Of a stretch of 64,000 nucleotides of DNA, positions 1 to 64,000 are shown piece by piece. The notes under the pieces are model-generated. The model saw only the letters and a program-made list of their open reading frames with translations. It did no database searches and was not told the DNA's origin. Position numbers and translations under genes: made by a program. Source of the DNA: Flavobacterium gelidicaeli (GTDB taxonomy: Bacteria > Bacteroidota > Bacteroidia > Flavobacteriales > Flavobacteriaceae); the NCBI RefSeq assembly GCF_013294005.1, contig NZ_JABSNK010000004.1, positions 1-64,000 on the forward strand. The letters are read 5' to 3'. Position 1 is the first letter of the stretch, and every line of letters starts with the position of its first letter.

Positions 1-69
1 CGTAGAAAATCGAAAATAAGACAATCAGGAAAATATAAATCCGTAAATAACTATAAAAGAGTGATCTAA
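1..69 (+). CDS. possible 3' end of an unidentified gene
   Basis: Frame 1 is open from the first base to a TAA at 67-69 and would encode a very basic 22-residue tail (R-R-K-S-K-I-R-Q at its start). A lysine- and arginine-rich tail is a plausible protein C-terminus, but 22 codons are too few to identify a family and an open stretch of this length is easily random. The stop lies about 20 bases before the hairpin repeat at 89. Low confidence. Confidence 0.35.
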   Translation, partial: RRKSKIRQSGKYKSVNNYKRVI

Positions 70-88
70 TCCTTAACTTAATGACATT

Positions 89-180
89 GGGATAGTAGTG
101 GAGATCCTTTTATGGGGCTTCTTGACCCCATAAAAGATTGAAACGAATAGCCCGACCCGACCCCGATAGCTATCGGGTTT
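89..180 (+). repeat. dispersed hairpin repeat, copy 1
   Basis: The left box GGGATAG...ATCCTTTT runs directly into a perfect 10-bp stem (108-117 with 126-135). It is followed by the right box AAAAGATTG...ATAGCCCGACCCG and a second palindrome, CCCGATAG/CTATCGGG, at 162-177. A second copy in the same orientation lies at 33057-33146, and two inverted, more divergent copies lie at 29211-29353 and 40750-40836. The boxes are conserved while the hairpin between them changes, which suggests a REP-like or miniature mobile element or a structured RNA. Function unknown. Confidence 0.7.
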
Positions 181-251
181 TTGGAGGGGTACACCCTAAA
201 TAATCCAACTTTGATTCCGCAATGGATCCAAGTTAATTAGAAAGAAAACAC

Positions 252-259
252 TAATTTTG
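252..259 (+). promoter_or_regulatory. probable -7 element for miaE
   Basis: TAATTTTG matches the Bacteroidota -7 consensus TAnnTTTG and ends 24 bases before the miaE ATG. No clear TTG -33 element lies 17-23 bases upstream, so the call rests on the -7 box and its position. Confidence 0.45.
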
Positions 260-283
260 TAAAAAACAAACAAACGAACGGAG

Positions 284-865
284 ATGTTAGGATTAAAATT
301 AGCGACAGACCCAAGATGGGTAAATATAGTAGAATCGAATATTGAAGAAATATTGACAGACCACGCTTGGTGCGAACAAAAAGCAGCATCAAATGCGATA
401 AGTTTAATTACTCAAAATTCGGAGAAGGAAGAATTAGTTTCTGAGCTGATGATTATTGCTCAAGAAGAAATTGAGCATTTTAAAATGGTGCACGATCTTA
501 TAAAAGAACGCGGACTCAACTTTGGTCGAGAACGTAAAGACAGCTATGTTAATGAACTTTTTAAATTCATGAAAAAAGACGGTAGTAGGAACGATGCTTT
601 ATGTGAGCGTTTGCTATTTTCGGCTATGATAGAGGCAAGAAGTTGTGAAAGGTTTAAAGTACTCTCAGAAAACATTAAAGATCCTATATTAGCTAAGTTT
701 TATAGAGATTTGATGGTGAGTGAAGCGGGACATTATACTACTTTTTTAGGATTTGCTAGAAAATATGCAGACAATGTAGACGTTGAGAAGCGCTGGCAAG
801 AGTGGATTACTTATGAAACGTCGATAATTACTAATTATGGTACGCAAGAAACAATTCATGGGTAA
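284..865 (+). CDS. miaE: tRNA-(ms2io6A)-hydroxylase (MiaE)
   Basis: This cytoplasmic non-haem di-iron monooxygenase hydroxylates the isopentenyl side chain of ms2i6A37 in tRNAs that read U-starting codons. The 193-residue protein is the usual family length. Carboxylate and histidine ligand motifs of a ferritin-like four-helix bundle are visible: EEIEH near residues 61-65, EARSCER near 116-122 and SEAGHY near 145-150. The ATG at 284 is preceded by a purine-rich AACGGAG, one of the few Shine-Dalgarno-like sites here. The gene is monocistronic, with a hairpin terminator directly downstream. Family assignment is firm; substrate specificity is inferred from the family. Confidence 0.9.
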   Translation: MLGLKLATDPRWVNIVESNIEEILTDHAWCEQKAASNAISLITQNSEKEELVSELMIIAQEEIEHFKMVHDLIKERGLNFGRERKDSYVNELFKFMKKDGSRNDALCERLLFSAMIEARSCERFKVLSENIKDPILAKFYRDLMVSEAGHYTTFLGFARKYADNVDVEKRWQEWITYETSIITNYGTQETIHG

Positions 866-887
866 CAAACGAATAGTATTAAAATTG

Positions 888-919
888 AAAAGCCAATTCA
901 GATATGAGTTGGCTTTTTT
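888..919 (+). terminator. Rho-independent terminator of miaE
   Basis: Stem AAAAGCCAATTC (888-899) pairs with GAGTTGGCTTTT (906-917) with one G-T pair and a 6-base loop. A T-run follows. It starts 22 bases after the miaE stop. Confidence 0.8.
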
Positions 920-934
920 ATTTGACTTTAATGC

Positions 935-967
935 AAAAAAAAACTTCTTAATTTCTTAAGAAGTTTT
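935..967 (-). terminator. terminator of tRNA-Val
   Basis: AAAACTTCTTAA (940-951) pairs with TTAAGAAGTTTT (956-967), a 12-bp perfect stem with a 4-base loop. On the minus strand it is followed by a run of T (the A-run at 935-943), directly behind the tRNA gene. Confidence 0.8.
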
Positions 968-968
968 G

Positions 969-1043
969 TGGGCGATGAGGGGTTCGAACCCCCGACCCCC
1001 TCGGTGTAAACGAGGTGCTCTGAACCAGCTGAGCTAATCGCCC
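969..1043 (-). tRNA. tRNA-Val (anticodon UAC)
   Basis: Read on the minus strand, GGGCGAT (5' end at 1043) pairs with ATCGCCC as the acceptor stem. The D arm is GCTC/GAGC, the anticodon stem CCTCG/CGAGG encloses the loop TTTACAC with anticodon TAC, and the T arm carries TTCGAAC. The discriminator base is A at 969. CCA is not encoded, since ACAAAA follows the acceptor stem, so it must be added after transcription. A terminator follows directly, so this is a single-tRNA unit between miaE and folC. Confidence 0.95.
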
Positions 1044-1130
1044 TATTGCAATTCGATAATTTTCATTTCCTTATTGCGAGTGCAAATATAAGACTGTTTT
1101 TTGGATAAACAAGCATTTTGAGAAAAAAAA

Positions 1131-2351
1131 TTATAAAACTTCTGCAACTACAAATGTACTTCCGCCAATGTATATCAAGTCACTGTGGCTAGCGGTTTCG
1201 AGTGCTTTTGTGTAAGCTTCTGTAATTGAATTAAATACTTCTCCGTTTAATCCGTGTTGGGTTGCTTTTTCAGCAAGAATAGCAGCGTCTAATCCGCGAG
1301 GATTATTTGGTTTAGCAAAATAATATTTTGCATTTGTAGGAAGTATAGGTAGTATTGAGTTTAGGTTTTTATCATTGACTACGCCAAAAATCACATGCAA
1401 ATTTTTAAATTGTTCTTTAGCTATTTGTTGAAATACAATTTCTAGTCCGTTTTTATTGTGTGCCGTATCGCAAATTACTTTTGGGTTTTCTTTTAGTTGT
1501 TGCCATCTTCCTTGCAGCCCCGTGTTTTTAATGACATTTAATAATCCGTTTTTTATCATAATTTCAGAAACGCTAAATTCTTTTTCTTTATTAAGAATTT
1601 CAATAGTTTGTAAAACGGTTTTTTTATTGTGTATTTGGTAATCACCAATTAAGTCAGATGGGAAGTTAACTGAGATTAATTCAGAGGCGAAATAGATGTT
1701 TGTATTTTTTTCTTTGGCTACAGCCAAAAAAACAGCTTTTGTTTCTGTTGTATATTCGCCAATAATTACGGGTATATTTTGTTTTATTATACCTGCTTTT
1801 TCAGTAGCAATTGCGGTCAGAGTGTTTCCTAGGAACTGGGTGTGATCTAGATCTATATTTGTAATTACAGATGCTAACGGTGTAATGATGTTTGTGGCGT
1901 CTAATCTACCGCCCATTCCAACTTCAATAATGGCAATGTCGACTTTTTCTTTAGCAAAATAATCAAAAGCTAATCCTACACTCATTTCAAAGAAACTAAT
2001 GTCGTTGCTTTCAAAAAACGTCTTGTTGGTATTAATAAAACTACAAACAAACGATTCTGATATATCCTTTCCATTTATTTTTATTCGTTCTCTAAAATCT
2101 TTTAAATGTGGCGATGTGTAAAGCCCTACTTTATAGCCAGCTTCTTGTAATATTGAAGCTAGCATGTGTGAGGTGGATCCTTTTCCGTTTGTACCTGCAA
2201 CATGTATGAATTTTAGATTTTGATGCGGATTATTAAGATGGTTTATAAGTAAATGAGTGTTTGTTAAATCTTTTTTATAAGCAGAAGCTCCCTGAAGTTG
2301 GTACATAGGGAGTTGGTTGAACATCCAATCTGTAGTTTCTTGGTAATTCAT
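1131..2351 (-). CDS. folC: bifunctional folylpolyglutamate / dihydrofolate synthase
   Basis: FolC adds L-glutamate to dihydropteroate or to reduced folates with ATP, in the cytoplasm. The 406-residue protein has the Mur-ligase-type P-loop GTNGKGST at residues 53-60 and the family signature EVGMGGRLDATN at 143-154. A DTAHN motif marks the C-terminal glutamate-ligase domain. The ATG at 2351 is 46 bases behind the tonB stop, so folC is probably the last gene of the exbB-exbD-tonB transcript. The link to TonB is positional, not functional. Whether both activities are present cannot be told from sequence. Confidence 0.92.
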   Translation of the reverse strand: MNYQETTDWMFNQLPMYQLQGASAYKKDLTNTHLLINHLNNPHQNLKFIHVAGTNGKGSTSHMLASILQEAGYKVGLYTSPHLKDFRERIKINGKDISESFVCSFINTNKTFFESNDISFFEMSVGLAFDYFAKEKVDIAIIEVGMGGRLDATNIITPLASVITNIDLDHTQFLGNTLTAIATEKAGIIKQNIPVIIGEYTTETKAVFLAVAKEKNTNIYFASELISVNFPSDLIGDYQIHNKKTVLQTIEILNKEKEFSVSEIMIKNGLLNVIKNTGLQGRWQQLKENPKVICDTAHNKNGLEIVFQQIAKEQFKNLHVIFGVVNDKNLNSILPILPTNAKYYFAKPNNPRGLDAAILAEKATQHGLNGEVFNSITEAYTKALETASHSDLIYIGGSTFVVAEVL

Positions 2352-2397
2352 TTTTCGTAATTTATTATTATGGAATGGAGTAGAGTAGGAGTGTTGA

Positions 2398-3192
2398 TTA
2401 CTCTCCTAGCTTGAAGTTGACTGTTATGAAACCTATTTGAGTTTCTGGAGCATCAGCATCAGGTTGCCATTTGTATTTTCTGGCAGTGGCTAAAGCAGGT
2501 TCTACTAAACAAGGGTTAGTGTTAGTTGTGCCCTTAGCATATTTTGCACCAATAACGTTCCCGTTTCTGTTTACAGTAATTTGGACTACTACGGTACCAA
2601 ATTCATTGCATTTTTGAACTTCTTTACCTCTGGAACTTATGGACCGTCCGTTTAGTCCCCAACCGCTTCCGTTTCCAGATCCACCACCAGAACCGTAATA
2701 GCTGTTAGCGTAAGGGTTACCATTAATACTTCCTTTATCTCCAGCTTTATCGTCATTTCCTTCTCCTCCAGCAGCTTTTCCATCTGATTTTGGTCCGTTG
2801 ATTAAGCTAGATAACGCATCGGAGGTGCTTTTAGAAGGCTTTGGGCTTTCTTTAGGTTTTGGTTTTTGTTCTTCTGCAGTTGCCTTTGTAGGTTGGGCTT
2901 TTTTTACTTGTTTCATTATAGGAGCATCTTCAACATCTTGCGATAGCACTTCATCGTCACTCGAGGCTGCTTGCTGTGCTGCTGTGGGCTGTGGAGCTGA
3001 CTGAATTGCTTCAGTAGGTTGCTTGTCACCAGATCCAAATTCAGTAGTTCCAAAATTAATCGCAATCCCGTTTTCAGGAGGTGGGTCTAATGAGGTTAAT
3101 CCTAAATAAAAAAACAAAATAAACATGATCACAAAAAGTACTGATGTGATGGTAAATGATTTTTTTTCTTCTTCTGTTTCTAAGTATTTCAT
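2398..3192 (-). CDS. tonB: energy transducer TonB
   Basis: This periplasm-spanning protein couples the ExbB/ExbD proton motor to TonB-dependent outer-membrane receptors. The 264 residues comprise a short cytoplasmic N-terminus, one membrane anchor at about 13-33, a long low-complexity Pro/Gln/Lys and Gly/Asn/Ser linker at about 35-190, and a C-terminal TonB-type domain at about 195-262 with VVVQITVNRNGNV. The linker is in the place of the rigid proline-rich periplasmic spacer. It lies 33 bases behind exbD in the order exbB-exbD-tonB. The SusC proteins at 44-53 kb are candidate clients, but a genome of this type usually encodes several TonB paralogues. Confidence 0.88.
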   Translation of the reverse strand: MKYLETEEEKKSFTITSVLFVIMFILFFYLGLTSLDPPPENGIAINFGTTEFGSGDKQPTEAIQSAPQPTAAQQAASSDDEVLSQDVEDAPIMKQVKKAQPTKATAEEQKPKPKESPKPSKSTSDALSSLINGPKSDGKAAGGEGNDDKAGDKGSINGNPYANSYYGSGGGSGNGSGWGLNGRSISSRGKEVQKCNEFGTVVVQITVNRNGNVIGAKYAKGTTNTNPCLVEPALATARKYKWQPDADAPETQIGFITVNFKLGE

Positions 3193-3225
3193 GTAGAATT
3201 GTGCTTTTTTAACTTCAAATAAGGA

Positions 3226-3618
3226 TTATTTAGGTCTAACTGCCAAGACAACCTTGATTTGATTTCTGTTGGCAATATCTAAAACATTAACCGCTTTTTC
3301 GATAGGGACACCTTCTTCAGCTCTTAAAATAATAGCTTTTTCTTTATCGGTTCCAAGTGCTGATAGTAATTTAGATTCTAATTCTGCTTCAGGTACAGGT
3401 TCTTTGTCTATAAAGAATTCTAGTTTTTTATTAATGCTTACTGCGATGTTTTTGTTGCTGTCTGTTTTCCCTTTTGCCTTTGGTAGTACTAAATCTAATG
3501 CGTTAGTGGTTACCATTGTTGATGTTAGCATAAAGAAGATTAGCAAAAGAAAAACAATATCAGTCATTGATGACATATTGAATTCTGGACTAACTTTATT
3601 TCTTCCTCTTAAATTCAT
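3226..3618 (-). CDS. exbD: biopolymer transporter ExbD
   Basis: ExbD is the small proton-channel subunit of the TonB energising complex. The 130-residue protein has a short N-terminus, one transmembrane helix at about 18-38 beginning MTDIVFLLLIFFM, and a periplasmic domain ending in IKVVLAVRPK. Asp20 in the MTD motif corresponds to the membrane-embedded aspartate of the ExbD/TolR family that carries protons. The gene lies between exbB (46-base gap) and tonB. TolR is the alternative, but the adjacent tonB argues for ExbD. Confidence 0.9.
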   Translation of the reverse strand: MNLRGRNKVSPEFNMSSMTDIVFLLLIFFMLTSTMVTTNALDLVLPKAKGKTDSNKNIAVSINKKLEFFIDKEPVPEAELESKLLSALGTDKEKAIILRAEEGVPIEKAVNVLDIANRNQIKVVLAVRPK

Positions 3619-3664
3619 ATTGTATGTTTGTTATTTATCGGAAATTTAATCGAATGATTGTATT

Positions 3665-4369
3665 TTATGCAGGATCGTTTAGTAAATCTAAAAAGTCAAC
3701 TGCATTTGCTTCCATCTGATGCACTATTTTATCGGTCTTAACTACCAAGTGATTGTACCCTACATATGCAATAATTCCTACTACTAGACCTACAACTGTT
3801 GTTGTCATTGCAGTATAAATACCTTCAGAAAGTGCGCCTACTTCAATTTGACCACCAGCACTTGCCATTTTATGAAATGCTTGAATCATTCCTACAACTG
3901 TCCCTAAGAAGCCCGTCATAGGACCTGCTCCTGAGATTGTAGCTAACATACTTACGTTTTTCTCTAATTTGTAAATTTCGAGTTTTCCAGCATTTTCGAT
4001 TGCTGTATTAATGTCGTCAAGTGGCTTGCCAATTCTTGAGATCCCTTTTTCAATTAGTCGTGCAACGGGAGATTTAGAGTGAGCGCAAAGCATTTTTGCG
4101 TTATCTATTCGTCCGTTTCTAATATTATCTCTAATTTGACTCATGAAATTACTGTCAATTTTAGAGGCTGCATTGATTGCCATTAGGCGTTCAAAATAAA
4201 GATAAAGAGCAGCAAAAAACATAATGAACAATGAAATCATAATGATTTGACCTGCTAGTCCTCCGCTAGTTAGCAGTTCAATAATAGATAAAGTCTTTTC
4301 AACTGGAACCGCATCGGCTAGATTTTCTTGTGCTACAGATAAGGTGTCTGCTTGTAACATTAAACTCAT
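3665..4369 (-). CDS. exbB: MotA/TolQ/ExbB proton channel family protein
   Basis: This is the inner-membrane scaffold and channel subunit that works with ExbD and TonB. The 234-residue protein has predicted membrane helices at about 40-58, 140-163 and 183-206. The conserved GPMTGFLGTVVGMI stretch in the second helix is a family hallmark. The N-terminal 35 residues are hydrophilic and may precede or follow a signal cleavage site. It is the first gene of the exbB-exbD-tonB-folC unit. A -7-like box TAGATTTG at 4440-4447 (minus strand) lies about 70 bases upstream, with a TTG 24 bases further. Confidence 0.9.
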   Translation of the reverse strand: MSLMLQADTLSVAQENLADAVPVEKTLSIIELLTSGGLAGQIIMISLFIMFFAALYLYFERLMAINAASKIDSNFMSQIRDNIRNGRIDNAKMLCAHSKSPVARLIEKGISRIGKPLDDINTAIENAGKLEIYKLEKNVSMLATISGAGPMTGFLGTVVGMIQAFHKMASAGGQIEVGALSEGIYTAMTTTVVGLVVGIIAYVGYNHLVVKTDKIVHQMEANAVDFLDLLNDPA

Positions 4370-4514
4370 ACAATTTTTCTTTAGTAATGAAACGCTAATA
4401 TATTATAAAAATTGTTACTTTTTTAGATAAAAAAATAAACAAATCTACATTTAACATAGTCTTTTGTTTTGCAATAATTATACCAATTTTATGGATTATT
4501 TATTTAATGAAAAA

Positions 4515-4553
4515 AAGCCAAATCTATTTCTAACGTAGAAATAGATTTGGCTT
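4515..4553 (-). terminator. terminator of the glutamate dehydrogenase gene
   Basis: A perfect 18-bp stem (4515-4532 with 4536-4553) with a 3-base loop is followed on the minus strand by a T-run (A-run at 4510-4516). It lies 35 bases behind the stop of the 4588-5814 gene and insulates it from exbB. Confidence 0.88.
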
Positions 4554-4587
4554 AATGATTTATAAATTGGTTTTGACGTATTTTGTC

Positions 4588-5814
4588 TTAAACTAATTGT
4601 TTTAAAGCGATTTCAAAAGCAGTGGCACTAATATTAGTTTTGCTGCTGTTTAACGCATGTGCTTTAACGATTGCATTTTTAATGATTTCTGAAGTATCTT
4701 GAAAGATCGCTTCATCAGTCATTTGAACTTTTTTCTCCATGAAGTAAGCAAAAACTCTCGCCATACCACAGTTAGAAATAAAGTCAGGAATCAAACTTAC
4801 TTTGTGATCTACATCCTCCATGATTGGTCCGAAAAAGATTTCTTTATCAGCAAACGGAACATTCGCACCACAAGAAATTACTTCAAGTCCGCTAGCAATC
4901 AAACTATCAATTTGGTCTTGTTGTACTAATCTTGACGCGGCACACGGTGTGAAAACTTCAGCACCAATAGTCCATATTTTTTTATTAATTTCGTCAAAAG
5001 GGATCATGTTCTCTGCAACTAATTTGTTACCGTCTTTGTTTAAGAAAAGGGTTTTGATTTCTTCAAAAGAAAAACCTTCTTCGTTAATCAAGCCACCATC
5101 TCTATCAATGATACCTACAACTTTTGCACCCATGTCAGCAAGATAAAAAGCAGCTGCAGATCCTACGTTTCCAAAACCTTGCACGATTGCTTTTTTACCT
5201 TTTACATCTCCTCCATAAGTGGTGTAAAAATGACGAACAGCTTCAGCAACACCGTATCCAGTAATCATGTCAGCAATAGTATATTTGCGAGCAACATCTG
5301 GTGAGAATTTTGGGTTTTCGATTACCTTAACAACACCCTGACGCAATTGACCTATACGGTTGATTTTATCAGCTTCAGTAGGTTTAAAATGACCATTAAA
5401 AACACCTTCCTGTGGGTGCCAAACACCACATTCTTCCGTCATGGGAATTACCTCGTGAATTTCGTCAACATTTAAATCACCACCTGTTCCATAATAACTT
5501 TTTAATAACGGAGAAACAGCTTTGTACCAGCGTTGTAATACGCCTTTTTTTCTAGGGTCGTTAGGATCAAAATTAATTCCAGATTTAGCGCCTCCAATTG
5601 CAGGTCCAGAAACCGAAAACTTAACTTCCATTGTTTTAGCTAAAGACAAAACTTCGTTCATGTCTAAACCTTTTCTCATTCTAGTACCACCACCAGCTGC
5701 ACCACCACGTAGCGAGTTGATTACTGTCCACCCTTCGGCTTCCGTTTCGGCATCTTTCCAGTTAAAAACAATTTCAGGTTCTTTATTTTCGAATTTCTTT
5801 AGTAAATCTTTCAT
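4588..5814 (-). CDS. Glu/Leu/Phe/Val dehydrogenase (probable glutamate dehydrogenase)
   Basis: An amino-acid dehydrogenase that interconverts glutamate (or a branched or aromatic amino acid) with its 2-oxo acid and ammonia, using NAD(P). In 408 residues the substrate domain carries PAIGGAKSG (Lys77) and GTGGDLNVDE (Asp113). The Rossmann domain has GFGNVG at 213-218. The family motif is usually GGGKGG or GGAKGG, and here the last Gly before Gly79 is Ser78. A -7 box TATATTTG (5839-5846, minus) precedes the ATG by 24 bases. It is monocistronic with a strong terminator. Which amino acid is used cannot be decided, so no gene symbol is given. Confidence 0.85.
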   Translation of the reverse strand: MKDLLKKFENKEPEIVFNWKDAETEAEGWTVINSLRGGAAGGGTRMRKGLDMNEVLSLAKTMEVKFSVSGPAIGGAKSGINFDPNDPRKKGVLQRWYKAVSPLLKSYYGTGGDLNVDEIHEVIPMTEECGVWHPQEGVFNGHFKPTEADKINRIGQLRQGVVKVIENPKFSPDVARKYTIADMITGYGVAEAVRHFYTTYGGDVKGKKAIVQGFGNVGSAAAFYLADMGAKVVGIIDRDGGLINEEGFSFEEIKTLFLNKDGNKLVAENMIPFDEINKKIWTIGAEVFTPCAASRLVQQDQIDSLIASGLEVISCGANVPFADKEIFFGPIMEDVDHKVSLIPDFISNCGMARVFAYFMEKKVQMTDEAIFQDTSEIIKNAIVKAHALNSSKTNISATAFEIALKQLV

Positions 5815-5904
5815 TTTATTATGATATATTTATTTTTACAAATATAAAAAAAGGAATTATGCAATTTGTTTATTATTGTAATAATATTTAAAAGAATAAT
5901 TTTA

Positions 5905-6489
5905 CTAGTATATACCTAATAAATCTTGTTTCAATCCTTTGTCAACTGGGTCTTCAGACAACCAAATACCAAAGAATGCTTTTTTGAATTCAAGACCTTT
6001 AATTTTTCCTTTGTATTCTTTGTTTTTTGTTATCCAAAGTGACTCGTCTAAAGGATTGAATGTTAATTCAAATATATCGCCTATTTTAGTGTCTTCAGTA
6101 CTCAATAAAGCTTCAAGCTCTTCAAGTTCTTTAGCGAATTTTCTAATGCCTTGCTCTCCTACAGATTTTTCCATACCTTTTGCTAAAGCTTTTGATAACT
6201 TTTTAGAGCTAACAAGTCCTGATGTGATGTGCAAAGATATTGCCATCTCAGTTTCGCTATTAAGGATTTGTTTAGGGTCTTGAGACAAAGATGTTAAGTA
6301 TAAAGCTTGAACATAAAGATCTGTCCAGAACTTTGAACGTTCTCCAACTCCGTTTAGAGACATTATTTTTCCTTTAAACTCTAATGTTCTAGGAATTTCG
6401 ACACCGTTAACGATGAATTTTTTTTGCGCATTTACAGTGTTAAATTGCATTGCGATTATTAATGCGAATAATGATAATAGTTTTTTCAT
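5905..6489 (-). CDS. secreted chalcone isomerase-like protein
   Basis: The chosen ATG at 6489 starts a typical signal peptide (MKKLLSLFALIIAMQF, cleavage likely after VNA-Q). The frame is open upstream, but that extension adds a hydrophilic segment before the signal and is probably not translated. The mature part of about 170 residues resembles the bacterial chalcone-isomerase-like family: FKGKIMSLNGVGERSKFWTDLYVQALYL near its start and a C-terminal KAFFGIWLSEDPVDKGLKQ. In bacteria such proteins are periplasmic, and most lack a known reaction. It stands alone between gdh and anmK, with no sign of co-transcription. Confidence 0.75.
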   Translation of the reverse strand: MKKLLSLFALIIAMQFNTVNAQKKFIVNGVEIPRTLEFKGKIMSLNGVGERSKFWTDLYVQALYLTSLSQDPKQILNSETEMAISLHITSGLVSSKKLSKALAKGMEKSVGEQGIRKFAKELEELEALLSTEDTKIGDIFELTFNPLDESLWITKNKEYKGKIKGLEFKKAFFGIWLSEDPVDKGLKQDLLGIY

Positions 6490-6635
6490 ACTAAAAAATT
6501 TTATTTGTTTGGTTTCGTTGGCAAAAGTACTACACAATTTTAAATCAATTTCATAAAAATATCTTAGAATTGATGTCAAATCAGTAGAATTATGGATTTT
6601 ATTTGTTTTTTGCTTAAAAACAAATAAAAATGGAT

Positions 6636-7703
6636 TTAAAAATCATAAATCGTTCCTGAACTGTGATTTTTTGATGCTCCAGTTACACTTTTTAAAATAT
6701 TAATTTCGTTTTTTAATCTTAAAACACCTAAAAGTGCAAATATTAACGCTTCTTTAAATTCTAAAATTCCTTTAGCTGGGATAATAATCTTTAAATCTGG
6801 CAATAAATTATTTATACGAGATATAAGGTATTGATTGTAAGCGCCTCCACCTGTAATTAATAAACTGCCTTTTTTTAAAGGAAGTGCCGCAGCTGTTTGC
6901 TGTGCAATATGTTCAGTAAACGTATTTAGTTTATCTTTTATTGTGATTTTATAAGATTCAATGATAGGTAGGACTGTTTCTTTTACAAATTCAAAACCTA
7001 ATGATTTAGGAAAACTCTTTCTATAGAAGTCTAAATCATTCAATTCAGCAAGTAACTCTTGATTTATTGTACCTTCTTTTGCAATTTGCCCTTTGTCATC
7101 ATAATCTAATCCTAATTTATTTGCATAAAAATTCAAAACAGTATTTACCGGTGCAATGTCAAAAGCAATTCGTTCGTCGTTATTATTAAATGAAATATTA
7201 GAAAACCCACCAAGATTCATACAATAATCATATTCTGAAAATAACAGTTGATCACCTATGGGGACTAGTGGAGCACCTTGACCACCAAGTTGAACATCTT
7301 TAACCCTAAAATCACAAACTACTTTTTGACGGGTTAATGAAGCAATATCAGGAAGGTTTCCTATTTGTAAAGTGATGCCTTTGTGTGGTTGGTGCAAAAT
7401 AGTGTGTCCATGAGAGCATACGGCATCTAGATTTACAATAGCATTTTTTTCTATAAAGTTGTTTATGATATTAGCAAGAAGTATTGTGTACTCTTGATTT
7501 AGTTCCTCTAAAGCCTTTGTAGAGAAATTTACAGCTATTTTTAGTCTTTCAAGCCATAGCTTATTATAAGGTATAGTTGCTATTTCTTTAATTTTAAACT
7601 TCCAAATAGTGTTTATTACCGAAAATTCAATGTGGGCTAAATCGACTCCATCGAGAGAAGTTCCTGACATTACTCCGATAACGTTATAGTATTCTTCTTT
7701 CAT
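6636..7703 (-). CDS. anmK: anhydro-N-acetylmuramic acid kinase
   Basis: AnmK phosphorylates and hydrolyses 1,6-anhydro-MurNAc released during cell-wall turnover to give MurNAc-6-phosphate. The 355-residue protein begins with the ATP-binding signature MSGTSLDGVD (residues 12-21), contains LGGFSNIS and AFDIAPVN in the catalytic part, and has the C-terminal nucleotide-binding motif LLITGGGAYNQYL. Length is normal for the family. It is transcribed divergently from the acyl-CoA dehydrogenase gene across a 224-base gap. No other recycling gene (murQ, nagZ, ampG) is in the window. Confidence 0.93.
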   Translation of the reverse strand: MKEEYYNVIGVMSGTSLDGVDLAHIEFSVINTIWKFKIKEIATIPYNKLWLERLKIAVNFSTKALEELNQEYTILLANIINNFIEKNAIVNLDAVCSHGHTILHQPHKGITLQIGNLPDIASLTRQKVVCDFRVKDVQLGGQGAPLVPIGDQLLFSEYDYCMNLGGFSNISFNNNDERIAFDIAPVNTVLNFYANKLGLDYDDKGQIAKEGTINQELLAELNDLDFYRKSFPKSLGFEFVKETVLPIIESYKITIKDKLNTFTEHIAQQTAAALPLKKGSLLITGGGAYNQYLISRINNLLPDLKIIIPAKGILEFKEALIFALLGVLRLKNEINILKSVTGASKNHSSGTIYDF

Positions 7704-7725
7704 TGGTCAAAATTGTTAATCGCTA

Positions 7726-7756
7726 TTGAAAATTTCACAATAAAAAAGTATCTTTG
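7726..7756 (+). promoter_or_regulatory. promoter, probably for the acyl-CoA dehydrogenase gene
   Basis: TTG at 7726-7728 and TATCTTTG at 7749-7756 are separated by 20 bases, within the 17-23 spacing of the Bacteroidota sigma-ABfr-type promoter. It would give a leader of about 165 bases before the ATG at 7928, unusually long for this window. The leader is A-rich and no clear structure was recognised in it. Confidence 0.5.
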
Positions 7757-7927
7757 ACTACTTTTTTTATAGATAAAGAAAGGAATTTTAAACAACATAT
7801 AATAGTCATCAATTCTAAACTGTGAAATAAATGTTTTTATCTAAATGTAACGCGTAAAATTACATTAAAAAACACTATTTTGTAATAATAAGAATTAAAA
7901 AAAAAATAATAAAAAAGAAATAGAATT

Positions 7928-9067
7928 ATGGATTTTAATCTAACCGAAGAACAATTAATGATTCAACAAGCAGCTAAAGATTTTGCTGTAGCAGAATTGT
8001 TGCCAGGAGTTATTGAACGTGACGAACATTCAAAATTTCCAACTGAACAAGTTAAAATGATGGCCAATTTAGGCTTCATGGGAATGATGGTAGATCCTAA
8101 ATATGGTGGATCAGGATTAGATAGTATTTCCTATGTTCTTGCAATGACTGAAATCGCTAAAATAGATGCTTCTGCAGCGGTGATTATGTCAGTTAACAAC
8201 TCATTAGTATGTGCAGGTCTAGAGAAATATTGTAGTGAAGAGCAAAAAATGAAATATTTAGTTCCTTTAGCAAAAGGAGATATAATTGGTGCTTTTTGTT
8301 TATCTGAGCCAGAAGCTGGTTCTGATGCAACTTCTCAAAAAACAACTGCAATTGACAAAGGGGATCACTATTTATTAAACGGAACTAAGAACTGGATCAC
8401 TAACGGGTCTTCGGCATCTACCTATATTGTCATTGCACAAACAGATATCGAAAAAGGACACAAAGGAATCAATGCTTTTATCGTTGAAAAAGGATGGGCA
8501 GGGTTTGATGTTGGTCCTAAAGAAAAGAAAATGGGTATTCGTGGATCAGATACACATTCATTAATGTTTAATGATGTAAAAGTTCCTAAAGAAAATAGAA
8601 TTGGTGCTGATGGATTTGGATTTGCGTTTGCAATGAACGTCTTGAATGGAGGAAGAATTGGTATTGCTTCTCAAGCATTAGGAATAGCAACCGGAGCTTA
8701 CGAGATTGCATTGAAGTATTCTCATGAAAGAAAAGCATTTGGTAAAGAGATTTTCAATCACCAAGCTATTGCTTTTAAATTAGCTGATATGTATGTAAAA
8801 GTTACTGCAGCTAGATTGTTAGTAATGAAAGCAGCTTGTGAGAAAGATGCAGGTATGGATATTGCACACTCTGGAGCAATGGCAAAATTATATGCTTCTG
8901 AAATTGCTTTAGAAGTAGCAAACGAAGCGGTACAAATTCATGGAGGTAACGGATACGTTGCTGAATACCATGTAGAACGTATGATGCGTGACTCCAAGAT
9001 TACTCAAATTTATGAAGGAACTTCAGAAATTCAAAGAATTGTAATTTCAAGAGGATTAACTTCATAA
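7928..9067 (+). CDS. acyl-CoA dehydrogenase (short-chain / butyryl type)
   Basis: An FAD enzyme that introduces the 2,3-double bond into acyl-CoA in beta-oxidation or branched-chain catabolism, passing electrons to ETF. The 379-residue length and collinear motifs are typical: GAFCLSEPEAGSDA in the middle domain, GIASQALGIATGAYE in the C-terminal helical domain, and YEGTSEIQR near the end, in which Glu363 is the expected catalytic base as in short-chain enzymes. The ATG at 7928 is preceded by an A-rich stretch. It is followed by its own terminator. Chain-length preference is not readable beyond the SCAD-like active-site arrangement. Confidence 0.9.
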   Translation: MDFNLTEEQLMIQQAAKDFAVAELLPGVIERDEHSKFPTEQVKMMANLGFMGMMVDPKYGGSGLDSISYVLAMTEIAKIDASAAVIMSVNNSLVCAGLEKYCSEEQKMKYLVPLAKGDIIGAFCLSEPEAGSDATSQKTTAIDKGDHYLLNGTKNWITNGSSASTYIVIAQTDIEKGHKGINAFIVEKGWAGFDVGPKEKKMGIRGSDTHSLMFNDVKVPKENRIGADGFGFAFAMNVLNGGRIGIASQALGIATGAYEIALKYSHERKAFGKEIFNHQAIAFKLADMYVKVTAARLLVMKAACEKDAGMDIAHSGAMAKLYASEIALEVANEAVQIHGGNGYVAEYHVERMMRDSKITQIYEGTSEIQRIVISRGLTS

Positions 9068-9091
9068 CATAAGATTTACATAAAATATTTT

Positions 9092-9130
9092 AAAATCCAT
9101 TTTCCTTAACTAGGGAAATGGATTTTTTTT
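9092..9130 (+). terminator. terminator of the acyl-CoA dehydrogenase gene
   Basis: AAAATCCATTTTCC (9092-9105) pairs with GGAAATGGATTTT (9114-9126) with one bulged T, followed by more T. It begins 25 bases after the stop. Confidence 0.8.
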
Positions 9131-9141
9131 TGCTACTACTG

Positions 9142-9175
9142 TTGTAGAATATTTTATTTGTTTTGTTTATTTTTG
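9142..9175 (+). promoter_or_regulatory. promoter of the SDR gene, predicted leaderless
   Basis: TTG (9142-9144), a 23-base spacer and TATTTTTG (9168-9175) match the Bacteroidota promoter consensus. Only four bases separate the -7 box from the ATG at 9180, so transcription should start at or within a base or two of the start codon. Confidence 0.55.
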
Positions 9176-9179
9176 TATC

Positions 9180-9857
9180 ATGAAAAATATTATAATTACA
9201 GGAACAAGCAGAGGAATAGGGTATGAGCTAGCGTTGCAATTTGCAAATGCAGGACATCAGGTTTTAGCTATTTCTAGAAAAACACCAGAGGCATTGCTAT
9301 CACATAAAAATATAAATTGTTTGTCAGTTGATTTGTCAGATGAGTCACAATTAGATAAAGTAGTAAATTTCCTTTCGGCAATATGGAAAAACGTTGATGC
9401 GGTTATTCACAATGCAGGAAGTCTAATTAATAAGCCTTTTGAACAATTAACACAAGCTGACTTTGAAAACGTATATAAAGTAAATGTTTTTGCTGTAGCA
9501 AATTTAACACGCGTTTGTATTCCATACCTTCAAAAAGGAAGTCACGTAGTAACGATAAGTTCGATGGGTGGCATCCAAGGAAGTCTTAAGTTCCCTGGGC
9601 TAGCAGCATATAGCTCGAGTAAAGGAGCAGTGATTACGTTATCAGAATTATTAGCAGAAGAATACAAAGAAAAAGGAATCTCATTTAATGTTTTGGCATT
9701 AGGATCAGTACAAACAGAAATGTTACAAGAAGCTTTTCCAGGTTACCAAGCGCCAATTCAAGCTAACGAAATAGCGGACTATATTTATAATTTTACCCTA
9801 ACAGGAAATAAATATTTTAACGGAAAAGTGTTGCAGGTTTCTTCTACTAATCCATAA
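9180..9857 (+). CDS. SDR family oxidoreductase
   Basis: A classical short-chain dehydrogenase/reductase of 225 residues. It has the cofactor motif TGTSRGIG at 7-14, NNAG-like HNAG at 77-80, a catalytic serine near 127-128 and the YxxxK pair Tyr144/Lys148 (YSSSK). The C-terminus, VQTEMLQEAFPGYQAP..., is usual for the family. Substrate is unknown. The ATG lies four bases behind a -7 box, so a leaderless mRNA is likely. The SprT-like gene follows after 15 bases and is probably co-transcribed. Confidence 0.88.
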   Translation: MKNIIITGTSRGIGYELALQFANAGHQVLAISRKTPEALLSHKNINCLSVDLSDESQLDKVVNFLSAIWKNVDAVIHNAGSLINKPFEQLTQADFENVYKVNVFAVANLTRVCIPYLQKGSHVVTISSMGGIQGSLKFPGLAAYSSSKGAVITLSELLAEEYKEKGISFNVLALGSVQTEMLQEAFPGYQAPIQANEIADYIYNFTLTGNKYFNGKVLQVSSTNP

Positions 9858-9872
9858 AAGTTACTATAAGTT

Positions 9873-10472
9873 TTGATTGAAACACTTGCTAAATATATTC
9901 CGGAACATGCTGTTAAACCTGTATTTGATTTAATAGTTGGCAATCAAGTGCATTTAAAAATTGTAAATGAACGTGCTACACGCCATGGTGATTATAGAAA
10001 AGGTCCTAGCGGCAAACATGAAATAACGGTTAATTCAAGTTTGAATAAATACAAATTTTTAATAACGCTTATTCACGAAATTGGTCACTTAGTTGCTTTT
10101 GAAAAGTTTGGTAGAAAAATCAAGCCGCATGGCCAAGAGTGGAAATACACATTTCAACAATTAATGGTGCCTTATATTAGACCAGAGATTTTTCCAAATC
10201 ATCTTTTACCATTACTAGCGAAGCACTTTAGAAATCCTAGTGCAAGTAGTGATACTGATGCGACTTTAGCGCTCGCTCTAAAGCAATTTGACAAGAAAAA
10301 TGATAACAACTACGTTTTTGAAATTCCGTTTGGTAGCGTTTTTAGAATCAAAAACGGTAAGATATTTAAGAAAATGGCGGTGCGAACAAAGCGTTTCGAG
10401 TGTCTAGAAATAAGTTCAGGAAAATTGTATTTGTTCAATCCAAATGCAGAAGTTGAATTACTACCAAATTAA
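9873..10472 (+). CDS. SprT-like zinc metalloprotease domain protein
   Basis: A 199-residue cytoplasmic protein with the metal-binding motif HEIGH (68-72) and a third candidate ligand His86 in KPHGQEW, the arrangement of SprT/Spartan-type domains. These are associated with stress or DNA-protein-adduct proteolysis in eukaryotes; bacterial members are mostly uncharacterised. The C-terminal third (about 130-199) is a small beta-rich region ending in a FNPNAEVELLPN tail. The start is taken as TTG at 9873, because no ATG lies between the upstream stop at 9857 and the conserved N-terminal region. It forms an operon with the SDR gene. Confidence 0.8.
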   Translation: MIETLAKYIPEHAVKPVFDLIVGNQVHLKIVNERATRHGDYRKGPSGKHEITVNSSLNKYKFLITLIHEIGHLVAFEKFGRKIKPHGQEWKYTFQQLMVPYIRPEIFPNHLLPLLAKHFRNPSASSDTDATLALALKQFDKKNDNNYVFEIPFGSVFRIKNGKIFKKMAVRTKRFECLEISSGKLYLFNPNAEVELLPN

Positions 10473-10475
10473 AAA

Positions 10476-10512
10476 AAAAACGGAGACTGATTTTATATCT
10501 ATCTCCGTTTTT
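10476..10512. terminator. bidirectional terminator between convergent genes
   Basis: AAAAACGGAGA (10476-10486) pairs with TCTCCGTTTTT (10502-10512). A-run and T-run flanks make it usable on both strands. It lies between the SprT-like gene and the convergent ABC transporter gene. Confidence 0.8.
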
Positions 10513-10538
10513 ATATAGTATTATTTTTGAAATTACTA

Positions 10539-11300
10539 TTACACCCTTAAATACGCTTCTCTTACTTTTCTGAAAAGGTTAGAGGAGTAAACAAAGTCAA
10601 CAACATCTTCATTATCTGTTCTAAAAATTTCGTCTTTGTTTCCTTGCCATGCTTTGATACCGTTTTTTAGGAATAAAATGTTATCTCCAATCTCCATAAC
10701 CGAATTCATATCATGTGTATTGATAACGGTTGTGATGTCATATTCTTCAGTAATTTCCTTGATTAAATTGTCAATTAACGTTGCCGTATTTGGATCTAAG
10801 CCTGAGTTAGGTTCGTCACAAAAAAGGTATTTAGGCTTGTTAACGATGGCTCTTGCAATTGCAACACGTTTTTGCATTCCTCCTGAAATCTCCGAAGGTA
10901 ATTTGTTGTGAGCATCTTTTAAAGCAACTCTTTCAAGTACAAAATCAACACGTTCTTTTATTGCCGCTCTATTGTCTTTGGTGAACATTTTTAATGGAAA
11001 AGCTACATTTTCGGCAACAGTCATGGAGTCAAATAAGGCACTTCCTTGAAAAACCATTCCTATTTCTGTACGTAATTCTCTTTTTTCGTCATCTTCTAAT
11101 TCTGAATATACCCTTCCGTCAAAACAAATTTGCCCTGATTCTGGTGTGTGTATTCCGAGAAGACTTTTTAGTAAAACAGTTTTACCTGATCCACTTTGTC
11201 CGATGATTAAATTTGTTTTTCCAGTTTCGAAAACAGTCGAAATACCTTTGAGAATTTTGGTTCCACCAAATGATTTCTCTATATTTTTTATTTCTATCAT
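10539..11300 (-). CDS. ABC transporter ATP-binding protein, MlaF-like
   Basis: The ATPase subunit of an MCE/Mla-type lipid transporter at the inner membrane. From the ATG at 11300 (253 residues) the order is Walker A GQSGSGKT (34-41), signature EISGGMQKRVAIARA, Walker B YLFCDEPNSGLDP and the switch histidine in NTHD. ATG 11298-11300 overlaps the permease stop in an ATGA junction, so the two are translationally coupled. The frame is open 20 codons upstream, but that extension lies inside the permease gene and is not expected to be used. The MCE (MlaD) subunit that usually completes such a system is not in the window. Confidence 0.88.
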   Translation of the reverse strand: MIEIKNIEKSFGGTKILKGISTVFETGKTNLIIGQSGSGKTVLLKSLLGIHTPESGQICFDGRVYSELEDDEKRELRTEIGMVFQGSALFDSMTVAENVAFPLKMFTKDNRAAIKERVDFVLERVALKDAHNKLPSEISGGMQKRVAIARAIVNKPKYLFCDEPNSGLDPNTATLIDNLIKEITEEYDITTVINTHDMNSVMEIGDNILFLKNGIKAWQGNKDEIFRTDNEDVVDFVYSSNLFRKVREAYLRV

Positions 11301-12046
11301 GCTCCTAGTAACAATTGGGTTAAAATATAGTTGAAAAGTATGATACATACAGCTGTCCAAACAAAGGCTACTGTACTTGCTTTTCCTACTTCAAGTGCGC
11401 CACCTTTCATATAATATCCATGAAATGAAGGTATTGTTGCTAATAACATTGCGAAAATCAATGTTTTTATAAATGCGTATGCAATGTGAAACGGAATAAA
11501 TTCCATTTGTGCTCCTAAAATAAACTGATCACTTGAAGTGAAACCACCGTAAACACCAGCTACCCATCCTCCTAGGATTCCTAAAAACATACTGATACCT
11601 ATTACAAAAGGATACATTAGTAAAGCAATAATTTTAGGGAAAACCAAGTAATTTAATGAATTAACACCCATTACTTCAAGCGCATCAATTTGTTCGGTAA
11701 CACGCATGGTTCCAATACTAGAGGTGATGAATGATCCCATTTTACCCGCCATAATAACGGAGATAAAAGTGGGGGCAAACTCTAGAATTACTGACTGTCT
11801 AGTTGCAAACCCAATAAGGTATTTGGGAATCAATGGGTTCGTAAGGTTGAGTGCTGTTTGTATGGCAACAACTCCTCCTACGAAGAAAGAGATAAAAGCA
11901 ACGATTCCTAATGAGTCGATGATTAAATCGTCTATTTCTTTAAAGATTAATTTTTTCATTACAGACCATTTGGTTTGCTTAATGAAAATTTCTCGTAGCA
12001 TTAAAAAGTAGCGACCTACTTGTGATAAATATCGAATGAGCATCAT
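11297..12046 (-). CDS. MlaE family ABC transporter permease
   Basis: A polytopic inner-membrane protein of 249 residues with about five hydrophobic segments and the MlaE-family features VGGVVAIQTALN near 58-69, PTFISVIMAGKMGSFITSSIGTMRVTEQIDALEVMG in the middle and a long C-terminal helix. The MRVTEQIDALEVMG stretch is the conserved coupling region. In proteobacteria this module moves phospholipids between the two membranes. It overlaps the ATPase gene by four bases (ATGA). Substrate in this organism is inferred from the family only. Confidence 0.88.
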   Translation of the reverse strand: MMLIRYLSQVGRYFLMLREIFIKQTKWSVMKKLIFKEIDDLIIDSLGIVAFISFFVGGVVAIQTALNLTNPLIPKYLIGFATRQSVILEFAPTFISVIMAGKMGSFITSSIGTMRVTEQIDALEVMGVNSLNYLVFPKIIALLMYPFVIGISMFLGILGGWVAGVYGGFTSSDQFILGAQMEFIPFHIAYAFIKTLIFAMLLATIPSFHGYYMKGGALEVGKASTVAFVWTAVCIILFNYILTQLLLGA

Positions 12047-12125
12047 AGTTTTGCGAATATGGGCTAAATTACAAATTTAGTGAATAGTATTTAGTATTTT
12101 ATAAATAGTAAAGTAATAGCTGGGC

Positions 12126-12974
12126 TTATAAAATTTTTTCTTTCATTTTTTTCAAGCGGTAATTTCTAATAAAGAGTGCTTGTTCTTCGGTTACCATTAG
12201 TGGTTTTTTAGATGATTTAGCCTTCCAGAATCCTTGGATGTAATCAAAAAACAGCAAAGGTTTTTTCTTCATAAAAGATAATTTTGCCGAAGCTATTGCT
12301 GTAATTAAAAATCCGTAACCTAAGGTGTAAAATGCTTCTCCTTGTTTGAAACGAGCTGTTTTATTGTAATTAGCTCCTGTTGGTTTCAAGTGTTTTACTT
12401 TTAAAGAGTTGTCTGTAACTACTTTCCAATAATAGAATTTACAAAGTAATTCATCTACTGTATCCCAACCCATTTGGGCTTTTAATCCACCTATTTGTTT
12501 AAAAGTTTCTTTACGATAGGCTTTTAAGGCACCTCGTATATGATCTTTATCGGTTAGATTTTCTAATATCCAATCGCCGTTTTTTTCGATATAACAAAAA
12601 CCGCCTACCATACCTATAGTAGGATCTGAGTGAAAATGTTTTGTTAGCGTTTCTAAATAATTAGCTGGAAATATTAAATCAGCATCAGCTTTCATGATGA
12701 TGTCATAGTCCTGATCAAGAGTTTCTAAGCCGGTATTGAATGCTTGTATTACTTTACTTCCTGGTAAATGAATTGCACTAGATTTTTTTTCTACTAATGT
12801 TATGTATGGATGCTCTTTGGCGAAAGCCAAAACGACACTGGCAGTTTCATCTGTAGAGTTATCATTCACAATCACTATTTTTTTTGGTAATAATGTCTGT
12901 GAAATTAATGACTCTAATGTTAGACCAATCAAAGCTTCTTCGTTGTGTGCAGGAATAACTATGTAGTAATTCAT
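12126..12974 (-). CDS. glycosyltransferase family 2 protein
   Basis: A 282-residue GT-A type transferase using a nucleotide sugar. The N-terminal half has VIPAHNEEALIGLTLESL (7-24), IVIVNDNSTDETA and the metal-binding MKADADL, typical of family 2. The C-terminal part holds a WDTVDELLCKF motif (acceptor-site D/E) and no clear transmembrane helix. Acceptor is unknown; cell-surface glycan is likely. The methyltransferase gene ends 49 bases upstream, so the two may share a transcript, and the MlaE/F pair follows after 79 bases. Confidence 0.85.
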   Translation of the reverse strand: MNYYIVIPAHNEEALIGLTLESLISQTLLPKKIVIVNDNSTDETASVVLAFAKEHPYITLVEKKSSAIHLPGSKVIQAFNTGLETLDQDYDIIMKADADLIFPANYLETLTKHFHSDPTIGMVGGFCYIEKNGDWILENLTDKDHIRGALKAYRKETFKQIGGLKAQMGWDTVDELLCKFYYWKVVTDNSLKVKHLKPTGANYNKTARFKQGEAFYTLGYGFLITAIASAKLSFMKKKPLLFFDYIQGFWKAKSSKKPLMVTEEQALFIRNYRLKKMKEKIL

Positions 12975-13023
12975 TAGGTTAAAGGGAATTAAAATCTTGA
13001 GTTGTAAAATACAAAAGGATAAT

Positions 13024-13557
13024 TTATACTTGTTTTTTTATTTTTTCAGCATAAACTATGTAATACCTGTTTGTGAAATAACGCAATAATGGGCGTATAC
13101 CAAATTTTTTCACTGGATTGGTCCATTTTTGTCTATCAATAATTTTCCATCCTGTTTTTTCTAATAACCAGTCCAGTTGCCAGTCTTCAAATTCATGGTA
13201 ATGTCTGTCCCACATGTCTGTTTTACTTCTATATGCTGGCGAAAACCACAAACGCATTGGGATGGAAATAAAAAGTTTATCTGATTTTATCTCACTTAAA
13301 ATAGTATATGGGTTTAGCAAATGCTCAAAAATTTCAAAAGCGGTTACTACATCTTGCTTTTCTTTTGAAAATACTGATTGGTCTAGATCTAAATCTTCGC
13401 CAGAAGTGTTTTTAACAGTGTATCCATCTTCTTTCATTATTTTTGAAAAAGGATTTTCGACACCTAAATCCAAAATGCTCTCTGAAGTGGAAATATGTTT
13501 ATTTAAAAATTCTAAAGTATGCTTGAATCTTTTATTAGGAAACGTTTTTTCGTACAT
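13024..13557 (-). CDS. class I SAM-dependent methyltransferase
   Basis: A 177-residue protein with a compact Rossmann core: SILDLGVENPFS as motif I, DLDLDQ as the acidic strand, and VVTAFEIFEHLLNPYTILSEI, the FEHL-type motif of UbiE/COQ5-like methyltransferases. The C-terminus includes DRHYHEFEDWQLDWLLEKTGW. The glycine-rich loop is degenerate (LDLGVENP instead of DxGxGxG), so SAM binding is probable but not certain. Two overlapping -7-like boxes (TATCTTTG at 13617-13624 and TAACTTTG at 13609-13616, minus strand) lie about 55 bases upstream. It precedes the glycosyltransferase gene; a role in modifying a surface sugar or lipid is a guess. Confidence 0.75.
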   Translation of the reverse strand: MYEKTFPNKRFKHTLEFLNKHISTSESILDLGVENPFSKIMKEDGYTVKNTSGEDLDLDQSVFSKEKQDVVTAFEIFEHLLNPYTILSEIKSDKLFISIPMRLWFSPAYRSKTDMWDRHYHEFEDWQLDWLLEKTGWKIIDRQKWTNPVKKFGIRPLLRYFTNRYYIVYAEKIKKQV

Positions 13558-13705
13558 AGTCGTTGCGGGAACGAAGTTGCTCCTCGTTCGTTATGGTTTA
13601 TAAAGTTGCAAAGTTACAAAGATATCCTTCTTTATGAACAGTATTTTATTGCAGTTTACATTAATTAGATATAATTTATTGCTATTTAGTATTTCTATAA
13701 AAAGA

Positions 13706-13738
13706 ACAAGTCCGCTATTGCAATAATAGCGGACTTGT
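13706..13738 (-). terminator. terminator of the KAS III-like gene
   Basis: A perfect 14-bp stem ACAAGTCCGCTATT/AATAGCGGACTTGT with a 5-base loop, followed on the minus strand by TCTTTTTATAG. It lies 22 bases after the stop. Confidence 0.88.
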
Positions 13739-13759
13739 ATTTAAACAAATTCTTTAAAA

Positions 13760-14821
13760 TTAATACCTATATATAAAAGCATTTACATTCATTCCAGCTC
13801 CTACCGAAGCAAAAAGAAGGATGTCTCCTTTATTTATTTGTTGGTCTTTTATTTCGCCTCTAATCAATAAATCAAATAAAGTAGGTACGGTAGCTACGCT
13901 GCTGTTTCCTAATTCATGAATACTCATGGGCATAATGTCTTGAGGAACGGGTCTGTCATACAGTTTGTAAAAACGTTGTATGATGGCTTCGTCCATTTTT
14001 TCATTTGCTTGATGAATCAATATTTTTGCTACATCATCAATTGCGATTCCGCTCTTGTCCAAACAGCTTTTCATAGCAGCAGGGACAGTTGTTAATGCAA
14101 ATTCGTAAATCTTGCGACCATGCATTTTAATGTAACGCGTATCTTCTTCTAGGTCTTTGTTGTAAGATTGTCCAAAAAACAAGTAGTTAGCTTCATCCAT
14201 GGCATAGGTACCACTTTCATAGGAAAGTAGTCCTGTTTCATCATCATCAGAAGCTTCAATTATAGAAGCACCAGCACCATCAGAATAGATCATGGAATCT
14301 CTATCGTGGTCATCAACGACTCTCGATAAAGTTTCAGATCCAATTACTAAACAGCGTTTTGCCATTCCAGATTTGATATAAGCGTTTGCTTGAAGCACGC
14401 CTTCAATCCAACCAGGACATCCAAAAAGGATATCGTAGGCAACGCATTTAGGGTTTTTTATTTGTAGTTTGTGCTTTACTCTAGTAGCTAAACTAGGTAC
14501 TGTATCTGCTTGTGTTGTACCAAATTTCACCTCACCAAAATTATGTGCAAAAATGATATAATCGATAGTTTCAGGATCAATTCCTGCATTATCGATTGCT
14601 TTTTGCGAAGCTAAGAAGGCTAAGTCAGACGAGTTTTGATTTTCCTCAGCGTAACGCCTGTGCTCGATTCCTGTTATTCCTTTAAACTTATCTATTATAA
14701 TATTGTTTGGACGTCCAAACAGGGTTCCGTCTTCATTCAAAAAAACATGATCTCCAAAGTCGGAATTGCTTACTTTTTTCTCAGGAATATAACTTCCTAT
14801 CCCAGTTATTTTTATTTTCAT
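13760..14821 (-). CDS. 3-oxoacyl-ACP synthase III family protein
   Basis: A thiolase-fold condensing enzyme of the FabH/KAS III type, which joins an acyl-CoA starter to malonyl-ACP. Counting from the ATG at 14821 (353 residues), the catalytic triad is Cys135 (DILFGCPGW), His270 (ILIHQANEKM) and Asn306 (ELGNSSVAT). A TTG five codons upstream is open but less likely. The protein is longer than E. coli FabH and has an N-terminal insertion around 25-45, so it may be a second, specialised KAS III (secondary lipid or beta-ketoacyl chemistry) rather than the housekeeping fabH. It is monocistronic. Confidence 0.85.
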   Translation of the reverse strand: MKIKITGIGSYIPEKKVSNSDFGDHVFLNEDGTLFGRPNNIIIDKFKGITGIEHRRYAEENQNSSDLAFLASQKAIDNAGIDPETIDYIIFAHNFGEVKFGTTQADTVPSLATRVKHKLQIKNPKCVAYDILFGCPGWIEGVLQANAYIKSGMAKRCLVIGSETLSRVVDDHDRDSMIYSDGAGASIIEASDDDETGLLSYESGTYAMDEANYLFFGQSYNKDLEEDTRYIKMHGRKIYEFALTTVPAAMKSCLDKSGIAIDDVAKILIHQANEKMDEAIIQRFYKLYDRPVPQDIMPMSIHELGNSSVATVPTLFDLLIRGEIKDQQINKGDILLFASVGAGMNVNAFIYRY

Positions 14822-15055
14822 CGAATTGTTTTCCAAATTTGAGGCTAATTTAAAGATAAAAAAATAAATATAGCCATGATATTTACTATGCGTGCATATA
14901 ATTATAGAATAATAGCTTTTTAGCTAATTTACTGATGATTTTTTAATATATGTGCAAAAAAGCTACTGTTTTTTCATTGCTATTTATTATAGTCTAAATA
15001 CTACAGTTTTTAAAGTATCTTTAAATTATTGAAAGTTGTATTGGTTGTAAACAAA

Positions 15056-15086
15056 AAAAATGCCTCGAAACAATCGAGGCATTTTT
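15056..15086 (-). terminator. terminator of gcvP
   Basis: AAAAATGCCTCGA (15056-15068) pairs with TCGAGGCATTTTT (15074-15086) around a 5-base loop. It lies directly behind the gcvP stop, with A-runs on the plus side giving a T-tail on the minus strand. Confidence 0.88.
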
Positions 15087-15107
15087 AGAATATAAATCCA
15101 TAATTTA

Positions 15108-17951
15108 TTACATGTACGCTTCAATTGGCGCACAGCTACAAACTAAGTTTCTGTCACCATAAGTTTCATCAACGCGACGAACACTTGGCCAGAATTTATT
15201 TTCAGCGATATACTCTAATGGATACGCTGCTTTCTCTCTTGTATAAGGTAAAACCCAAGTATCAGCCGTTAACATATTTAAAGTATGTGGTGCATTTTTC
15301 AATACATTATTAGGCTCGTCTGCTGATGAAGCATCAATTTCTTGACGAATAGCAATCATTGCATCACAAAAACGATCTAGTTCTCCTAAATCTTCTGATT
15401 CAGTTGGTTCAATCATTAATGTTCCAGCCACAGGGAAAGAAACCGTTGGTGCATGGTAACCATAATCCATTAAACGTTTGGCAATGTCCGAAACTTCAAT
15501 TCCTTTGGTTTTAAAACCTCTACAATCCAAGATCATTTCGTGTGCCGCTCTTCCTTTTTCACCAGAATATAATATTGGGTAGTGTTCTTCTAAACGCGCT
15601 TTCATATAATTCGCATTCAAAATTGCGTATTTAGTGGCATTGGTAATTCCTTCCGATCCTAACATGCAAATGTATCCGTAAGATATCAAACAAACTAAAG
15701 CTGATCCATAAGGTGCTCCAGATATAGCAGTGATTGCTTTGTCTCCACCTACGTGTACTAATGGATTACTTGGTAAAAATGGAACTAATTTTTCGTTGAC
15801 ACAAATTGGCCCTACACCTGGTCCACCACCTCCGTGAGGAATGGCGAAAGTTTTGTGCAAGTTTAAGTGACAAACATCAGCGCCAATTGTTGCAGGGTTT
15901 GTTAATCCTACTTGTGCGTTCATATTAGCGCCATCCATATATACTAAACCGCCATTGTCGTGAATGATTTGAGTAATTTCTTTAATAGCACTTTCAAAAA
16001 CACCATGTGTAGATGGGTAAGTAACCATTAAACAAGATAATTCATCTTTATACTGTAATGCTTTTTCTCTAACGTCTTCGATGTCAATATTACCGTTTTC
16101 TGTAGTTTTAGTTACGATAATTTTCATTCCAGCCATCGCTGCCGATGCCGGGTTTGTACCGTGAGCCGATGCCGGAATCAAACAGATTGTTCTTTTATCG
16201 TCTCCTCTTGAATGGTGGTACGCACGAATAGTCATTAATCCAGCATATTCTCCTTGAGCACCAGAGTTAGGTTGTAAGGTAGTACCAGCAAAACCGGTAA
16301 TAACATTCAATTGATGCTCTAGTTTTTTAAGCATTTTTGTATACCCTTCTACTTGATCCAATGGTGCAAATGGGTGAATGGTATTCCAATAAGGCATACT
16401 CAATGGCAACATTTCTGCTGCTGCATTCAATTTCATTGTACAAGAACCTAAAGCGATCATCGAGTGGTTCAATGATAAATCTTTACGTTCTAGTTTTTTG
16501 ATATAACGCATTAAACTCGTTTCGGAGTGGTATTTGTTGAATACTTCGTGCGTTAAAAATTCTGTTGTTCTGTTTAAAGTTGTTGGGTAGTTGTTTTCCA
16601 AAGTGTATTCGCTTACTTCAAAAGCATCTTTTCCTAATGCTTCTGCAAAAACAGCAATTACTTCATTCACATCTTTAAACAAAATTGTTTCGTTTATCGA
16701 GATAGAAATCGTTTCATCATCAATATAGAAGAAGTTGATTTCGTTTCTTTCTGCAATCGCTCTTACTTTTTTAGCATCTGCTTTTATAACAATAGTATCA
16801 AAGAAAGAAGAGTTAGTTTGGTAAACGCCTAATTTATTCAAAGCATCGGCTAGCGTAACTGCCATCGAGTGGACTTTATTAGCGATATAACGCAAACCTC
16901 TTGGGCCGTGATACACGGCAAACATTCCAGCCATTACAGATAATAAAACCTGAGCAGTACAAATATTTGAAGTTGCTTTTTCACGTTTAATATGTTGTTC
17001 TCTTGTTTGTAATGCCATACGTAACGCACGGTTACCATCTGCATCTTGCGACACACCGATGATTCTACCCGGCATAGAACGTTTGTATTCATCCTTAGTA
17101 GCAAAGTAAGCAGCATGTGGCCCACCATAACCCATCGGGATTCCAAAACGTTGTGTTGTTCCTACTACTACATCAGCTCCCATTTCTCCTGGAGGAGTTA
17201 GTTTTACTAAGGATAGAATATCAGCAGCGACAGCTACTTTTATTTCGTTTTCATTCGCTTTTTTGATAAAATCAGCATAGTCGTATACTTGACCGTACTT
17301 TCCTGGATATTGTAGGATTGCTCCAAAGAATTCTTTTGAGAAATCAAACTCTTGGTGGTTACCAACAACTAATTCTACACCAATAGGTGCTGAACGTGTT
17401 TGTAAAACAGATAATGTTTGTGGTAAAATTTCTTCTGAAACGAAAAATTTACAAACGTTATTCTTTTTTTGATCTCTTGAACGTACATCATACAACAAAG
17501 CCATTGCTTCTGCGGCAGCGGTACTTTCGTCAAGTAACGAAGCATTTGCAATTTCCATTCCAGTCAATTCAATCACCATAGTTTGGAAATTCAAAATCGC
17601 TTCTAGACGACCTTGTGCAATTTCAGCCTGATAAGGCGTGTATGCCGTGTACCATCCTGGGTTTTCAAAAATATTTCTTTGAATTGCCGGAGGAACAATT
17701 GTAGGGTGGTATCCTAAACCAATGTATGATTTGTAGACTTTATTGGTACGCCCTAATAAACGAATGTGATTTGCATATTCGTATTCGGTCATAATGTGCT
17801 CCAATTCTAAAGGTTTTTTTAAACGAATATCAGTAGGAATAGTTTCGTATATTAACTGATCTAAAGTTTCAACACCTATGGTTTCTAACATTTTTGGTAA
17901 GTCGTTTTCCCTTGGGCCTAAGTGTCTTAATGCAAATGAGTCTGTTTTCAT
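15108..17951 (-). CDS. gcvP: glycine dehydrogenase (aminomethyl-transferring), P protein
   Basis: The PLP-dependent P protein of the glycine cleavage system decarboxylates glycine and transfers the aminomethyl group to lipoyl-GcvH. At 947 residues it is the full-length fused form rather than the split GcvPA/GcvPB type. The PLP lysine is Lys700 in HLNLHKTF, followed by the glycine-rich AIPHGGGGPGVGP. The N-terminal half is the catalytically inactive homologous domain. A -7-like CAAAAATA (17986-17993 read on plus, TATTTTTG on minus) lies 34 bases before the ATG. gcvT and gcvH are not in the window. No glycine riboswitch was found in the 138 bases upstream. Confidence 0.96.
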   Translation of the reverse strand: MKTDSFALRHLGPRENDLPKMLETIGVETLDQLIYETIPTDIRLKKPLELEHIMTEYEYANHIRLLGRTNKVYKSYIGLGYHPTIVPPAIQRNIFENPGWYTAYTPYQAEIAQGRLEAILNFQTMVIELTGMEIANASLLDESTAAAEAMALLYDVRSRDQKKNNVCKFFVSEEILPQTLSVLQTRSAPIGVELVVGNHQEFDFSKEFFGAILQYPGKYGQVYDYADFIKKANENEIKVAVAADILSLVKLTPPGEMGADVVVGTTQRFGIPMGYGGPHAAYFATKDEYKRSMPGRIIGVSQDADGNRALRMALQTREQHIKREKATSNICTAQVLLSVMAGMFAVYHGPRGLRYIANKVHSMAVTLADALNKLGVYQTNSSFFDTIVIKADAKKVRAIAERNEINFFYIDDETISISINETILFKDVNEVIAVFAEALGKDAFEVSEYTLENNYPTTLNRTTEFLTHEVFNKYHSETSLMRYIKKLERKDLSLNHSMIALGSCTMKLNAAAEMLPLSMPYWNTIHPFAPLDQVEGYTKMLKKLEHQLNVITGFAGTTLQPNSGAQGEYAGLMTIRAYHHSRGDDKRTICLIPASAHGTNPASAAMAGMKIIVTKTTENGNIDIEDVREKALQYKDELSCLMVTYPSTHGVFESAIKEITQIIHDNGGLVYMDGANMNAQVGLTNPATIGADVCHLNLHKTFAIPHGGGGPGVGPICVNEKLVPFLPSNPLVHVGGDKAITAISGAPYGSALVCLISYGYICMLGSEGITNATKYAILNANYMKARLEEHYPILYSGEKGRAAHEMILDCRGFKTKGIEVSDIAKRLMDYGYHAPTVSFPVAGTLMIEPTESEDLGELDRFCDAMIAIRQEIDASSADEPNNVLKNAPHTLNMLTADTWVLPYTREKAAYPLEYIAENKFWPSVRRVDETYGDRNLVCSCAPIEAYM

Positions 17952-18077
17952 GTAAGTATGGTAATGTTGTGTTTTTTTAGTGTTGCAAAAATAAGTATTA
18001 TAAACAATCTAATTCGTGTTTTTGGATTGATTTTTTATCAATTTTTCAACTAAATGTGGTATTTGTTCACAATTGAT

Positions 18078-18085
18078 TAGATTTG
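18078..18085 (+). promoter_or_regulatory. -7 element, predicted leaderless start
   Basis: TAGATTTG matches TAnnTTTG and ends four bases before the ATG at 18090. The nearest upstream TTG (18063-18065) gives a spacer of only 12, so the -33 element is not convincing. Confidence 0.4.
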
Positions 18086-18089
18086 TTTA

Positions 18090-18902
18090 ATGATTAGTTT
18101 TAAAAGAGTTTTTGATTTTTACATTCGCAGCAGTATTCATGTGGCTTTATCAGTATATGCATTAGTGCGAATGACCCATTTTATGTTCAACATAAAGGAA
18201 GATGTACCTATGGCAAATTTTGCTTTTTTGGGTACAATTGTTGGGTATAATTTTGTGAAGTATGATGCTTTGGCTAGAGCCAAAAAAAGAGTAATGCGCA
18301 ACGAGCTGAAACTAATTGCAACATTGAGTTTTGTGTCGTTACTTGGTGTAGCCTATTACTTTTTTCAACTTGAATTGATTACGCAAATCGTTTCTGTTGG
18401 AGTTTTGGGTTTGACATTGTTATATACCCTTCCATTTTTTCCAAATAGAAAAAATGCTAGAAACTGGGCTGGAATCAAAATTTATATTGTGGCTTTGTGT
18501 TGGGTAGGAGTGACTTTAGTACTGCCATTGTTGAATGCACATGTTTCTCTAGGAAATGATTTTTTTCTAAAATGCATCCAACGCTTTATTCTTGTTTTTG
18601 ATTTGATCTTAGTTTTCGAAATATTAGATTTAGCCAATGATGACCCACATTTGCAAACGGTCCCACAGCAAATAGGGGTGAAACGAACTAAAATCACTGG
18701 TTTGTTGCTTTTAATTCCGTTTTATTTTTTAGAATTTTTGAAAAATAATTTTATTGAAGAACAATTAATTGTCAACGGAATTCTAGTACTAATACTTGCT
18801 TTATTTTTGGCTTTCGCCAATGAAAAACGTTCTAAATATTACACTTCTTTTTGGGTCGAAAGTATTCCTATTTTCTGGTGGCTGATGGTGGTTTTCTTTT
18901 AA
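18090..18902 (+). CDS. UbiA-like polytopic membrane protein
   Basis: A 270-residue integral membrane protein with about eight hydrophobic segments. Its size, topology and the motif DLANDDPHLQTVPQQIGVKRTK (about residues 184-205) resemble the second aspartate-rich region and following TLP..G segment of UbiA prenyltransferases. The first region, normally NDxxDxxxD, would fall at GYNFVKYDALARAKKR (50-65) and retains only one aspartate, so prenyl-diphosphate binding by the usual mechanism is doubtful. It is convergent with the SRPBCC gene (22-base gap, no terminator seen). It may be a divergent enzyme or a non-catalytic relative. Substrate unknown. Confidence 0.6.
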   Translation: MISFKRVFDFYIRSSIHVALSVYALVRMTHFMFNIKEDVPMANFAFLGTIVGYNFVKYDALARAKKRVMRNELKLIATLSFVSLLGVAYYFFQLELITQIVSVGVLGLTLLYTLPFFPNRKNARNWAGIKIYIVALCWVGVTLVLPLLNAHVSLGNDFFLKCIQRFILVFDLILVFEILDLANDDPHLQTVPQQIGVKRTKITGLLLLIPFYFLEFLKNNFIEEQLIVNGILVLILALFLAFANEKRSKYYTSFWVESIPIFWWLMVVFF

Positions 18903-18924
18903 GATTATTTATCGAAAACAGTAA

Positions 18925-19377
18925 TTACTTGGTTTCAGAAACCAATTTTAAACAGGCATTTCTTTCGATCAAGAAGTTCGTAAGATGTCTCTTTAGAAAT
19001 AGTAAATCAAACAATTTTCCGAAAATTCCAAACGGAGTTTCGTATTCCATCACATCTTTCATAATCGTTTGTCCATCAATTTCTTCAAAGAAATGTTGGT
19101 GCTTGAAGGATTTGAAATGACCTTTTAATTGTTCGTCTACAAAATAAGAGTACAACTCCATTTGAGATATAATGCTTTGATGTTGTAGAAAGAAGCCAAA
19201 ATGCTTACCTCTCCAAGTTACGGTTTCTCCTTTATTGATCAATCCGTGTGTTGTTCCTGCTATGGCAACCTCACTAGTTTTACTTGCAGATTTTTGGTGT
19301 GTATCAATATTTCGAGCATGATCAAAAACGATTTGAATAGGGGCTTTTATTTTCGTGGTTATGTTTATGATTGACAT
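18925..19377 (-). CDS. SRPBCC (START-like) family protein
   Basis: A 150-residue soluble protein with the helix-grip fold of the SRPBCC superfamily. It starts with IINITTKIKAPIQIVFDHARNIDTHQKS, continues with GETVTWRGKHFGFFLQHQ in the middle and a DVMEYETPFGIFGKLFDLLFLKRHL segment before the long C-terminal helix, the usual order for ligand-binding SRPBCC proteins. Ligand unknown, probably hydrophobic. It is the last gene of the six-gene operon; its start codon overlaps the preceding stop by one base, so it is translationally coupled. Confidence 0.8.
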   Translation of the reverse strand: MSIINITTKIKAPIQIVFDHARNIDTHQKSASKTSEVAIAGTTHGLINKGETVTWRGKHFGFFLQHQSIISQMELYSYFVDEQLKGHFKSFKHQHFFEEIDGQTIMKDVMEYETPFGIFGKLFDLLFLKRHLTNFLIERNACLKLVSETK

Positions 19378-19772
19378 TATTGTTCTTTAAAATTTAGTTT
19401 AAAAATAAACCCTGAAATTATTGATGAAATCGAATAAGACCATATAACATCTTTCATCATACTTCCTTTTATTATCATTGCAGTTATTAAAATACCACAA
19501 ACTGCAAATGCAACTAAAATTATTTTCGCATATTTTTCTTTAGTATTTATCTGTCCTAAAAAACGATATAAAAAACTATAAAGAATATATGTTGGTATTG
19601 AAAAAGCTAAACTAAAAATTAGCGCTATTGGATATACTTCTAATAAACCAACAATTTTATTTGAATTCAAAATTGTAATATACATTATTATCTGTGAAAT
19701 AAATGGAGCTATTAATAATGTACTGAACCAATGTTTAAATAAATAATTCCACTTTATGTTTTTTGGTGCCAT
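19377..19772 (-). CDS. small membrane protein, unknown function
   Basis: 131 residues with four predicted membrane helices, of the DUF2798-like or general small integral-membrane appearance. A lysine- and tryptophan-rich N-terminus (APKNIKWNYLFKHWF) precedes the first helix. No catalytic motif is visible and the family was not recognised with confidence. The gene starts one base behind the TIGR01777 gene and overlaps the SRPBCC gene by one base, so it is an integral part of the operon. Confidence 0.65.
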   Translation of the reverse strand: MAPKNIKWNYLFKHWFSTLLIAPFISQIIMYITILNSNKIVGLLEVYPIALIFSLAFSIPTYILYSFLYRFLGQINTKEKYAKIILVAFAVCGILITAMIIKGSMMKDVIWSYSISSIISGFIFKLNFKEQ

Positions 19773-19773
19773 T

Positions 19774-20679
19774 TTATAATAGATTTTTCAAGGCTTTTTC
19801 TAGCGTATTAAATTCAAATTCAAATCCGTTTTCTTGCAATCGTTTCGGAATCACATTTCTGCTTTTTAAAACCAATTCAGTTTCTGTTCCGATGATTTTT
19901 GCTCCAATTTTTAACAGGAACTCAGGTGTTGGTAATCCGATGAAAACGTTCAATTGTTTTCGTAATTGCGCCATGAAATTTGTATTAGAAATAGATTGAG
20001 GTGAAACAATGTTGATAACGCCTGTCATTTGTTTTTCGATAATAAAATCAATGGCTCTAGCAAAATCTTCGGCATGAATCCAACTGATGAATTGGTTTCC
20101 TTTTCCCTGTTTTCCTCCCAATCCAAATTGGGTTAATCGTTTTAAAGGGATAAAAGCACCGCCATTTTTACCCAAAACGATAGAGGTGCGCAAAGCGGTT
20201 TTTAAGGTATTTGGCGTTGCAGTTTTAAAAAAAGCTTTCTCCCAAGATTGCGCTACATTCATCGAAAAATCATTGCCAATTTCTCCATTTTCCTCGCTCA
20301 TTTGTTTGTCTAATGAAAAACGATAAATGGTTGATATTGATGAGTTTAGCCAGTGTTTTGGTGGGTTAGTGCATGCGAGTACGGCTTGGTTAAGTACTTT
20401 GGTACTTTGAATGCGTGAAAGCAATATTTCTTTTTTGTTCTTTTCGGTGTAGCGACAATCCACAGATTTTCCTGCGAGATTAATTAAAACAGTGGCGTTT
20501 TCTAATTCTGTTTCCCAACCTGTCAATGTTTTGGCATCCCAATTGACCAATTTAATTTTGCCGTTTACACTGCTTTGTCCGCGTGTAAGAATGACGATTT
20601 CGTCAAATTTATTTTCGAAATGATTCACTAGAACTTGACCTAAAAATCCTGTTCCTGCTGCTATAATAAGTTTTTTCAT
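19774..20679 (-). CDS. TIGR01777 family NAD(P)-dependent epimerase-like protein
   Basis: A 301-residue extended-SDR protein. It has the cofactor loop AAGTGFLGQ at residues 7-15, INLAGKSVDCRYTEKNKKEI (the TIGR01777 signature around 87-106), LNSSISTIY where Ser-Thr-x-x-Tyr would sit, and a C-terminal DUF1731-like segment ending in LEKALKNLL. The family (YfcH, SulA-like cell-division homologues) has no established reaction. It is the fourth gene of the operon, four bases behind the DCC gene and one base before the next. Confidence 0.85.
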   Translation of the reverse strand: MKKLIIAAGTGFLGQVLVNHFENKFDEIVILTRGQSSVNGKIKLVNWDAKTLTGWETELENATVLINLAGKSVDCRYTEKNKKEILLSRIQSTKVLNQAVLACTNPPKHWLNSSISTIYRFSLDKQMSEENGEIGNDFSMNVAQSWEKAFFKTATPNTLKTALRTSIVLGKNGGAFIPLKRLTQFGLGGKQGKGNQFISWIHAEDFARAIDFIIEKQMTGVINIVSPQSISNTNFMAQLRKQLNVFIGLPTPEFLLKIGAKIIGTETELVLKSRNVIPKRLQENGFEFEFNTLEKALKNLL

Positions 20680-20683
20680 GATG

Positions 20684-21505
20684 TTATAAATTTATGATGA
20701 TGACCAATGCGATTATTCGATACAAAATCCATGTTAGGGTTAAATATTTGGGTAGTTCTAATAGGCTAATTCTTCTATAATGTTCGTAAATCATAAAATT
20801 CACGGTTAATCCAAACCAACCTAAAATAAAATAATCATTTAGATCAAAATAACTGTTTAAGATTAATATCGGTAACAAAAGCAAACTTCCTATTATGGAA
20901 ACAGTGACTAAATTGCCTATGTAGTTAAGTTGTTTCTGTTTGTCTAATTTTTGTGTAAAAATCGCTTGAAAACCTATTTGTCCCACTGCTAAAAGTAGTT
21001 CTCTTACGAAAGTCCCTTTTGGTAAAAATACAATCAATTCTGCATATTGAAATAAAACTAATGCTGTAAATAAAGTAGCAAATGCAATATAGAATAAACG
21101 GTATTTTGTATTGAAATCTGGAATGCAATTTATCTTGTGTTCGGCCTTCGTTTTGCTAGGAACAATTACTTTTCGGTTGTAAGAGATGAATTTGTATAAC
21201 TTTTTCAAAAAGTAATTTATGGGTTTCCAATTACCTATTTTCTCCATCCAAGGAAAAGAATTCCCAATTACTTTGAGTAAACTGTCAATTCCGTAATATA
21301 CTTTTTGGTTTACTTTATCGACTAAAGCGATTTCGTTTTTGGCTCTTTCTAAATCAATGTAGTTTTCTTCTTCGGTTGTTATATTTACAAATGGTTTTCT
21401 ACCTTGATTATCTAACATATTTGCTTTGATGAATGTTGAGGTGTACATGTTGCACATTGGGCATTCTTCATCGTAAAGAAGGGTGTGGTTGTCTAAAGTT
21501 TTCAT
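20684..21505 (-). CDS. DCC1-like thiol-disulfide oxidoreductase with membrane domain
   Basis: 273 residues. The N-terminal thioredoxin-like DCC domain begins LLYDEECPMCN, with Cys15 and Cys18 as the redox pair in the YDExCPxC motif. The C-terminal 130 residues contain about four hydrophobic helices, so the redox domain is tethered to the membrane. The gene overlaps DUF2071 by an ATGA junction. DCC proteins are often fused or linked to quinone or epimerase-like genes, but the physiological partner here is unknown. Confidence 0.8.
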   Translation of the reverse strand: MKTLDNHTLLYDEECPMCNMYTSTFIKANMLDNQGRKPFVNITTEEENYIDLERAKNEIALVDKVNQKVYYGIDSLLKVIGNSFPWMEKIGNWKPINYFLKKLYKFISYNRKVIVPSKTKAEHKINCIPDFNTKYRLFYIAFATLFTALVLFQYAELIVFLPKGTFVRELLLAVGQIGFQAIFTQKLDKQKQLNYIGNLVTVSIIGSLLLLPILILNSYFDLNDYFILGWFGLTVNFMIYEHYRRISLLELPKYLTLTWILYRIIALVIIINL

Positions 21506-22212
21506 TTTATTTCTCTTTTATTTTCAACACTAATCTCAGAACCTTTTGCGAAAATGACCGATGTTGGGATACTATTTTTCAAAAAGTCAAATTCATTGCC
21601 ATAAGTCGTATTAAAGTCAACGTCAATTTTATGATTTATAACTTTTAGTTGTTGCCATCGTGGGTGTTTTACTTCGTACTCAAAAGTTTTAGTTTCGGTT
21701 ATTTTGGTGTATCCAAAGTAATGTTCTGTGATGAACTCCGCTTCTGAATCAATTGCAATATCCAATGCTGTTTTTTCTGTTTCGATTAGAATAGAATTCC
21801 ATTTTTCGTTTGTTTTCCATTGGTACTCATAATTATTTGAATCTGCATTTTGAAGTACGGAATGTTTCATCGGTAGCGTTTGGTAATGCTCTTTGTAAAC
21901 TGTGTTTGCAACAAAAGTTAAGGCAGGTTTGGGAACAATTTCTTTTATAAAAACAACACCGCGTTTCCATTTTCCATCTTCAAATCTCTTTACATAGAAT
22001 CGTAAATTTACTTCTTCAAAATTCACATGAAACGGAATTTTGAATCCTAATATTTTGACATTTTCAAACATAAATCCGACTAAGCTCACATAGCATTTGC
22101 CATTATATAGTTCGATTTCAGTTCCTTTTGGGATATATTTTTCTAATAGACTAGCGTTAACTTCATAGTTGATTAAGGCTAGATTGGTCCAATTTGCTTT
22201 TAAGAAACTCAT
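21502..22212 (-). CDS. DUF2071 family protein (YqjF-like)
   Basis: A 236-residue cytoplasmic protein of the DUF2071/YqjF family, with the characteristic opening of a short stretch followed by LLEKYIPKGTEIELYNGKCYVSLVGF, then NLRFYVKRFEDGKWKRGVVFIKEIVPK. The fold is beta-rich and no enzymatic activity is established for the family. Second gene of the operon, two bases behind the small membrane protein and overlapping the DCC gene by four bases. Confidence 0.82.
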   Translation of the reverse strand: MSFLKANWTNLALINYEVNASLLEKYIPKGTEIELYNGKCYVSLVGFMFENVKILGFKIPFHVNFEEVNLRFYVKRFEDGKWKRGVVFIKEIVPKPALTFVANTVYKEHYQTLPMKHSVLQNADSNNYEYQWKTNEKWNSILIETEKTALDIAIDSEAEFITEHYFGYTKITETKTFEYEVKHPRWQQLKVINHKIDVDFNTTYGNEFDFLKNSIPTSVIFAKGSEISVENKREIK

Positions 22213-22214
22213 AG

Positions 22215-22529
22215 TTAGGATTCTTTAGGTAAATAAATTAATATCGATAAGTAAGCACAAAGTGCGGGGGGTAAGATCCAAATCCAACCTGAAGTTAGAT
22301 TGAAACTTATGCAAATGAAAAATAAGACAACAAAAACGAAATAGATTTTAATATCATTGTTTTTCGGGAATTTCATGAAATAAGAAACTCCTATAATTAA
22401 TTGAATGATACCTGTTAATATCGTTGAAATCATTGCCAACCCGAGTAAGTCGGTAATAAATAAACCAACAATAACAAAGAGTAACGGAATCATAATTGCA
22501 ACTGTATTTAATACTTTTAGAAAATTCAT
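22215..22529 (-). CDS. small four-helix membrane protein, unknown
   Basis: 104 residues with about four hydrophobic helices (roughly 8-26, 30-49, 60-78, 82-100) and no recognised motif. It is the first gene of the six-gene operon: the ATG at 22529 lies 17 bases from an inverted repeat (22546-22571) that is the same as the one in front of the regulator gene. Its position as promoter-proximal gene suggests a role as a membrane component of whatever the operon does. I do not recognise the family. Confidence 0.6.
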   Translation of the reverse strand: MNFLKVLNTVAIMIPLLFVIVGLFITDLLGLAMISTILTGIIQLIIGVSYFMKFPKNNDIKIYFVFVVLFFICISFNLTSGWIWILPPALCAYLSILIYLPKES

Positions 22530-22545
22530 AACTTTAAATATTTTT

Positions 22546-22571
22546 AAACTTTCAGAAAAAAATGAAAGTTT
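22546..22571 (-). promoter_or_regulatory. probable GbsR-type operator, site 1 (operon)
   Basis: A perfect 9-bp inverted repeat AAACTTTCA (22546-22554) and TGAAAGTTT (22563-22571) with an 8-base AT spacer. It lies between the regulator stop (22591) and the start of the first operon gene (22529). The same 9-bp arms with the same 8-base spacing occur at 23120-23145 upstream of the regulator. Two sites with identical arms and spacing are most simply explained as binding sites of the adjacent regulator dimer. Confidence 0.7.
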
Positions 22572-22590
22572 TAGTTAAATTTTTTTGTTC

Positions 22591-23094
22591 TTATTTCATA
22601 AACTTCACAACTAGCTTTGTCAACCAATTGTCTTTGTATTCTGTGATTTTATCCAATACATTATCGGCTTTTAAAACGAAATCATATAATTTAGTCGTTT
22701 GATCTACAAAGTGTTTTTCTTCTGCTGTTTGATTCGCAGTGATCGACGATACTTCTTTTAAAACTTTCAAAGCAGGTTTGATTTCTCTTTTGCTTCTTTC
22801 TCTTGCTATTTTAACGGCTAATTCGTCTAAGTCTTTTTCAGCTGTGAAAAACTCTCTGCGTTCTCCCGCTTTGTATTCTTTGTAAACGATGCCCCAATCC
22901 ATCAAAGCGCGTAAGTTCATGCTGGCGTTACCGCGGGAAATTTGCAATTCTTCCATCACATCTTCCATAGAAACTGGTTCTGCTGAAACCATTAAAAGAG
23001 CGTGAATTTGCGCCATGGTTTTATTAATTCCCCATTGCGACCCAAGTGCTCCCCAGGTTTGTACAAACTTATTTTTTGCTTCACTGAATTCCAT
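22591..23094 (-). CDS. GbsR/MarR family transcriptional regulator
   Basis: 167 residues from the ATG at 23094; an open extension of 25 codons upstream crosses the promoter and operator and is not used. The winged-helix region (about 25-95) reads QIHALLMVSAEPVSMEDVMEELQISRGNASMNLRALMDWGIV. It is of the GbsR subgroup, which binds ligand-responsive inverted repeats. The C-terminal half is helical, for dimerisation. A promoter with TTG and TACATTTG (23099-23129) overlaps operator site 2, and the six-gene operon starts 62 bases downstream behind site 1. Autorepression and joint control are inferred from this layout. Signal unknown. Confidence 0.85.
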   Translation of the reverse strand: MEFSEAKNKFVQTWGALGSQWGINKTMAQIHALLMVSAEPVSMEDVMEELQISRGNASMNLRALMDWGIVYKEYKAGERREFFTAEKDLDELAVKIARERSKREIKPALKVLKEVSSITANQTAEEKHFVDQTTKLYDFVLKADNVLDKITEYKDNWLTKLVVKFMK

Positions 23095-23098
23095 AGTA

Positions 23099-23129
23099 CA
23101 AATGTATGTAAAAGTTTTTAAACTTTCAA
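23099..23129 (-). promoter_or_regulatory. promoter of the GbsR-type regulator gene
   Basis: Minus strand TTG (complement of CAA at 23127-23129), a 20-base spacer and TACATTTG (complement of CAAATGTA at 23099-23106), four bases before the ATG at 23094. The -33 element lies inside the operator (23120-23145), so a bound regulator should block polymerase. Confidence 0.65.
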
Positions 23130-23145
23130 AAATAAATGAAAGTTT
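23120..23145 (-). promoter_or_regulatory. probable GbsR-type operator, site 2 (autoregulation)
   Basis: AAACTTTCA (23120-23128) and TGAAAGTTT (23137-23145) with an 8-base spacer, the same arms and spacing as at 22546-22571. It covers the -33 region of the regulator's own promoter. Confidence 0.7.
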
Positions 23146-23157
23146 ATTTAAAAAAGA

Positions 23158-23183
23158 AAACCGAAGCATTTCTACTTCGGTTT
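23158..23183 (-). terminator. terminator of the M3 peptidase gene
   Basis: AAACCGAAG (23158-23166) pairs with CTTCGGTTT (23175-23183). The A-run to its left gives a T-tail on the minus strand. It lies about 50 bases behind the stop at 23235. Confidence 0.75.
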
Positions 23184-23234
23184 ATATCTGCAATCAATCC
23201 CGAACCGTCGGGACGTTAATCAACAATCTGAAAT

Positions 23235-25262
23235 CTATAAAAGCCCCGCTCTTTTCAATAAAGCATCAGGCTTCGGTTCTTGTCCTCTAAAGCGTTTGTA
23301 CAATTCCATTGGTGGTTCTGTTCCTCCTTTAGAAAGTACATTATCTTTGAATTTGGTTGCTACTTCTCTATTAAAAATTCCTTTTTCTTGGAAAAATTCA
23401 AAAGCATCAGCATCTAATACTTCTGCCCATTTATAGCTATAATATCCTGATGAGTAACCACCTTGAAAAATATGTGAGAAAGCCGTACTCATAGCGTTTT
23501 CGGCAACCTCTGGGTATAATCTAGTAGATTCAAATTGCTCTTTTTCGAATGCCTTCACTGACGTGATTCCCGTAGGGTCTTGTCCGTGCCATCCCATATC
23601 TAAAAGGCCAAAACTCAACTGTCGCATCGTTGCTAATCCTTCGTGGAAACTAGCACTTTCTTTGATTTTTTCTACAAATTCTTGCGGAATAACTTCACCC
23701 GTTTGGTAGTGCGTTGCGAACAATGCCAAAGCTTCAGGCTCGTAACACCAGTTTTCCATCACTTGACTAGGCAACTCTACAAAGTCCCAAAATACCGATG
23801 TACCAGATAAACTTGGGTAAACCGTGTTGGCAAGCATGCCGTGTAAACCATGTCCAAATTCATGAAACAAGGTGGTTACTTCATTAAATGTTAATAGCGA
23901 TGGTTTAGTTTCTGTTGGTTTTGTAAAATTACAAACGTTCGAAACATGAGGTCTTTCGTTAATTCCGTTTTTTACATATTGCGATTTGAATGAAGTCATC
24001 CAAGCACCATTACGTTTTCCTTTTCGAGGGAAAAAATCAGCGTAGAAAATAGCAACTAAATCTTTTTTCTCATCGGTAACTTCATAAATCATTACCTCAG
24101 GATGGTATTTGTCAATGTCAAATACTTCGGTAAAAGTCAAACCGTATAATTTATCAGCGATTGTAAAAGCACCTTTCAATACTTTCTCCAACTGGAAATA
24201 AGGCTTCAATTTTTCGTCATCCAAATTGAAAAGTTGTTGTTTCAATTTTTCGGCATAATAACCACCGTCCCATTTTTCTAGTTGTTCGATTCCGTCTAGT
24301 TTTTTGGCGAAAGCCGTCAACTCTTCAAATTCTTTCAAGGCTGCCGGTTTGGCTTTTGCTAGCATATCATTCGAAAAAGAAAGTACTTTTTCTGGAGTTT
24401 GCGCCATACGTTCTTCCAATACAAAATGAGCATGGGTCGCATAGCCTAATAATTGCGCTCTATCAAAACGAAGTTTAGCAATCTTCAAAACAATTTCTTG
24501 ATTGTCAAATTCGTTATTTTGAAAACCTCTTGCACCAAAGGCAATAGCTAGTTTTCTACGCAATTCACGATTGTCTGCATACGTCATAAACGGAACGTAA
24601 CTTGGATGATCTAATGTAAAAATCCAACCCTCTTTTTCTTGGGCTTTCGCCAAAGAGCGAGCGGCTTCGATAGTTCCTTCTGGTAGCCCAGCCAAATCCT
24701 TTTCTTCGGTTAAGTGCATTTCGAAAGCATTAGTCTCTGCCAAAATATTTTCGCCAAACTGTAAGCTTAATTTAGATAATTCTTTGTCAATAGCGCGGAG
24801 TTGGTCTTTTTTATCTTCAGGCAAATTAGCACCATTTCGAGAAAAACCTTTGTATTTTTTATCCAATAAAGTGGCTTGCTCAGTAGTCAAGTCTAATGAT
24901 TCTCTTGAATCATAAACCGCTTTTACGCGCGCAAACAAAACAGGATTTAGCGTGATGTCATTTCCAAATTCAGATAATAGAGGCGAAGCTTCTTGAGCTA
25001 TTTTTTGCATTTCGTCATTCGTCTCTGCCGAGTTCAAATTAAAAAAGATACTTGACGCTCTATCCAAAATATCTCCGGTGTAATCCATGGCAACAATTGT
25101 GTTTTCAAAAGTCGGTTCTTCTGGATTGTTAGCAATGGCATCAATTTCTGCTTTTGCCAAAGCAATTCCTTCTTGTATCGCAGGCAAATAATCTTCGTTT
25201 TTAATCTGCGAAAAAGGCGCCGTGTTATGTTTGGTATTGAAATATTGTGTTAGGATGTTCAT
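23235..25262 (-). CDS. M3 family metallopeptidase (oligopeptidase A / Dcp-like)
   Basis: A zinc oligopeptidase of 675 residues with the gluzincin motif HEFGH (His467, Glu468, His471) in LFHEFGHGLHG and a downstream Glu in SQVMENW as third ligand. It starts MNILTQYFNTKHNTAPFSQIK without a signal peptide, so it is cytoplasmic and trims short peptides. E. coli Dcp and OpdA are the closest functional models; this sequence alone does not separate them. It runs at the end of the purK-purE stretch, 60 bases behind purE, and ends in its own terminator. Confidence 0.92.
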   Translation of the reverse strand: MNILTQYFNTKHNTAPFSQIKNEDYLPAIQEGIALAKAEIDAIANNPEEPTFENTIVAMDYTGDILDRASSIFFNLNSAETNDEMQKIAQEASPLLSEFGNDITLNPVLFARVKAVYDSRESLDLTTEQATLLDKKYKGFSRNGANLPEDKKDQLRAIDKELSKLSLQFGENILAETNAFEMHLTEEKDLAGLPEGTIEAARSLAKAQEKEGWIFTLDHPSYVPFMTYADNRELRRKLAIAFGARGFQNNEFDNQEIVLKIAKLRFDRAQLLGYATHAHFVLEERMAQTPEKVLSFSNDMLAKAKPAALKEFEELTAFAKKLDGIEQLEKWDGGYYAEKLKQQLFNLDDEKLKPYFQLEKVLKGAFTIADKLYGLTFTEVFDIDKYHPEVMIYEVTDEKKDLVAIFYADFFPRKGKRNGAWMTSFKSQYVKNGINERPHVSNVCNFTKPTETKPSLLTFNEVTTLFHEFGHGLHGMLANTVYPSLSGTSVFWDFVELPSQVMENWCYEPEALALFATHYQTGEVIPQEFVEKIKESASFHEGLATMRQLSFGLLDMGWHGQDPTGITSVKAFEKEQFESTRLYPEVAENAMSTAFSHIFQGGYSSGYYSYKWAEVLDADAFEFFQEKGIFNREVATKFKDNVLSKGGTEPPMELYKRFRGQEPKPDALLKRAGLL

Positions 25263-25276
25263 GTTTTATTTATTTA

Positions 25277-25307
25277 ACCCGATCAGGGTTTTAAACCCTG
25301 ATCGGGT
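25277..25307. repeat. 14-bp palindrome between purE and the M3 peptidase gene
   Basis: ACCCGATCAGGGTT (25277-25290) and AACCCTGATCGGGT (25294-25307) form a perfect stem with a 3-base loop. The T-rich side faces plus, opposite to the minus-strand genes here, so it is not an ordinary terminator of purE. Shorter CCCGA...TCGGG palindromes occur at 162-177 and 23199-23214. Confidence 0.6.
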
Positions 25308-25322
25308 ATTTTTAAAATATTT

Positions 25323-25808
25323 TTATTTTTTCAAATTTTCAGAAGCGGTAATCACTGCTTCTTTCAGTTCCAATTTATAAGCAATTATGCGGTCTAGGAC
25401 CTCTTTGTTACTGCTTCCGATAATTTGAGCGGCTAATATTCCAGCATTTTTGGCACCGTTCAAAGCGACAGTTGCAACAGGAACACCACCCGGCATTTGT
25501 AAAATTGACAAAACAGAATCCCATCCGTCAATAGAATTACTCGATTTTACTGGAACACCAATTACAGGAAGGGGAGACATTGAAGCCACCATTCCAGGTA
25601 AATGCGCTGCACCACCAGCACCAGCAATTACTACTGAAATTCCTCGAAGATGTGCGTTTTGGCTAAAATCAAATAACTTTTCAGGTGTTCTATGAGCAGA
25701 CACTATATCAACTTCTGTTTCGATATCAAAACTTTTTAAAATATCGATTGCTTCTTGCATTACGGGTAAGTCTGATTTTGAACCCATTATTATAGCTACT
25801 TTGCTCAT
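25323..25808 (-). CDS. purE: N5-carboxyaminoimidazole ribonucleotide mutase
   Basis: PurE converts N5-CAIR to CAIR in de novo purine synthesis. The 161-residue class I protein shows MGSKSDLPVMQEA (8-20), SAHRTPEKL (39-47) and AGGAAHLPGMVAS (64-76), which are the nucleotide- and substrate-binding motifs including the catalytic histidine of SAHRTP. It works with PurK, encoded 430 bases upstream on the same strand with one small membrane-protein gene between them. The ATG is 11 bases behind that gene. Confidence 0.95.
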   Translation of the reverse strand: MSKVAIIMGSKSDLPVMQEAIDILKSFDIETEVDIVSAHRTPEKLFDFSQNAHLRGISVVIAGAGGAAHLPGMVASMSPLPVIGVPVKSSNSIDGWDSVLSILQMPGGVPVATVALNGAKNAGILAAQIIGSSNKEVLDRIIAYKLELKEAVITASENLKK

Positions 25809-25819
25809 TGTTTTTTTTA

Positions 25820-26224
25820 TTAAAGATTGAAATTATTTGCTTTTTGAACTTGATATTCAAAAAAAGCTTTGAAACTCTTAGCGAAAGCAAAATGATAAAT
25901 TGATAATGAATAAATGAAAATTATCACTATCAAAGGAATTTTAAAGGGTAATGATGTGTTCAAAGTGATTAAGCCTATGGTTGCCCCAACGACTGCAAGG
26001 GAGAATAAAATAATTGCAATTATTCGAGCCCAATTTTTTCCACTGTAAATAAAATATAATAGCCCAATTGTTAAAAAAAATCGACCAATTTGCTTCATGA
26101 TTTTTTCTGTTTCAATTACTGAAACGGAACTATTGTACAAATAAAGGGTATGAAGAGAAACTAATAAAATGCTTATTAAAATGAGTATTGTGTTTTTCTT
26201 TCCGATCGTTTCTAATTCATTCAT
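25820..26224 (-). CDS. small membrane protein between purK and purE
   Basis: 134 residues with about four predicted membrane helices and short charged ends (MNELETIGKKNT). Eleven bases separate it from both purK and purE, so it is embedded in their transcript. No motif was recognised. In most genomes purE and purK are adjacent, so this gene is a likely later insertion or an unrelated passenger rather than a purine enzyme. Confidence 0.6.
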   Translation of the reverse strand: MNELETIGKKNTILILISILLVSLHTLYLYNSSVSVIETEKIMKQIGRFFLTIGLLYFIYSGKNWARIIAIILFSLAVVGATIGLITLNTSLPFKIPLIVIIFIYSLSIYHFAFAKSFKAFFEYQVQKANNFNL

Positions 26225-26235
26225 TTTTAAAGTTT

Positions 26236-27393
26236 TTATTTTTGACTAATAACCCTAATGCTCTTCTTCACTTCCTCGGCAATGCGTCTCGCTTCAGCCA
26301 TGTCTTCATTTACTATGGTAACATGTCCCATTTTTCTGAAAGCACGAGTTTGTCTTTTGCCGTAAATATGAGGTGTTACACCATCAATTGCCATGATTTT
26401 TTCTATGTTTTCATAAACTACTTGGCCTTCATATCCTTCGGCTCCTACTAAGTTTACCATAACGCCAGCAACTTTACTAGCAGTGTTTCCTAATGGTAAG
26501 TTTAAAACAGCGCGTAAATGATTTTCAAATTGTGATGTATAACTCGCTTCTATAGAGTAATGGCCTGAGTTGTGTGGACGAGGAGCTACTTCGTTTACAA
26601 GGATTTCATCATCTTCAGTCTGGAACATTTCTACGGCTAATAAACCTACATGGTCAAAGCTTTCTGAAACTTTCAATGCAATAGCGATTGCTTTCTCAGC
26701 TATTTTAATATCAATTCGAGCAGGGCAAATCACATATTCTACTTGGTTAGCCTCTGGATGAAATTCCATTTCTACAACAGGGTAAGTCTTAATTTCTCCT
26801 GATGGATTGCGACAAACAATGACTGCCAATTCATTTTTAAAAGGCACCATGTCTTCAGCAATGCATTCTACATCTGGTAAGTTAATCAGGTCTAAAGTAG
26901 AACGTACAATTTTTACCCCATTACCATCATAACCAAATTCGGCACACTTCCAGACAAAAGGAAATTCTAATTCGTCTTTTTCTAATGCTTTCGTCAAGTC
27001 GGCGATATCCACAAAACGAAGGTGTTTTGATGTTGGTATCCCATTTTCTACATAGAAATCTTTTTGTTTTCCTTTGTTTTGAATGGCTTTTAATGTTTTT
27101 GGTGAAGGATATATTTTGACACCTTCACTTTCTAGTTTTTCTAAAGCGTCGAGGTTTACTAATTCAATTTCGATAGTTAAAACATCTACCATTTTTCCAA
27201 ATTGGTAAACAGTGTCAAAATGCATTAAGTCGCCTTTGTAAAATTTATTACAAGCAATTCTCGCAGGTGCTTCATCGCTTGGGTCTAAAACGTAGGTTTG
27301 TATGTCAAATTTCCGGGTGTCAGATAACAGCATTTTGCCTAGTTGTCCACCGCCCAAAATTCCTAATTTAAAATCAGAAGAAAAATAATTCAT
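26236..27393 (-). CDS. purK: 5-(carboxyamino)imidazole ribonucleotide synthase
   Basis: PurK makes N5-CAIR from AIR, bicarbonate and ATP. From the ATG at 27393 it has 385 residues of ATP-grasp type: LGILGGGQLGKM at the N-terminus, FVWKCAEFGYDGNGV for ATP binding, VNEVAPRPHNSGHYS with the metal/ATP residues near the C-terminus. An apparent TTG start eight codons upstream lies within the -7 box (27415-27422) and cannot be the start of a transcript from it. Promoter and gene head a purK-orf-purE unit. Confidence 0.95.
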   Translation of the reverse strand: MNYFSSDFKLGILGGGQLGKMLLSDTRKFDIQTYVLDPSDEAPARIACNKFYKGDLMHFDTVYQFGKMVDVLTIEIELVNLDALEKLESEGVKIYPSPKTLKAIQNKGKQKDFYVENGIPTSKHLRFVDIADLTKALEKDELEFPFVWKCAEFGYDGNGVKIVRSTLDLINLPDVECIAEDMVPFKNELAVIVCRNPSGEIKTYPVVEMEFHPEANQVEYVICPARIDIKIAEKAIAIALKVSESFDHVGLLAVEMFQTEDDEILVNEVAPRPHNSGHYSIEASYTSQFENHLRAVLNLPLGNTASKVAGVMVNLVGAEGYEGQVVYENIEKIMAIDGVTPHIYGKRQTRAFRKMGHVTIVNEDMAEARRIAEEVKKSIRVISQK

Positions 27394-27414
27394 TGTGTAG
27401 TTGTTTGTTACTGG

Positions 27415-27442
27415 CAAAGATACTTTATATGTAGCAAATCAA
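27415..27442 (-). promoter_or_regulatory. promoter of purK
   Basis: Minus strand TTG (complement of CAA at 27440-27442), a 17-base spacer and TATCTTTG (complement of CAAAGATA at 27415-27422). It gives a leader of about 20 bases before the ATG at 27393. Confidence 0.7.
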
Positions 27443-27448
27443 AAAATG

Positions 27449-27979
27449 CTATTTTATTTTCTTCAATATTTCTCTTGCAACAGCTTTGTATCCAGCAGAA
27501 TATTTTGGGTAGTCATCACTAAGGATGCGTTGTAATTCTGGGTAAATCCATTTTTGAGTTTTTCCTAATTCAAATAATGTTCTAATAGCGTAGGCTTTTG
27601 TGGCTACTTTTCGATTTTCTTGAATGAGCCAGTCAAGGCAGTTTTCAGTGATTTGCTCTTCTTGTAATGGTGTTAGGTGAATGTGTAGACTTAAAAACAA
27701 ACAAATTTTTGAAATAGAACGCAAAGCACTTTCGTTAGTAAAGCTAGAGAGACTATTGCAAAATAATGCAAGATGATCAGTGAGTAAATGCAGTTGTTTT
27801 TCAAGAACTAACTCCATAATCCAGCACGCTTTATGGTGGTTTTTGTCGGCGGTATTGAGTGCGATTGCTAATAAATCAGGAAATAAAAGCAAATTAGTCA
27901 TAACTAGCTGTGTGTTTTTGTCACGACTCGCTCTGTAAGCATTGCTTTTGGCTATGTTTTTATAAAATTCGCTATTCAT
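27449..27979 (-). CDS. helical repeat-like protein, unknown function
   Basis: A 176-residue, alpha-helical cytoplasmic protein, rich in Leu, with short repeats of the HEAT/ARM type suggested by spaced LLLFPDLL, LLTDHLALF and AIRTLFELGKTQ segments. No catalytic motif was found. It lies between purK and hpt, divergent from hpt, and its end is 56 bases from the purK start. In related genomes I would expect a hypothetical annotation. Function unknown. Confidence 0.6.
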   Translation of the reverse strand: MNSEFYKNIAKSNAYRASRDKNTQLVMTNLLLFPDLLAIALNTADKNHHKACWIMELVLEKQLHLLTDHLALFCNSLSSFTNESALRSISKICLFLSLHIHLTPLQEEQITENCLDWLIQENRKVATKAYAIRTLFELGKTQKWIYPELQRILSDDYPKYSAGYKAVAREILKKIK

Positions 27980-28039
27980 CTAGGGCTAAAATACCTATTA
28001 TTTTCAATTGTAAACTATTCTTATGGTTTTTAATCTGAA

Positions 28040-28066
28040 TTGGCAACTCAGAAATTCCTATCTTTG
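28040..28066 (+). promoter_or_regulatory. promoter of hpt
   Basis: TTG (28040-28042), a 16-base spacer and TATCTTTG (28059-28066), then GCAC at the expected start of transcription. The leader to the ATG at 28091 is about 20 bases. Confidence 0.75.
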
Positions 28067-28090
28067 CACATTATTTTAAACACAAAAATA

Positions 28091-28621
28091 ATGATTCAAC
28101 TTCACGATAAACAATTTGTTCCGTTTATAACAGCCAAAGAAATAGCCTTTGCAATCGATAAAATGGCCGCTCAAGTAGTAGCTGATTTTGAAAATGAAAC
28201 GCCTGTATTTATAGGTGTCTTAAATGGTTCTTTTATGGTCGTAGCTGACTTTATGAAAGCGTATAAAAGTGCTTGCGAGGTAAGTTTTATAAAAATGGCT
28301 TCCTATGAAGGAACCTCTTCTACAGATGAGGTAAAACAACTAATAGGTCTAAATCAAGATTTAACAGGTCGTTCAGTAGTAATTATTGAAGACATAGTAG
28401 ATACAGGAAATACACTTGTTGAGTTAAAAGAGTTGTTTAAAAAACAAAATGTAAAGGAGTTAAAAATAGCAACTTTGTTTTTTAAACCAGAGGCTTATAA
28501 AAAAGATATTAAAATTGACTATGTTGGAATCGAAATTCCAAATAAATTTATAGTAGGTTTTGGTCTAGACTATGACGGTCTAGGAAGAAACTTGCCAGAA
28601 GTATATCAACTAAAAGAATAA
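28091..28621 (+). CDS. hpt: hypoxanthine phosphoribosyltransferase
   Basis: Salvages hypoxanthine or guanine to IMP or GMP with PRPP. The PRPP motif VVIIEDIVDTGNTL and the N-terminal SFIKMASYEG segment are intact in 176 residues. The ATG at 28091 is chosen because an in-frame TTG at 28040 is part of the -33 promoter element and would not be transcribed. adk follows after 16 bases, so the two form an operon. Confidence 0.93.
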   Translation: MIQLHDKQFVPFITAKEIAFAIDKMAAQVVADFENETPVFIGVLNGSFMVVADFMKAYKSACEVSFIKMASYEGTSSTDEVKQLIGLNQDLTGRSVVIIEDIVDTGNTLVELKELFKKQNVKELKIATLFFKPEAYKKDIKIDYVGIEIPNKFIVGFGLDYDGLGRNLPEVYQLKE

Positions 28622-28637
28622 CTACGCAACACACATT

Positions 28638-29210
28638 ATGACTAACATCGTTTTATTTGGGAAACCAGGAGCAGGAAAAGGAACTCAAGCTGAATTTCTA
28701 AAAGAAAAGTACAAATTAACGCACCTTTCAACAGGAGACATTTTTAGATACAACATAAAAAATGCGACTGAATTAGGGAAGTTAGCGCAAACTTATATGG
28801 ACAAAGGAGATCTAGTTCCTGATGAAGTAACAATTAAAATGTTACAAAGTGAAGTAGAAAAAAATCCAAATACTGCTGGTTTTTTATTTGATGGTTTTCC
28901 TAGAACGATCTCTCAAGCTAAAGCCTTAGATGTTTTTTTAGCTTCTAAAAATGAAATCATCACGGCTACAATTGCCTTAGAAGCTGATGATGATATTCTA
29001 GTAGCAAGATTACTTGATAGAGGAAAAACAAGCGGAAGAATTGACGATCAAGACGAAGATAAAATTCGTAATAGATACCAAGAATACAATGAGAAAACAG
29101 CACCTTTAATGGGGTACTATAAAGAACAAAATAAGTTTCATGCCGTAAACGGAATAGGAACTATTGATGAAATTACAGTACGTCTAAGTGATGTTATAGA
29201 TAATTTATAA
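28638..29210 (+). CDS. adk: adenylate kinase
   Basis: Interconverts ATP + AMP with 2 ADP. The 190-residue short-lid form has the P-loop GKPGAGKGT (8-16), the AMP-binding FDGFPRTISQA and RLLDRGKTSGRIDDQDEDKIRNRY for the lid/arginine region. The lid lacks zinc-binding cysteines. The gene follows hpt directly. The dispersed repeat copy 2 lies immediately behind its stop. Confidence 0.95.
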   Translation: MTNIVLFGKPGAGKGTQAEFLKEKYKLTHLSTGDIFRYNIKNATELGKLAQTYMDKGDLVPDEVTIKMLQSEVEKNPNTAGFLFDGFPRTISQAKALDVFLASKNEIITATIALEADDDILVARLLDRGKTSGRIDDQDEDKIRNRYQEYNEKTAPLMGYYKEQNKFHAVNGIGTIDEITVRLSDVIDNL

Positions 29211-29353
29211 GAAGCAATTCCAGCTGTACGCTACAAGTTCTTGCTTATAAAACAGCTTTTCTAAAATAAAAAAGGAGCTTCCTCCGGTCGCTCTTTTTTA
29301 TCAAGAAAAACAAAGTTTTACAAGCGTCGCACTTTTTGCTGCCATCTGGGCTA
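29211..29353 (-). repeat. dispersed hairpin repeat, copy 2 (longest, diverged)
   Basis: Read on the minus strand it starts AGCCCAGATGGCAGC and ends AACTTGTAGCGTACAGCTGG...TTGC, matching the ends of copy 4 (40750-40836) and more loosely copies 1 and 3. The centre holds an AAAAAAGGAGC.../...GCTCTTTTTT stem (29270-29300). It fills the gap between adk and the CNNM gene and may double as the adk terminator. Confidence 0.6.
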
Positions 29354-29361
29354 AAAAAAAT

Positions 29362-30636
29362 ATGGAAATACTAATCATACTTTTTCTGATTTTACTAAAC
29401 GGACTTTTCTCCATGTCTGAAATCGCACTGATCTCAGCAAGGAAAAACAGGTTAGAATCTGCAGCAAAAAAAGGCAATAAAAGCGCCCAAATAGCATTAG
29501 AACTAGCTAATGCTCCTAATAAGTTTTTGTCAGCCGTACAAATAGGAATTACCCTTATTGGTATTTTAACGGGTATTTATAGCGGTGATAAAATAACGAC
29601 TGATGTGCAAGCATTTGTTAGTTCTTTTGCGGTTTTAAAACCCTACGCGCCTACTATTGCAGTAGGAGTAGTGGTGGTAATATTGACATTCTTCTCTTTA
29701 GTATTAGGAGAGTTATTGCCCAAAAGAATTGGATTAAATCACCCAGAAGCAATTGCTAAAAAAGTAGCAATGCCTATGAAAGTGGTTTCTATAATTACGG
29801 CACCATTTATTTGGTTACTAACTAATTCGACTGAGTTCTTATTAAATGTTTTGCAAATAAGACCTAGTGCTGATGGTAAAGTAACCGAAGAAGAAATCAA
29901 AGCCATCATTAAAGAAGGTACTGAAGGTGGTGAAGTACAAGAAATTGAACAAGATATTGTAGAACGCGTTTTTCATATTGGAGATAGAAAAATAAATTCG
30001 TTGATGACACACCGTAAATCAGTGGTTTTTTTACCATTGACTTCCAGTAAAATTGACGTTAAAAAATTTATGCTCGAAGAATTGCATTCAATTTATCCAG
30101 TTTACAATGATAATTATGATGATATTGTAGGAGTTGCGAATTTAAAAAACATCTTTGCAACCATTGATAATGAAGGTTTTAGTTTGCAAAGTATTATGAC
30201 AGATGCACCATTTATGATGGAGTATACCACTGCTTATAAAGCTTTAGAGCAATTTAAAAAAACCGGAATTCACTATGCTTTCGTCTCTGACGAGTATGGT
30301 ATTTTTCAGGGAATTATTACGCTTAATGATATTCTTGAAGCGCTTGTAGGAGATGCTTCAGAATTTTATAAAGACGATTTTCAATTAATAGAAAGAGAAG
30401 ACGGTACTTGGTTAGTTGATGGACATTATTCATTGCATGATTTTTTAACTTATTTTGAGTTAGATGATTTAATCAATGATTATGATGTAACTACCGTTAG
30501 TGGATTAATTATGACAGAACTCTCACATATTCCTAAACAAGGAGAAAAACTGATTTGGAATAAATTCCAGTTAGAGGTAATCGATATGGACGGAATAAAG
30601 ATTGATAAAGTGATAGTGAAATCATTACGAAAATAA
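29362..30636 (+). CDS. CNNM/CorC family transporter (hemolysin-family protein)
   Basis: A 424-residue membrane protein of the CNNM/CorC family, associated with magnesium or cobalt efflux. Order: DUF21 transmembrane domain (about 1-180; MEILIILFLILLNGLFSMSEIALISARKNRLE), a pair of CBS domains (about 200-325), and a CorC_HlyC transporter-associated domain (about 340-424). The N-terminal SEIALISARKNR is the family signature. It is not a hemolysin in the cytolytic sense. It lies between adk and obgE. The ion is not determinable from sequence. Confidence 0.88.
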   Translation: MEILIILFLILLNGLFSMSEIALISARKNRLESAAKKGNKSAQIALELANAPNKFLSAVQIGITLIGILTGIYSGDKITTDVQAFVSSFAVLKPYAPTIAVGVVVVILTFFSLVLGELLPKRIGLNHPEAIAKKVAMPMKVVSIITAPFIWLLTNSTEFLLNVLQIRPSADGKVTEEEIKAIIKEGTEGGEVQEIEQDIVERVFHIGDRKINSLMTHRKSVVFLPLTSSKIDVKKFMLEELHSIYPVYNDNYDDIVGVANLKNIFATIDNEGFSLQSIMTDAPFMMEYTTAYKALEQFKKTGIHYAFVSDEYGIFQGIITLNDILEALVGDASEFYKDDFQLIEREDGTWLVDGHYSLHDFLTYFELDDLINDYDVTTVSGLIMTELSHIPKQGEKLIWNKFQLEVIDMDGIKIDKVIVKSLRK

Positions 30637-30759
30637 AATAAAGATTCAATATTCAGTTCTGCTTGAAACTTTATATTGTTCATGCAAAAATAGTAGATTG
30701 TTTAAGAGTTGTTGTTTGCCAACTTTGGTAGATGGAATCTTTAAACAGATTATAAAAAA

Positions 30760-30834
30760 ATGACAGAGGATTTAAAATTAAAAGGAAGGCAATCAGCGGT
30801 TGTCAGTTTTTTTGAATCGTGTCAAATTAAATAA
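30760..30834 (+). CDS. possible 24-residue leader peptide before obgE
   Basis: ATG at 30760 opens a 24-codon frame (M-T-E-D-L-K-L-K-G-R-Q-S...) ending in TAA six bases before the obgE ATG. Its first eight bases ATGACAGA repeat those of obgE. The tight spacing is what translational coupling would look like, but an open stretch of this length is common by chance. No family recognised. Confidence 0.3.
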   Translation: MTEDLKLKGRQSAVVSFFESCQIK

Positions 30835-30840
30835 AGAGTT

Positions 30841-31842
30841 ATGACAGAAGGAAACTTCGTAGATTATGTAAAAATATTTGTTTCTTCAGGAAAAGGAGGA
30901 AAGGGATCTACGCACTTGCACAGAGAGAAATTTATTGAAAAAGGTGGGCCAGATGGTGGTGATGGTGGTCGTGGAGGACACGTATATTTAGTTGGAAATA
31001 AAGGACTATGGACTTTGTTTCACCTTAAATTTGCAAGACACGTCAAAGCTGGGAACGGTGGAGATGGTAGTGGTGACCGAAGTACAGGTGCTGATGGTGA
31101 TGATAAATTTATCGAAGTACCATTAGGAACTGTTGTAAAAGATAAAGAAACAGGCGAAATCTTATTCGAGATTACTGAAGATGGAGAACGTCAAGTACTT
31201 TCAAGAGGTGGTAAAGGTGGATTAGGGAACTGGCATTTTAGAAGTTCAACCAATCAAACACCACGTTATTCTCAGCCAGGTTTACCAGGTACAGAGAGTG
31301 ATGTTATTTTAGAGCTTAAAGTACTTGCTGATGTAGGATTAGTAGGTTTTCCTAATGCTGGGAAATCAACGTTGTTATCTGTTTTAACTTCAGCTAAGCC
31401 TAAAATTGCTGATTACCCGTTTACAACTTTAAAACCCAATTTAGGAATTGTAGCTTACAGAGATTATCAATCATTTGTAATTGCTGATATTCCTGGAATT
31501 ATTGAGGGTGCTGCAGAAGGAAAAGGATTAGGACATTATTTCTTGAGACATATTGAAAGAAATTCAACGCTATTGTTTTTAGTTCCTGTTGACACTCCAG
31601 ATATTAAAGGGGAATACGATATTCTAGTAAATGAGTTGACAAAGTACAACCCAGAAATGCTTGATAAAGAACGTTTGTTAGTGATTTCAAAAATTGACAT
31701 GCTAGATGACGAGCTAAGAGAAGAACTGAAAGTAGAACTTGATGTTGCTTTCAAAGACGTACCTTATATGTTTATATCTTCTGTGACGCAACAAGGATTA
31801 ACAGAACTGAAAGACAAACTTTGGAAAATGCTGAATGATTAA
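30841..31842 (+). CDS. obgE: GTPase ObgE/CgtA
   Basis: A 333-residue essential GTPase involved in 50S maturation and stress control. The N-terminal Obg domain (1-160) is glycine-rich ([12 protein letters not shown]), the G1 motif is GFPNAGKST (169-177), G3 is DIPGI and G4 is ISKID. The C-terminal OCT domain of some homologues is absent. Promoter not clear; a small upstream frame may couple to it. A terminator follows. Confidence 0.95.
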
Positions 31843-31864
31843 TTAGTCAGTCATTATAAATTAG

Positions 31865-31899
31865 AAAATCCGCTCAAGAAACTTGAAGCGGATTTTTTT
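31865..31899 (+). terminator. terminator of obgE
   Basis: AAAATCCGCTCAAG (31865-31878) pairs with CTTGAAGCGGATTTT with one bulged A, followed by a T-run. It lies 22 bases behind the stop. Confidence 0.8.
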
Positions 31900-31926
31900 A
31901 TAGGTTTACTTTACTGGTTCTAATAG

Positions 31927-32385
31927 TTACAAGTTGGGTATTCTTAAAACTTGACCAGGATATATTTTATCGGGGTCGGTAAGCATGGGCTTGTTTGCTT
32001 CAAAAATAACATTGTATTTATTCGCATCTCCATAATATTTTTTGGCTATTTTAGACAACCAATCGCCACTTTCTACCGTGTGGTATCTTGCTTCAGGTTC
32101 TTTGATGGCTACATCCATTTGATTGTCTACTTCGGATACGCCTTCGATATTACCCACTGCTAATGCAATTTTCTCAGCATCTATTTGATTTTCTACTTCT
32201 CCTTTAAGAGTAACTTTTTCTGCTTGTAGGTATATTTTTAAACTTTTAAAAGGCAATTTTAAAGATTGTACGTGTGCTAATAGCGCACTTGCTTTTAAGG
32301 TTTCTTTTTCGGCTGCTGGTGCTTCGTCTTCCTTTTTTCCAAATAATTTTGTTCCAGCATCTTTGATAAATGATAGTAATCCCAT
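31927..32385 (-). CDS. BON and LysM domain protein (YgaU/Kbp-like)
   Basis: A 152-residue protein with no signal peptide: a BON domain at about 40-95 (LKIYLQAEKVTLKGEVENQIDAEKIALAVGNIEGVSEVDNQ) and a LysM domain at about 100-150 (YHTVESGDWLSKIAKKYYGDANKYNVIF...PGQVLRIP). This is the domain order of E. coli Kbp (YgaU), a potassium-binding protein, so a K+-sensing role is possible. The gene is monocistronic and convergent with obgE. Confidence 0.85.
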   Translation of the reverse strand: MGLLSFIKDAGTKLFGKKEDEAPAAEKETLKASALLAHVQSLKLPFKSLKIYLQAEKVTLKGEVENQIDAEKIALAVGNIEGVSEVDNQMDVAIKEPEARYHTVESGDWLSKIAKKYYGDANKYNVIFEANKPMLTDPDKIYPGQVLRIPNL

Positions 32386-32484
32386 TTTTAATTATGTTTA
32401 GATTAATAATCAACAAGTTACTAAAAAAAAATATGGTGTTACAATAAGCTGTTTTAAAACTTTGTGAAATTTATGTTATCATAA

Positions 32485-32946
32485 TTAATCTATTTTAAGT
32501 ACAGAATCAATTACCCATGCTGGTCCTATGAGTAAAAATTGCAAGTCTTTTATAAATGATGGTTTCTTTCCTTCAATTTTATGGCCATAAAATTGACCAA
32601 TCCATCCAATTGCAAATACGGCTATAGAAAACCATAGTATATTTATTGTTTGAGAGATTATATAGTTGCCAATCAAGCACAATGTTGTAAAAAGCAGCAT
32701 TTTTAAACCCATGATAAGGGATAACCTAAAGTAAAATAATAACACAAAAACTAAAGCGATAAAACCCCAATTAGCAAAAACAGGGTGTAAGTTTGCAAGC
32801 GGAGTTAAAACCTGGTTTGGAATACTCATAAAAAGGCCTACAACTGAGAAAAAGATCAACGGTACACAGATGTAATGAATTTTTTTATTGGTTACATTTT
32901 TGTGACTTACTCCGTATTCTTCAAACCATTGTGGTAGTGTTTTCAT
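32485..32946 (-). CDS. Mpo1/DUF962 family membrane protein
   Basis: 153 residues, about four membrane helices. The opening MKTLPQWFEEYGVSHKNVTNKKIHYICVP with the histidines of SHKN..N and IHYI, and the C-terminal GWIGQFYGHKIEGKKPSFIKDLQFLLIGPAWV, are hallmarks of the Mpo1/YGL010w family. The yeast member is a dioxygenase acting on 2-hydroxy fatty acids; these His residues are the likely metal ligands. Function in bacteria is not established. Confidence 0.85.
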   Translation of the reverse strand: MKTLPQWFEEYGVSHKNVTNKKIHYICVPLIFFSVVGLFMSIPNQVLTPLANLHPVFANWGFIALVFVLLFYFRLSLIMGLKMLLFTTLCLIGNYIISQTINILWFSIAVFAIGWIGQFYGHKIEGKKPSFIKDLQFLLIGPAWVIDSVLKID

Positions 32947-33056
32947 GTTTTATTTTTTACTAATGTAATAAAAAAACATGAAATTGATAATTAATGTGGT
33001 TTTATAATGCGTATTTATTAGTTGAGGGTTTTTCTGCTTTATTCTAGTTTGAATGA

Positions 33057-33146
33057 GGGATAGAAGCAGAAATCCTTTTTTGAGGTTTTTTCCTCTAAAA
33101 AGATTGTAGCGCATAGCCCGACCCGCTTTTTTTGCGGGGCATTCCC
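33057..33146 (+). repeat. dispersed hairpin repeat, copy 3
   Basis: GGGATAGAAGCAGAAATCCTTTT, a hairpin TTTTTGAGG/CCTCTAAAAA, AAAAGATTGTAGCGCATAGCCCGACCCG, then CCCGC/GCGGG. Both boxes match copy 1 (89-180) almost base for base while the hairpin differs. It lies between the DUF962 gene and the glycosyltransferase-like gene, both on the minus strand. Confidence 0.75.
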
Positions 33147-33158
33147 AAAAATATTTTT

Positions 33159-34148
33159 TTAGCTGCGATAAGTGTCAAATAAATAATCCAATGTTTCGGG
33201 AATGTTGTTGGCTTGTATTTTTGGATACGTTATTTTTAAATCCAACCAGTTAGCAATGATTTGGTCAAAGTCTTTAGCTACATCATAAACTACGGGAACA
33301 CCTAGTTTTTTTAGTGCAGCAGCATTACATTCTTGTTCATAGTGATTGCGAATAGGGATGGAAAGTACTTTTTTACCAAGGTAAAGCGCCTCGGCTGGAG
33401 TTTCAAATCCGCCACCGGTAATGATTCCGTCACAAGTTATTAAGCTTTGATTGAACTGCTTTTGGTTTACGGGATAATAGGTGATATTGTTTACAGTATG
33501 TTTTTGGGTTACATCACTTAGAAACCAATGAAATTGTACATCATTTAGTTTATTGAAGGCTTTTTGTAAGCAGTCTTGATCGAAGGAAGGTAAGTAAACG
33601 GTAATGTGGTTTAAGTTTTTTGGTGTTGCTTCAAGTATTTGGTCTTTAATGATGGGTGGACGAATAAAACTGTCGTATTTTTCAAAATGCAATCCAATGT
33701 TTTTAGGAGCGCTTGCATAATGTTTTAAGATCATTTCGCCCATAAGGCTTTTTTTTTCTGGTCTTGGTGTGTTTTTAGAAAGAAAACTTGCTTGGTGCCC
33801 AAACTGCACCGAATGTACGTTTTGCATCTTGCAAGCTAATGACGTTATTGCATCAAAGTCATTAATAATTATATCATAGTCTTTCAACGGGAGCGCATCA
33901 GCATCTTTATAGATTTGGCGTGGTCTAATATTTTTAGTAATATTCCAATAATCGAGTCCGCCACATTTGCTGTAATAGAGACTGCAACCTTTGCTTTGAA
34001 ATTTAATAGGCAATTTAAGGTCCAGAGTGGCGTTGTTTCCACTTACAAAGAAGTCAACAGTTCCGTGTTTTAAAAGATAAGGGTATAACTGTGTGGCTCT
34101 ACTTATGTGTCCGTTTCCAGTGGCTTGAATGGCATAAAATATTTTCAT
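33159..34148 (-). CDS. glycosyltransferase family protein (GT-B, MurG/UGT-like)
   Basis: A 329-residue GT-B-like protein. The N-terminus MKIFYAIQATGNGHISRATQL has the GNGHISR motif of MurG-like enzymes for the donor phosphate. The C-terminal half contains DGIITGGGFETPAEALYLGKKVLSIPI, the nucleotide-sugar binding loop. It is smaller than full MurG and no membrane segment is seen. Donor and acceptor unknown; a glycolipid or surface glycan is possible. It stands alone, beside copy 3 of the repeat. Confidence 0.8.
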   Translation of the reverse strand: MKIFYAIQATGNGHISRATQLYPYLLKHGTVDFFVSGNNATLDLKLPIKFQSKGCSLYYSKCGGLDYWNITKNIRPRQIYKDADALPLKDYDIIINDFDAITSLACKMQNVHSVQFGHQASFLSKNTPRPEKKSLMGEMILKHYASAPKNIGLHFEKYDSFIRPPIIKDQILEATPKNLNHITVYLPSFDQDCLQKAFNKLNDVQFHWFLSDVTQKHTVNNITYYPVNQKQFNQSLITCDGIITGGGFETPAEALYLGKKVLSIPIRNHYEQECNAAALKKLGVPVVYDVAKDFDQIIANWLDLKITYPKIQANNIPETLDYLFDTYRS

Positions 34149-34379
34149 ATAATTTTGTGGTGCTAATAAGAAATCTAATTTGGTAGGTATTCGTTATTTT
34201 TATATTGGCGATATGGCAAGAACTTTGTTTATTAATAATGCTATTAATTTTTATCAAAATGATAGATGGCTAAATTAAGTGGAGTGTGTTATGGTAAAGT
34301 GTTCTTAAGTTTTCTATTTCATTATACTTTTTAGTTTTAATGTTGATGAATTATCTTTCTAATGCTTATATAAATTTCT

Positions 34380-34387
34380 TATTTTTG
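34380..34387 (+). promoter_or_regulatory. -7 element, predicted leaderless start
   Basis: TATTTTTG (34380-34387) is followed by four bases and the ATG at 34392. No TTG lies within the normal -33 distance, so only the -7 half of the promoter is supported. Confidence 0.4.
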
Positions 34388-34391
34388 AAAA

Positions 34392-35081
34392 ATGAAACAG
34401 TTGTTATTCTTATTATTTCCAGTAATGCTTTTTTCGCAATCTAATTATGAGCGAGCTCAGAGGCTGTTTGACGATAAAAAATACGAACAAGCTAAACCTA
34501 TCTTCGAAACGCTGTTGAAATCAAATAGTACTAATCTTGTAATAATTGAAGACTTAGGTGATATTGCTGGGGCGAGTAAATCTTGGCCGGAGGCAATAGG
34601 ATACTACAAAAGGTTAAAAACACTTAAGCCTAATGAGGCAAATTATCATTATAAATACGGTGGTGCTACAGGTATGTATGCTTTAGAAGTAAATAAATTC
34701 AAAGCTTTAGGGATGATTGATGATATAAAAGAATCCTTTGAAAAAGCAATTGAGCTGGAGCCTAAACATATTGATGCCAGGTGGGCTTTAGTAATGCTGT
34801 ATATTCAGTTGCCTGGAATTGTAGGAGGGAGTGAGTCTAAAGCAATACGGTATTCTAATGAACTATTAGCAATTTCACCGGTTGATGGTTACATGTCACG
34901 CGGAAGAATTGAGGAATATTTTAAACGCTATAAATCAGCCGAAAACATGTATAAAAAGGCTATTGTGGTGAGTAATAATTCTATTGAGAGTTATAAAATG
35001 CTAGCTGATTTATACCGAAATAAAATGGATGATCCAACTAGAGCAAATGCAATACAAGAACAAATTAAAAAATTAAATTGA
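34392..35081 (+). CDS. secreted tetratricopeptide-repeat protein
   Basis: 229 residues with a signal peptide (MKQLLFLLFPVMLFSQ) and then TPR-like helices in repeats around residues 20-60, 60-95 and 180-225: ERAQRLFDDKKYEQAKPIFETLLK, EAIGYYKRLKTLKPNEANYHYKYG, SAENMYKKAIVVSNNSIESYKMLADLYRNK. The protein is periplasmic or exported and acts as a scaffold. It is upstream of an Mpl-like ligase gene (17-base gap), so it may serve envelope assembly. Exact role unknown. Confidence 0.8.
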   Translation: MKQLLFLLFPVMLFSQSNYERAQRLFDDKKYEQAKPIFETLLKSNSTNLVIIEDLGDIAGASKSWPEAIGYYKRLKTLKPNEANYHYKYGGATGMYALEVNKFKALGMIDDIKESFEKAIELEPKHIDARWALVMLYIQLPGIVGGSESKAIRYSNELLAISPVDGYMSRGRIEEYFKRYKSAENMYKKAIVVSNNSIESYKMLADLYRNKMDDPTRANAIQEQIKKLN

Positions 35082-35098
35082 ACATTTAAGAACAATAT

Positions 35099-36454
35099 AT
35101 GAGAACTCATTTTATAGCTATCGGTGGTAGCGCCATGCATAATCTAGCTTTAGCATTAAAGAATAAAGGGTATCAAGTAACTGGGAGTGACGACGCAATT
35201 TTTGAGCCATCAAAATCACGCTTAGATAAAAAAGGAATTTTACCAGTCGAAATGGGTTGGTTTCCTGAAAAAATAACCCAAGACATTGAAGCAGTAATTT
35301 TAGGAATGCATGCTAAGGCTGATAATCCTGAATTATTAAAAGCGCAAGAGTTGGGGCTTAAGATATACTCATATCCTGAATTTTTATACGAACAGTCTAA
35401 AAACAAAACGAGAGTAGTGATAGGTGGCTCTCATGGTAAAACAACCATTACTTCAATGATTTTGCACGTGATGCATTATCATGATATTGCTGTTGATTAC
35501 ATGGTGGGAGCACAATTAGAAGGATTTGACACTATGGTGCATCTTACAGAGGAGAATGATTTTATTGTTCTTGAGGGAGATGAATATTTGTCTTCACCAA
35601 TTGATAGGCGTCCTAAGTTTCATTTGTACCAACCTAATATTGCTTTAATATCAGGAATTGCTTGGGATCACATCAATGTGTTTCCAACATATGAAAATTA
35701 TGTGGAGCAATTTGAAATTTTCATTGGTAAAATTACTAATGGCGGAATTTTAGTATACAATGAAGATGATACCGAAGTGAAAAGAGTAGCGGAAGCAGCA
35801 ACAAACCCGATCCGAAAATTACCGTATTCAACTCCAAGTTACAAAGTTGATAATGGAATAACTTTATTAGAAACTCCAGAAGGAGATATGCCTATTGAAG
35901 TTTTTGGTGCTCATAATTTGAATAATTTGGCTGGAGCCAAATGGATTTGTCAAAATATGGGTGTTGATGAAGCTGCCTTTTATGAGGCGATTGCTAGTTT
36001 TAAGGGAGCATCAAAACGTCTAGAAAAAATAGCTGAAAGTAATAAAAGTGTTGCCTATAAAGATTTTGCACATTCGCCAAGTAAAGTCGCGGCAACTACA
36101 AAGGCTGTAAAAGAGCAATATCCAGATCGTAAATTAATAGCATGTTTAGAGTTACATACCTACAGTAGTTTGAATGCAGAGTTTTTAAAAGAATACGAAG
36201 GTGCTCTTGAATATGCTGATGTGGCTGTGGTATTTTATTCGCCAGATGCAGTAAAAATTAAGCAATTAGACGAAGTTAGTTATGAACAAATAGCAACTGC
36301 ATTTAATAGAAAAGATCTTGTTATTTACACAAACCCAAAAGAGTTCAAAGAATATCTTTTTAGTTTAAACTTTGACAATGCTGCCTTGTTATTAATGAGT
36401 TCTGGAAATTATGGAGGATTAGATTTTGATGAAGTTAAGAAATTAATAGAATAA
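35099..36454 (+). CDS. mpl: Mpl-like UDP-MurNAc:tripeptide ligase (Mur ligase family)
   Basis: A 451-residue Mur ligase fold protein with P-loop GGSHGKTT (109-116), N-terminal Rossmann start HFIAIGGSAMHNLALAL, DFAHSPSKVAATTKAV with the conserved His of the substrate domain, and LELHTYSS in the C-terminal domain. Mpl joins recycled L-Ala-gamma-D-Glu-meso-DAP to UDP-MurNAc. MurC is the closest alternative, but the SPSKVAAT motif and length favour Mpl. It is preceded by the TPR gene and followed by a bidirectional terminator. Confidence 0.85.
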   Translation: MRTHFIAIGGSAMHNLALALKNKGYQVTGSDDAIFEPSKSRLDKKGILPVEMGWFPEKITQDIEAVILGMHAKADNPELLKAQELGLKIYSYPEFLYEQSKNKTRVVIGGSHGKTTITSMILHVMHYHDIAVDYMVGAQLEGFDTMVHLTEENDFIVLEGDEYLSSPIDRRPKFHLYQPNIALISGIAWDHINVFPTYENYVEQFEIFIGKITNGGILVYNEDDTEVKRVAEAATNPIRKLPYSTPSYKVDNGITLLETPEGDMPIEVFGAHNLNNLAGAKWICQNMGVDEAAFYEAIASFKGASKRLEKIAESNKSVAYKDFAHSPSKVAATTKAVKEQYPDRKLIACLELHTYSSLNAEFLKEYEGALEYADVAVVFYSPDAVKIKQLDEVSYEQIATAFNRKDLVIYTNPKEFKEYLFSLNFDNAALLLMSSGNYGGLDFDEVKKLIE

Positions 36455-36473
36455 TTAAGATAGAATATGATAG

Positions 36474-36504
36474 AAAGCCAATTGTCAACTTGATAATTGG
36501 CTTT
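36474..36504. terminator. bidirectional terminator between convergent genes
   Basis: AAAGCCAATTGTCA (36474-36487) pairs with TGATAATTGGCTTT (36491-36504) with one G-T pair. It serves the mpl transcript on plus and sits at the stop codon of the convergent DUF1287 gene. Confidence 0.75.
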
Positions 36505-37130
36505 TATTTTTGGTATTTATAATGTCCAACAATTTCAAAATCAAATAAGCAGTCTGCGAGTACTTGACCACCACCAATGTTATGGACTATTAGATTTCGT
36601 TTCCCATCAGCTGATTTTTGGTTTGTTATAATCCCTATGTGTGGCAGTTTTCCATTAATCATCCAGGTTATAATTTCGCCTGTTTTATAAGTTGACGGGT
36701 CTTGATTTATGGGTAGATGCTCTCCCTTTCGATCAAAGAAAACTTCTAAATTTGGTACACGTCTATGATCTATATTCGTGTCTGTTTTTGTCATTCCCCA
36801 TTTTACTAAATTGGGATATTTTGAGAAATTTGCTTTCATATCTTCATGTACTTCTTTTTGTAAATCAATATTTAATTTTCGGTAAGCTCTAATGACCACG
36901 TCAGTACAAACGCCTTTGTTTGCTGCAATGTCACCGTTAGGGTATTTTATCGAAAAATAACTGGGATCGTATACTATTGAAGGATTAATTATAGACAAAG
37001 CGGCGTCAGATAATTTTTGCTCAAAGGTGTTTATAATAACATTCTCGGCAATAAGAGGTGTTTTGATTTCTTGTTTTTGGCCACAAGAACAAACGGATAG
37101 AAACGTGATGACTGCTACTAAGAATTTCAT
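36504..37130 (-). CDS. DUF1287 (NlpC/P60-like) secreted protein, probable lipoprotein
   Basis: 208 residues with a hydrophobic N-terminus MKFLVAVITFLSVCSCGQ, in which the cysteines near residue 14-16 form a plausible lipobox. The mature part has GVCTDVVIRAYRKLN (catalytic Cys) and LPHIGIITNQ (His), the catalytic pair of the cysteine peptidase or amidase-like DUF1287 family. Peptidoglycan-related hydrolase is the best guess. It is convergent with mpl. Confidence 0.8.
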   Translation of the reverse strand: MKFLVAVITFLSVCSCGQKQEIKTPLIAENVIINTFEQKLSDAALSIINPSIVYDPSYFSIKYPNGDIAANKGVCTDVVIRAYRKLNIDLQKEVHEDMKANFSKYPNLVKWGMTKTDTNIDHRRVPNLEVFFDRKGEHLPINQDPSTYKTGEIITWMINGKLPHIGIITNQKSADGKRNLIVHNIGGGQVLADCLFDFEIVGHYKYQK

Positions 37131-37224
37131 TTTTTATTTTAAAGTTAAGGCTATTTTTGATAGGAATTTAGTTAAGTTCCTTTTTTTGTGTAGTTTAGCT
37201 AAATAACATTCATAAATAAATAAT

Positions 37225-37917
37225 ATGGAAAGCAGTAATTTTCCAATTACACATTGGTCAGAAGACGATAAGCCTAGAGAAAAACTGATGCTCAAAGGCA
37301 AAAGTGCTTTAAGTGATGCCGAGTTAATTGCTATTTTGATTGGTTCAGGAAGTCGCAACGAGTCGGCAGTGGAATTGAGTAAAAAAATCTTAGCTGGTGT
37401 GAATAATAATCTTAATTTATTAGGGAAGCTTTCTATAGCACAATTAACGCAATATAAAGGAATAGGTGAGGCAAAAGCTATTTCGATAATTGCAGCATTA
37501 GAATTAGGTAGGCGTAGGAGGTCAGAGGATGCTTTAGATTTGGTCAAGATAACTTCCAGCAAAGCAATATTTGAACTAATGCAACCCATAATAGGGGAGT
37601 TGCCGCATGAAGAATTCTGGATAGTCTATTTGAATAATTCGAACAAAGTTTTGTCAAAATCACAATTAAGCAAAGGCGGCATTACCGGAACTTTAGTAGA
37701 TGTTAGAATTGTTTTTAAATTAGCGCTAGAAATAGGAGCAACGGCATTAATTTTGTGTCATAATCATCCTTCAGGAACATTAGTTCCAAGTGAATCCGAC
37801 AAACAAATCACTAAAAAACTGAAACTTGCTGGCGATAGTTTAGAAGTTAAAGTTTTAGACCATTTGATTATTACTGAGGTAAATTATTTTAGCTTTGTAG
37901 ACGAAGGAATATTTTAA
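37225..37917 (+). CDS. radC: DNA repair protein RadC (JAB domain)
   Basis: 230 residues of the RadC family. An N-terminal helix-hairpin-helix region (about 20-85, GKSALSDAELIAILIGSG; YKGIGEAKAISIIAALELG) precedes a JAB1/MPN domain with the metal motif HNHPSGTLVPSESD. The family name is historical; function is uncertain. It begins an operon with yjjG (9-base gap) and a secreted protein gene (3-base gap). Confidence 0.92.
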   Translation: MESSNFPITHWSEDDKPREKLMLKGKSALSDAELIAILIGSGSRNESAVELSKKILAGVNNNLNLLGKLSIAQLTQYKGIGEAKAISIIAALELGRRRRSEDALDLVKITSSKAIFELMQPIIGELPHEEFWIVYLNNSNKVLSKSQLSKGGITGTLVDVRIVFKLALEIGATALILCHNHPSGTLVPSESDKQITKKLKLAGDSLEVKVLDHLIITEVNYFSFVDEGIF

Positions 37918-37926
37918 AAATTACAA

Positions 37927-38616
37927 ATGAAGATTACAAATATTAGCGACGTGTTCTTTGACTTAGACCACACTCTTTGGGATTTTGATAAAAATTCTGA
38001 AATTACTTTCGGTAAAATATTGTCTAATTACCATCCCTCAGTTCAAATAACAGAATTTATAGAAAAGTATGTGCCTATTAATCAGGCTTGCTGGAAATTG
38101 TATCAATTTGATAAGATCACACACGAAGAATTGCGTTATAACCGACTTAAAGAATCCTTTGATGCTATCAATTACGTGATTACGGATGCTCAAATATCAG
38201 TTATTGCTGAAGACTATTTAACCCATTTACCGGATAATAACCATCTTTTTGATGGTGCTTTTGAAGTTTTGGATTATTTAAACGAAAGGTACAATTTGCA
38301 TATAATAACTAATGGTTTTGCAGCAGTTCAAGATCGAAAAATAAAAAATGCTCAATTAGAAGATTATTTCCTAACGATCACTAATTCAGAATTAGCGGGT
38401 GTAAAAAAACCTAATCCTGTTATTTTTGAATACGCTTTAGATTTGGCTAAAGCCAAAAAAGAAAATAGTATCATGATAGGTGATTCTCTAGAAGCAGATG
38501 TAGAGGGCGCATTGAATATAGGGTTAGATGCTATTTTCTTTAACGAAAGTAATGTTAAAGTAGCCTCAAATATTAAACAAGTTAACCATTTATTAGAATT
38601 AAAAAAATACCTTTAA
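37927..38616 (+). CDS. yjjG: YjjG family HAD nucleotidase
   Basis: 229 residues with the HAD nucleophile motif FFDLDHTLWDF (Asp12 and Asp14), a helical cap, and GVKKPNPVIFEYAL and MIGDSLEADVEGALNIG, motifs III and IV. The family hydrolyses non-canonical pyrimidine nucleoside monophosphates in the cytoplasm. It overlaps neither neighbour but sits nine bases behind radC and three before the next gene. Confidence 0.88.
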   Translation: MKITNISDVFFDLDHTLWDFDKNSEITFGKILSNYHPSVQITEFIEKYVPINQACWKLYQFDKITHEELRYNRLKESFDAINYVITDAQISVIAEDYLTHLPDNNHLFDGAFEVLDYLNERYNLHIITNGFAAVQDRKIKNAQLEDYFLTITNSELAGVKKPNPVIFEYALDLAKAKKENSIMIGDSLEADVEGALNIGLDAIFFNESNVKVASNIKQVNHLLELKKYL

Positions 38617-38619
38617 ACC

Positions 38620-39381
38620 ATGAAAAAATATATTTTATTACTGCTTATAGTAGCAGGAAATTTTGTTAATGCGCAATCTGTTAATAATTATAAAGCGGTT
38701 GTTGTGCCTATTAAATTTGATTTTTTAAAATCAGATAATGCGTATCGTTTAAATACATTATCCAAGTTTAATTTGAAAAAAGCAGGATTTGAAGCTTTTT
38801 ATTCAAATGAACAAATGCCAAAACAATTTGCAAAAAGATGTGATCTATTATATTTAAATGTTGAAAAGGAGAGCGGTTTTTTAGTTACTAAACTTTTTGT
38901 GACCTTAAAAGATTGTGAAGGGAAGCTGGTTTTTCAGTCAGAAACGGGAAGAAGTAAAGATAAAGAATATGAAACGGCTTACGTTGAGTGTTTAAATCAG
39001 GCATTTGAGTCAATTAACGCTTTACATTACATTTACGCTGGAGCAGCTAAAAAAGTTGTTGTTGAAACTGAAGTTGAAGAGGAAGATATTCCTGAAACAA
39101 TCATCAAGGATGAGTCAGTTCAAAATAACGCAACTACAGTAATGGAAGATGTTACTAACGCAGCCGACTTATTATATGCACAGCCTATAGAAAATGGTTA
39201 TCAATTAGTAGACGCAAGCCCTAAAGTGGTTATGAAAGTTACTAAAACTTCTAGTCCATCAACATATATAGCGACTAAAGGCGAAGTTCAGGGAGTATTA
39301 GTTGCTAAAAATGGAGCTTGGTATTTTGAGTATTATAAAGATGAAAAACTTGTTTCAGAAAAAATTGCAGTTAAGTTTTAA
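38620..39381 (+). CDS. secreted protein, unknown function
   Basis: 253 residues with a signal peptide MKKYILLLLIVAGNFVNAQ, then a region with SKFNLKKAGFEAFYSNEQMPKQF and a long acidic stretch about 150-165 (VEEEDIPETIIKDESVQ). The C-terminal third (ATKGEVQGVLVAKNGAWYFEYYK) is beta-rich. No family recognised. It is the last gene of the radC operon. Function unknown; periplasmic or outer-membrane localisation is likely. Confidence 0.75.
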   Translation: MKKYILLLLIVAGNFVNAQSVNNYKAVVVPIKFDFLKSDNAYRLNTLSKFNLKKAGFEAFYSNEQMPKQFAKRCDLLYLNVEKESGFLVTKLFVTLKDCEGKLVFQSETGRSKDKEYETAYVECLNQAFESINALHYIYAGAAKKVVVETEVEEEDIPETIIKDESVQNNATTVMEDVTNAADLLYAQPIENGYQLVDASPKVVMKVTKTSSPSTYIATKGEVQGVLVAKNGAWYFEYYKDEKLVSEKIAVKF

Positions 39382-39397
39382 ATTGAAATAATATTTT

Positions 39398-39444
39398 AAA
39401 AAAGGTTCTAAAAACAGATTGATGCTGTTCTTAGAACCTTTTTT
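39398..39444. terminator. bidirectional terminator
   Basis: AAAAAAGGTTCTAA (39398-39411) pairs with TTAGAACCTTTTTT (39431-39444), with an inner AACAG/CTGTT stem. It separates the radC operon from the convergent rarA gene. Confidence 0.8.
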
Positions 39445-39446
39445 AT

Positions 39447-40724
39447 TTAATAACCGTATTTGTCTTTCCAGCGATTTTTTAAAAATTCTCTAGTAGTATT
39501 TTCACGAGAGTTTATTCCTGGAGTATACAATGGTGTATTCTTTACTTCGTTAGGCAGGTATTCTTGTTCTGCAAAGTTATTTTGATAATCATGTGAATAC
39601 TTGTATTCGTCCCCATACCCCAACTCTTTCATTAATTTAGTTGGCGCATTGCGTAAATGTATGGGTACTGACAAATCACCGGTTTGTTTAACCAGTTGTT
39701 GGGCATTTCCTATTGCTAGGTAAGAGGCATTACTTTTAGGAGAAGTAGCTAGATAAATTGCACATTGGCTCAATATGATTCGGCTTTCAGGATAACCTAT
39801 TGTTGCAACCGCTTGAAAAGTGTTGTTAGCCATTATAAACGCAGTAGGGTTAGCTAAGCCTATATCTTCGCTAGAAAGGATCAACATGCGTCTAGCAATA
39901 AACTTTACATCTTCGCCACCTTCAATCATTCTTGCAAGCCAATAAACTGCTCCGTTAGGATCACTACCACGAATGGATTTTATAAACGCCGAAACAATAT
40001 CATAATGTTGCTCGCCACTTTTGTCATACAAAACTGTGTTTTGTTGTACTAAAGCAAAAACACGATCATTCGTAATAATAATTTCCTCTTCTGCAGAAGC
40101 GTTTATAACGAGTTCAAATATATTTAATAGCTTACGTCCATCACCTCCTGAAAGACGTAGTAGCGCTTCTGTTTCTTTAAGATTGATGTTTTTAGACATT
40201 AAAAAAACATCTTTTTTTAACGCACGTTGTAATAATGCTTCTAAATCTTCTTTTGTAAAAGCATTTAAAATATAGACTTGACAACGTGATAAAAGGGCAG
40301 GAATGACCTCAAAGCTTGGGTTTTCAGTAGTAGCCCCTATCAAAGTAATCCATCCTTTTTCGACTGCTGCTAAAAGAGAATCTTGTTGGGATTTACTAAA
40401 ACGGTGAATCTCATCAATAAATAATATCGGATTCTTGGCAGTAAAAAGTCCGCCGCTTTGTTTTGCTTTCTCAATAACCTCTCTAATATCCTTTACACCA
40501 GAGTTAATGGCGCTCAATATATAAAAAGGGCGTTTGGATTCCTGCGCAATTATTTGCGCTAGTGTTGTTTTTCCCGTTCCCGGTGGCCCCCATAAAATTA
40601 AAGACGGAATAATTCCTTTAGTAATCTGGTGTGTCAAGGAACCTTTAGGTCCTACTAAATGGGATTGACTTACGTAATCTTCTAAAGTTTGTGGTCGTAT
40701 GCGTTCTGCTAATGGTGCTTCCAT
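39447..40724 (-). CDS. rarA: replication-associated recombination protein A (RarA/MgsA)
   Basis: 425-residue AAA+ ATPase with Walker [10 protein letters not shown] (46-54), Walker B/DEIH in [12 protein letters not shown] (about 103-114), sensor and C-terminal tetramerisation and clamp-binding domain. It acts at stalled replication forks. The ATG at 40724 lies four bases behind a -7 box TAATTTTG (40729-40736 minus strand). It is monocistronic. Confidence 0.95.
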
Positions 40725-40728
40725 TTTA

Positions 40729-40736
40729 CAAAATTA
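40729..40736 (-). promoter_or_regulatory. -7 element of rarA, predicted leaderless start
   Basis: Minus strand TAATTTTG (complement of CAAAATTA at 40729-40736), four bases before the ATG at 40724. No good TTG at -33 was found. The next bases upstream belong to repeat copy 4. Confidence 0.4.
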
Positions 40737-40749
40737 CTAATTTTATTTG

Positions 40750-40836
40750 AAGCTATTCCAGCTCTCCACTATATCTTTTTTTAAGATTGCTCGTCCCTCG
40801 CATCTTAAAAAAAGGATGCCGTTTCGATCTGGGCTA
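40750..40836 (-). repeat. dispersed hairpin repeat, copy 4
   Basis: Minus strand: AGCCCAGATCGAAACGGCATCCTTTT, a stem TTTTTTTAAGAT/ATCTTAAAAAAA, then AAAAGATATAGTGGAGAGC...AATAGC. It shares the ATCCTTTT and AAAAGAT box ends with copies 1 and 3 and outer ends with copy 2. It fills the divergent gap between rarA and the rhomboid gene. Confidence 0.65.
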
Positions 40837-40952
40837 AAAAAAAGTTATGTGATTTAAGAACAACGAAATCTTTAGTGAAGGTGACATAATAGCATACTTT
40901 TTATTTGGTTTCATTTTTGCACTTAAAGGGTAGATAATTTTTAGAGAATACT

Positions 40953-41720
40953 ATGGAAAGAGATTTTAAATATACCAATGCCGTAATTGCATTACCACTT
41001 TTTTTTGTTTTATCGTTGTGGATTGTTTATTGGGTTGAAATTCGTTTTCATTATAATTTTGCTACAAACGGTATTTTACCAAGAACATTTTCAGGATTAC
41101 AAGGCGTGCTGTTTAGTCCTTTTATCCATTCAGACTTAGGTCACCTTTATAATAATTCGGTTCCTTTATTGATATTGTTAGCTGCATTGCAATTTTTTTA
41201 TCCAAAACAATCTTTTGCAGTTATTGTTTATGGTATTTTATTAACGGGTATTTTCACTTGGTTAATAGGGAGAACAAGTTATCATATTGGCGCAAGCGGA
41301 TTGATTTATGTTCTTGTGGGGTTTGTATTTTTAAAAGGAATTATAACTAAGTATTTTAGATTAGTTGCGCTTTCATTAACTGTAGTGATACTTTATGGAG
41401 GAATGGTTTGGTATATTTTTCCTAAAGTTGACGAAGCAATATCTTGGGAGGGACATTTAGCGGGATTATTATCTGGTTTTATATTTGCTATTTTTTTTAA
41501 AACTCCAGAGTATAAAAAAGTAATTAAATACGATTGGGAAAAAAAGGATTTTGATGCGTCAGAAGATAAGTTTATGCAACGATTTGATGAAAACGGTAAT
41601 TTTGTAAACTTGCCTGAAGAAGTGATAGAAGAGGAGCAGCCTGCTTACTTCACGTCTAATATACTTATCAATTATGAAATTATTGCAGATAAAAAAAACG
41701 AATCAAAACCGGAGTCTTGA
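40953..41720 (+). CDS. rhomboid family intramembrane serine protease
   Basis: 255-residue membrane protein with six or seven helices. The catalytic dyad is Ser115 in GASGLIYV and His168 in WEGHLAGLLSG, with His64 in HLYNNS of helix 2. A C-terminal soluble tail (about 190-255) of acidic character is present. It cleaves membrane-anchored proteins; substrate unknown. The 3' end of the coding region forms the left arm of its own terminator hairpin. Confidence 0.9.
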   Translation: MERDFKYTNAVIALPLFFVLSLWIVYWVEIRFHYNFATNGILPRTFSGLQGVLFSPFIHSDLGHLYNNSVPLLILLAALQFFYPKQSFAVIVYGILLTGIFTWLIGRTSYHIGASGLIYVLVGFVFLKGIITKYFRLVALSLTVVILYGGMVWYIFPKVDEAISWEGHLAGLLSGFIFAIFFKTPEYKKVIKYDWEKKDFDASEDKFMQRFDENGNFVNLPEEVIEEEQPAYFTSNILINYEIIADKKNESKPES

Positions 41721-41730
41721 TTCGTTTTTT
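41695..41730 (+). terminator. terminator overlapping the rhomboid gene's 3' end
   Basis: AAAACGAATCAA (41695-41706), inside the last codons, pairs with TTGATTCGTTTT (41717-41728), and a T-run follows. The stop codon at 41718-41720 is within the right arm, so translation of the last codons and terminator folding compete. Confidence 0.75.
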
Positions 41731-41770
41731 ATAGTTTTCAACTTTTTGAAGTCGAAAAAAATATTTTTGA

Positions 41771-42505
41771 TTATTGTCTTTGTCTTAATGCCTCATATAA
41801 AAAAGCTCCACAAGCAACAGATACGTTTAATGAACCTATTGTTCCAAACATAGGAAGTTTAGCTTTTTCATCTACAATTTTTAATACCGAAGGGTTTACA
41901 CCACGATCTTCAGAACCCATAATTATAGCTACTCCTTCGTTTAAGGAAACGTCATAGATATTTTTATCTGTTTTTTCAGTTGCAGCAACAGTTTTTATTC
42001 CGCTAGCTTGTAATAGGAATATAGCATCTTTAATGTGCTCCACTTTACAAATTGGAATATTAAAAACGGCACCTGCAGATGTTTTAACGGTATCTCCGTT
42101 TACAGGCGCAGCACCTGATTTTTGAATAATAATACCATTTACTCCAGTACATTCGGCTGTTCTAATGATAGCACCAAAATTACGCGCATCTGATATTTGA
42201 TCTAGGATTAAAAACAAAGGTTTTTTTCCGTTATCAACAACGGTATCAATCAAAGTCTCTAAGTCAAAAAATGAAATAGGAGAGATGCTTGCAACAGCTC
42301 CTTGATGATTACTAGGTGTTAGTTTGTTTAGTTTTTCGACTGGTACATAGGAGAAATTTACATTAGCGCGTTTCATTACTTTCATTAAGTCTTTCATTAA
42401 CTCGCCTGAAATCTCTTTTTGAATGTAAACTTTATCTATTGTAGTTCCCGCTTGAATAGCTTCGATGATCGCTCTAATTCCAAATATTTGATGTTCTTTT
42501 TCCAT
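41771..42505 (-). CDS. rlmB: 23S rRNA (guanosine-2'-O-)-methyltransferase RlmB
   Basis: SpoU-family TrmH/RlmB enzyme of 244 residues from the ATG at 42505. A substrate-binding domain lies at 1-75; SPOUT motifs are NFGAIIRTAECTGVNGII, AIIMGSEDRGVNPSVL and LPMFGTIGSLNVSVACGAFLYEALRQ at the C-terminus. It 2'-O-methylates G2251 of 23S rRNA in the E. coli system. A -7-like TATATTTG (42510-42517 minus) ends four bases before the ATG. The plus-strand ORF upstream is not used. Confidence 0.92.
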   Translation of the reverse strand: MEKEHQIFGIRAIIEAIQAGTTIDKVYIQKEISGELMKDLMKVMKRANVNFSYVPVEKLNKLTPSNHQGAVASISPISFFDLETLIDTVVDNGKKPLFLILDQISDARNFGAIIRTAECTGVNGIIIQKSGAAPVNGDTVKTSAGAVFNIPICKVEHIKDAIFLLQASGIKTVAATEKTDKNIYDVSLNEGVAIIMGSEDRGVNPSVLKIVDEKAKLPMFGTIGSLNVSVACGAFLYEALRQRQ

Positions 42506-42509
42506 AATG

Positions 42510-42517
42510 CAAATATA
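42510..42517 (-). promoter_or_regulatory. -7 element of rlmB, predicted leaderless start
   Basis: Minus strand TATATTTG (complement of CAAATATA), four bases before ATG 42505. The nearest TTG gives a 12-base spacer and lies in the susD terminator, so the -33 half is doubtful. Confidence 0.4.
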
Positions 42518-42522
42518 TAAAA

Positions 42523-42548
42523 AAACCACCAACGTTAGTTGGTGGTTT
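42523..42548 (-). terminator. terminator of susC/susD operon 1
   Basis: AAACCACCAAC (42523-42533) pairs with GTTGGTGGTTT (42538-42548), a perfect 11-bp stem with a 4-base loop. The A-run at 42518-42522 makes the T-tail on the minus strand, 22 bases behind the susD stop. Confidence 0.85.
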
Positions 42549-42569
42549 GTAAAGATATTTAATTGATAA

Positions 42570-44021
42570 TTAGAATTTATCCCAAAATATTTTTGTTGTT
42601 AATAAATCTCCACCTATTGCATCAGATGCTACAGTGTAGTTGGTGTTATTAACTTGTTGTTCAAGTACAGGGTATGACATTCTTACAGGAACTTTACCCG
42701 CTGCATTTGTGATTGCAGTACTTGGAGCTAATAGTACTGGGAAATCTAATCTCCTCCAAAAGTTCCAAGAAGTTAATGCTTGATTATACATTGCAACCCA
42801 AGCTTGTTCCCCAATTGATTTTTTCCAATTTGCAGGGTTGTACGGGTTTGATGTTAGGTAAGTAGTAGCTTCTGCTGTTGTACCACCCCATTCTAAAATT
42901 GAAGCAGTTACAGCAGTATTGTAGGATGTTGCAGCAACAGTGCTATTCCATCTTGCATTTGCCTCGGCAATGTAGAAAGCTACCTCTGTGTAACTTAATA
43001 GCATTCCTGGAGTCGTTTCAGTATAAGCAAATGAGGATGCTGCAGAGAAATCTCCAAATTCACCACCTTCTCCAATTGTTTGACCTAAATATCCTCCAGT
43101 TGGTATTTCATCAAAATATTTACCTATTCTTGGATCTGCTTTAGTATTCATGAAGTCTACCAATGTTTTAGCTGCAAAAAAATCATCTCTACCAACAGCA
43201 ACTAAATTCTCATACAGAGGGCTATAGTTTGGGGATGCTGCAAGATATTGAAATTGAAAATTTTCAGAAGGTGAAGTTATAACTCCAGCTGTTATAGCAT
43301 CAAGTGCAGTAGTTTTTGCTAATACTGGGTTTGAATCTGAGATTGCTATTCCAAGTTTTAATTTCACAGTGTTGGCTAAGATTAACCATTTTGAAATATT
43401 TCCTCCATAAAGTTTATCTCCTTCATCAAAAGATGTAAATCCGGTACCGCTAATGTCTAAACTAGCTATATCACTATTAATTCTTTTGATTAAATCTAAA
43501 TAGATTGTTGATCCATCATCATAAATTGGTAATGGGTAGGTTGCTAAATTAGCTGCTTGACTATAAGGAACATTACCAAATGTATCAACAAGATTCTGAA
43601 AAGTGTATACTTCCATTATGTCAATAATGGCTAATTGATTTTTTTTATTAACTGGCCATCCCGGTGCTTCTGCTATAGAAGGGGAGTAGTTTATTATTAT
43701 TTTTTTAGCTTCTTCTAAATTGTCAAGGACATTTACATAATTGTTAGAAAATATTTGATTAGAAACATTTCTATTAGTAAAGTCATAATTACTTTCGTTA
43801 ACATATGTAGTCTCTTGCCAATACTGCATTGTTAGTCTAAAGTTATTTTGATTTACACTAGGAGTGTTTACATAATCACTTAATTCTTTTTGAGCATAAT
43901 TTATTAGAGATCCTGGTGTTGTATCGTATGCACTATTTGGGTCTGTGTTTATATCCTCACTAACACAAGCTGTCATTGACAGACTTATTGCTAGTATTGC
44001 TATGATTTTTTTCGTTTTCAT
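42570..44021 (-). CDS. SusD/RagB family nutrient-binding lipoprotein 1
   Basis: 483 residues from the ATG at 44021; an open extension of 43 codons upstream is inside the preceding susC gene. A lipoprotein signal peptide MKTKKIIAILAISLSMTAC has the lipobox cysteine at 19. The mature part is TPR-rich, SusD-like, with EVAFYIAEANARWN near the middle. It is the surface lid of the SusC channel encoded four bases upstream. Substrate unknown. No glycoside hydrolase gene is nearby. Confidence 0.9.
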   Translation of the reverse strand: MKTKKIIAILAISLSMTACVSEDINTDPNSAYDTTPGSLINYAQKELSDYVNTPSVNQNNFRLTMQYWQETTYVNESNYDFTNRNVSNQIFSNNYVNVLDNLEEAKKIIINYSPSIAEAPGWPVNKKNQLAIIDIMEVYTFQNLVDTFGNVPYSQAANLATYPLPIYDDGSTIYLDLIKRINSDIASLDISGTGFTSFDEGDKLYGGNISKWLILANTVKLKLGIAISDSNPVLAKTTALDAITAGVITSPSENFQFQYLAASPNYSPLYENLVAVGRDDFFAAKTLVDFMNTKADPRIGKYFDEIPTGGYLGQTIGEGGEFGDFSAASSFAYTETTPGMLLSYTEVAFYIAEANARWNSTVAATSYNTAVTASILEWGGTTAEATTYLTSNPYNPANWKKSIGEQAWVAMYNQALTSWNFWRRLDFPVLLAPSTAITNAAGKVPVRMSYPVLEQQVNNTNYTVASDAIGGDLLTTKIFWDKF

Positions 44022-44025
44022 CTTT

Positions 44026-47000
44026 TTAAAAATTAACTTTGAAATTAAAAGAAATATTTCTTGTTGTTGGCATAGGTCCTGCTTGATATCCTTGTGTATT
44101 ACCTGAAGACAATCCAGCTTCTGGGTCTGAGTACGGTAAGCTTTTGTCAATTATCCATAAGTTGTTACCAATCACGCTTAATGAGGCTCCTTTAACACTT
44201 TTACCTAATATGCTTGACGGAAGACTATATGTAAGTACTACTTCTCTCAGTTTTACAAATCCAGCATCATAAACAAATGCTGCGGCTGGTGGGTCAGTTC
44301 CTAAAACTTGGCTTGATTGTGATTTATCTAAGCGTGTTGTATTTGTTACATATTGTGGTTGACCATTTGTAGATGTATAGGTAGGATTTACCATTACGCC
44401 TTGTAATAGATCTCCACCTCCGTCAGCTAGTTTATTTCTTATTGGATTTCCTAAATCATTATTACCAACAGAGTTTGCGTAAATACCTGTTCCATATCCA
44501 TAATATTGATCTAGTGAAAATACACTTCCTCCTTTTTTAATGTCTATTAAAAAACTAAATGCTAAATTTTTATAAGTGAATTTATTGTTAATCCCACCTG
44601 TCCAATCTGCTTGATAGGTACCTAGTTTATTGTCTGTAGTGGTAGAAACGATATATGCCCCATTAGTACCTATTACTCTTTGGCCTGAGCCGTCTAATAC
44701 GTAAGTTGTTCCCCAAATTGAGCCGTAGTCTTCATTAAGTGGTGCATTGATACTGATACCTCCTTGCAGTGAATTAATGTTTATGTTTTCAATACCTGGT
44801 GATAGTTTTGTTACTTTAGTATTTGGATTCGCCCAGTTTACATTAATGTCCCAATCAAAGTTTGTTGTTTTTATTGGTGTGAGATTAAGTGTAACCTCAA
44901 GGCCTTTAGTAGTTAATGTACCAGCATTGATTGTGTTAAATGATGAACCAGTAGCAGTTGATACAGGTAATGGTAGGATTTGATTATAAGCTTTATTTTG
45001 AAACCATGATACATCAAATCCAAGTCTGTTTTTAGCAAATTGCATGTTTAAACCTAATTCAATATTGTCAAGTTGTTGTGGTTTTAAGTTTGGGTTTTTA
45101 GCATTTGTATTAACTGAATAAACAGGTGTTCCAAATGGTGTACGAGCAACATAAGTGTTTTCTAATTGATTTGGGTCAGTGTCTGATCCAACTTGTGCAA
45201 AAGCAGCTCTAAATTTACCAAAATTTATGAACTCAACATCTTTTAACCAATTTGAGAAAACAATACTTGCTGATGCCGCAGAGTACCAATATGAATTATT
45301 GTTAACTGGTAAAGCTGAAGATTGGTCTCTTCTTACAGAACCTTCTATGTAATAGGTTCCTTTGTACCCAAGTGTTGCTTGTGAAAATATGCCAAGTACT
45401 TGTTTCTTAGTGTCAACTATTCTTGGTAAAGCTGGAGCTGATACAGAGTTTGAAATAGTATATAAGCCTTGTATGTATAAACCTCCTGATGTTGATTGTT
45501 GGTTTAAGTATCTATTTTGTACATTATAGTTTGTTCCAGCTATTATGTTAAGATTCAAATCTTCAATAATGTCTTTTTTATAGGTTGCTAAAAAATCATA
45601 ATTTTGTTCGCTAAAGTTATATAAGTCTACTGTATATCCTGATGGTTGTGCAGGTAAGTTAGCTCCGTTTGAATTAGATCCAATTATATTTGGGTAGGAT
45701 CCTACAGCTAATCTGTCTTCAGTTCTCATATTAAAACCATCAGTACCCACTCTACCCATTAAGCTAAAGTTTTTTGATACTTCATAGTTTACACTTGCAT
45801 TTCCTGCAAATCGCTGTCTAGTATCAGTATTGTAATTGTTATATCTTTGAAAGTAAGGATTGTCCCAATAATTAGGCGCTATATCAGTAGCACTTCTTTG
45901 ATTCCAAGTATAGTTTAGGTTCCCAAGTTCATAAAATTGTTTTTGTTCTTTTAAGTCAATATTGGTAGCCCACCATTGTCTGAAATTAGACATTATATTT
46001 CCATTGTAACCAGTTGAATTTCTATTTCTTGTGTTCTGGTTAACGTACGTTAGATTAAAGTTTGAACTTAATTTATCGTTAAATTTGTAAGTTGCAGCTG
46101 CATTATAATTGTTTTTACTAAGTAAAGAATTTGGTAGTATATCTTTGCTGTCGGTATTAGAGTACGTTACTCTGTAGGTTCCTTTATCAGTTCCGCCACT
46201 CAATGCAATATTATTTACAGTTGATGTTCCTGTGTTAAAAAAGGCTATTGGACCATTTTCAGCAGCAACCCATGGAGTAGCTTGTCCAAATGTTGCTGAA
46301 CCGGGAATAAAAGCATCATATTGGTATACTAATGAACCGTCATATTTAGGTCCATAAGACGCATCATCTCCAGTTCTAGCCCTTGGTTGTCCTAAGTATG
46401 TGGAAAATCTTTGTCCAAAGTACCCTTCTCCATATTCAGTTTGATACTCTGGGAAAGTTGATTTATCTACTTTTGACATAGTAAAAGAGGAAGATAATTC
46501 TATTGACAAGTCGTTGCCTGATTTACCTTTTTTTGTAGTTATAATAATTGCCCCATTTTGAGCTCTTGATCCATAAAGTGCTGTTGCTGCAGCACCTTTT
46601 AAAATATTTATTTCGGCTATATTATTTGGATTAATATCTGACGCAGCATTTCCAAAATCTAATCCTCCTCTACCGCTTTTTTGATCAGAACTATTAACGT
46701 TTGTGTTTAAAATAGGTACGCCATCAACAACAAACAAAGCTTGATTATCTCCTAAAAGTGATTTGAAACCTCTAAGAACTACATTTGTAGATCCTCCAAA
46801 ATTTGTTCCGTTAGTAATACTTAAACCTGCTACTTTTCCGGATAAATTATTTACAAAATTTCCTGTTGGAACATTTGAAACCTCCTCTGAAGTTACTTGT
46901 TGTGCAGAATAGCCAAGAGACTTCTTTTCTCTTTTTATTCCTAACGCGGTAACAACTACACCTTCAAGCTCCACAGCAGTGCCGGTCATTGTAATGTTTA

Positions 47001-47268
47001 CCATACTCGCATTAGCAGATAGTGTTTGGCTTTTCATACCTATGTAGCTAAAAATTAGCGTTTGATTAGGTGCAGCTTTAATGGTGTACTTTCCATCAAA
47101 ATCTGTCTGTGTACCTGTCTTAGTACCTTTGATTAATACACTTACACCAGGAATAGGCATGCCCGTATTATCAGAAACAACACCTGTCACAGATTTCTCT
47201 TGTGCAAATGCTATTTGTATCATTAGTACTAATAATAGTACTAAGATTCCATTAAATTTTAATTTCAT
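44026..47268 (-). CDS. SusC/RagA family TonB-linked outer membrane protein 1
   Basis: 1080 residues. A signal peptide (MKLKFNGILVLLLVLMIQIAFAQ) precedes a CarboxypepD_reg-like domain at 25-105, the conserved VVVTALGIKRE segment at 105-115, a TonB plug and a beta-barrel ending NISFNFKVNF with terminal Phe. It imports a SusD-captured ligand using TonB. The first 113 residues are nearly identical to those of SusC2 (50331-53414), while plug and barrel differ strongly. It is operonic with SusD1. Confidence 0.94.
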   Translation of the reverse strand: MKLKFNGILVLLLVLMIQIAFAQEKSVTGVVSDNTGMPIPGVSVLIKGTKTGTQTDFDGKYTIKAAPNQTLIFSYIGMKSQTLSANASMVNITMTGTAVELEGVVVTALGIKREKKSLGYSAQQVTSEEVSNVPTGNFVNNLSGKVAGLSITNGTNFGGSTNVVLRGFKSLLGDNQALFVVDGVPILNTNVNSSDQKSGRGGLDFGNAASDINPNNIAEINILKGAAATALYGSRAQNGAIIITTKKGKSGNDLSIELSSSFTMSKVDKSTFPEYQTEYGEGYFGQRFSTYLGQPRARTGDDASYGPKYDGSLVYQYDAFIPGSATFGQATPWVAAENGPIAFFNTGTSTVNNIALSGGTDKGTYRVTYSNTDSKDILPNSLLSKNNYNAAATYKFNDKLSSNFNLTYVNQNTRNRNSTGYNGNIMSNFRQWWATNIDLKEQKQFYELGNLNYTWNQRSATDIAPNYWDNPYFQRYNNYNTDTRQRFAGNASVNYEVSKNFSLMGRVGTDGFNMRTEDRLAVGSYPNIIGSNSNGANLPAQPSGYTVDLYNFSEQNYDFLATYKKDIIEDLNLNIIAGTNYNVQNRYLNQQSTSGGLYIQGLYTISNSVSAPALPRIVDTKKQVLGIFSQATLGYKGTYYIEGSVRRDQSSALPVNNNSYWYSAASASIVFSNWLKDVEFINFGKFRAAFAQVGSDTDPNQLENTYVARTPFGTPVYSVNTNAKNPNLKPQQLDNIELGLNMQFAKNRLGFDVSWFQNKAYNQILPLPVSTATGSSFNTINAGTLTTKGLEVTLNLTPIKTTNFDWDINVNWANPNTKVTKLSPGIENININSLQGGISINAPLNEDYGSIWGTTYVLDGSGQRVIGTNGAYIVSTTTDNKLGTYQADWTGGINNKFTYKNLAFSFLIDIKKGGSVFSLDQYYGYGTGIYANSVGNNDLGNPIRNKLADGGGDLLQGVMVNPTYTSTNGQPQYVTNTTRLDKSQSSQVLGTDPPAAAFVYDAGFVKLREVVLTYSLPSSILGKSVKGASLSVIGNNLWIIDKSLPYSDPEAGLSSGNTQGYQAGPMPTTRNISFNFKVNF

Positions 47269-47634
47269 TTTGTGATTTTTTGAATTAGTGTTACAAATAT
47301 CATAACTAAAACTTAATATTCTCCTGTTCTAATCTATTGTGTATTCTTATTTTTTTACTTATGTAAGTATTATTGCACATATGCGATTTTGTCTTTATTA
47401 AATGTTAATATACCCTTGTTATACTGGTTTATTTGTGTTTTTTTATGAATTTATTTAATTTTTTGTTTTAAGATTATATTTATAAATTTTAACATAAAAA
47501 CTAATTTTAACATCAACTATTTAGATTTTATTTGTTAATTTTTTCATAATTCATAGTTAAAAAATGATTTATTTTTTGTGGTTTTAAAATATCATTTTAA
47601 AATTAAAGCCTGCTTTTTTAATTGCCAAAAAAAA

Positions 47635-47665
47635 AGCAGTAATAAATTTTTAGTTTATTACTGCT
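47635..47665 (-). terminator. orphan minus-strand terminator
   Basis: AGCAGTAATAAA (47635-47646) pairs with TTTATTACTGCT (47654-47665), a perfect 12-bp stem with a 7-base loop. A nine-base A-run to its left is a strong T-tail on the minus strand. No gene ends directly upstream of it. Confidence 0.75.
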
Positions 47666-47927
47666 TCGTTTATTAAAGTGTTGTGATAATTTATTTTGTT
47701 ATAAATTTTATATTTTAGTTATTTTAAAAAATAAGTTTATGTAATTTATTCTTTTAAATTTAAAATCATTGTTCATATTGTTTGATGTATTCATTTGTAA
47801 AATTGTGAATTTTAATTACTAAATACAAGATTGGATTTAATTTTAAATGATTAATAAAGTTGAGATATGTTTACTAATTTAATACATTTAAATAATTATT
47901 TATACAAATTTAAAAAGCTTTAAAAAA

Positions 47928-47962
47928 AAAGCATCCTTTTAAATAATTTAAAAGGATGCTTT
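47928..47962 (-). terminator. terminator of susC/susD operon 2
   Basis: AAAGCATCCTTTTAAA (47928-47943) pairs with TTTAAAAGGATGCTTT (47947-47962), a perfect 16-bp stem with a 3-base loop and an A-run to the left. It lies 21 bases behind the lipoprotein gene stop. Confidence 0.88.
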
Positions 47963-47983
47963 ATTAATTTTAGTTTAAGAATT

Positions 47984-48805
47984 TTAATTCTTAACCATTG
48001 TTTTAGTTTTAGTTCCGCTAAAACACCCTATGCTAACGCATCTTTTGTATTCTAAATTTAAAGAATAGTCGCAAGATCCATAAGTTGATTGTTCAGCAGT
48101 TACCGTAGTTGCCCATATGTCTCCATAAGTTGAACTAACAGATAATACTGCTCCTTCTTCTACATAAGTAATTGTGGGATTAGTTACATCAGTATTTAAT
48201 TCAATATAGATTTTTTCACTACCTGTTTTGATTAGTAATGAATTAGGTAAGGCTCCTAAAGTTACAGTTGATTGTTTAGATACACCTGAATCATTAGTGG
48301 TGTAAGTTCCAACAAAATTATTTAGATCTAATTCGCAAACTGCTTGTAGAACAACGCTTGTTTTGTTGTTTTCAGAAACACCTTTGCTAGAACTATCAAT
48401 TTTTAATACTAATGTTTTAGCATCAAATGGGTCAAGACTACTAGTAGCTACTTTAATAGGCACATTTACTGTCATTTCGCCAGCAGGTATTGTAAAAGTA
48501 GTTGTTTCTAAAGTGTACTCCGTTCCTGATACTGCAGTAGAACTCGCATCAGCACTAACAGTTACCTGAATTGGCTCGTTTAAAGCCAAATTTCTACCAC
48601 CAACAATCGTTAAAGGAATGTTGTAAGTTTGTTCTGTACCATCTTTTATGAAATTAGCAGAAATGCTAGAGTTCGTAAATTGAGCTAATACTGGACCAGT
48701 TCCAAAATCTGTTTTTTCTTGATCTAAAACAGCGTCACATGAGCTAAAACCTACCATTACTAGTAGTAAAGCTGCAACTTTTGATTTTTTTATTAAATTT
48801 TTCAT
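47984..48805 (-). CDS. outer-membrane-associated lipoprotein of the SusC/SusD operon
   Basis: 273 residues. A signal with lipobox GFSSC (Cys near 23) is followed by a beta-sandwich domain of the Calx-beta/BT_3987-like kind (ANFIKDGTEQTYNIPLTIVGGRNLALNEPIQVTVSADA; TFTIPAGEMTVNVPIKV) and a C-terminal cysteine-rich half (CELDL, GSCDYSLNLEYKRCVSIGCF). It is the third gene of the susC2-susD2 unit (12-base gap), so a surface glycan- or peptide-binding protein is likely. The cysteines are unusual in a surface lipoprotein of this kind and may form disulfides. Confidence 0.75.
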   Translation of the reverse strand: MKNLIKKSKVAALLLVMVGFSSCDAVLDQEKTDFGTGPVLAQFTNSSISANFIKDGTEQTYNIPLTIVGGRNLALNEPIQVTVSADASSTAVSGTEYTLETTTFTIPAGEMTVNVPIKVATSSLDPFDAKTLVLKIDSSSKGVSENNKTSVVLQAVCELDLNNFVGTYTTNDSGVSKQSTVTLGALPNSLLIKTGSEKIYIELNTDVTNPTITYVEEGAVLSVSSTYGDIWATTVTAEQSTYGSCDYSLNLEYKRCVSIGCFSGTKTKTMVKN

Positions 48806-48817
48806 TTTTTTAGTTTT

Positions 48818-50320
48818 TTATTTCCAGAATGGATTATCAGTAAAAGCAGTTTGTGCTGTTTGAGCTGGCACATTTAGACTATTTCTTGAGACTTCAGAAC
48901 CTGGATAAAGTAACCTCACTGGGCGTACACCACCACCTTCAGAAGGTATTGGTAGTCCTGATGGAAATCCAGTTCTTGTTTTTTCAATCCATAACTCAAT
49001 AGATGATGTACCATTTAATGCTACCCATTTTTGAGTAATAATTGCTTCAATTTTATTAGGTGATGAAGCCCATGAAACATTTACTATTGGTTGATTATAA
49101 TAAGTCATAGCCTCGTTTGCTGCATCTGGAACTTGTAATTTTACAAATGAAGCAGTTATTGCTTCCTCGTATTTAGCTTTTGCTGCAGCATCTCCACCAG
49201 GAATATATCCTCTTGAAATAGCTTCTGCTTGTATTAAAAGTATTTCTGGCATAATCATTATTGGTTGGTCTTGTACTGTGCTAACAAGTAATCCAGGTCC
49301 AACTTTTGATAAATCTTTAGATGTGAATCCCACAGCAGGAAGAGACGTAATTTGTGTAGCTCCTTTATAAGTACTTCCACTAGCTGGAGCAGCATATAAC
49401 CTTTCTAAACGTAAATCATCAGTGTTACTTAAATACGTTATAGCATAATCACTTGCAACAGTATAATCTCCTCTATCTGTTTCGGCTCCAGTAGAAAATT
49501 TCCTGAAATATCCAAAGAAAGGATTTTGTTTGTCTTCATTGTCAGTGTAGCCTGGGTTAGAAATTATGTCTGATGTAATGTAACCTGCTCCATTAGCATT
49601 GATTAATGCTATTTGATCTTTGATGTAAGTGTCTTGTCCAGTATTACTTAAACGTACTAGCATTCTTAATTTTACTGAATTAGCAAATTGTGCCCACTTA
49701 TTCATGTCTCCATGGTTTATGATGTCTTGAGTACCTGGATTTTCAGCATTTACAGGTAAGTTTAACGCTGTGTTAGCAGCAGCTGTTAAATCATCTATTA
49801 CAGCTTTGTAAACTGTTTGAGCATCATCATATTTAGGAGTGATATTAGCACTTCTTAAATTCGCTTCTGTATATGGGACATCTCCGTAAAGATCTACTAA
49901 ATACTGATATTGAAATCCTTTTAGCACTGAAGCTATTGATTTATAAGCGCTATAATCTATAACACCGTTTGGATCTTCATAGTTTTGAACGTATGTTAAA
50001 TCTCTAAAGATTACTCCATAAGACTCTTCAAATACTTGATTGTAAAAACTTGTGTTAATAGTGTATCTGTAAAACTCTTGGTTTGTTGACCAGTTTGACG
50101 GTGTTGCCCAGTTATAAGCTAAGTACTGCCCTAAATAAGTCATGTCTTGAGCGTTTAGTATAGCAAGGTTATGCTCGGCAACTGGTAATGTTAATCGTGG
50201 TGTAGATATTGCTGGATCATTTGGATTGTCGTTGACATCTAAATAATCACTACAACTTACTGTAATCAAGGCAGTAATAGATAGTACTGCACATGATTTT
50301 ATGATTCTTATTATGTTCAT
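48818..50320 (-). CDS. SusD/RagB family nutrient-binding lipoprotein 2
   Basis: 500 residues, SusD-like group 2. The lipoprotein signal MNIIRIIKSCAVLSITALITVSC has the lipobox cysteine at 23, followed by SDYLDVNDNPNDPAIS, the typical mature start. The body has helix repeats and the C-terminal conserved NVSWASSPNKIEAIITQKWVALNG. It pairs with the SusC2 gene ten bases upstream and the lipoprotein gene downstream. Ligand unknown. Confidence 0.92.
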   Translation of the reverse strand: MNIIRIIKSCAVLSITALITVSCSDYLDVNDNPNDPAISTPRLTLPVAEHNLAILNAQDMTYLGQYLAYNWATPSNWSTNQEFYRYTINTSFYNQVFEESYGVIFRDLTYVQNYEDPNGVIDYSAYKSIASVLKGFQYQYLVDLYGDVPYTEANLRSANITPKYDDAQTVYKAVIDDLTAAANTALNLPVNAENPGTQDIINHGDMNKWAQFANSVKLRMLVRLSNTGQDTYIKDQIALINANGAGYITSDIISNPGYTDNEDKQNPFFGYFRKFSTGAETDRGDYTVASDYAITYLSNTDDLRLERLYAAPASGSTYKGATQITSLPAVGFTSKDLSKVGPGLLVSTVQDQPIMIMPEILLIQAEAISRGYIPGGDAAAKAKYEEAITASFVKLQVPDAANEAMTYYNQPIVNVSWASSPNKIEAIITQKWVALNGTSSIELWIEKTRTGFPSGLPIPSEGGGVRPVRLLYPGSEVSRNSLNVPAQTAQTAFTDNPFWK

Positions 50321-50330
50321 AATTTTTTTT

Positions 50331-53300
50331 TTAAAATGTTACATTCAAATTAAGACCAAATTGTCTTGTTGGAGGTGTTTGTGCTTGTGTACCTACACCT
50401 ACTGCGTTTCCTGATGTAAAGTTAAATTCAGGATCTGTAGTAACGTTAGATTTTGGTCTCCAAGTCATAAGGTTTCTACCAAAAACACCAATATTCATAG
50501 ACTTGATACCAATTCTATCTGTAAAATCAGGTGAGAAGTCATATGATAATGAAATTTCTCTTAATTTAAGAGTTGTAGCATCAGTTACATAGTTTTCTTT
50601 AACTTCATTATACTCGTCCCAGAAAGCGTTTCCACCACCTGCAGTTAAACGATTTGTGTTAGCAACATATCCTCCAGCACCATCAGAATAAGATGAGTTA
50701 GGAAATACAAATGGCTGTCTTCCAGAAGTAGTACTATGTTGAGATAAACCTGTAAATTCAAGTGCATCATTTAAGTTGTTGTAAAATACATGTCCTGTTC
50801 TATAATCACCAACAGCATATAAAGTCCATCCTTTGTATGTGAATGTTGTGTTTAAACCCATGATGTATTTAGGAGCTGTTTGACCATGTGTTTGATTTTG
50901 TGAATCTTTTAATGGGTTTCCATTAGCTCCTACAATTACTCTTCCTTCAGAATCTCTTAAATAAGATGTAGTTTTGATTAAAGGGTATGATTCTCCTACT
51001 TTTGCTACAATTTGAGCATCAGCAAAACCACCAATGTTAACTTCATCAATTCCATCGATTAATGAGACAACTTCTGATTTAATACCCGCGTAGTTAACAC
51101 CCGCTTTCCAACTAAAATTCTCAGTCTTAACTATCGTACCTTTTAAATCTAATTCAAGTCCTTTGTTTTCTATTTCTCCAATATTAGTTAAAATACTTGA
51201 AGCTCCAGAAGCTAAAGATACATTGATTGGTACAATTTGGTCAGTACTATTAGATTGATATGCAGCAGCAGTAAATGTTAAACGGCTTCTAAATAATCCT
51301 AATTCAATTCCAATTTCTTTTGATAAAGTAAATTCAGGATTTAATTGAGCATCTGGATCTCTTAGACTTTGTCCTAATCCTACAGTTGAACCAAATGGGA
51401 ATCCATCAGGTGCAGCGAATACTCCTTGTATTTGGTATGCAGTTGGGTCATTACCTGTTTTAGTCACGTTAAAGGTAGCTTTTAATAAATCGATACCGTT
51501 GTCGCTAGTTATTCCAGGGAAAGCTTCTGAAGCTACAAATGAAAGACCTGCTCCAGGATAGAAGAAAGAATTATTGTCTTTAGGTAAAGCAGAAGACCAG
51601 TCGTTTCTGGCAGTACCAGTTAAGAAAAGATATTCTTTATATCCTAAAGTAAGTTCTCCGTACACACCTTGTCTTCTAAACATGCTAGTAGCTTCTGAAC
51701 CAGTTAAATCTCCTGTTCTTGTTGAAACGTTATAGAAATCTGGTATAATTAAGTTATCTCCACTTACCGCCATTGAATTTGCAGATTCCAATCTAGAATT
51801 TGCTCCTAAAGTTAATTTAACATTAAAGCCTTTGTTAATGTCTTTGTCAAATTTAAGAAGTAAATCAGTATTTAAACGTTGACCATTACCTAAGCTAGAA
51901 GCTGTTTTAGCACCATAAGCTTCCATCTCTGAATATGTGTCTGCTAAATGGAAAGCATATGTAAATGCTTCAAATTCTCTTTTGAAGTTTGAAGAATAAC
52001 TTGTGTATCCATTGTTTAAAGAGATAGTGAACCAGTCATTTACATCATAATCAATGTTTGATAATACATTAAATTCTGTGTAATCTGTTTTTTCTCTTTG
52101 TGTGTCAATAATGAAATATGGATTTTCATAAAATCTGTAGTAAGAAACTTCATTTCTTGTAAATTCACCTGTTCTCCAATTTTTCATTTGATCTAAAGGA
52201 ATGTGTGCTGGTGTGTTTATTACATTCCAGTATACCGGTCTTTCTTGTCTACCAGCTTGTTCACTTACTTGGTTAGAGTGTGCTCTAAAGAAACTTACAT
52301 TTCCTCCTACAGTCAGTTTGTTGTATTTTCTACTTCCTTTTAACCTAACATTAGTTCTGTTGTAAGTATCCTTTGGTACAGTACCAGTAGTGTTCGTTTG
52401 ATCAATAGAGAAAAGAAAATCACTCAATTCATCACCGCCTTTAAAAGTTATTCCATGTCTAGTTGAGATACCAGTATTGAAAAAGTTTTTAATATTGTTT
52501 TTTACAGGAGAAAAAGGTACTTGCCATACTGAACCATCATCTAATGTTTCACTAGCATCTACTAAACGACCATCAAAACGTGGTCCCCAGTTAACGTTTT
52601 CTAAAGGAAGTAAAGTTCCATCAGGAAATCCACCAGCACCAAATTCAGTTTGAAATTCTGGTAAATAAGCAACGCTTTCCATTTGTAGAGAACTGTTGTA
52701 TGTGATAGATAATTTTCCATTACCCTTTTTAGTTGTAATAACCATTACACCATTTGCAGCTTCAGCACCATACAAAGCAGATGCATTTGCACCCTTTAAT
52801 ATAGTTACATTGTCAATATCATTAGGGTTAATACGGTCAAGTACACCTCTTGCAGATGGGAAACCATCAATAACAATAAGCGCTTCGTTATTACCTAGTA
52901 ATGATCTATTACCCCTTAAAACAACTCTAGTAGTTGGATTAACACCATTGTTGATAACGTTTACTTGTAAACCTGAAACTTTACCAGATAATGCTGTAGC
53001 AACATTTACCGCTCTAGTTTTAGTTAAATCGTCACTCTTGATGTTTTCAATTGAGTAAGATAATTCTTTAGGTTTTCTTTTGATACCTAATGCAGTAACT
53101 ACCACTCCTTCAAGTTCAGTTGCTGTTCCTGTCATAGTAATGTTAACATTAGTTGACGTAGCGACTACTGATTGAGCTTTCATCCCAATGTAGTTGAAGA
53201 TGATTGTTTGACTTGGCGATGCTTTTATTGCATATTTACCATCAAAGTCTGTCTGTGTTCCGATCTTTGATCCCTTGATTAACACATTAACACCTGGTAT

Positions 53301-53414
53301 AGGCATTCCTGTATTATCAGAAACAATTCCCGTCACAGTTCTTTCTTGCGCAAAAGTTAGTTGCGCCATAAGTACTAGTAATAGTACTAAGATTCCGTTG
53401 AACTTTAGTTTCAT
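50331..53414 (-). CDS. SusC/RagA family TonB-linked outer membrane protein 2
   Basis: 1027 residues with the same signal peptide and carboxypeptidase-like domain as SusC1 (MKLKFNGILVLLLVLM...; VVVTALGIKR near 103-113). Then a plug (GLQVNVINNGVNPTTRVVLRGNRSLLGNNEALIVIDG) and a barrel ending RQFGLNLNVTF with terminal Phe. Start at ATG 53414. First gene of the susC2-susD2-lipoprotein unit. It is a paralogue of SusC1, but the plug and barrel differ, so the ligand is probably different. Confidence 0.94.
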   Translation of the reverse strand: MKLKFNGILVLLLVLMAQLTFAQERTVTGIVSDNTGMPIPGVNVLIKGSKIGTQTDFDGKYAIKASPSQTIIFNYIGMKAQSVVATSTNVNITMTGTATELEGVVVTALGIKRKPKELSYSIENIKSDDLTKTRAVNVATALSGKVSGLQVNVINNGVNPTTRVVLRGNRSLLGNNEALIVIDGFPSARGVLDRINPNDIDNVTILKGANASALYGAEAANGVMVITTKKGNGKLSITYNSSLQMESVAYLPEFQTEFGAGGFPDGTLLPLENVNWGPRFDGRLVDASETLDDGSVWQVPFSPVKNNIKNFFNTGISTRHGITFKGGDELSDFLFSIDQTNTTGTVPKDTYNRTNVRLKGSRKYNKLTVGGNVSFFRAHSNQVSEQAGRQERPVYWNVINTPAHIPLDQMKNWRTGEFTRNEVSYYRFYENPYFIIDTQREKTDYTEFNVLSNIDYDVNDWFTISLNNGYTSYSSNFKREFEAFTYAFHLADTYSEMEAYGAKTASSLGNGQRLNTDLLLKFDKDINKGFNVKLTLGANSRLESANSMAVSGDNLIIPDFYNVSTRTGDLTGSEATSMFRRQGVYGELTLGYKEYLFLTGTARNDWSSALPKDNNSFFYPGAGLSFVASEAFPGITSDNGIDLLKATFNVTKTGNDPTAYQIQGVFAAPDGFPFGSTVGLGQSLRDPDAQLNPEFTLSKEIGIELGLFRSRLTFTAAAYQSNSTDQIVPINVSLASGASSILTNIGEIENKGLELDLKGTIVKTENFSWKAGVNYAGIKSEVVSLIDGIDEVNIGGFADAQIVAKVGESYPLIKTTSYLRDSEGRVIVGANGNPLKDSQNQTHGQTAPKYIMGLNTTFTYKGWTLYAVGDYRTGHVFYNNLNDALEFTGLSQHSTTSGRQPFVFPNSSYSDGAGGYVANTNRLTAGGGNAFWDEYNEVKENYVTDATTLKLREISLSYDFSPDFTDRIGIKSMNIGVFGRNLMTWRPKSNVTTDPEFNFTSGNAVGVGTQAQTPPTRQFGLNLNVTF

Positions 53415-53498
53415 TTTATATTATTTTGAATTAGTTATGCGAAAATCATAATAATTTGTTAACTTTCCTAATATAAAATCCTCTTTTTTTTATAAAAG

Positions 53499-55193
53499 TT
53501 AAAATTTAACAGTGTATTGGATATGGATTATTGTATTGTTAAATCGTATGGTTTTGATATTTTGATTTCCACTAGCTATCAATAATTTTAAATTGTTGTT
53601 TTTATTGTTAATAGTGATTCCTCCTCCTAATGCGAATATTTTTGTTGAGTTTTTTTCTGGTTCTGAATTTTTTAATATGCTATAATCTAGCAGTGTATGT
53701 ATTTTGAAATTGGAGTTAACAATATGGTTGTATTCGCTCAAAAAAGTTAAATAACTACTAGCTTGTAAGCTGTTTTCTTCAAATCCTCTAATCGAATTTA
53801 TGCCTCCAAATCTATAAAGTTCTGAATTTAGATATTCTTTACTTTGTAAAAAATAAGTCTGATTTCTTAAATTAATGTTATTTTTTTTATTAATGTAAAA
53901 TACGTAGGTTATTTCCGATTCTATAAAAAATTGTTTGTTTGTGCTTAAATTTGGGTTTTCAGTGAGAAGGTTTCTTTTTCCAAATCCACTCTTGATTTTA
54001 ATGCTTGATTTTGTTTCGTATGTTAAGAGTTGATTTTTATTTAAGTATTCATAATTCATTGTGAAGAAACTATTTTTGTAGTCAGTAATGATGGTACTGT
54101 TTGTGTTTTGTATATCACTTGAGGTAGTCGCTGAATATCCTAAGTAGATTTTACTATTGTAATTAAATAAGTAGCCAATGTTTATTCCTGTTTTAGTATT
54201 TTGAAAAGTACTGTCTTGTTTAAATATTGATAGTTCTGTTTTTAATGCTAATGGAGTTTTGAATAAATAGGGGATTTCAAGGTTTGCCTTGAATGTCGTT
54301 TGTTGATTTCCGTCACTTTTCCAGAATATCGCAATTCTTTCTCCTGATTTAATTGTGTTTTCTAGATTTAAGTCTAGATAACCGTTTACTTTTAATTTGT
54401 TTTTTTCGTTGTTGTTAAAGCCAATGAATCCGTCAAATGTGTTTGCTTTTCTTTTTTCAAGATAGATGTAGATTTTTGTGCTGTCTTTTAAAAACAATAT
54501 TTCGGGATACTTTATTTGATCTATATAGTTGAATTTTTGAAAATCTAAGTAAAGTTGATTTACGATGTCTTTTGTGAGAATCTTGTTTTTGTATTTTTGA
54601 CTAATTTGATATAGATGACTTTTTGGAAATATGCTGGCTGATTTGTCTTCTGTTTTTACGACGATGGCGTTTATTTTTTTTTGTTGGTTATAAACAATAT
54701 TGAGGTTCGTGTAAAGTGTGTCGTTGTTTATTGTTGTATTTAGAAATTTCAATTTGCTTAAAGGGTATCCTTCTATTTCGAGTTTTTTTAAAGTATTTTT
54801 TAAGAAATTATCTGTTTCTGAATAGTGTAGTGTGACGCTGTTGCTTTTTAAAGTTGGTTTTGCTGTTTTGCTTAAAAGATTATTTTCATCGCTATAGATA
54901 GTAATGTATCTTATTTTTTTTTTAAGATTCAGTTTAGCTTGATAAGTTGTGTCGTTTATTTTTTTTATTTCAATTATTTTACATTCTAAAAAACCCTTTT
55001 TGATTAATCTTTCATTTAGTTGGGTTATTGTGTTTTGAATTGAATTAAGGTTTGGATGTATTGTTTGGTAGTTTAATGAATCTATTGAAGTTGTTTCGAA
55101 TGAGTTTTCTCCGCTAATTTTTAAATTTAATTGCTGGGAATGGCAATTCGATTGGTATATAAGGATTAGTATAAATATTAAGAGTTTTTTCAA
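53499..55193 (-). CDS. Omp85-family outer membrane protein (BamA/TamA-like)
   Basis: 564 residues with a signal peptide LIFILILIYQSNC; start is taken as TTG at 55193, because no ATG is available before the signal. The N-terminal half has POTRA-like repeats (about 70-230, with KKIRYITIYSDENN and QKKINAIVVKTEDK). The barrel contains RGF at 469-471 in FGGINSIRGFEENSL, the conserved L6 motif of Omp85 proteins, and ends IHIQYTVKF with terminal Phe. Too short for BamA; it may be a TamA-like or TPS-type transporter. Divergent from the ribosomal operon. Confidence 0.8.
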   Translation of the reverse strand: MKKLLIFILILIYQSNCHSQQLNLKISGENSFETTSIDSLNYQTIHPNLNSIQNTITQLNERLIKKGFLECKIIEIKKINDTTYQAKLNLKKKIRYITIYSDENNLLSKTAKPTLKSNSVTLHYSETDNFLKNTLKKLEIEGYPLSKLKFLNTTINNDTLYTNLNIVYNQQKKINAIVVKTEDKSASIFPKSHLYQISQKYKNKILTKDIVNQLYLDFQKFNYIDQIKYPEILFLKDSTKIYIYLEKRKANTFDGFIGFNNNEKNKLKVNGYLDLNLENTIKSGERIAIFWKSDGNQQTTFKANLEIPYLFKTPLALKTELSIFKQDSTFQNTKTGINIGYLFNYNSKIYLGYSATTSSDIQNTNSTIITDYKNSFFTMNYEYLNKNQLLTYETKSSIKIKSGFGKRNLLTENPNLSTNKQFFIESEITYVFYINKKNNINLRNQTYFLQSKEYLNSELYRFGGINSIRGFEENSLQASSYLTFLSEYNHIVNSNFKIHTLLDYSILKNSEPEKNSTKIFALGGGITINNKNNNLKLLIASGNQNIKTIRFNNTIIHIQYTVKF

Positions 55194-55288
55194 GAGTTTT
55201 TTTTTGATAAAAGTAATGTAAAATTCTGCTATTGTTTAAATATTTAGGAATTGATAAATAATGTTATTGAAAATTAATGGATTAACAT

Positions 55289-55318
55289 TTGTAGAGTAAA
55301 AAATATTTTATACATTTG
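55289..55318 (+). promoter_or_regulatory. promoter of the rpsL-rpsG-fusA-rpsJ unit
   Basis: TTG (55289-55291; TTTG from 55288), a 19-base spacer, TACATTTG (55311-55318), then GCAAC at the expected start. This is a full match to the Bacteroidota consensus, 55 bases before the rpsL ATG. Confidence 0.85.
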
Positions 55319-55372
55319 CAACCCCGTAAAAAGCGGGAATTAAATATACATAATAAATTTTTAGTATTAATT

Positions 55373-55756
55373 ATGCCAACAATTCAACAATTAGTAAGAA
55401 CAGGAAGAACTCAGATAACTAAGAAGAGTAAATCGGTTGCTTTAGATTCTTGTCCTCAAAGAAGAGGGGTTTGTACGCGTGTTTACACTACAACACCAAA
55501 AAAACCAAACTCTGCAATGCGTAAAGTAGCGCGTGTACGTTTGACAAATGGTAATGAAGTAAATGCCTACATCCCTGGTGAAGGACACAATTTACAAGAG
55601 CACTCGATAGTATTAGTTAGGGGTGGAAGGGTAAAAGATTTACCAGGAGTTAGATATCACATCGTTCGTGGTGCACTTGATACGTCAGGAGTAGCAGGAA
55701 GAACGCAAAGAAGATCTAAGTACGGAGCTAAACGCCCAAAAGAAGCAAAAAAGTAA
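55373..55756 (+). CDS. rpsL: 30S ribosomal protein S12
   Basis: 127 residues from the ATG at 55373 (an open extension upstream is leader). The S12 core is intact with [19 protein letters not shown] and [13 protein letters not shown]. The lysines of TPKKPNSA and [10 protein letters not shown], positions linked to streptomycin sensitivity in other bacteria, are the unmodified type. First gene of the str cluster, with rpsG, fusA and rpsJ downstream. Confidence 0.98.
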
Positions 55757-55829
55757 TTTAAAATAATATGCTTCTAGTGTTGTGATTTATTACAACTTTA
55801 TAAGTATGGTATTTTATTAAAAAAAAGAC

Positions 55830-56306
55830 ATGAGAAAAAGAGCGGCAAAGAAAAGACCACTTTTACCAGATCCAAGGTTTAACGACCAATTGGTAACACG
55901 TTTTGTGAACAACCTAATGTGGGATGGTAAGAAATCAACAGCTTTTAAAGTTTTTTATGATGCAATTGACATTATAGAATCTAAAAAGCAAGATGCAGAA
56001 AAACCTTCATTAGAAATTTGGAAAGACGCTTTAACTAACGTTATGCCTCACGTAGAAGTACGTAGTCGTAGAGTAGGTGGAGCTACATTTCAAATTCCAA
56101 TGCAAATTAGACCGGATAGAAAAATTTCTATGGCTATGAAATGGTTGATTCTTTATTCAAGAAGAAGAAACGAAAAATCTATGGCTCAAAGGTTGGCAAA
56201 TGAATGTTTAGCTGCGGCTAAAGAGGAAGGTGCTGCAGTTAAGAAAAGAATGGATACTCACAAGATGGCAGAGGCTAATAAAGCGTTCTCTCACTTTAGA
56301 TTTTAA
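55830..56306 (+). CDS. rpsG: 30S ribosomal protein S7
   Basis: 158 residues, standard S7 with RKRAAKKRPLLPDPRFNDQLVTRFVNNLM and the basic C-terminal tail. It nucleates assembly of the 30S head. Seventy-three bases separate it from rpsL; fusA begins ten bases after its stop. Confidence 0.98.
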   Translation: MRKRAAKKRPLLPDPRFNDQLVTRFVNNLMWDGKKSTAFKVFYDAIDIIESKKQDAEKPSLEIWKDALTNVMPHVEVRSRRVGGATFQIPMQIRPDRKISMAMKWLILYSRRRNEKSMAQRLANECLAAAKEEGAAVKKRMDTHKMAEANKAFSHFRF

Positions 56307-56316
56307 TTCTTAAGAA

Positions 56317-58473
56317 ATGGCTAGAGAACTTAAATATACAAGAAACATAGGAATTGCTGCTCATATTGATGCTGGTAAAACAACAACTACTGAGCGTATA
56401 TTATTCTATACAGGAAAATCACATAAAATTGGTGAAGTACACGATGGTGCTGCGACAATGGACTGGATGGCACAAGAGCAAGAAAGAGGTATTACAATTA
56501 CTTCGGCAGCTACAACTTGTGAATGGAATTTTCCAACTACTCAAGGTAAAATTTTACCTGAGACGCTACCTTATCACTTTAATATTATCGATACACCGGG
56601 ACACGTTGACTTTACAGTTGAAGTAAACCGTTCTTTACGTGTTCTTGATGGTTTAGTTTTCTTGTTTAGTGCTGTTGATGGTGTTGAGCCTCAATCAGAA
56701 ACTAACTGGAGATTAGCTGATCAATATAAAGTGCCTCGTATTGGATTCGTTAATAAAATGGATAGACAAGGGTCTAACTTTTTGATGGTATGTCAACAAG
56801 TAAGAGATATGTTGAAATCTAATGCTGTTGCGATTACTTTACCTATTGGTGAAGAAAATGACTTTAGAGGTGTTGTTGATTTAGTAAGAAACCAAGCTAT
56901 TGTTTGGGATGATGCTGGAATGGGTGCAACTTATGAAGTTGTTGATATTCCTGCTGATATGGTTGATGAAGTTAAAGAATACAGAGATATTCTTATCGAA
57001 GCAGTAGCTGATTACGATGAGAATTTACTTGATAAGTATATGGAAGATCCAGAATCTATTACAGAGGAAGAGATCAATGTTGCTTTAAGAGCTGCTGTAA
57101 TGGATATGGCGATCATACCTATGATTGCAGGGTCGTCTTTTAAAAACAAAGGTGTTCAATTCATGTTAGATGCGGTATGTAAATATTTGCCATCTCCAAT
57201 GGATAAAGACGGGATTGAAGGAATTCATCCTGATGATGCTGAGTTATTAGAAGAAGATCAAACTAAAATCTTGCGTAAGCCAGATGTTAAAGAGCCTTTC
57301 GCTGCTTTAGCATTTAAAATTGCTACTGACCCATTCGTAGGTCGTTTAGCTTTCTTCCGTGCTTATTCAGGTCGTTTGGATGCTGGTTCTTACGTTTTGA
57401 ACACGCGTTCAGGAAATAAAGAAAGAATTTCTCGTATCTACCAAATGCATGCTAATAAACAAAATCCAATCGATTATATCGAAGCTGGAGATATTGGAGC
57501 GGCAGTTGGATTTAAGGATATTAAAACTGGAGATACATTGTGTGATGAAAAACACCCAATTATTCTTGAGTCTATGAAATTTCCTGCACCAGTAATTGGT
57601 ATCGCTATTGAGCCTAAAACTAAGGCTGACGTAGATAAAATGGGTATGGCTTTGGCTAAATTAGCTGAAGAGGATCCTACGTTTACAGTTAGAACTGATG
57701 AGGCTTCAGGTCAAACAATTATTTCTGGTATGGGTGAGCTTCACTTGGATATCTTAGTAGATAGAATGCGTCGTGAATTTAAAGTTGAAGTAAACCAAGG
57801 TGAACCTCAAGTTGAATACAAGGAAGCGTTTACTAGAACTGCTCAGCATAGAGAGACTTACAAAAAACAATCTGGTGGTCGTGGTAAATTCGGTGATATC
57901 GTATTTATTTTAGAGCCTGCAGATGAAGTTGATGGTAAGGCTCCTGTTGGATTACAGTTTGTTAACTCTGTAAAAGGTGGTAACGTTCCTAAAGAATATA
58001 TTCCTTCTGTAGAGAAAGGATTTAGAGAAGCTATGAAGACTGGTCCTTTAGCAGGATACCAAGTTGATAGTTTAAAAGTAACTTTATTGGATGGATCTTT
58101 CCACCCTGTGGATTCTGATGCACTTTCTTTTGAGTTAGCTGCTAGAATGGGTTATAGAGAAGTAGCTAAAGCTGCTGGAGCTGTAATTCTTGAGCCTATC
58201 ATGAAAATGGAAGTTATTACTCCTGAAGAAAACATGGGAGATATCGTTGGTGATATCAACCGTCGTAGAGGTCAAGTTAATGACATGGGTGATAGAAATG
58301 GAGCAAAAACTATTAAAGCCGATGTGCCATTATCTGAAATGTTTGGATATGTTACAACTTTAAGGACTTTGTCTTCAGGTCGTGCAACTTCAACTATGGA
58401 ATTCTCACACTACGCAGAAACGCCTTCTAATATTTCGGAAGCAGTAATCAAAAAAGCAAAAGGAAACGCTTAA
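56317..58473 (+). CDS. fusA: elongation factor G
   Basis: 718 residues with G1 AHIDAGKT (15-22), [11 protein letters not shown] switch region, [10 protein letters not shown] (G4) and domain IV. It catalyses ribosome translocation. The gene begins ten bases after rpsG and ends ten bases before rpsJ. In many bacteria tuf would follow; here rpsJ does. No sign of truncation or frameshift. Confidence 0.98.
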
Positions 58474-58483
58474 TTTTAAGAAA

Positions 58484-58789
58484 ATGAGTCAAAAAATCAG
58501 AATAAAACTAAAATCTTACGATCATATGTTGGTAGACAAGTCTGCTGAAAAGATTGTAAAAACAGTTAAAACTACTGGTGCAGTTGTTACAGGGCCAATC
58601 CCATTGCCAACTCACAAAAAACTTTTTACAGTATTGCGTTCTCCACACGTTAACAAAAAAGCGAGAGAACAATTTGAAGTAATGTCATATAAGAGATTAA
58701 TTGATATTTATTCATCTTCATCTAAAACAATTGATGCTTTAATGAAATTAGAATTGCCTAGTGGAGTTGAAGTAGAGATCAAAGTTTAA
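58484..58789 (+). CDS. rpsJ: 30S ribosomal protein S10
   Basis: 101 residues, full-length S10 ([46 protein letters not shown]). It sits ten bases behind fusA and so belongs to the str transcript. A 156-base gap with its own promoter separates it from rplC, so the S10 operon as known in E. coli is split after its first gene. S10 is also NusE, which links translation and antitermination. Confidence 0.98.
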
Positions 58790-58822
58790 GTATCTTAATA
58801 AAGGAAAATTGAGGGCACTTTG

Positions 58823-58901
58823 TTTAAGTGAAAACTTTTTTTGGATTGTGTGTAAATAAGTTATACTTTTGCACCACTTTAAAAATAAGAGTTCACTTAA
58901 A
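58823..58901. repeat. 10-bp inverted repeat flanking the rplC promoter
   Basis: TTTAAGTGAA (58823-58832) and TTCACTTAAA (58892-58901) are perfect inverted repeats 59 bases apart, one arm upstream of the promoter and the other in the leader. It may be a regulatory loop or a chance pair in AT-rich DNA. Confidence 0.45.
58841..58871 (+). promoter_or_regulatory. promoter of the rplC-rplN ribosomal operon
   Basis: TTG (58841-58843), a 20-base spacer, TACTTTTG (58864-58871), then GCACC. It lies in the rpsJ-rplC gap and gives a leader of about 70 bases. A 10-bp inverted repeat (58823-58832 and 58892-58901) spans it. Confidence 0.8.
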
Positions 58902-58945
58902 TGATGTGTTCTATTTTTATATTTAATAATTAATAATTAATATTT

Positions 58946-59563
58946 ATGTCTGGGTTAATTGGTAGAAAAATCGGCATGACTAGCATTTTTGATGAAAACG
59001 GGAAAAACATTCCTTGTACAGTAATCGAAGCTGGTCCTTGTGTTGTTACCCAAGTCAGAACCAAAGGTGTTGACGGGTACGAAGCGTTGCAACTGGGTTT
59101 CGATGACAAAAACGAGAAACATTCCACTAAAGCGGCTTTAGGTCACTTTAAAAAAGCGGGAACTGTAGCTAAGAAAAAAGTCGTTGAATTCCAAAATTTT
59201 GCAACAGAACAAAAATTAGGGGATCTTATTGATGTCTCTATGTTTGTAGAAGGAGAATTTGTAGATGTACAAGGTGTATCTAAAGGTAAAGGTTTTCAAG
59301 GGGTTGTTAAACGTCACGGTTTTGGTGGTGTTGGTCAAGCAACTCATGGTCAACATAACCGTTTAAGAGCGCCAGGTTCTGTAGGAGCTTCTTCATATCC
59401 ATCTAGAGTATTCAAAGGAATGCGTATGGCTGGACGTATGGGAGGAGAAAATGTAAACATTCAAAACCTTAGAGTTTTAAAAGTAGTTACTGAAAAGAAC
59501 CTACTTGTGATCAAAGGATGTGTTCCTGGTCATAATAACTCTTATGTAATCATTCACAAGTAA
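58946..59563 (+). CDS. rplC: 50S ribosomal protein L3
   Basis: 205 residues, standard L3 with [41 protein letters not shown] and [19 protein letters not shown]. The stop TAA and the rplD ATG share one base (TAATG), giving translational coupling. First gene of the second ribosomal unit, about 70 bases behind its promoter. Confidence 0.98.
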
Positions 59564-60192
59564 TGGAAGTAAAAGTAGTAGATTTCAACGGAAAAGATAC
59601 TGGGAGAAAAGTTCAACTTTCTGATTCAGTATTCGCAATTGAACCAAATAATCACGCTGTATACCTTGATGTTAAGCAATACTTAGCTAATCAAAGACAA
59701 GGAACGCACAAGGCTAAAGAAAGAGCTGAAGTTGCGGGAAGTACACGTAAGATTAAAAAGCAAAAAGGAACAGGTACTGCTCGTGCGGGAAGTATTAAAA
59801 ATCCATTGTTTAAAGGTGGGGGAACGGTTTTTGGACCTAGGCCAAGAAGTTATTCATTTAAATTGAATAAAAACTTGAAGCGTTTAGCAAGAAAATCTGC
59901 TTTCTCAATGAAAGCAAAAGAGTCAAATATTATTGTTCTTGAAGACTTTAGTTTTGATGCTCCAAACACTAAAAATTTCATTAATGTTTTGAAGGCTTTA
60001 GAGTTAGAGAATAAAAAATCGCTGTTTGTGTTGGGTAATACGAATAAAAACGTATATTTGTCGTCACGCAATTTAAAAGCGGCTAGTGTTGTAAGTAGCT
60101 TAGAATTAAGCACTTATGCTATATTAAACGCTAATAATTTAGTACTTTTAGAGAGTTCTTTGGAAGTAATTGAAGAAAATTTAAGTAAATAA
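59563..60192 (+). CDS. rplD: 50S ribosomal protein L4
   Basis: 209 residues with the L4 loop [40 protein letters not shown], the extended arm that reaches into the exit tunnel. In E. coli L4 represses its own operon by binding the leader; whether the leader here does so is not known. Coupled to rplC, rplW follows after six bases. Confidence 0.97.
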
Positions 60193-60198
60193 TAGGAT

Positions 60199-60489
60199 AT
60201 GAGTATCATAATTAAACCTATAGTAACAGAAAAAGTAACCAAAGAAAGTGAAGTTTTAAACCGCTTCGGATTCGTTGTTAACAAAAAAGCAAATAAAGTT
60301 GAGATTAAGAAAGCTGTTGAAGCTGCTTATGGTGTAACTATTTTGAGTGTTAACACGATGAACGTAAGACCGGATAGAACTACAAAATACACTAAAAGTG
60401 GTTTAATTACTGGAAAAACAAATGCAATTAAGAAAGCAATTGTTCAAGTAAAAGAAGGAGAAACAATTGATTTTTACAACAATATCTAA
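60199..60489 (+). CDS. rplW: 50S ribosomal protein L23
   Basis: 96 residues with IIKPIVTEKVTKESEVLNRFGFVVNKKANKVEIKKAVEAAYGV and VNTMNVRPD. L23 lies at the exit tunnel and docks SRP and trigger factor. Starts six bases behind rplD. Confidence 0.97.
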   Translation: MSIIIKPIVTEKVTKESEVLNRFGFVVNKKANKVEIKKAVEAAYGVTILSVNTMNVRPDRTTKYTKSGLITGKTNAIKKAIVQVKEGETIDFYNNI

Positions 60490-60498
60490 GATAGAAAA

Positions 60499-61323
60499 AT
60501 GTCAGTAAGAAAATTAAAACCTATTACCCCAGGTCAGCGATTTAGAGTTGTGAATGGTTATGACGCCATTACAACTGATAAGCCGGAACGCTCTTTGATA
60601 GCGCCGATAAAAAACTCTGGAGGTAGAAATAGTCAAGGAAAGATGACCATGCGTTATACGGGTGGTGGTCACAAGCAGAGATATCGTATTATTGATTTCA
60701 AACGTACTAAGGAAGGAATTCCTGCTACTGTGAAATCAATAGAATATGATCCAAATCGTACTGCGTTTATCGCTTTGTTAGCTTATGCTGATGGTGAGAA
60801 AACTTATATTATTGCTCAAAATGGATTGAAGGTTGGTCAGAAATTAGTTTCAGGACCAGAATCTCAGCCAGAAATTGGTAATACGTTACCATTGAGTAAA
60901 ATTCCATTAGGAACTGTAATCTCTTGTATTGAGTTACGTCCAGGTCAGGGGGCTGTTATTGCTCGTTCTGCTGGTACATTTGCTCAGTTAATGGCAAGAG
61001 ATGGGAAATATGCTACTATTAAAATGCCTTCTGGTGAAACAAGATTAATCTTGTTGACATGTTCGGCTACAATTGGAGCGGTTTCTAATTCTGATCATCA
61101 ATTAGTTGTATCTGGAAAAGCAGGTAGAACAAGATGGTTAGGTAGAAGACCTAGAACAAGACCTGTTGCAATGAACCCTGTCGATCACCCAATGGGTGGT
61201 GGTGAAGGACGTTCTTCTGGTGGACATCCACGTTCAAGAAATGGAATACCAGCAAAAGGTTATAGAACTCGTTCTAAGAAAAACCCGAGTAACAAGTATA
61301 TCGTAGAACGTAGAAAGAAATAA
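60499..61323 (+). CDS. rplB: 50S ribosomal protein L2
   Basis: 274 residues, standard L2 with the C-terminal [24 protein letters not shown] loop that contains the conserved histidine near the peptidyl-transferase centre. Nine bases behind rplW and six before rpsS. Confidence 0.98.
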
Positions 61324-61329
61324 TAAGAT

Positions 61330-61608
61330 ATGGCACGTTCATTAAAAAAAGGACCTTTCGTTCATTATAAGTTAGACAAGAAAGTTCAAGAAAACATAGC
61401 AGGTGGGAATAAAGGAGTTGTAAAGACATGGTCTAGAGCTTCTATGATTACTCCAGACTTTGTTGGTCAGACTATCGCAGTTCATAACGGTCGTCAATTT
61501 GTACCGGTTTATGTAACTGAAAACATGGTAGGTCACAAATTAGGAGAATTTTCACCAACTAGATCTTTTAGAGGTCATGCTGGAGCAAAAAATAAAGGTA
61601 AAAAATAA
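61330..61608 (+). CDS. rpsS: 30S ribosomal protein S19
   Basis: 92 residues, complete S19 with [53 protein letters not shown] and [11 protein letters not shown]. Six bases separate it from rplB and six from rplV. Confidence 0.98.
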
Positions 61609-61614
61609 GAAGCA

Positions 61615-62025
61615 ATGGGAGTTCGTAAAAGAGAAACAGCAGATGCGAGAAAAGAGGCTAATAAGTCTATTGCTTTCGCGAAATTGAATAACTGCCCTAC
61701 TTCACCTAGAAAAATGCGCTTAGTAGCGGACTTGGTAAGAGGTCAGAAGGTAGAAAGAGCACTTAACATCTTAAGATTTAGTTCTAAAGAAGCTTCAAGA
61801 AAATTAGAGAAATTGGTTTTATCTGTTATTGCCAATTGGCAAGCAAAAAACCCTGATGCTAATATGGAAGAAGCAGGTTTATTTGTTAAGGAGATCAGAG
61901 TAGATGGTGGAATGATGTTGAAAAGACTTCGTCCGGCTCCACAAGGTCGTGCACACAGAATTAGAAAACGTTCTAATCACGTAACAATCGTGCTTGGATC
62001 TATTAATAACACACAAGCAATTTAA
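61615..62025 (+). CDS. rplV: 50S ribosomal protein L22
   Basis: 136 residues, L22 with [21 protein letters not shown] and the tunnel loop [28 protein letters not shown]. The N-terminus carries a short extension ([18 protein letters not shown]) found in Bacteroidota. Confidence 0.97.
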
Positions 62026-62031
62026 TACAAG

Positions 62032-62781
62032 ATGGGACAAAAGACAAATCCAATTGGAAATAGACTTGGTATCATCAGAGGATGGGACTCAAACTGGTAT
62101 GGTGGAAATGATTATGGTGATAAACTTGCCGAAGATCATAAAATCAGAAAGTATATCCATGCTCGTTTATCAAAAGCTAGTGTATCAAAAGTAATCATCG
62201 AGAGAACTTTGAAACTTGTAACCGTTACTATCACTACAGCTAGACCTGGTATCATTATTGGGAAAGGTGGGCAAGAGGTAGACAAGTTAAAAGAAGAACT
62301 TAAGAAAATTACTGACAAAGAGGTTCAAATCAACATCTTTGAAATTAAAAGACCTGAACTTGATGCTTATTTAGTTGCAACAAGTATCTGCCGTCAAATC
62401 GAAAGCAGAATTTCTTACAGACGTGCAATCAAAATGGCTATTGCTGCTTCTATGCGTATGAACGCTGAAGGTATCAAAGTTTTGATTTCTGGTCGTTTGA
62501 ATGGTGCTGAGATGGCTCGTTCAGAAGGTTTCAAAGAAGGAAGAGTTCCTTTATCAACTTTCAGAGCTGATATTGATTATGCACTTGCTGAGGCGCATAC
62601 TACTTATGGTAGAATGGGTATCAAAGTGTGGATCATGAAAGGTGAAGTTTACGGAAAGAGAGATCTTTCTCCACTTGCTGGAATGGACAAGAAACAATCT
62701 GGTGGAAAAGGTGGTGATTCTCCTCGTGGAAAATCTAACTTTAACAAAGGTGGTAAACCAGACGCTCGTAAAAGAAAGTAA
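62032..62781 (+). CDS. rpsC: 30S ribosomal protein S3
   Basis: 249 residues, S3 with KH domain [20 protein letters not shown] and [20 protein letters not shown] basic Gly-rich C-terminal tail (about 215-249) follows. Six bases behind rplV. No break. Confidence 0.98.
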
Positions 62782-62799
62782 TTTTTAAATTAAAGAAAA

Positions 62800-63225
62800 A
62801 TGTTACAGCCTAAAAGAACAAAATACCGTAAGGTACAAAAAGGTAAAATGAAAGGGAACTCTGGAAGAGGGCATGAACTTTCTAATGGAATGTTTGGTAT
62901 TAAATCTGTACATGAAAATGGAATGTTTCTAACTTCTCGTCAAATTGAAGCTGCGCGTATCGCTGCAACTCGTTTTATGAAAAGAGAGGGGCAATTATGG
63001 ATCAAAATATTTCCAGACAAACCAATTACTAAGAAGCCTCTTGAGGTACGTATGGGTAAAGGTAAAGGTGCAGTTGAGTATTGGGCTGCCGTTGTTAAAC
63101 CCGGAAGAATTATGTTTGAAGTTGGAGGAGTTCCTTTGTCAGTTGCAAAAGAGGCGTTACGTCTTGCAGCTCAAAAGCTTCCAGTAAAAACTAAATTCGT
63201 TGTTGCTAGAGATTTCGAAGCATAA
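62800..63225 (+). CDS. rplP: 50S ribosomal protein L16
   Basis: 141 residues with [43 protein letters not shown] and [24 protein letters not shown], the complete L16. It binds near the A site. rpmC follows after 13 bases. Confidence 0.98.
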
Positions 63226-63238
63226 TCTATATTATATT

Positions 63239-63430
63239 ATGAAACAATCAGAAATAAAAGATCTTTCTGCAGCGGAGTTGCAAGAAAAACTTAGTCAAAC
63301 TAAGAAGGCATATGCCGATCTAAAAATGGCTCACGCTATTTCTCCAATTGAGAATCCACTTCAAATTAGAGGTGTAAGAAGAACAGTTGCAAGATTAGCT
63401 ACAGAACTTACAAAAAGAGAGTTACAATAA
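63239..63430 (+). CDS. rpmC: 50S ribosomal protein L29
   Basis: 63 residues from the ATG at 63239 (an upstream open stretch overlaps rplP and is not used). MKQSEIKDLSAAELQEKLSQ and the antiparallel two-helix fold with IENPLQIRGVRRTVARL are the L29 signature. Seventeen bases before rpsQ. Confidence 0.96.
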   Translation: MKQSEIKDLSAAELQEKLSQTKKAYADLKMAHAISPIENPLQIRGVRRTVARLATELTKRELQ

Positions 63431-63447
63431 TTGTAATCTGCTGAAAG

Positions 63448-63708
63448 ATGGAAGAAAAAAGAAATTTAAGAAAAGAGAGAATTGGTGTTGTAACTTCAGA
63501 CAAAATGGATAAATCTATTGTTGTTGCAGAAGTTCGTAAAGTAAAACACCCATTATACGGTAAGTTCGTGTTGAAAACAAAGAAATATGTTGCACACGAC
63601 GAAACAAACGACTGTAATATTGGAGATACTGTAAGAATTAGCGAAACGCGTCCTTTAAGTAAATCTAAATGTTGGAGATTAGTTGAAATCCTAGAAAGAG
63701 CTAAATAA
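63448..63708 (+). CDS. rpsQ: 30S ribosomal protein S17
   Basis: 86 residues, S17 with [19 protein letters not shown] and [20 protein letters not shown], a complete OB-fold. It starts 17 bases behind rpmC, and rplN begins two bases after its stop. Confidence 0.97.
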
Positions 63709-63710
63709 TT

Positions 63711-64000
63711 ATGGTACAACAAGAATCAAGACTAAAAGTAGCAGATAACACTGGAGCAAAGGAAGTTTTAACTATCCGTGTTTTAGGAGGTACCAAAAGA
63801 AGGTATGCCTCTGTTGGTGACAAGATTGTAGTTTCTATCAAAGATACAACTCCTAACGGAAGCGTTAAAAAAGGAGCTGTTTCAACTGCAGTTGTTGTAC
63901 GTACCAGAAAAGAAGTGAGAAGAGCCGATGGTTCTTATATCCGTTTCGATGACAATGCATGTGTTCTTTTGAACGCTGCAGGTGAAATGAGAGGAACTCG
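63711..64000 (+). CDS. rplN: 50S ribosomal protein L14 (3' end beyond window)
   Basis: The ATG at 63711 opens [27 protein letters not shown], then [33 protein letters not shown], the diagnostic L14 sequence. About 96 of the usual ~122 codons lie inside the window, and the gene is cut by the window end rather than truncated. It lies two bases behind rpsQ, continuing the operon. Confidence 0.96.

Follow-up and report, generated by a model that had tools for sequence, protein, structure and literature searches.

Two copies of one inverted repeat lie in a 64,000-nucleotide stretch of the Flavobacterium gelidicaeli genome (hereafter the window), one upstream of a gene for a GbsR-type regulator and the other between that gene and a tightly packed operon. 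This layout raises the question of whether a single protein acts at both sites and, if so, what it controls from the second. The explanation that best fits the sequence patterns overall, and that we regard as reasonably probable, is a dimeric GbsR-type repressor with two operators that would repress its own gene and place a second lock on the downstream cassette.

A GbsR-type regulator and two repeats with identical arms

The regulator gene (22591..23094, minus strand) encodes a 167 amino acid protein with a winged helix and C-terminal helices. The protein scores above the Pfam cut-off for MarR_2, and its best solved relative is Mj223 (PDB 1KU9; E 3.4e-23 over residues 3-154), which is also the top Foldseek match of a structure model with a mean pLDDT of 88. 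By sequence and fold – both matching Mj223 over nearly the full length – the regulator is a GbsR-type member of the MarR superfamily, as had been predicted. Its score for the CudC equivalog, a member of the choline/osmostress GbsR subgroup along with GbsR and OpuAR, is 54.3 bits, against a cut-off of 218.

The gene is preceded by a predicted promoter of the flavobacterial sigmaA type (23099..23129, minus strand), with TTG at 23129-23127, a 20-bp spacer, and TACATTTG at 23106-23099; on its own, the TTG-N20-TACATTTG pattern was found 5 times across the window against 2.5 expected. The start codon lies 4 bases past TACATTTG, and the transcript would be near-leaderless. Upstream, a terminator-like hairpin (23158..23183, minus strand) located 3' of an M3 peptidase gene sets the module apart from that gene – a weak signal, with 3 such sites in the region against 2.7 expected.

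A pattern search of the window returned two matches to the 26-bp repeat AAACTTTCA-N8-TGAAAGTTT, each with 0 mismatches, confirming the identical arms and spacing of the original prediction. With 3 mismatches allowed, shuffled sequences average 0.34 matches, and 6 of 100 shuffles reach 2. The first copy, putative operator O1 (23120..23145), overlaps the TTG at -33 in the promoter of the regulator, again as proposed. The second, putative operator O2 (22546..22571), does precede the operon; it also sits between the regulator stop codon and the first operon gene, as the operon follows the regulator after 61 bp and has the same orientation. The triplet that reads TTG in O1 reads CTG at the same position in O2. 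O1 and O2 are the only perfect copies of the 22-bp core in the 4.06 Mb genome, and each of five further sites with one mismatch falls within a stop-to-stop frame of 181-709 codons. The confinement of the exact core to this locus and the location of the one-mismatch sites inside long frames argue against a larger regulon.

The operon comprises six minus-strand genes that are as closely packed as predicted, with successive gaps (positive) or overlaps (negative) of 2, -4, 4, 1, and -1 bases. In order, they encode a small membrane protein that we label sMP1 (22215..22529, its start codon 16 bases past O2), a DUF2071 protein (21502..22212; PF09844, E 8.8e-54), a protein with a DCC1-like thiol oxidoreductase domain and a hydrophobic C-terminal part (20684..21505), a TIGR01777 SDR-type oxidoreductase related to SDR39U1 (19774..20679), a second small membrane protein that we label MP2 (19377..19772), and an SRPBCC-like protein (18925..19377). 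Since this sixth gene begins at 18925, the feature reaches lower than the position 19377 first assigned to it. Pfam and NCBIfam confirmed MarR_2, DUF2071, DCC1-like, TIGR01777, and DUF1731; the SRPBCC protein matched Polyketide_cyc below the Pfam cut-off. Neither small membrane protein had a reliable family match in these databases. Searches for solved relatives returned none that were reliable for DUF2071 (best E 0.026) and none at 0.1 for SRPBCC.

Conserved putative operators and a changing cassette

The regulator and the two operators are, by sequence comparison, well conserved across Flavobacterium and several relatives. Among 36 other genomes of the genus, the exact core is present in 13 of the 15 that encode the regulator and in 1 of the 21 that do not, and 19 of 20 core copies flank the regulator gene. 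The two regulator-bearing genomes without an exact core (G023 and G027) have near-matches at both positions. Flavobacterium johnsoniae strain CI04 (L083) is among the carriers of the module. We then defined an operator as the core with at most one mismatch and compared 98 distinct loci. O1 was found upstream of the regulator in 96 loci (exact core in 94) and O2 in 91 (exact core in 89) – counts that are not independent, because most loci come from close Flavobacterium relatives. Shuffled controls with one mismatch allowed gave 110/1960 matches for O1 and 99/1960 for O2, a chance level of ~5%.

O2 is associated with the cassette, being present in 90 of the 91 loci with a downstream cassette and in 1 of the 7 without (Fisher 4.6e-8, relatedness ignored). 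Three genomes without a detectable regulator retain DUF2071-SRPBCC at the same locus, and in these the sequence immediately upstream holds no match to the operator core with at most one mismatch. Conservation of the repeats with the regulator had been set in advance as the test of the original prediction; both repeats are kept alongside it in relatives, and genomes that lack the regulator seldom have an exact core. On this test the proposed regulon of regulator and operon stands; the original prediction as a whole is supported in part.

The six-gene operon did not hold up as a fixed unit. It is a changing set, and the six-gene form is one of 61 gene arrangements among 91 cassette loci, some of which lie behind identical regulators. 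It is unusual for a regulator this well conserved to precede a cassette that is rebuilt so constantly. Fatty-acid desaturase relatives occur in 7/91 cassettes, as do members of a SAM methyltransferase family with CMAS similarity (7/91). A DCC protein and the membrane protein MPA seldom share a cassette: 2 cassettes encode both, 17 only DCC, 50 only MPA, and 22 neither (Fisher 3.9e-6). This mutual exclusion stays a lead, because among eight tree-aware pairs ~0 pointed in the same direction and 4.2 in the opposite one, with a median p of 0.125. Homology between the C-terminal membrane part of DCC and MPA, which would explain the exclusion, was rejected at an hhalign probability of 0.15 percent, obtained with thin six-row alignments; a fold search with MPA gave no match at E ≤ 0.001.

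We tentatively picture the Bacteroidota repressor and its two operators as a regulated docking site, at which membrane-lipid genes would be exchanged faster than the regulator changes and one slot would be filled by either a DCC protein or the MPA pair of membrane proteins. Control by one protein would combine promoter occlusion at O1 with a second lock at O2, and the module may also have moved between families (into Pedobacter).

Probable autorepression at O1 and possible roles of O2

A GbsR-type homodimer would bind both operators through their identical arms. Bound at O1, it would cover the -33 element of the promoter that drives its own gene, thereby limiting its synthesis; the layout makes autorepression at this site highly probable. 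The same protein at O2, between the regulator gene and the cassette, would keep the downstream genes off, and a small molecule that frees the repressor would open both locks. Some leakage from an autorepressed promoter is needed to maintain the supply of repressor, and a cassette behind such a promoter would therefore need a second lock.

Promoter signals differ sharply between the two sites. We identified a sigmaA -7 box near 89/96 O1 sites versus 1/91 O2 sites, and TTG with TAnnTTTG at promoter spacing (6-bp range) at 86/96 versus 0/91. From -60 to +40 of O2, our own renderings of motif classes described in a Flavobacterium psychrophilum start-site map (PMC9723704) gave TAnnTTTG, TAnnTTGY, and sigma54-like motifs at 1/91 loci each; CGT occurs in this interval at 27/91, 24 of them 37-59 bp upstream. 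The two putative operators match in their conserved arms; as no searched flavobacterial promoter motif sits at O2, its position at an operon promoter is no more than possible. Terminator-like hairpins between the regulator and O2 were not found in 88/91 loci. They precede O2 in the other three (L120, L122, and L133), and weaker ones were seen by eye in L054, L055, L204, L210, and L213; read-through is therefore disfavoured in these loci.

O2 has conserved features of its own. An A-tract and TTTAA block (22575..22586, minus strand) lies 12 bp upstream of the TTTCA of O2 and is conserved at O2, not at O1. TTT[AG]A stands exactly at -12 of O2 in 77/91 loci, CTG lies within O2 in 85/91, and the distance to the start codon, measured from TTTCA, is 37-38 in 46/91. 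These constraints exceed what a plain roadblock would require.

O2 sits downstream of the predicted regulator promoter and – as the operon follows the regulator on the same strand – inside any read-through transcript, where it could act as a roadblock. Given that no promoter was recognised at O2, expression of the operon probably depends either on read-through combined with a roadblock or on a promoter of a type not recognised here. The simplest reading, which we give about an even chance, is that transcription from the regulator promoter continues into the cassette, with O2 as an elongation roadblock comparable to the one described for Bacillus subtilis GbsR. Somewhat less probably, O2 would be the operator of a promoter of unrecognised type that belongs to the cassette alone, and the repressor would prevent initiation at O1 and O2 alike. 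Such a promoter would consist of TTT[AG]A at -12, ~20 bp, TTTCTGA inside O2, a short leader, and the start codon; conservation of the TTT block and CTG at O2 only, the tight distance to the start codon, and the hairpins upstream of O2 in 3/91 loci are consistent with it, whereas the near absence of the searched flavobacterial motif classes at O2 argues against it. We consider it quite improbable that O2 acts in RNA, as a hairpin directly ahead of the start codon that affects translation or the stability of the mRNA. In all three leaders that were folded, the repeat forms a 9-bp hairpin, and the O2-to-start-codon distance is narrow. However, the leader in the window folds no more stably than shuffled sequences (z 0.02, against about -2 for the other two), and the O1 copy, covering the -33 element, lies upstream of the expected transcript; on these grounds we rejected a hairpin in RNA as the principal function of O2. 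Imperfect matches are common in this AT-rich sequence (12 against 9.7 expected; 47 genome-wide against 37 for a control), but repeats with this co-occurrence, position, and confinement of the exact core can hardly be put down to chance or to a widespread repeat family with no connection to the regulator.

The operator of B. subtilis GbsR is described as lying at a roadblock position and that of OpcR over the -35 region (PMC7396694). GbsR (gbsAB, opuB) and OpcR (opuB, opuC) are GbsR-type MarR repressors with AT-rich operators, an inverted repeat in the case of GbsR, as we propose for the regulator studied here. In contrast, the present locus appears to combine both kinds of position under a single protein, and the spacer is 8 bp rather than the 4 bp of the B. 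subtilis gbsAB operator. Also unlike these systems, the six operon proteins scanned with Pfam/NCBIfam included no products of choline or osmoprotectant genes and none of gbsAB or opu genes; cydAB, a trait of the CydE-type GbsR subgroup, was likewise not among them. OpuAR and a Bacteroidetes GbsR subgroup belong to the same family as our regulator. For Bacteroidetes and archaeal GbsR members, gene neighbourhood is reported to have given no consistent picture (PMC6207618), whereas in one Bacteroidota clade we find a neighbourhood that recurs, if in varying form, together with a candidate operator. Our search of a limited literature collection found no paper joining GbsR with Flavobacterium. The operator, the two-site layout, and the recurrent partner pool provide a testable regulon for the Bacteroidetes GbsR branch. 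Several of the partners – DUF2071, DCC, and the small membrane proteins – have, to our knowledge, no known role; a common repressor offers a direct way into them, and its deletion should switch all of them on.

Possible functions of the cassette

The cassette (DUF2071, DCC, TIGR01777, and SRPBCC, with a fatty-acid desaturase or SAM methyltransferase elsewhere) may alter or protect the acyl lipids of the envelope. This is the function we find most likely, though we hold it tentatively; lipid or envelope remodelling is suggested because some cassettes contain desaturases or SAM methyltransferases. The lipid reading draws on family names and on cassette versions outside the window. The Rhodobacter furan fatty acid operon RSP1087-1091, whose levels depend on chrR, is described as encoding enzymes that modify lipids, a desaturase among them, in a pathway that also involves a methylase (PMC7380195), and in this it resembles the cassettes here that include a desaturase or methyltransferase. 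The scanned proteins from the window and from its relatives gave no Pfam match of the UfaO (DUF1365) or UfaD type.

Alternatively, the cassette could be a photo-oxidative stress set like the light-induced photolyase and cyclopropane-synthase regulons, a reading that is compatible with any role of O2 and that we consider rather unlikely. Blue light is described as inducing CFA synthase and photolyase-family operons in Vibrio cholerae (PMC5241685), and a photolyase-related gene adjoins the module in one relative (L212). Against this, a photolyase lies near the module in only 1/128 loci – a count in which 29 loci span only ~1.5 kb per side and a few are counted twice – and we rejected photolyase linkage at this locus. 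The operator core with up to 2 mismatches is absent from the contig that carries a photolyase cluster in the same genome. The photolyase link suggested in the original prediction is weak at the locus itself, although the photolyase cluster on that other contig includes a DUF2071 paralogue (45% identity).

The candidate operator pair and the regulator

The original prediction described an inverted repeat present twice around a regulator gene, and both copies are there with perfect arms – one (O1) at 23120-23145, upstream of the regulator gene (22591-23094, minus strand), and one (O2) at 22546-22571, between the regulator stop codon and the first operon gene. Operon and regulator share a strand, and the 61 bp between them contain O2. 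The operon is tightly packed as predicted, though its lower limit is not 19377, since the last gene spans 18925-19377.

With up to three mismatches allowed, shuffled windows average 0.34 repeat matches and reach two in 6 of 100 shuffles; for the window considered alone, such approximate matches give moderate support for the repeat pair, and the weight of the case lies in other evidence. Across the 4.06 Mb genome, the 22-bp core, ACTTTCA-N8-TGAAAGT, is found without mismatch at O1 and O2 and nowhere else. Weaker core matches are mostly chance, because 47 places match with up to two mismatches versus 37 for a backwards control; the five one-mismatch places all lie inside stop-to-stop frames of 181-709 codons.

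The repeats are kept with the regulator in related genomes. The regulator is present in 15 of 36 other same-genus genomes searched, and the exact core occurs in 13 of these 15 versus 1 of the 21 without it. Of 20 exact copies in same-genus genomes, 19 adjoin a regulator gene and one (G017) lies elsewhere; the backwards control gives three. We also assembled a locus set from the best 80 of at least 584 confirmed relatives in a named-genome scan, a choice that biases it to close kin. The window and 19 regions from further genomes brought it to 100, or 98 after removal of two exact duplicates. Sites were called as TTTCA-N8-TGAAA with at most one mismatch, up to 160 bp upstream for O1 and up to 170 bp past the stop codon for O2. 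By this rule O1 is found in 96 of 98 loci and O2 in 91 (exact core in 94 and 89), compared with 110/1960 and 99/1960 Markov-shuffled controls. An 18-arm-position score of at least 14 is reached by 95/98 upstream sites versus 37/1960 shuffled sequences. Loci with operator sites come from Flavobacterium, Aestuariibaculum, Zobellia, Dokdonia, Leeuwenhoekiella, Pedobacter, Fulvivirga, and Rhodocytophaga. In a phylum sample of 24 more loci viewed by eye, most have O1-like repeats upstream of the regulator; neither repeat was seen in L211, and L203, L209, and L214 have no O2 within the 85 bases viewed. One locus (L115) carries a short tandem array of GAAAGTC-like units directly after the regulator stop, before a degenerate O2.

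The 167-aa regulator matches MarR_2 above cut-off and the CudC choline-regulator model weakly (54 bits against a cut-off of 218). A profile built from 20 relatives picks out Mj223 (1KU9; E 3.4e-23, residues 3-154), and a search with the modelled structure (mean pLDDT 88) also ranks it first (E 2e-9; query-based TM-score 0.61). Two papers have Mj223 serving as the template for GbsR-type proteins (PMC7396694, PMC6207618). The Mj223 matches and the weak CudC score support the original assignment and identify a GbsR-type regulator outside the choline equivalog. Its closest named counterpart among the matches listed, from Flavobacterium sp. 7A, is 98% identical, on which the assignment of the genus to Flavobacterium rests. 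GbsR-type repression, autoregulation, and roadblocks are already known; for the Bacteroidetes GbsR group no consistent picture emerged, according to PMC6207618. Our literature search, with most subscription journals outside its reach, returned nothing on this module under GbsR and Flavobacterium or under the partner families together.

Promoter anatomy at O1 and O2

An operator that covers the -33 element sits in the usual position for repression. At O1, TTG occupies a constant place in the repeat in 92/96 sites, 86 of which also have TAnnTTTG (with -7 positions allowed to span 6 bp). The Bacteroidetes consensus is TTTG/TAnnTTTG, though its -33 part shows far less clearly in F. johnsoniae data (PMC6847099). 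O1 thus covers the -33 element of the regulator promoter, as originally proposed. The O1 spacer often holds a perfect TAnnTTTG (TATTTTTG) – in many loci and in the window (23120-23145) – which at O2 is broken by the C of CTG.

O2 has CTG instead of TTG in 85/91 sites, and TAnnTTTG occurs at promoter distance in none of the 91. With one mismatch at the same distance it is found in 24/91 at O2 versus 93/96 at O1. Without a mismatch, it occurs within -60 to +40 bp in 1/91 O2 versus 89/96 O1 regions. Our renderings of the other motif classes of an F. psychrophilum map (PMC9723704) gave TAnnTTGY and a sigma54-like pattern near O2 (-60 to +40 bp) once each in 91, and CGT in 27/91 O2 regions – 24 of them 37-59 bp upstream of O2 – and also in 24/96 O1 regions. 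Terminator-like hairpins separate regulator and O2 in 3/91 loci (L120, L122, L133), and less perfect ones are visible by eye in L054, L055, L204, L210, and L213. With promoter motifs scarce and hairpins few, we prefer, at about even confidence, that the Flavobacterium cassette (the genes downstream of O2) would be read through from the regulator, with a roadblock at O2. Somewhat less probable, though a serious contender, is that O2 covers a separate promoter of unrecognised type. Specific to O2 are an A- or T-tract and, in 77/91 loci, a TTT[AG]A block placed precisely at -12; the start codon lies 37-38 bases from the TTTCA of O2 in 46/91 (range 21-52).

A changing cassette behind a constant regulator

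Cassette and O2 occur together in 90 of the 98 loci and are both missing from six; one has a cassette without O2 (L109) and one O2 without a cassette (L133, where downstream genes resemble small membrane proteins by eye). The association has a Fisher value of 4.6e-8, uncorrected for kinship. Leeuwenhoekiella aequorea (L126) has regulator and O1 without O2 and cassette; L. marinoflava (L125) has all of them. In three genomes where the regulator was not found (G029, G007, G199), DUF2071 and SRPBCC persist after an M3 peptidase gene. Directly upstream of these remaining genes there is no operator within one mismatch; two mismatches give a match in G007 and G199 and none in G029, and a decayed operator-like stretch is readable by eye. 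The three absences look like a single event.

Cassette composition changes while the regulator does not. The six genes first described as an operon are not a fixed set: there are 61 different labelled-gene orders among 91 cassette loci (unlabelled genes omitted, runs ended at a 450-base gap, the single empty order of seven loci not counted, and noise added by split or missed frames). On the 98-regulator tree, the fewest changes over these loci are 28 for sMP1, 27 for the membrane protein pair MPA, 24 for DUF2071, 23 for SRPBCC, 22 for TIGR01777, and 16 for DCC. Four pairs of loci have identical regulators and differing cassettes (L087/L088, L040/L041, L061/L071, L051/L111). Within the genus, identity to the window proteins is 81-93% for the regulator, 77-82% for GcvP, 64-77% for TIGR01777 (55% for one piece of a split gene), 61-70% for SRPBCC, and 30-43% for the first membrane protein where found. 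Three Pedobacter regulators (L102, L108, L113), 79-84% identical to the window's and accompanied by operators and MPA genes, nest among Flavobacterium with Dokdonia and Leeuwenhoekiella outside – the enclosing fork having support of only 88/82 – which suggests likely horizontal transfer of the module into Pedobacter.

Cassette function and neighboring genes

Cassettes of other loci hold members that the window's lacks. A fatty-acid desaturase (PF00487) is present in L092, with relatives in 7/91 cassettes (split in L095) and a further desaturase in L090. A methyltransferase family also occurs in 7/91 cassettes, and the three members scanned (L050, L105, L129) all pass the Pfam cut-off for CMAS; L106 has a methyltransferase as well. 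Taken with the SRPBCC and TIGR01777 genes and several membrane proteins, these family names suggest that the cassette may modify acyl lipids or the envelope.

The cassette may also have to do with light or oxidation. As originally stated, the window holds no photolyase (no PF00875 match); the suggested photolyase association is weak at this locus. Elsewhere in the window's own genome (L185, contig C8:56001-75000), adjoining minus-strand genes at 6517-11688 encode a DNA_photolyase (428 aa), a DPRP photolyase-related protein (511 aa), a DUF2071 protein of 244 aa that shares 45% identity with the window's, and another DNA_photolyase (496 aa). However, that contig has no operator core at up to two mismatches, and a photolyase-related gene adjoins the module in only 1/128 loci (L212).

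Convergent to the cassette lies a gene (18090-18902, plus strand) for a 270-aa membrane protein, which we take to be UbiA-like and which has no Pfam match; it stands beside the cassette in most loci compared, often next to gcvP. Between the cassette and the UbiA-like gene, L117 (relative 4874-5697), L118-L123, and L106 have a gene for a 183-aa ECF sigma factor, which Pfam confirms for L106 alone; several of these loci also have a gene there for an 80-87 aa protein.
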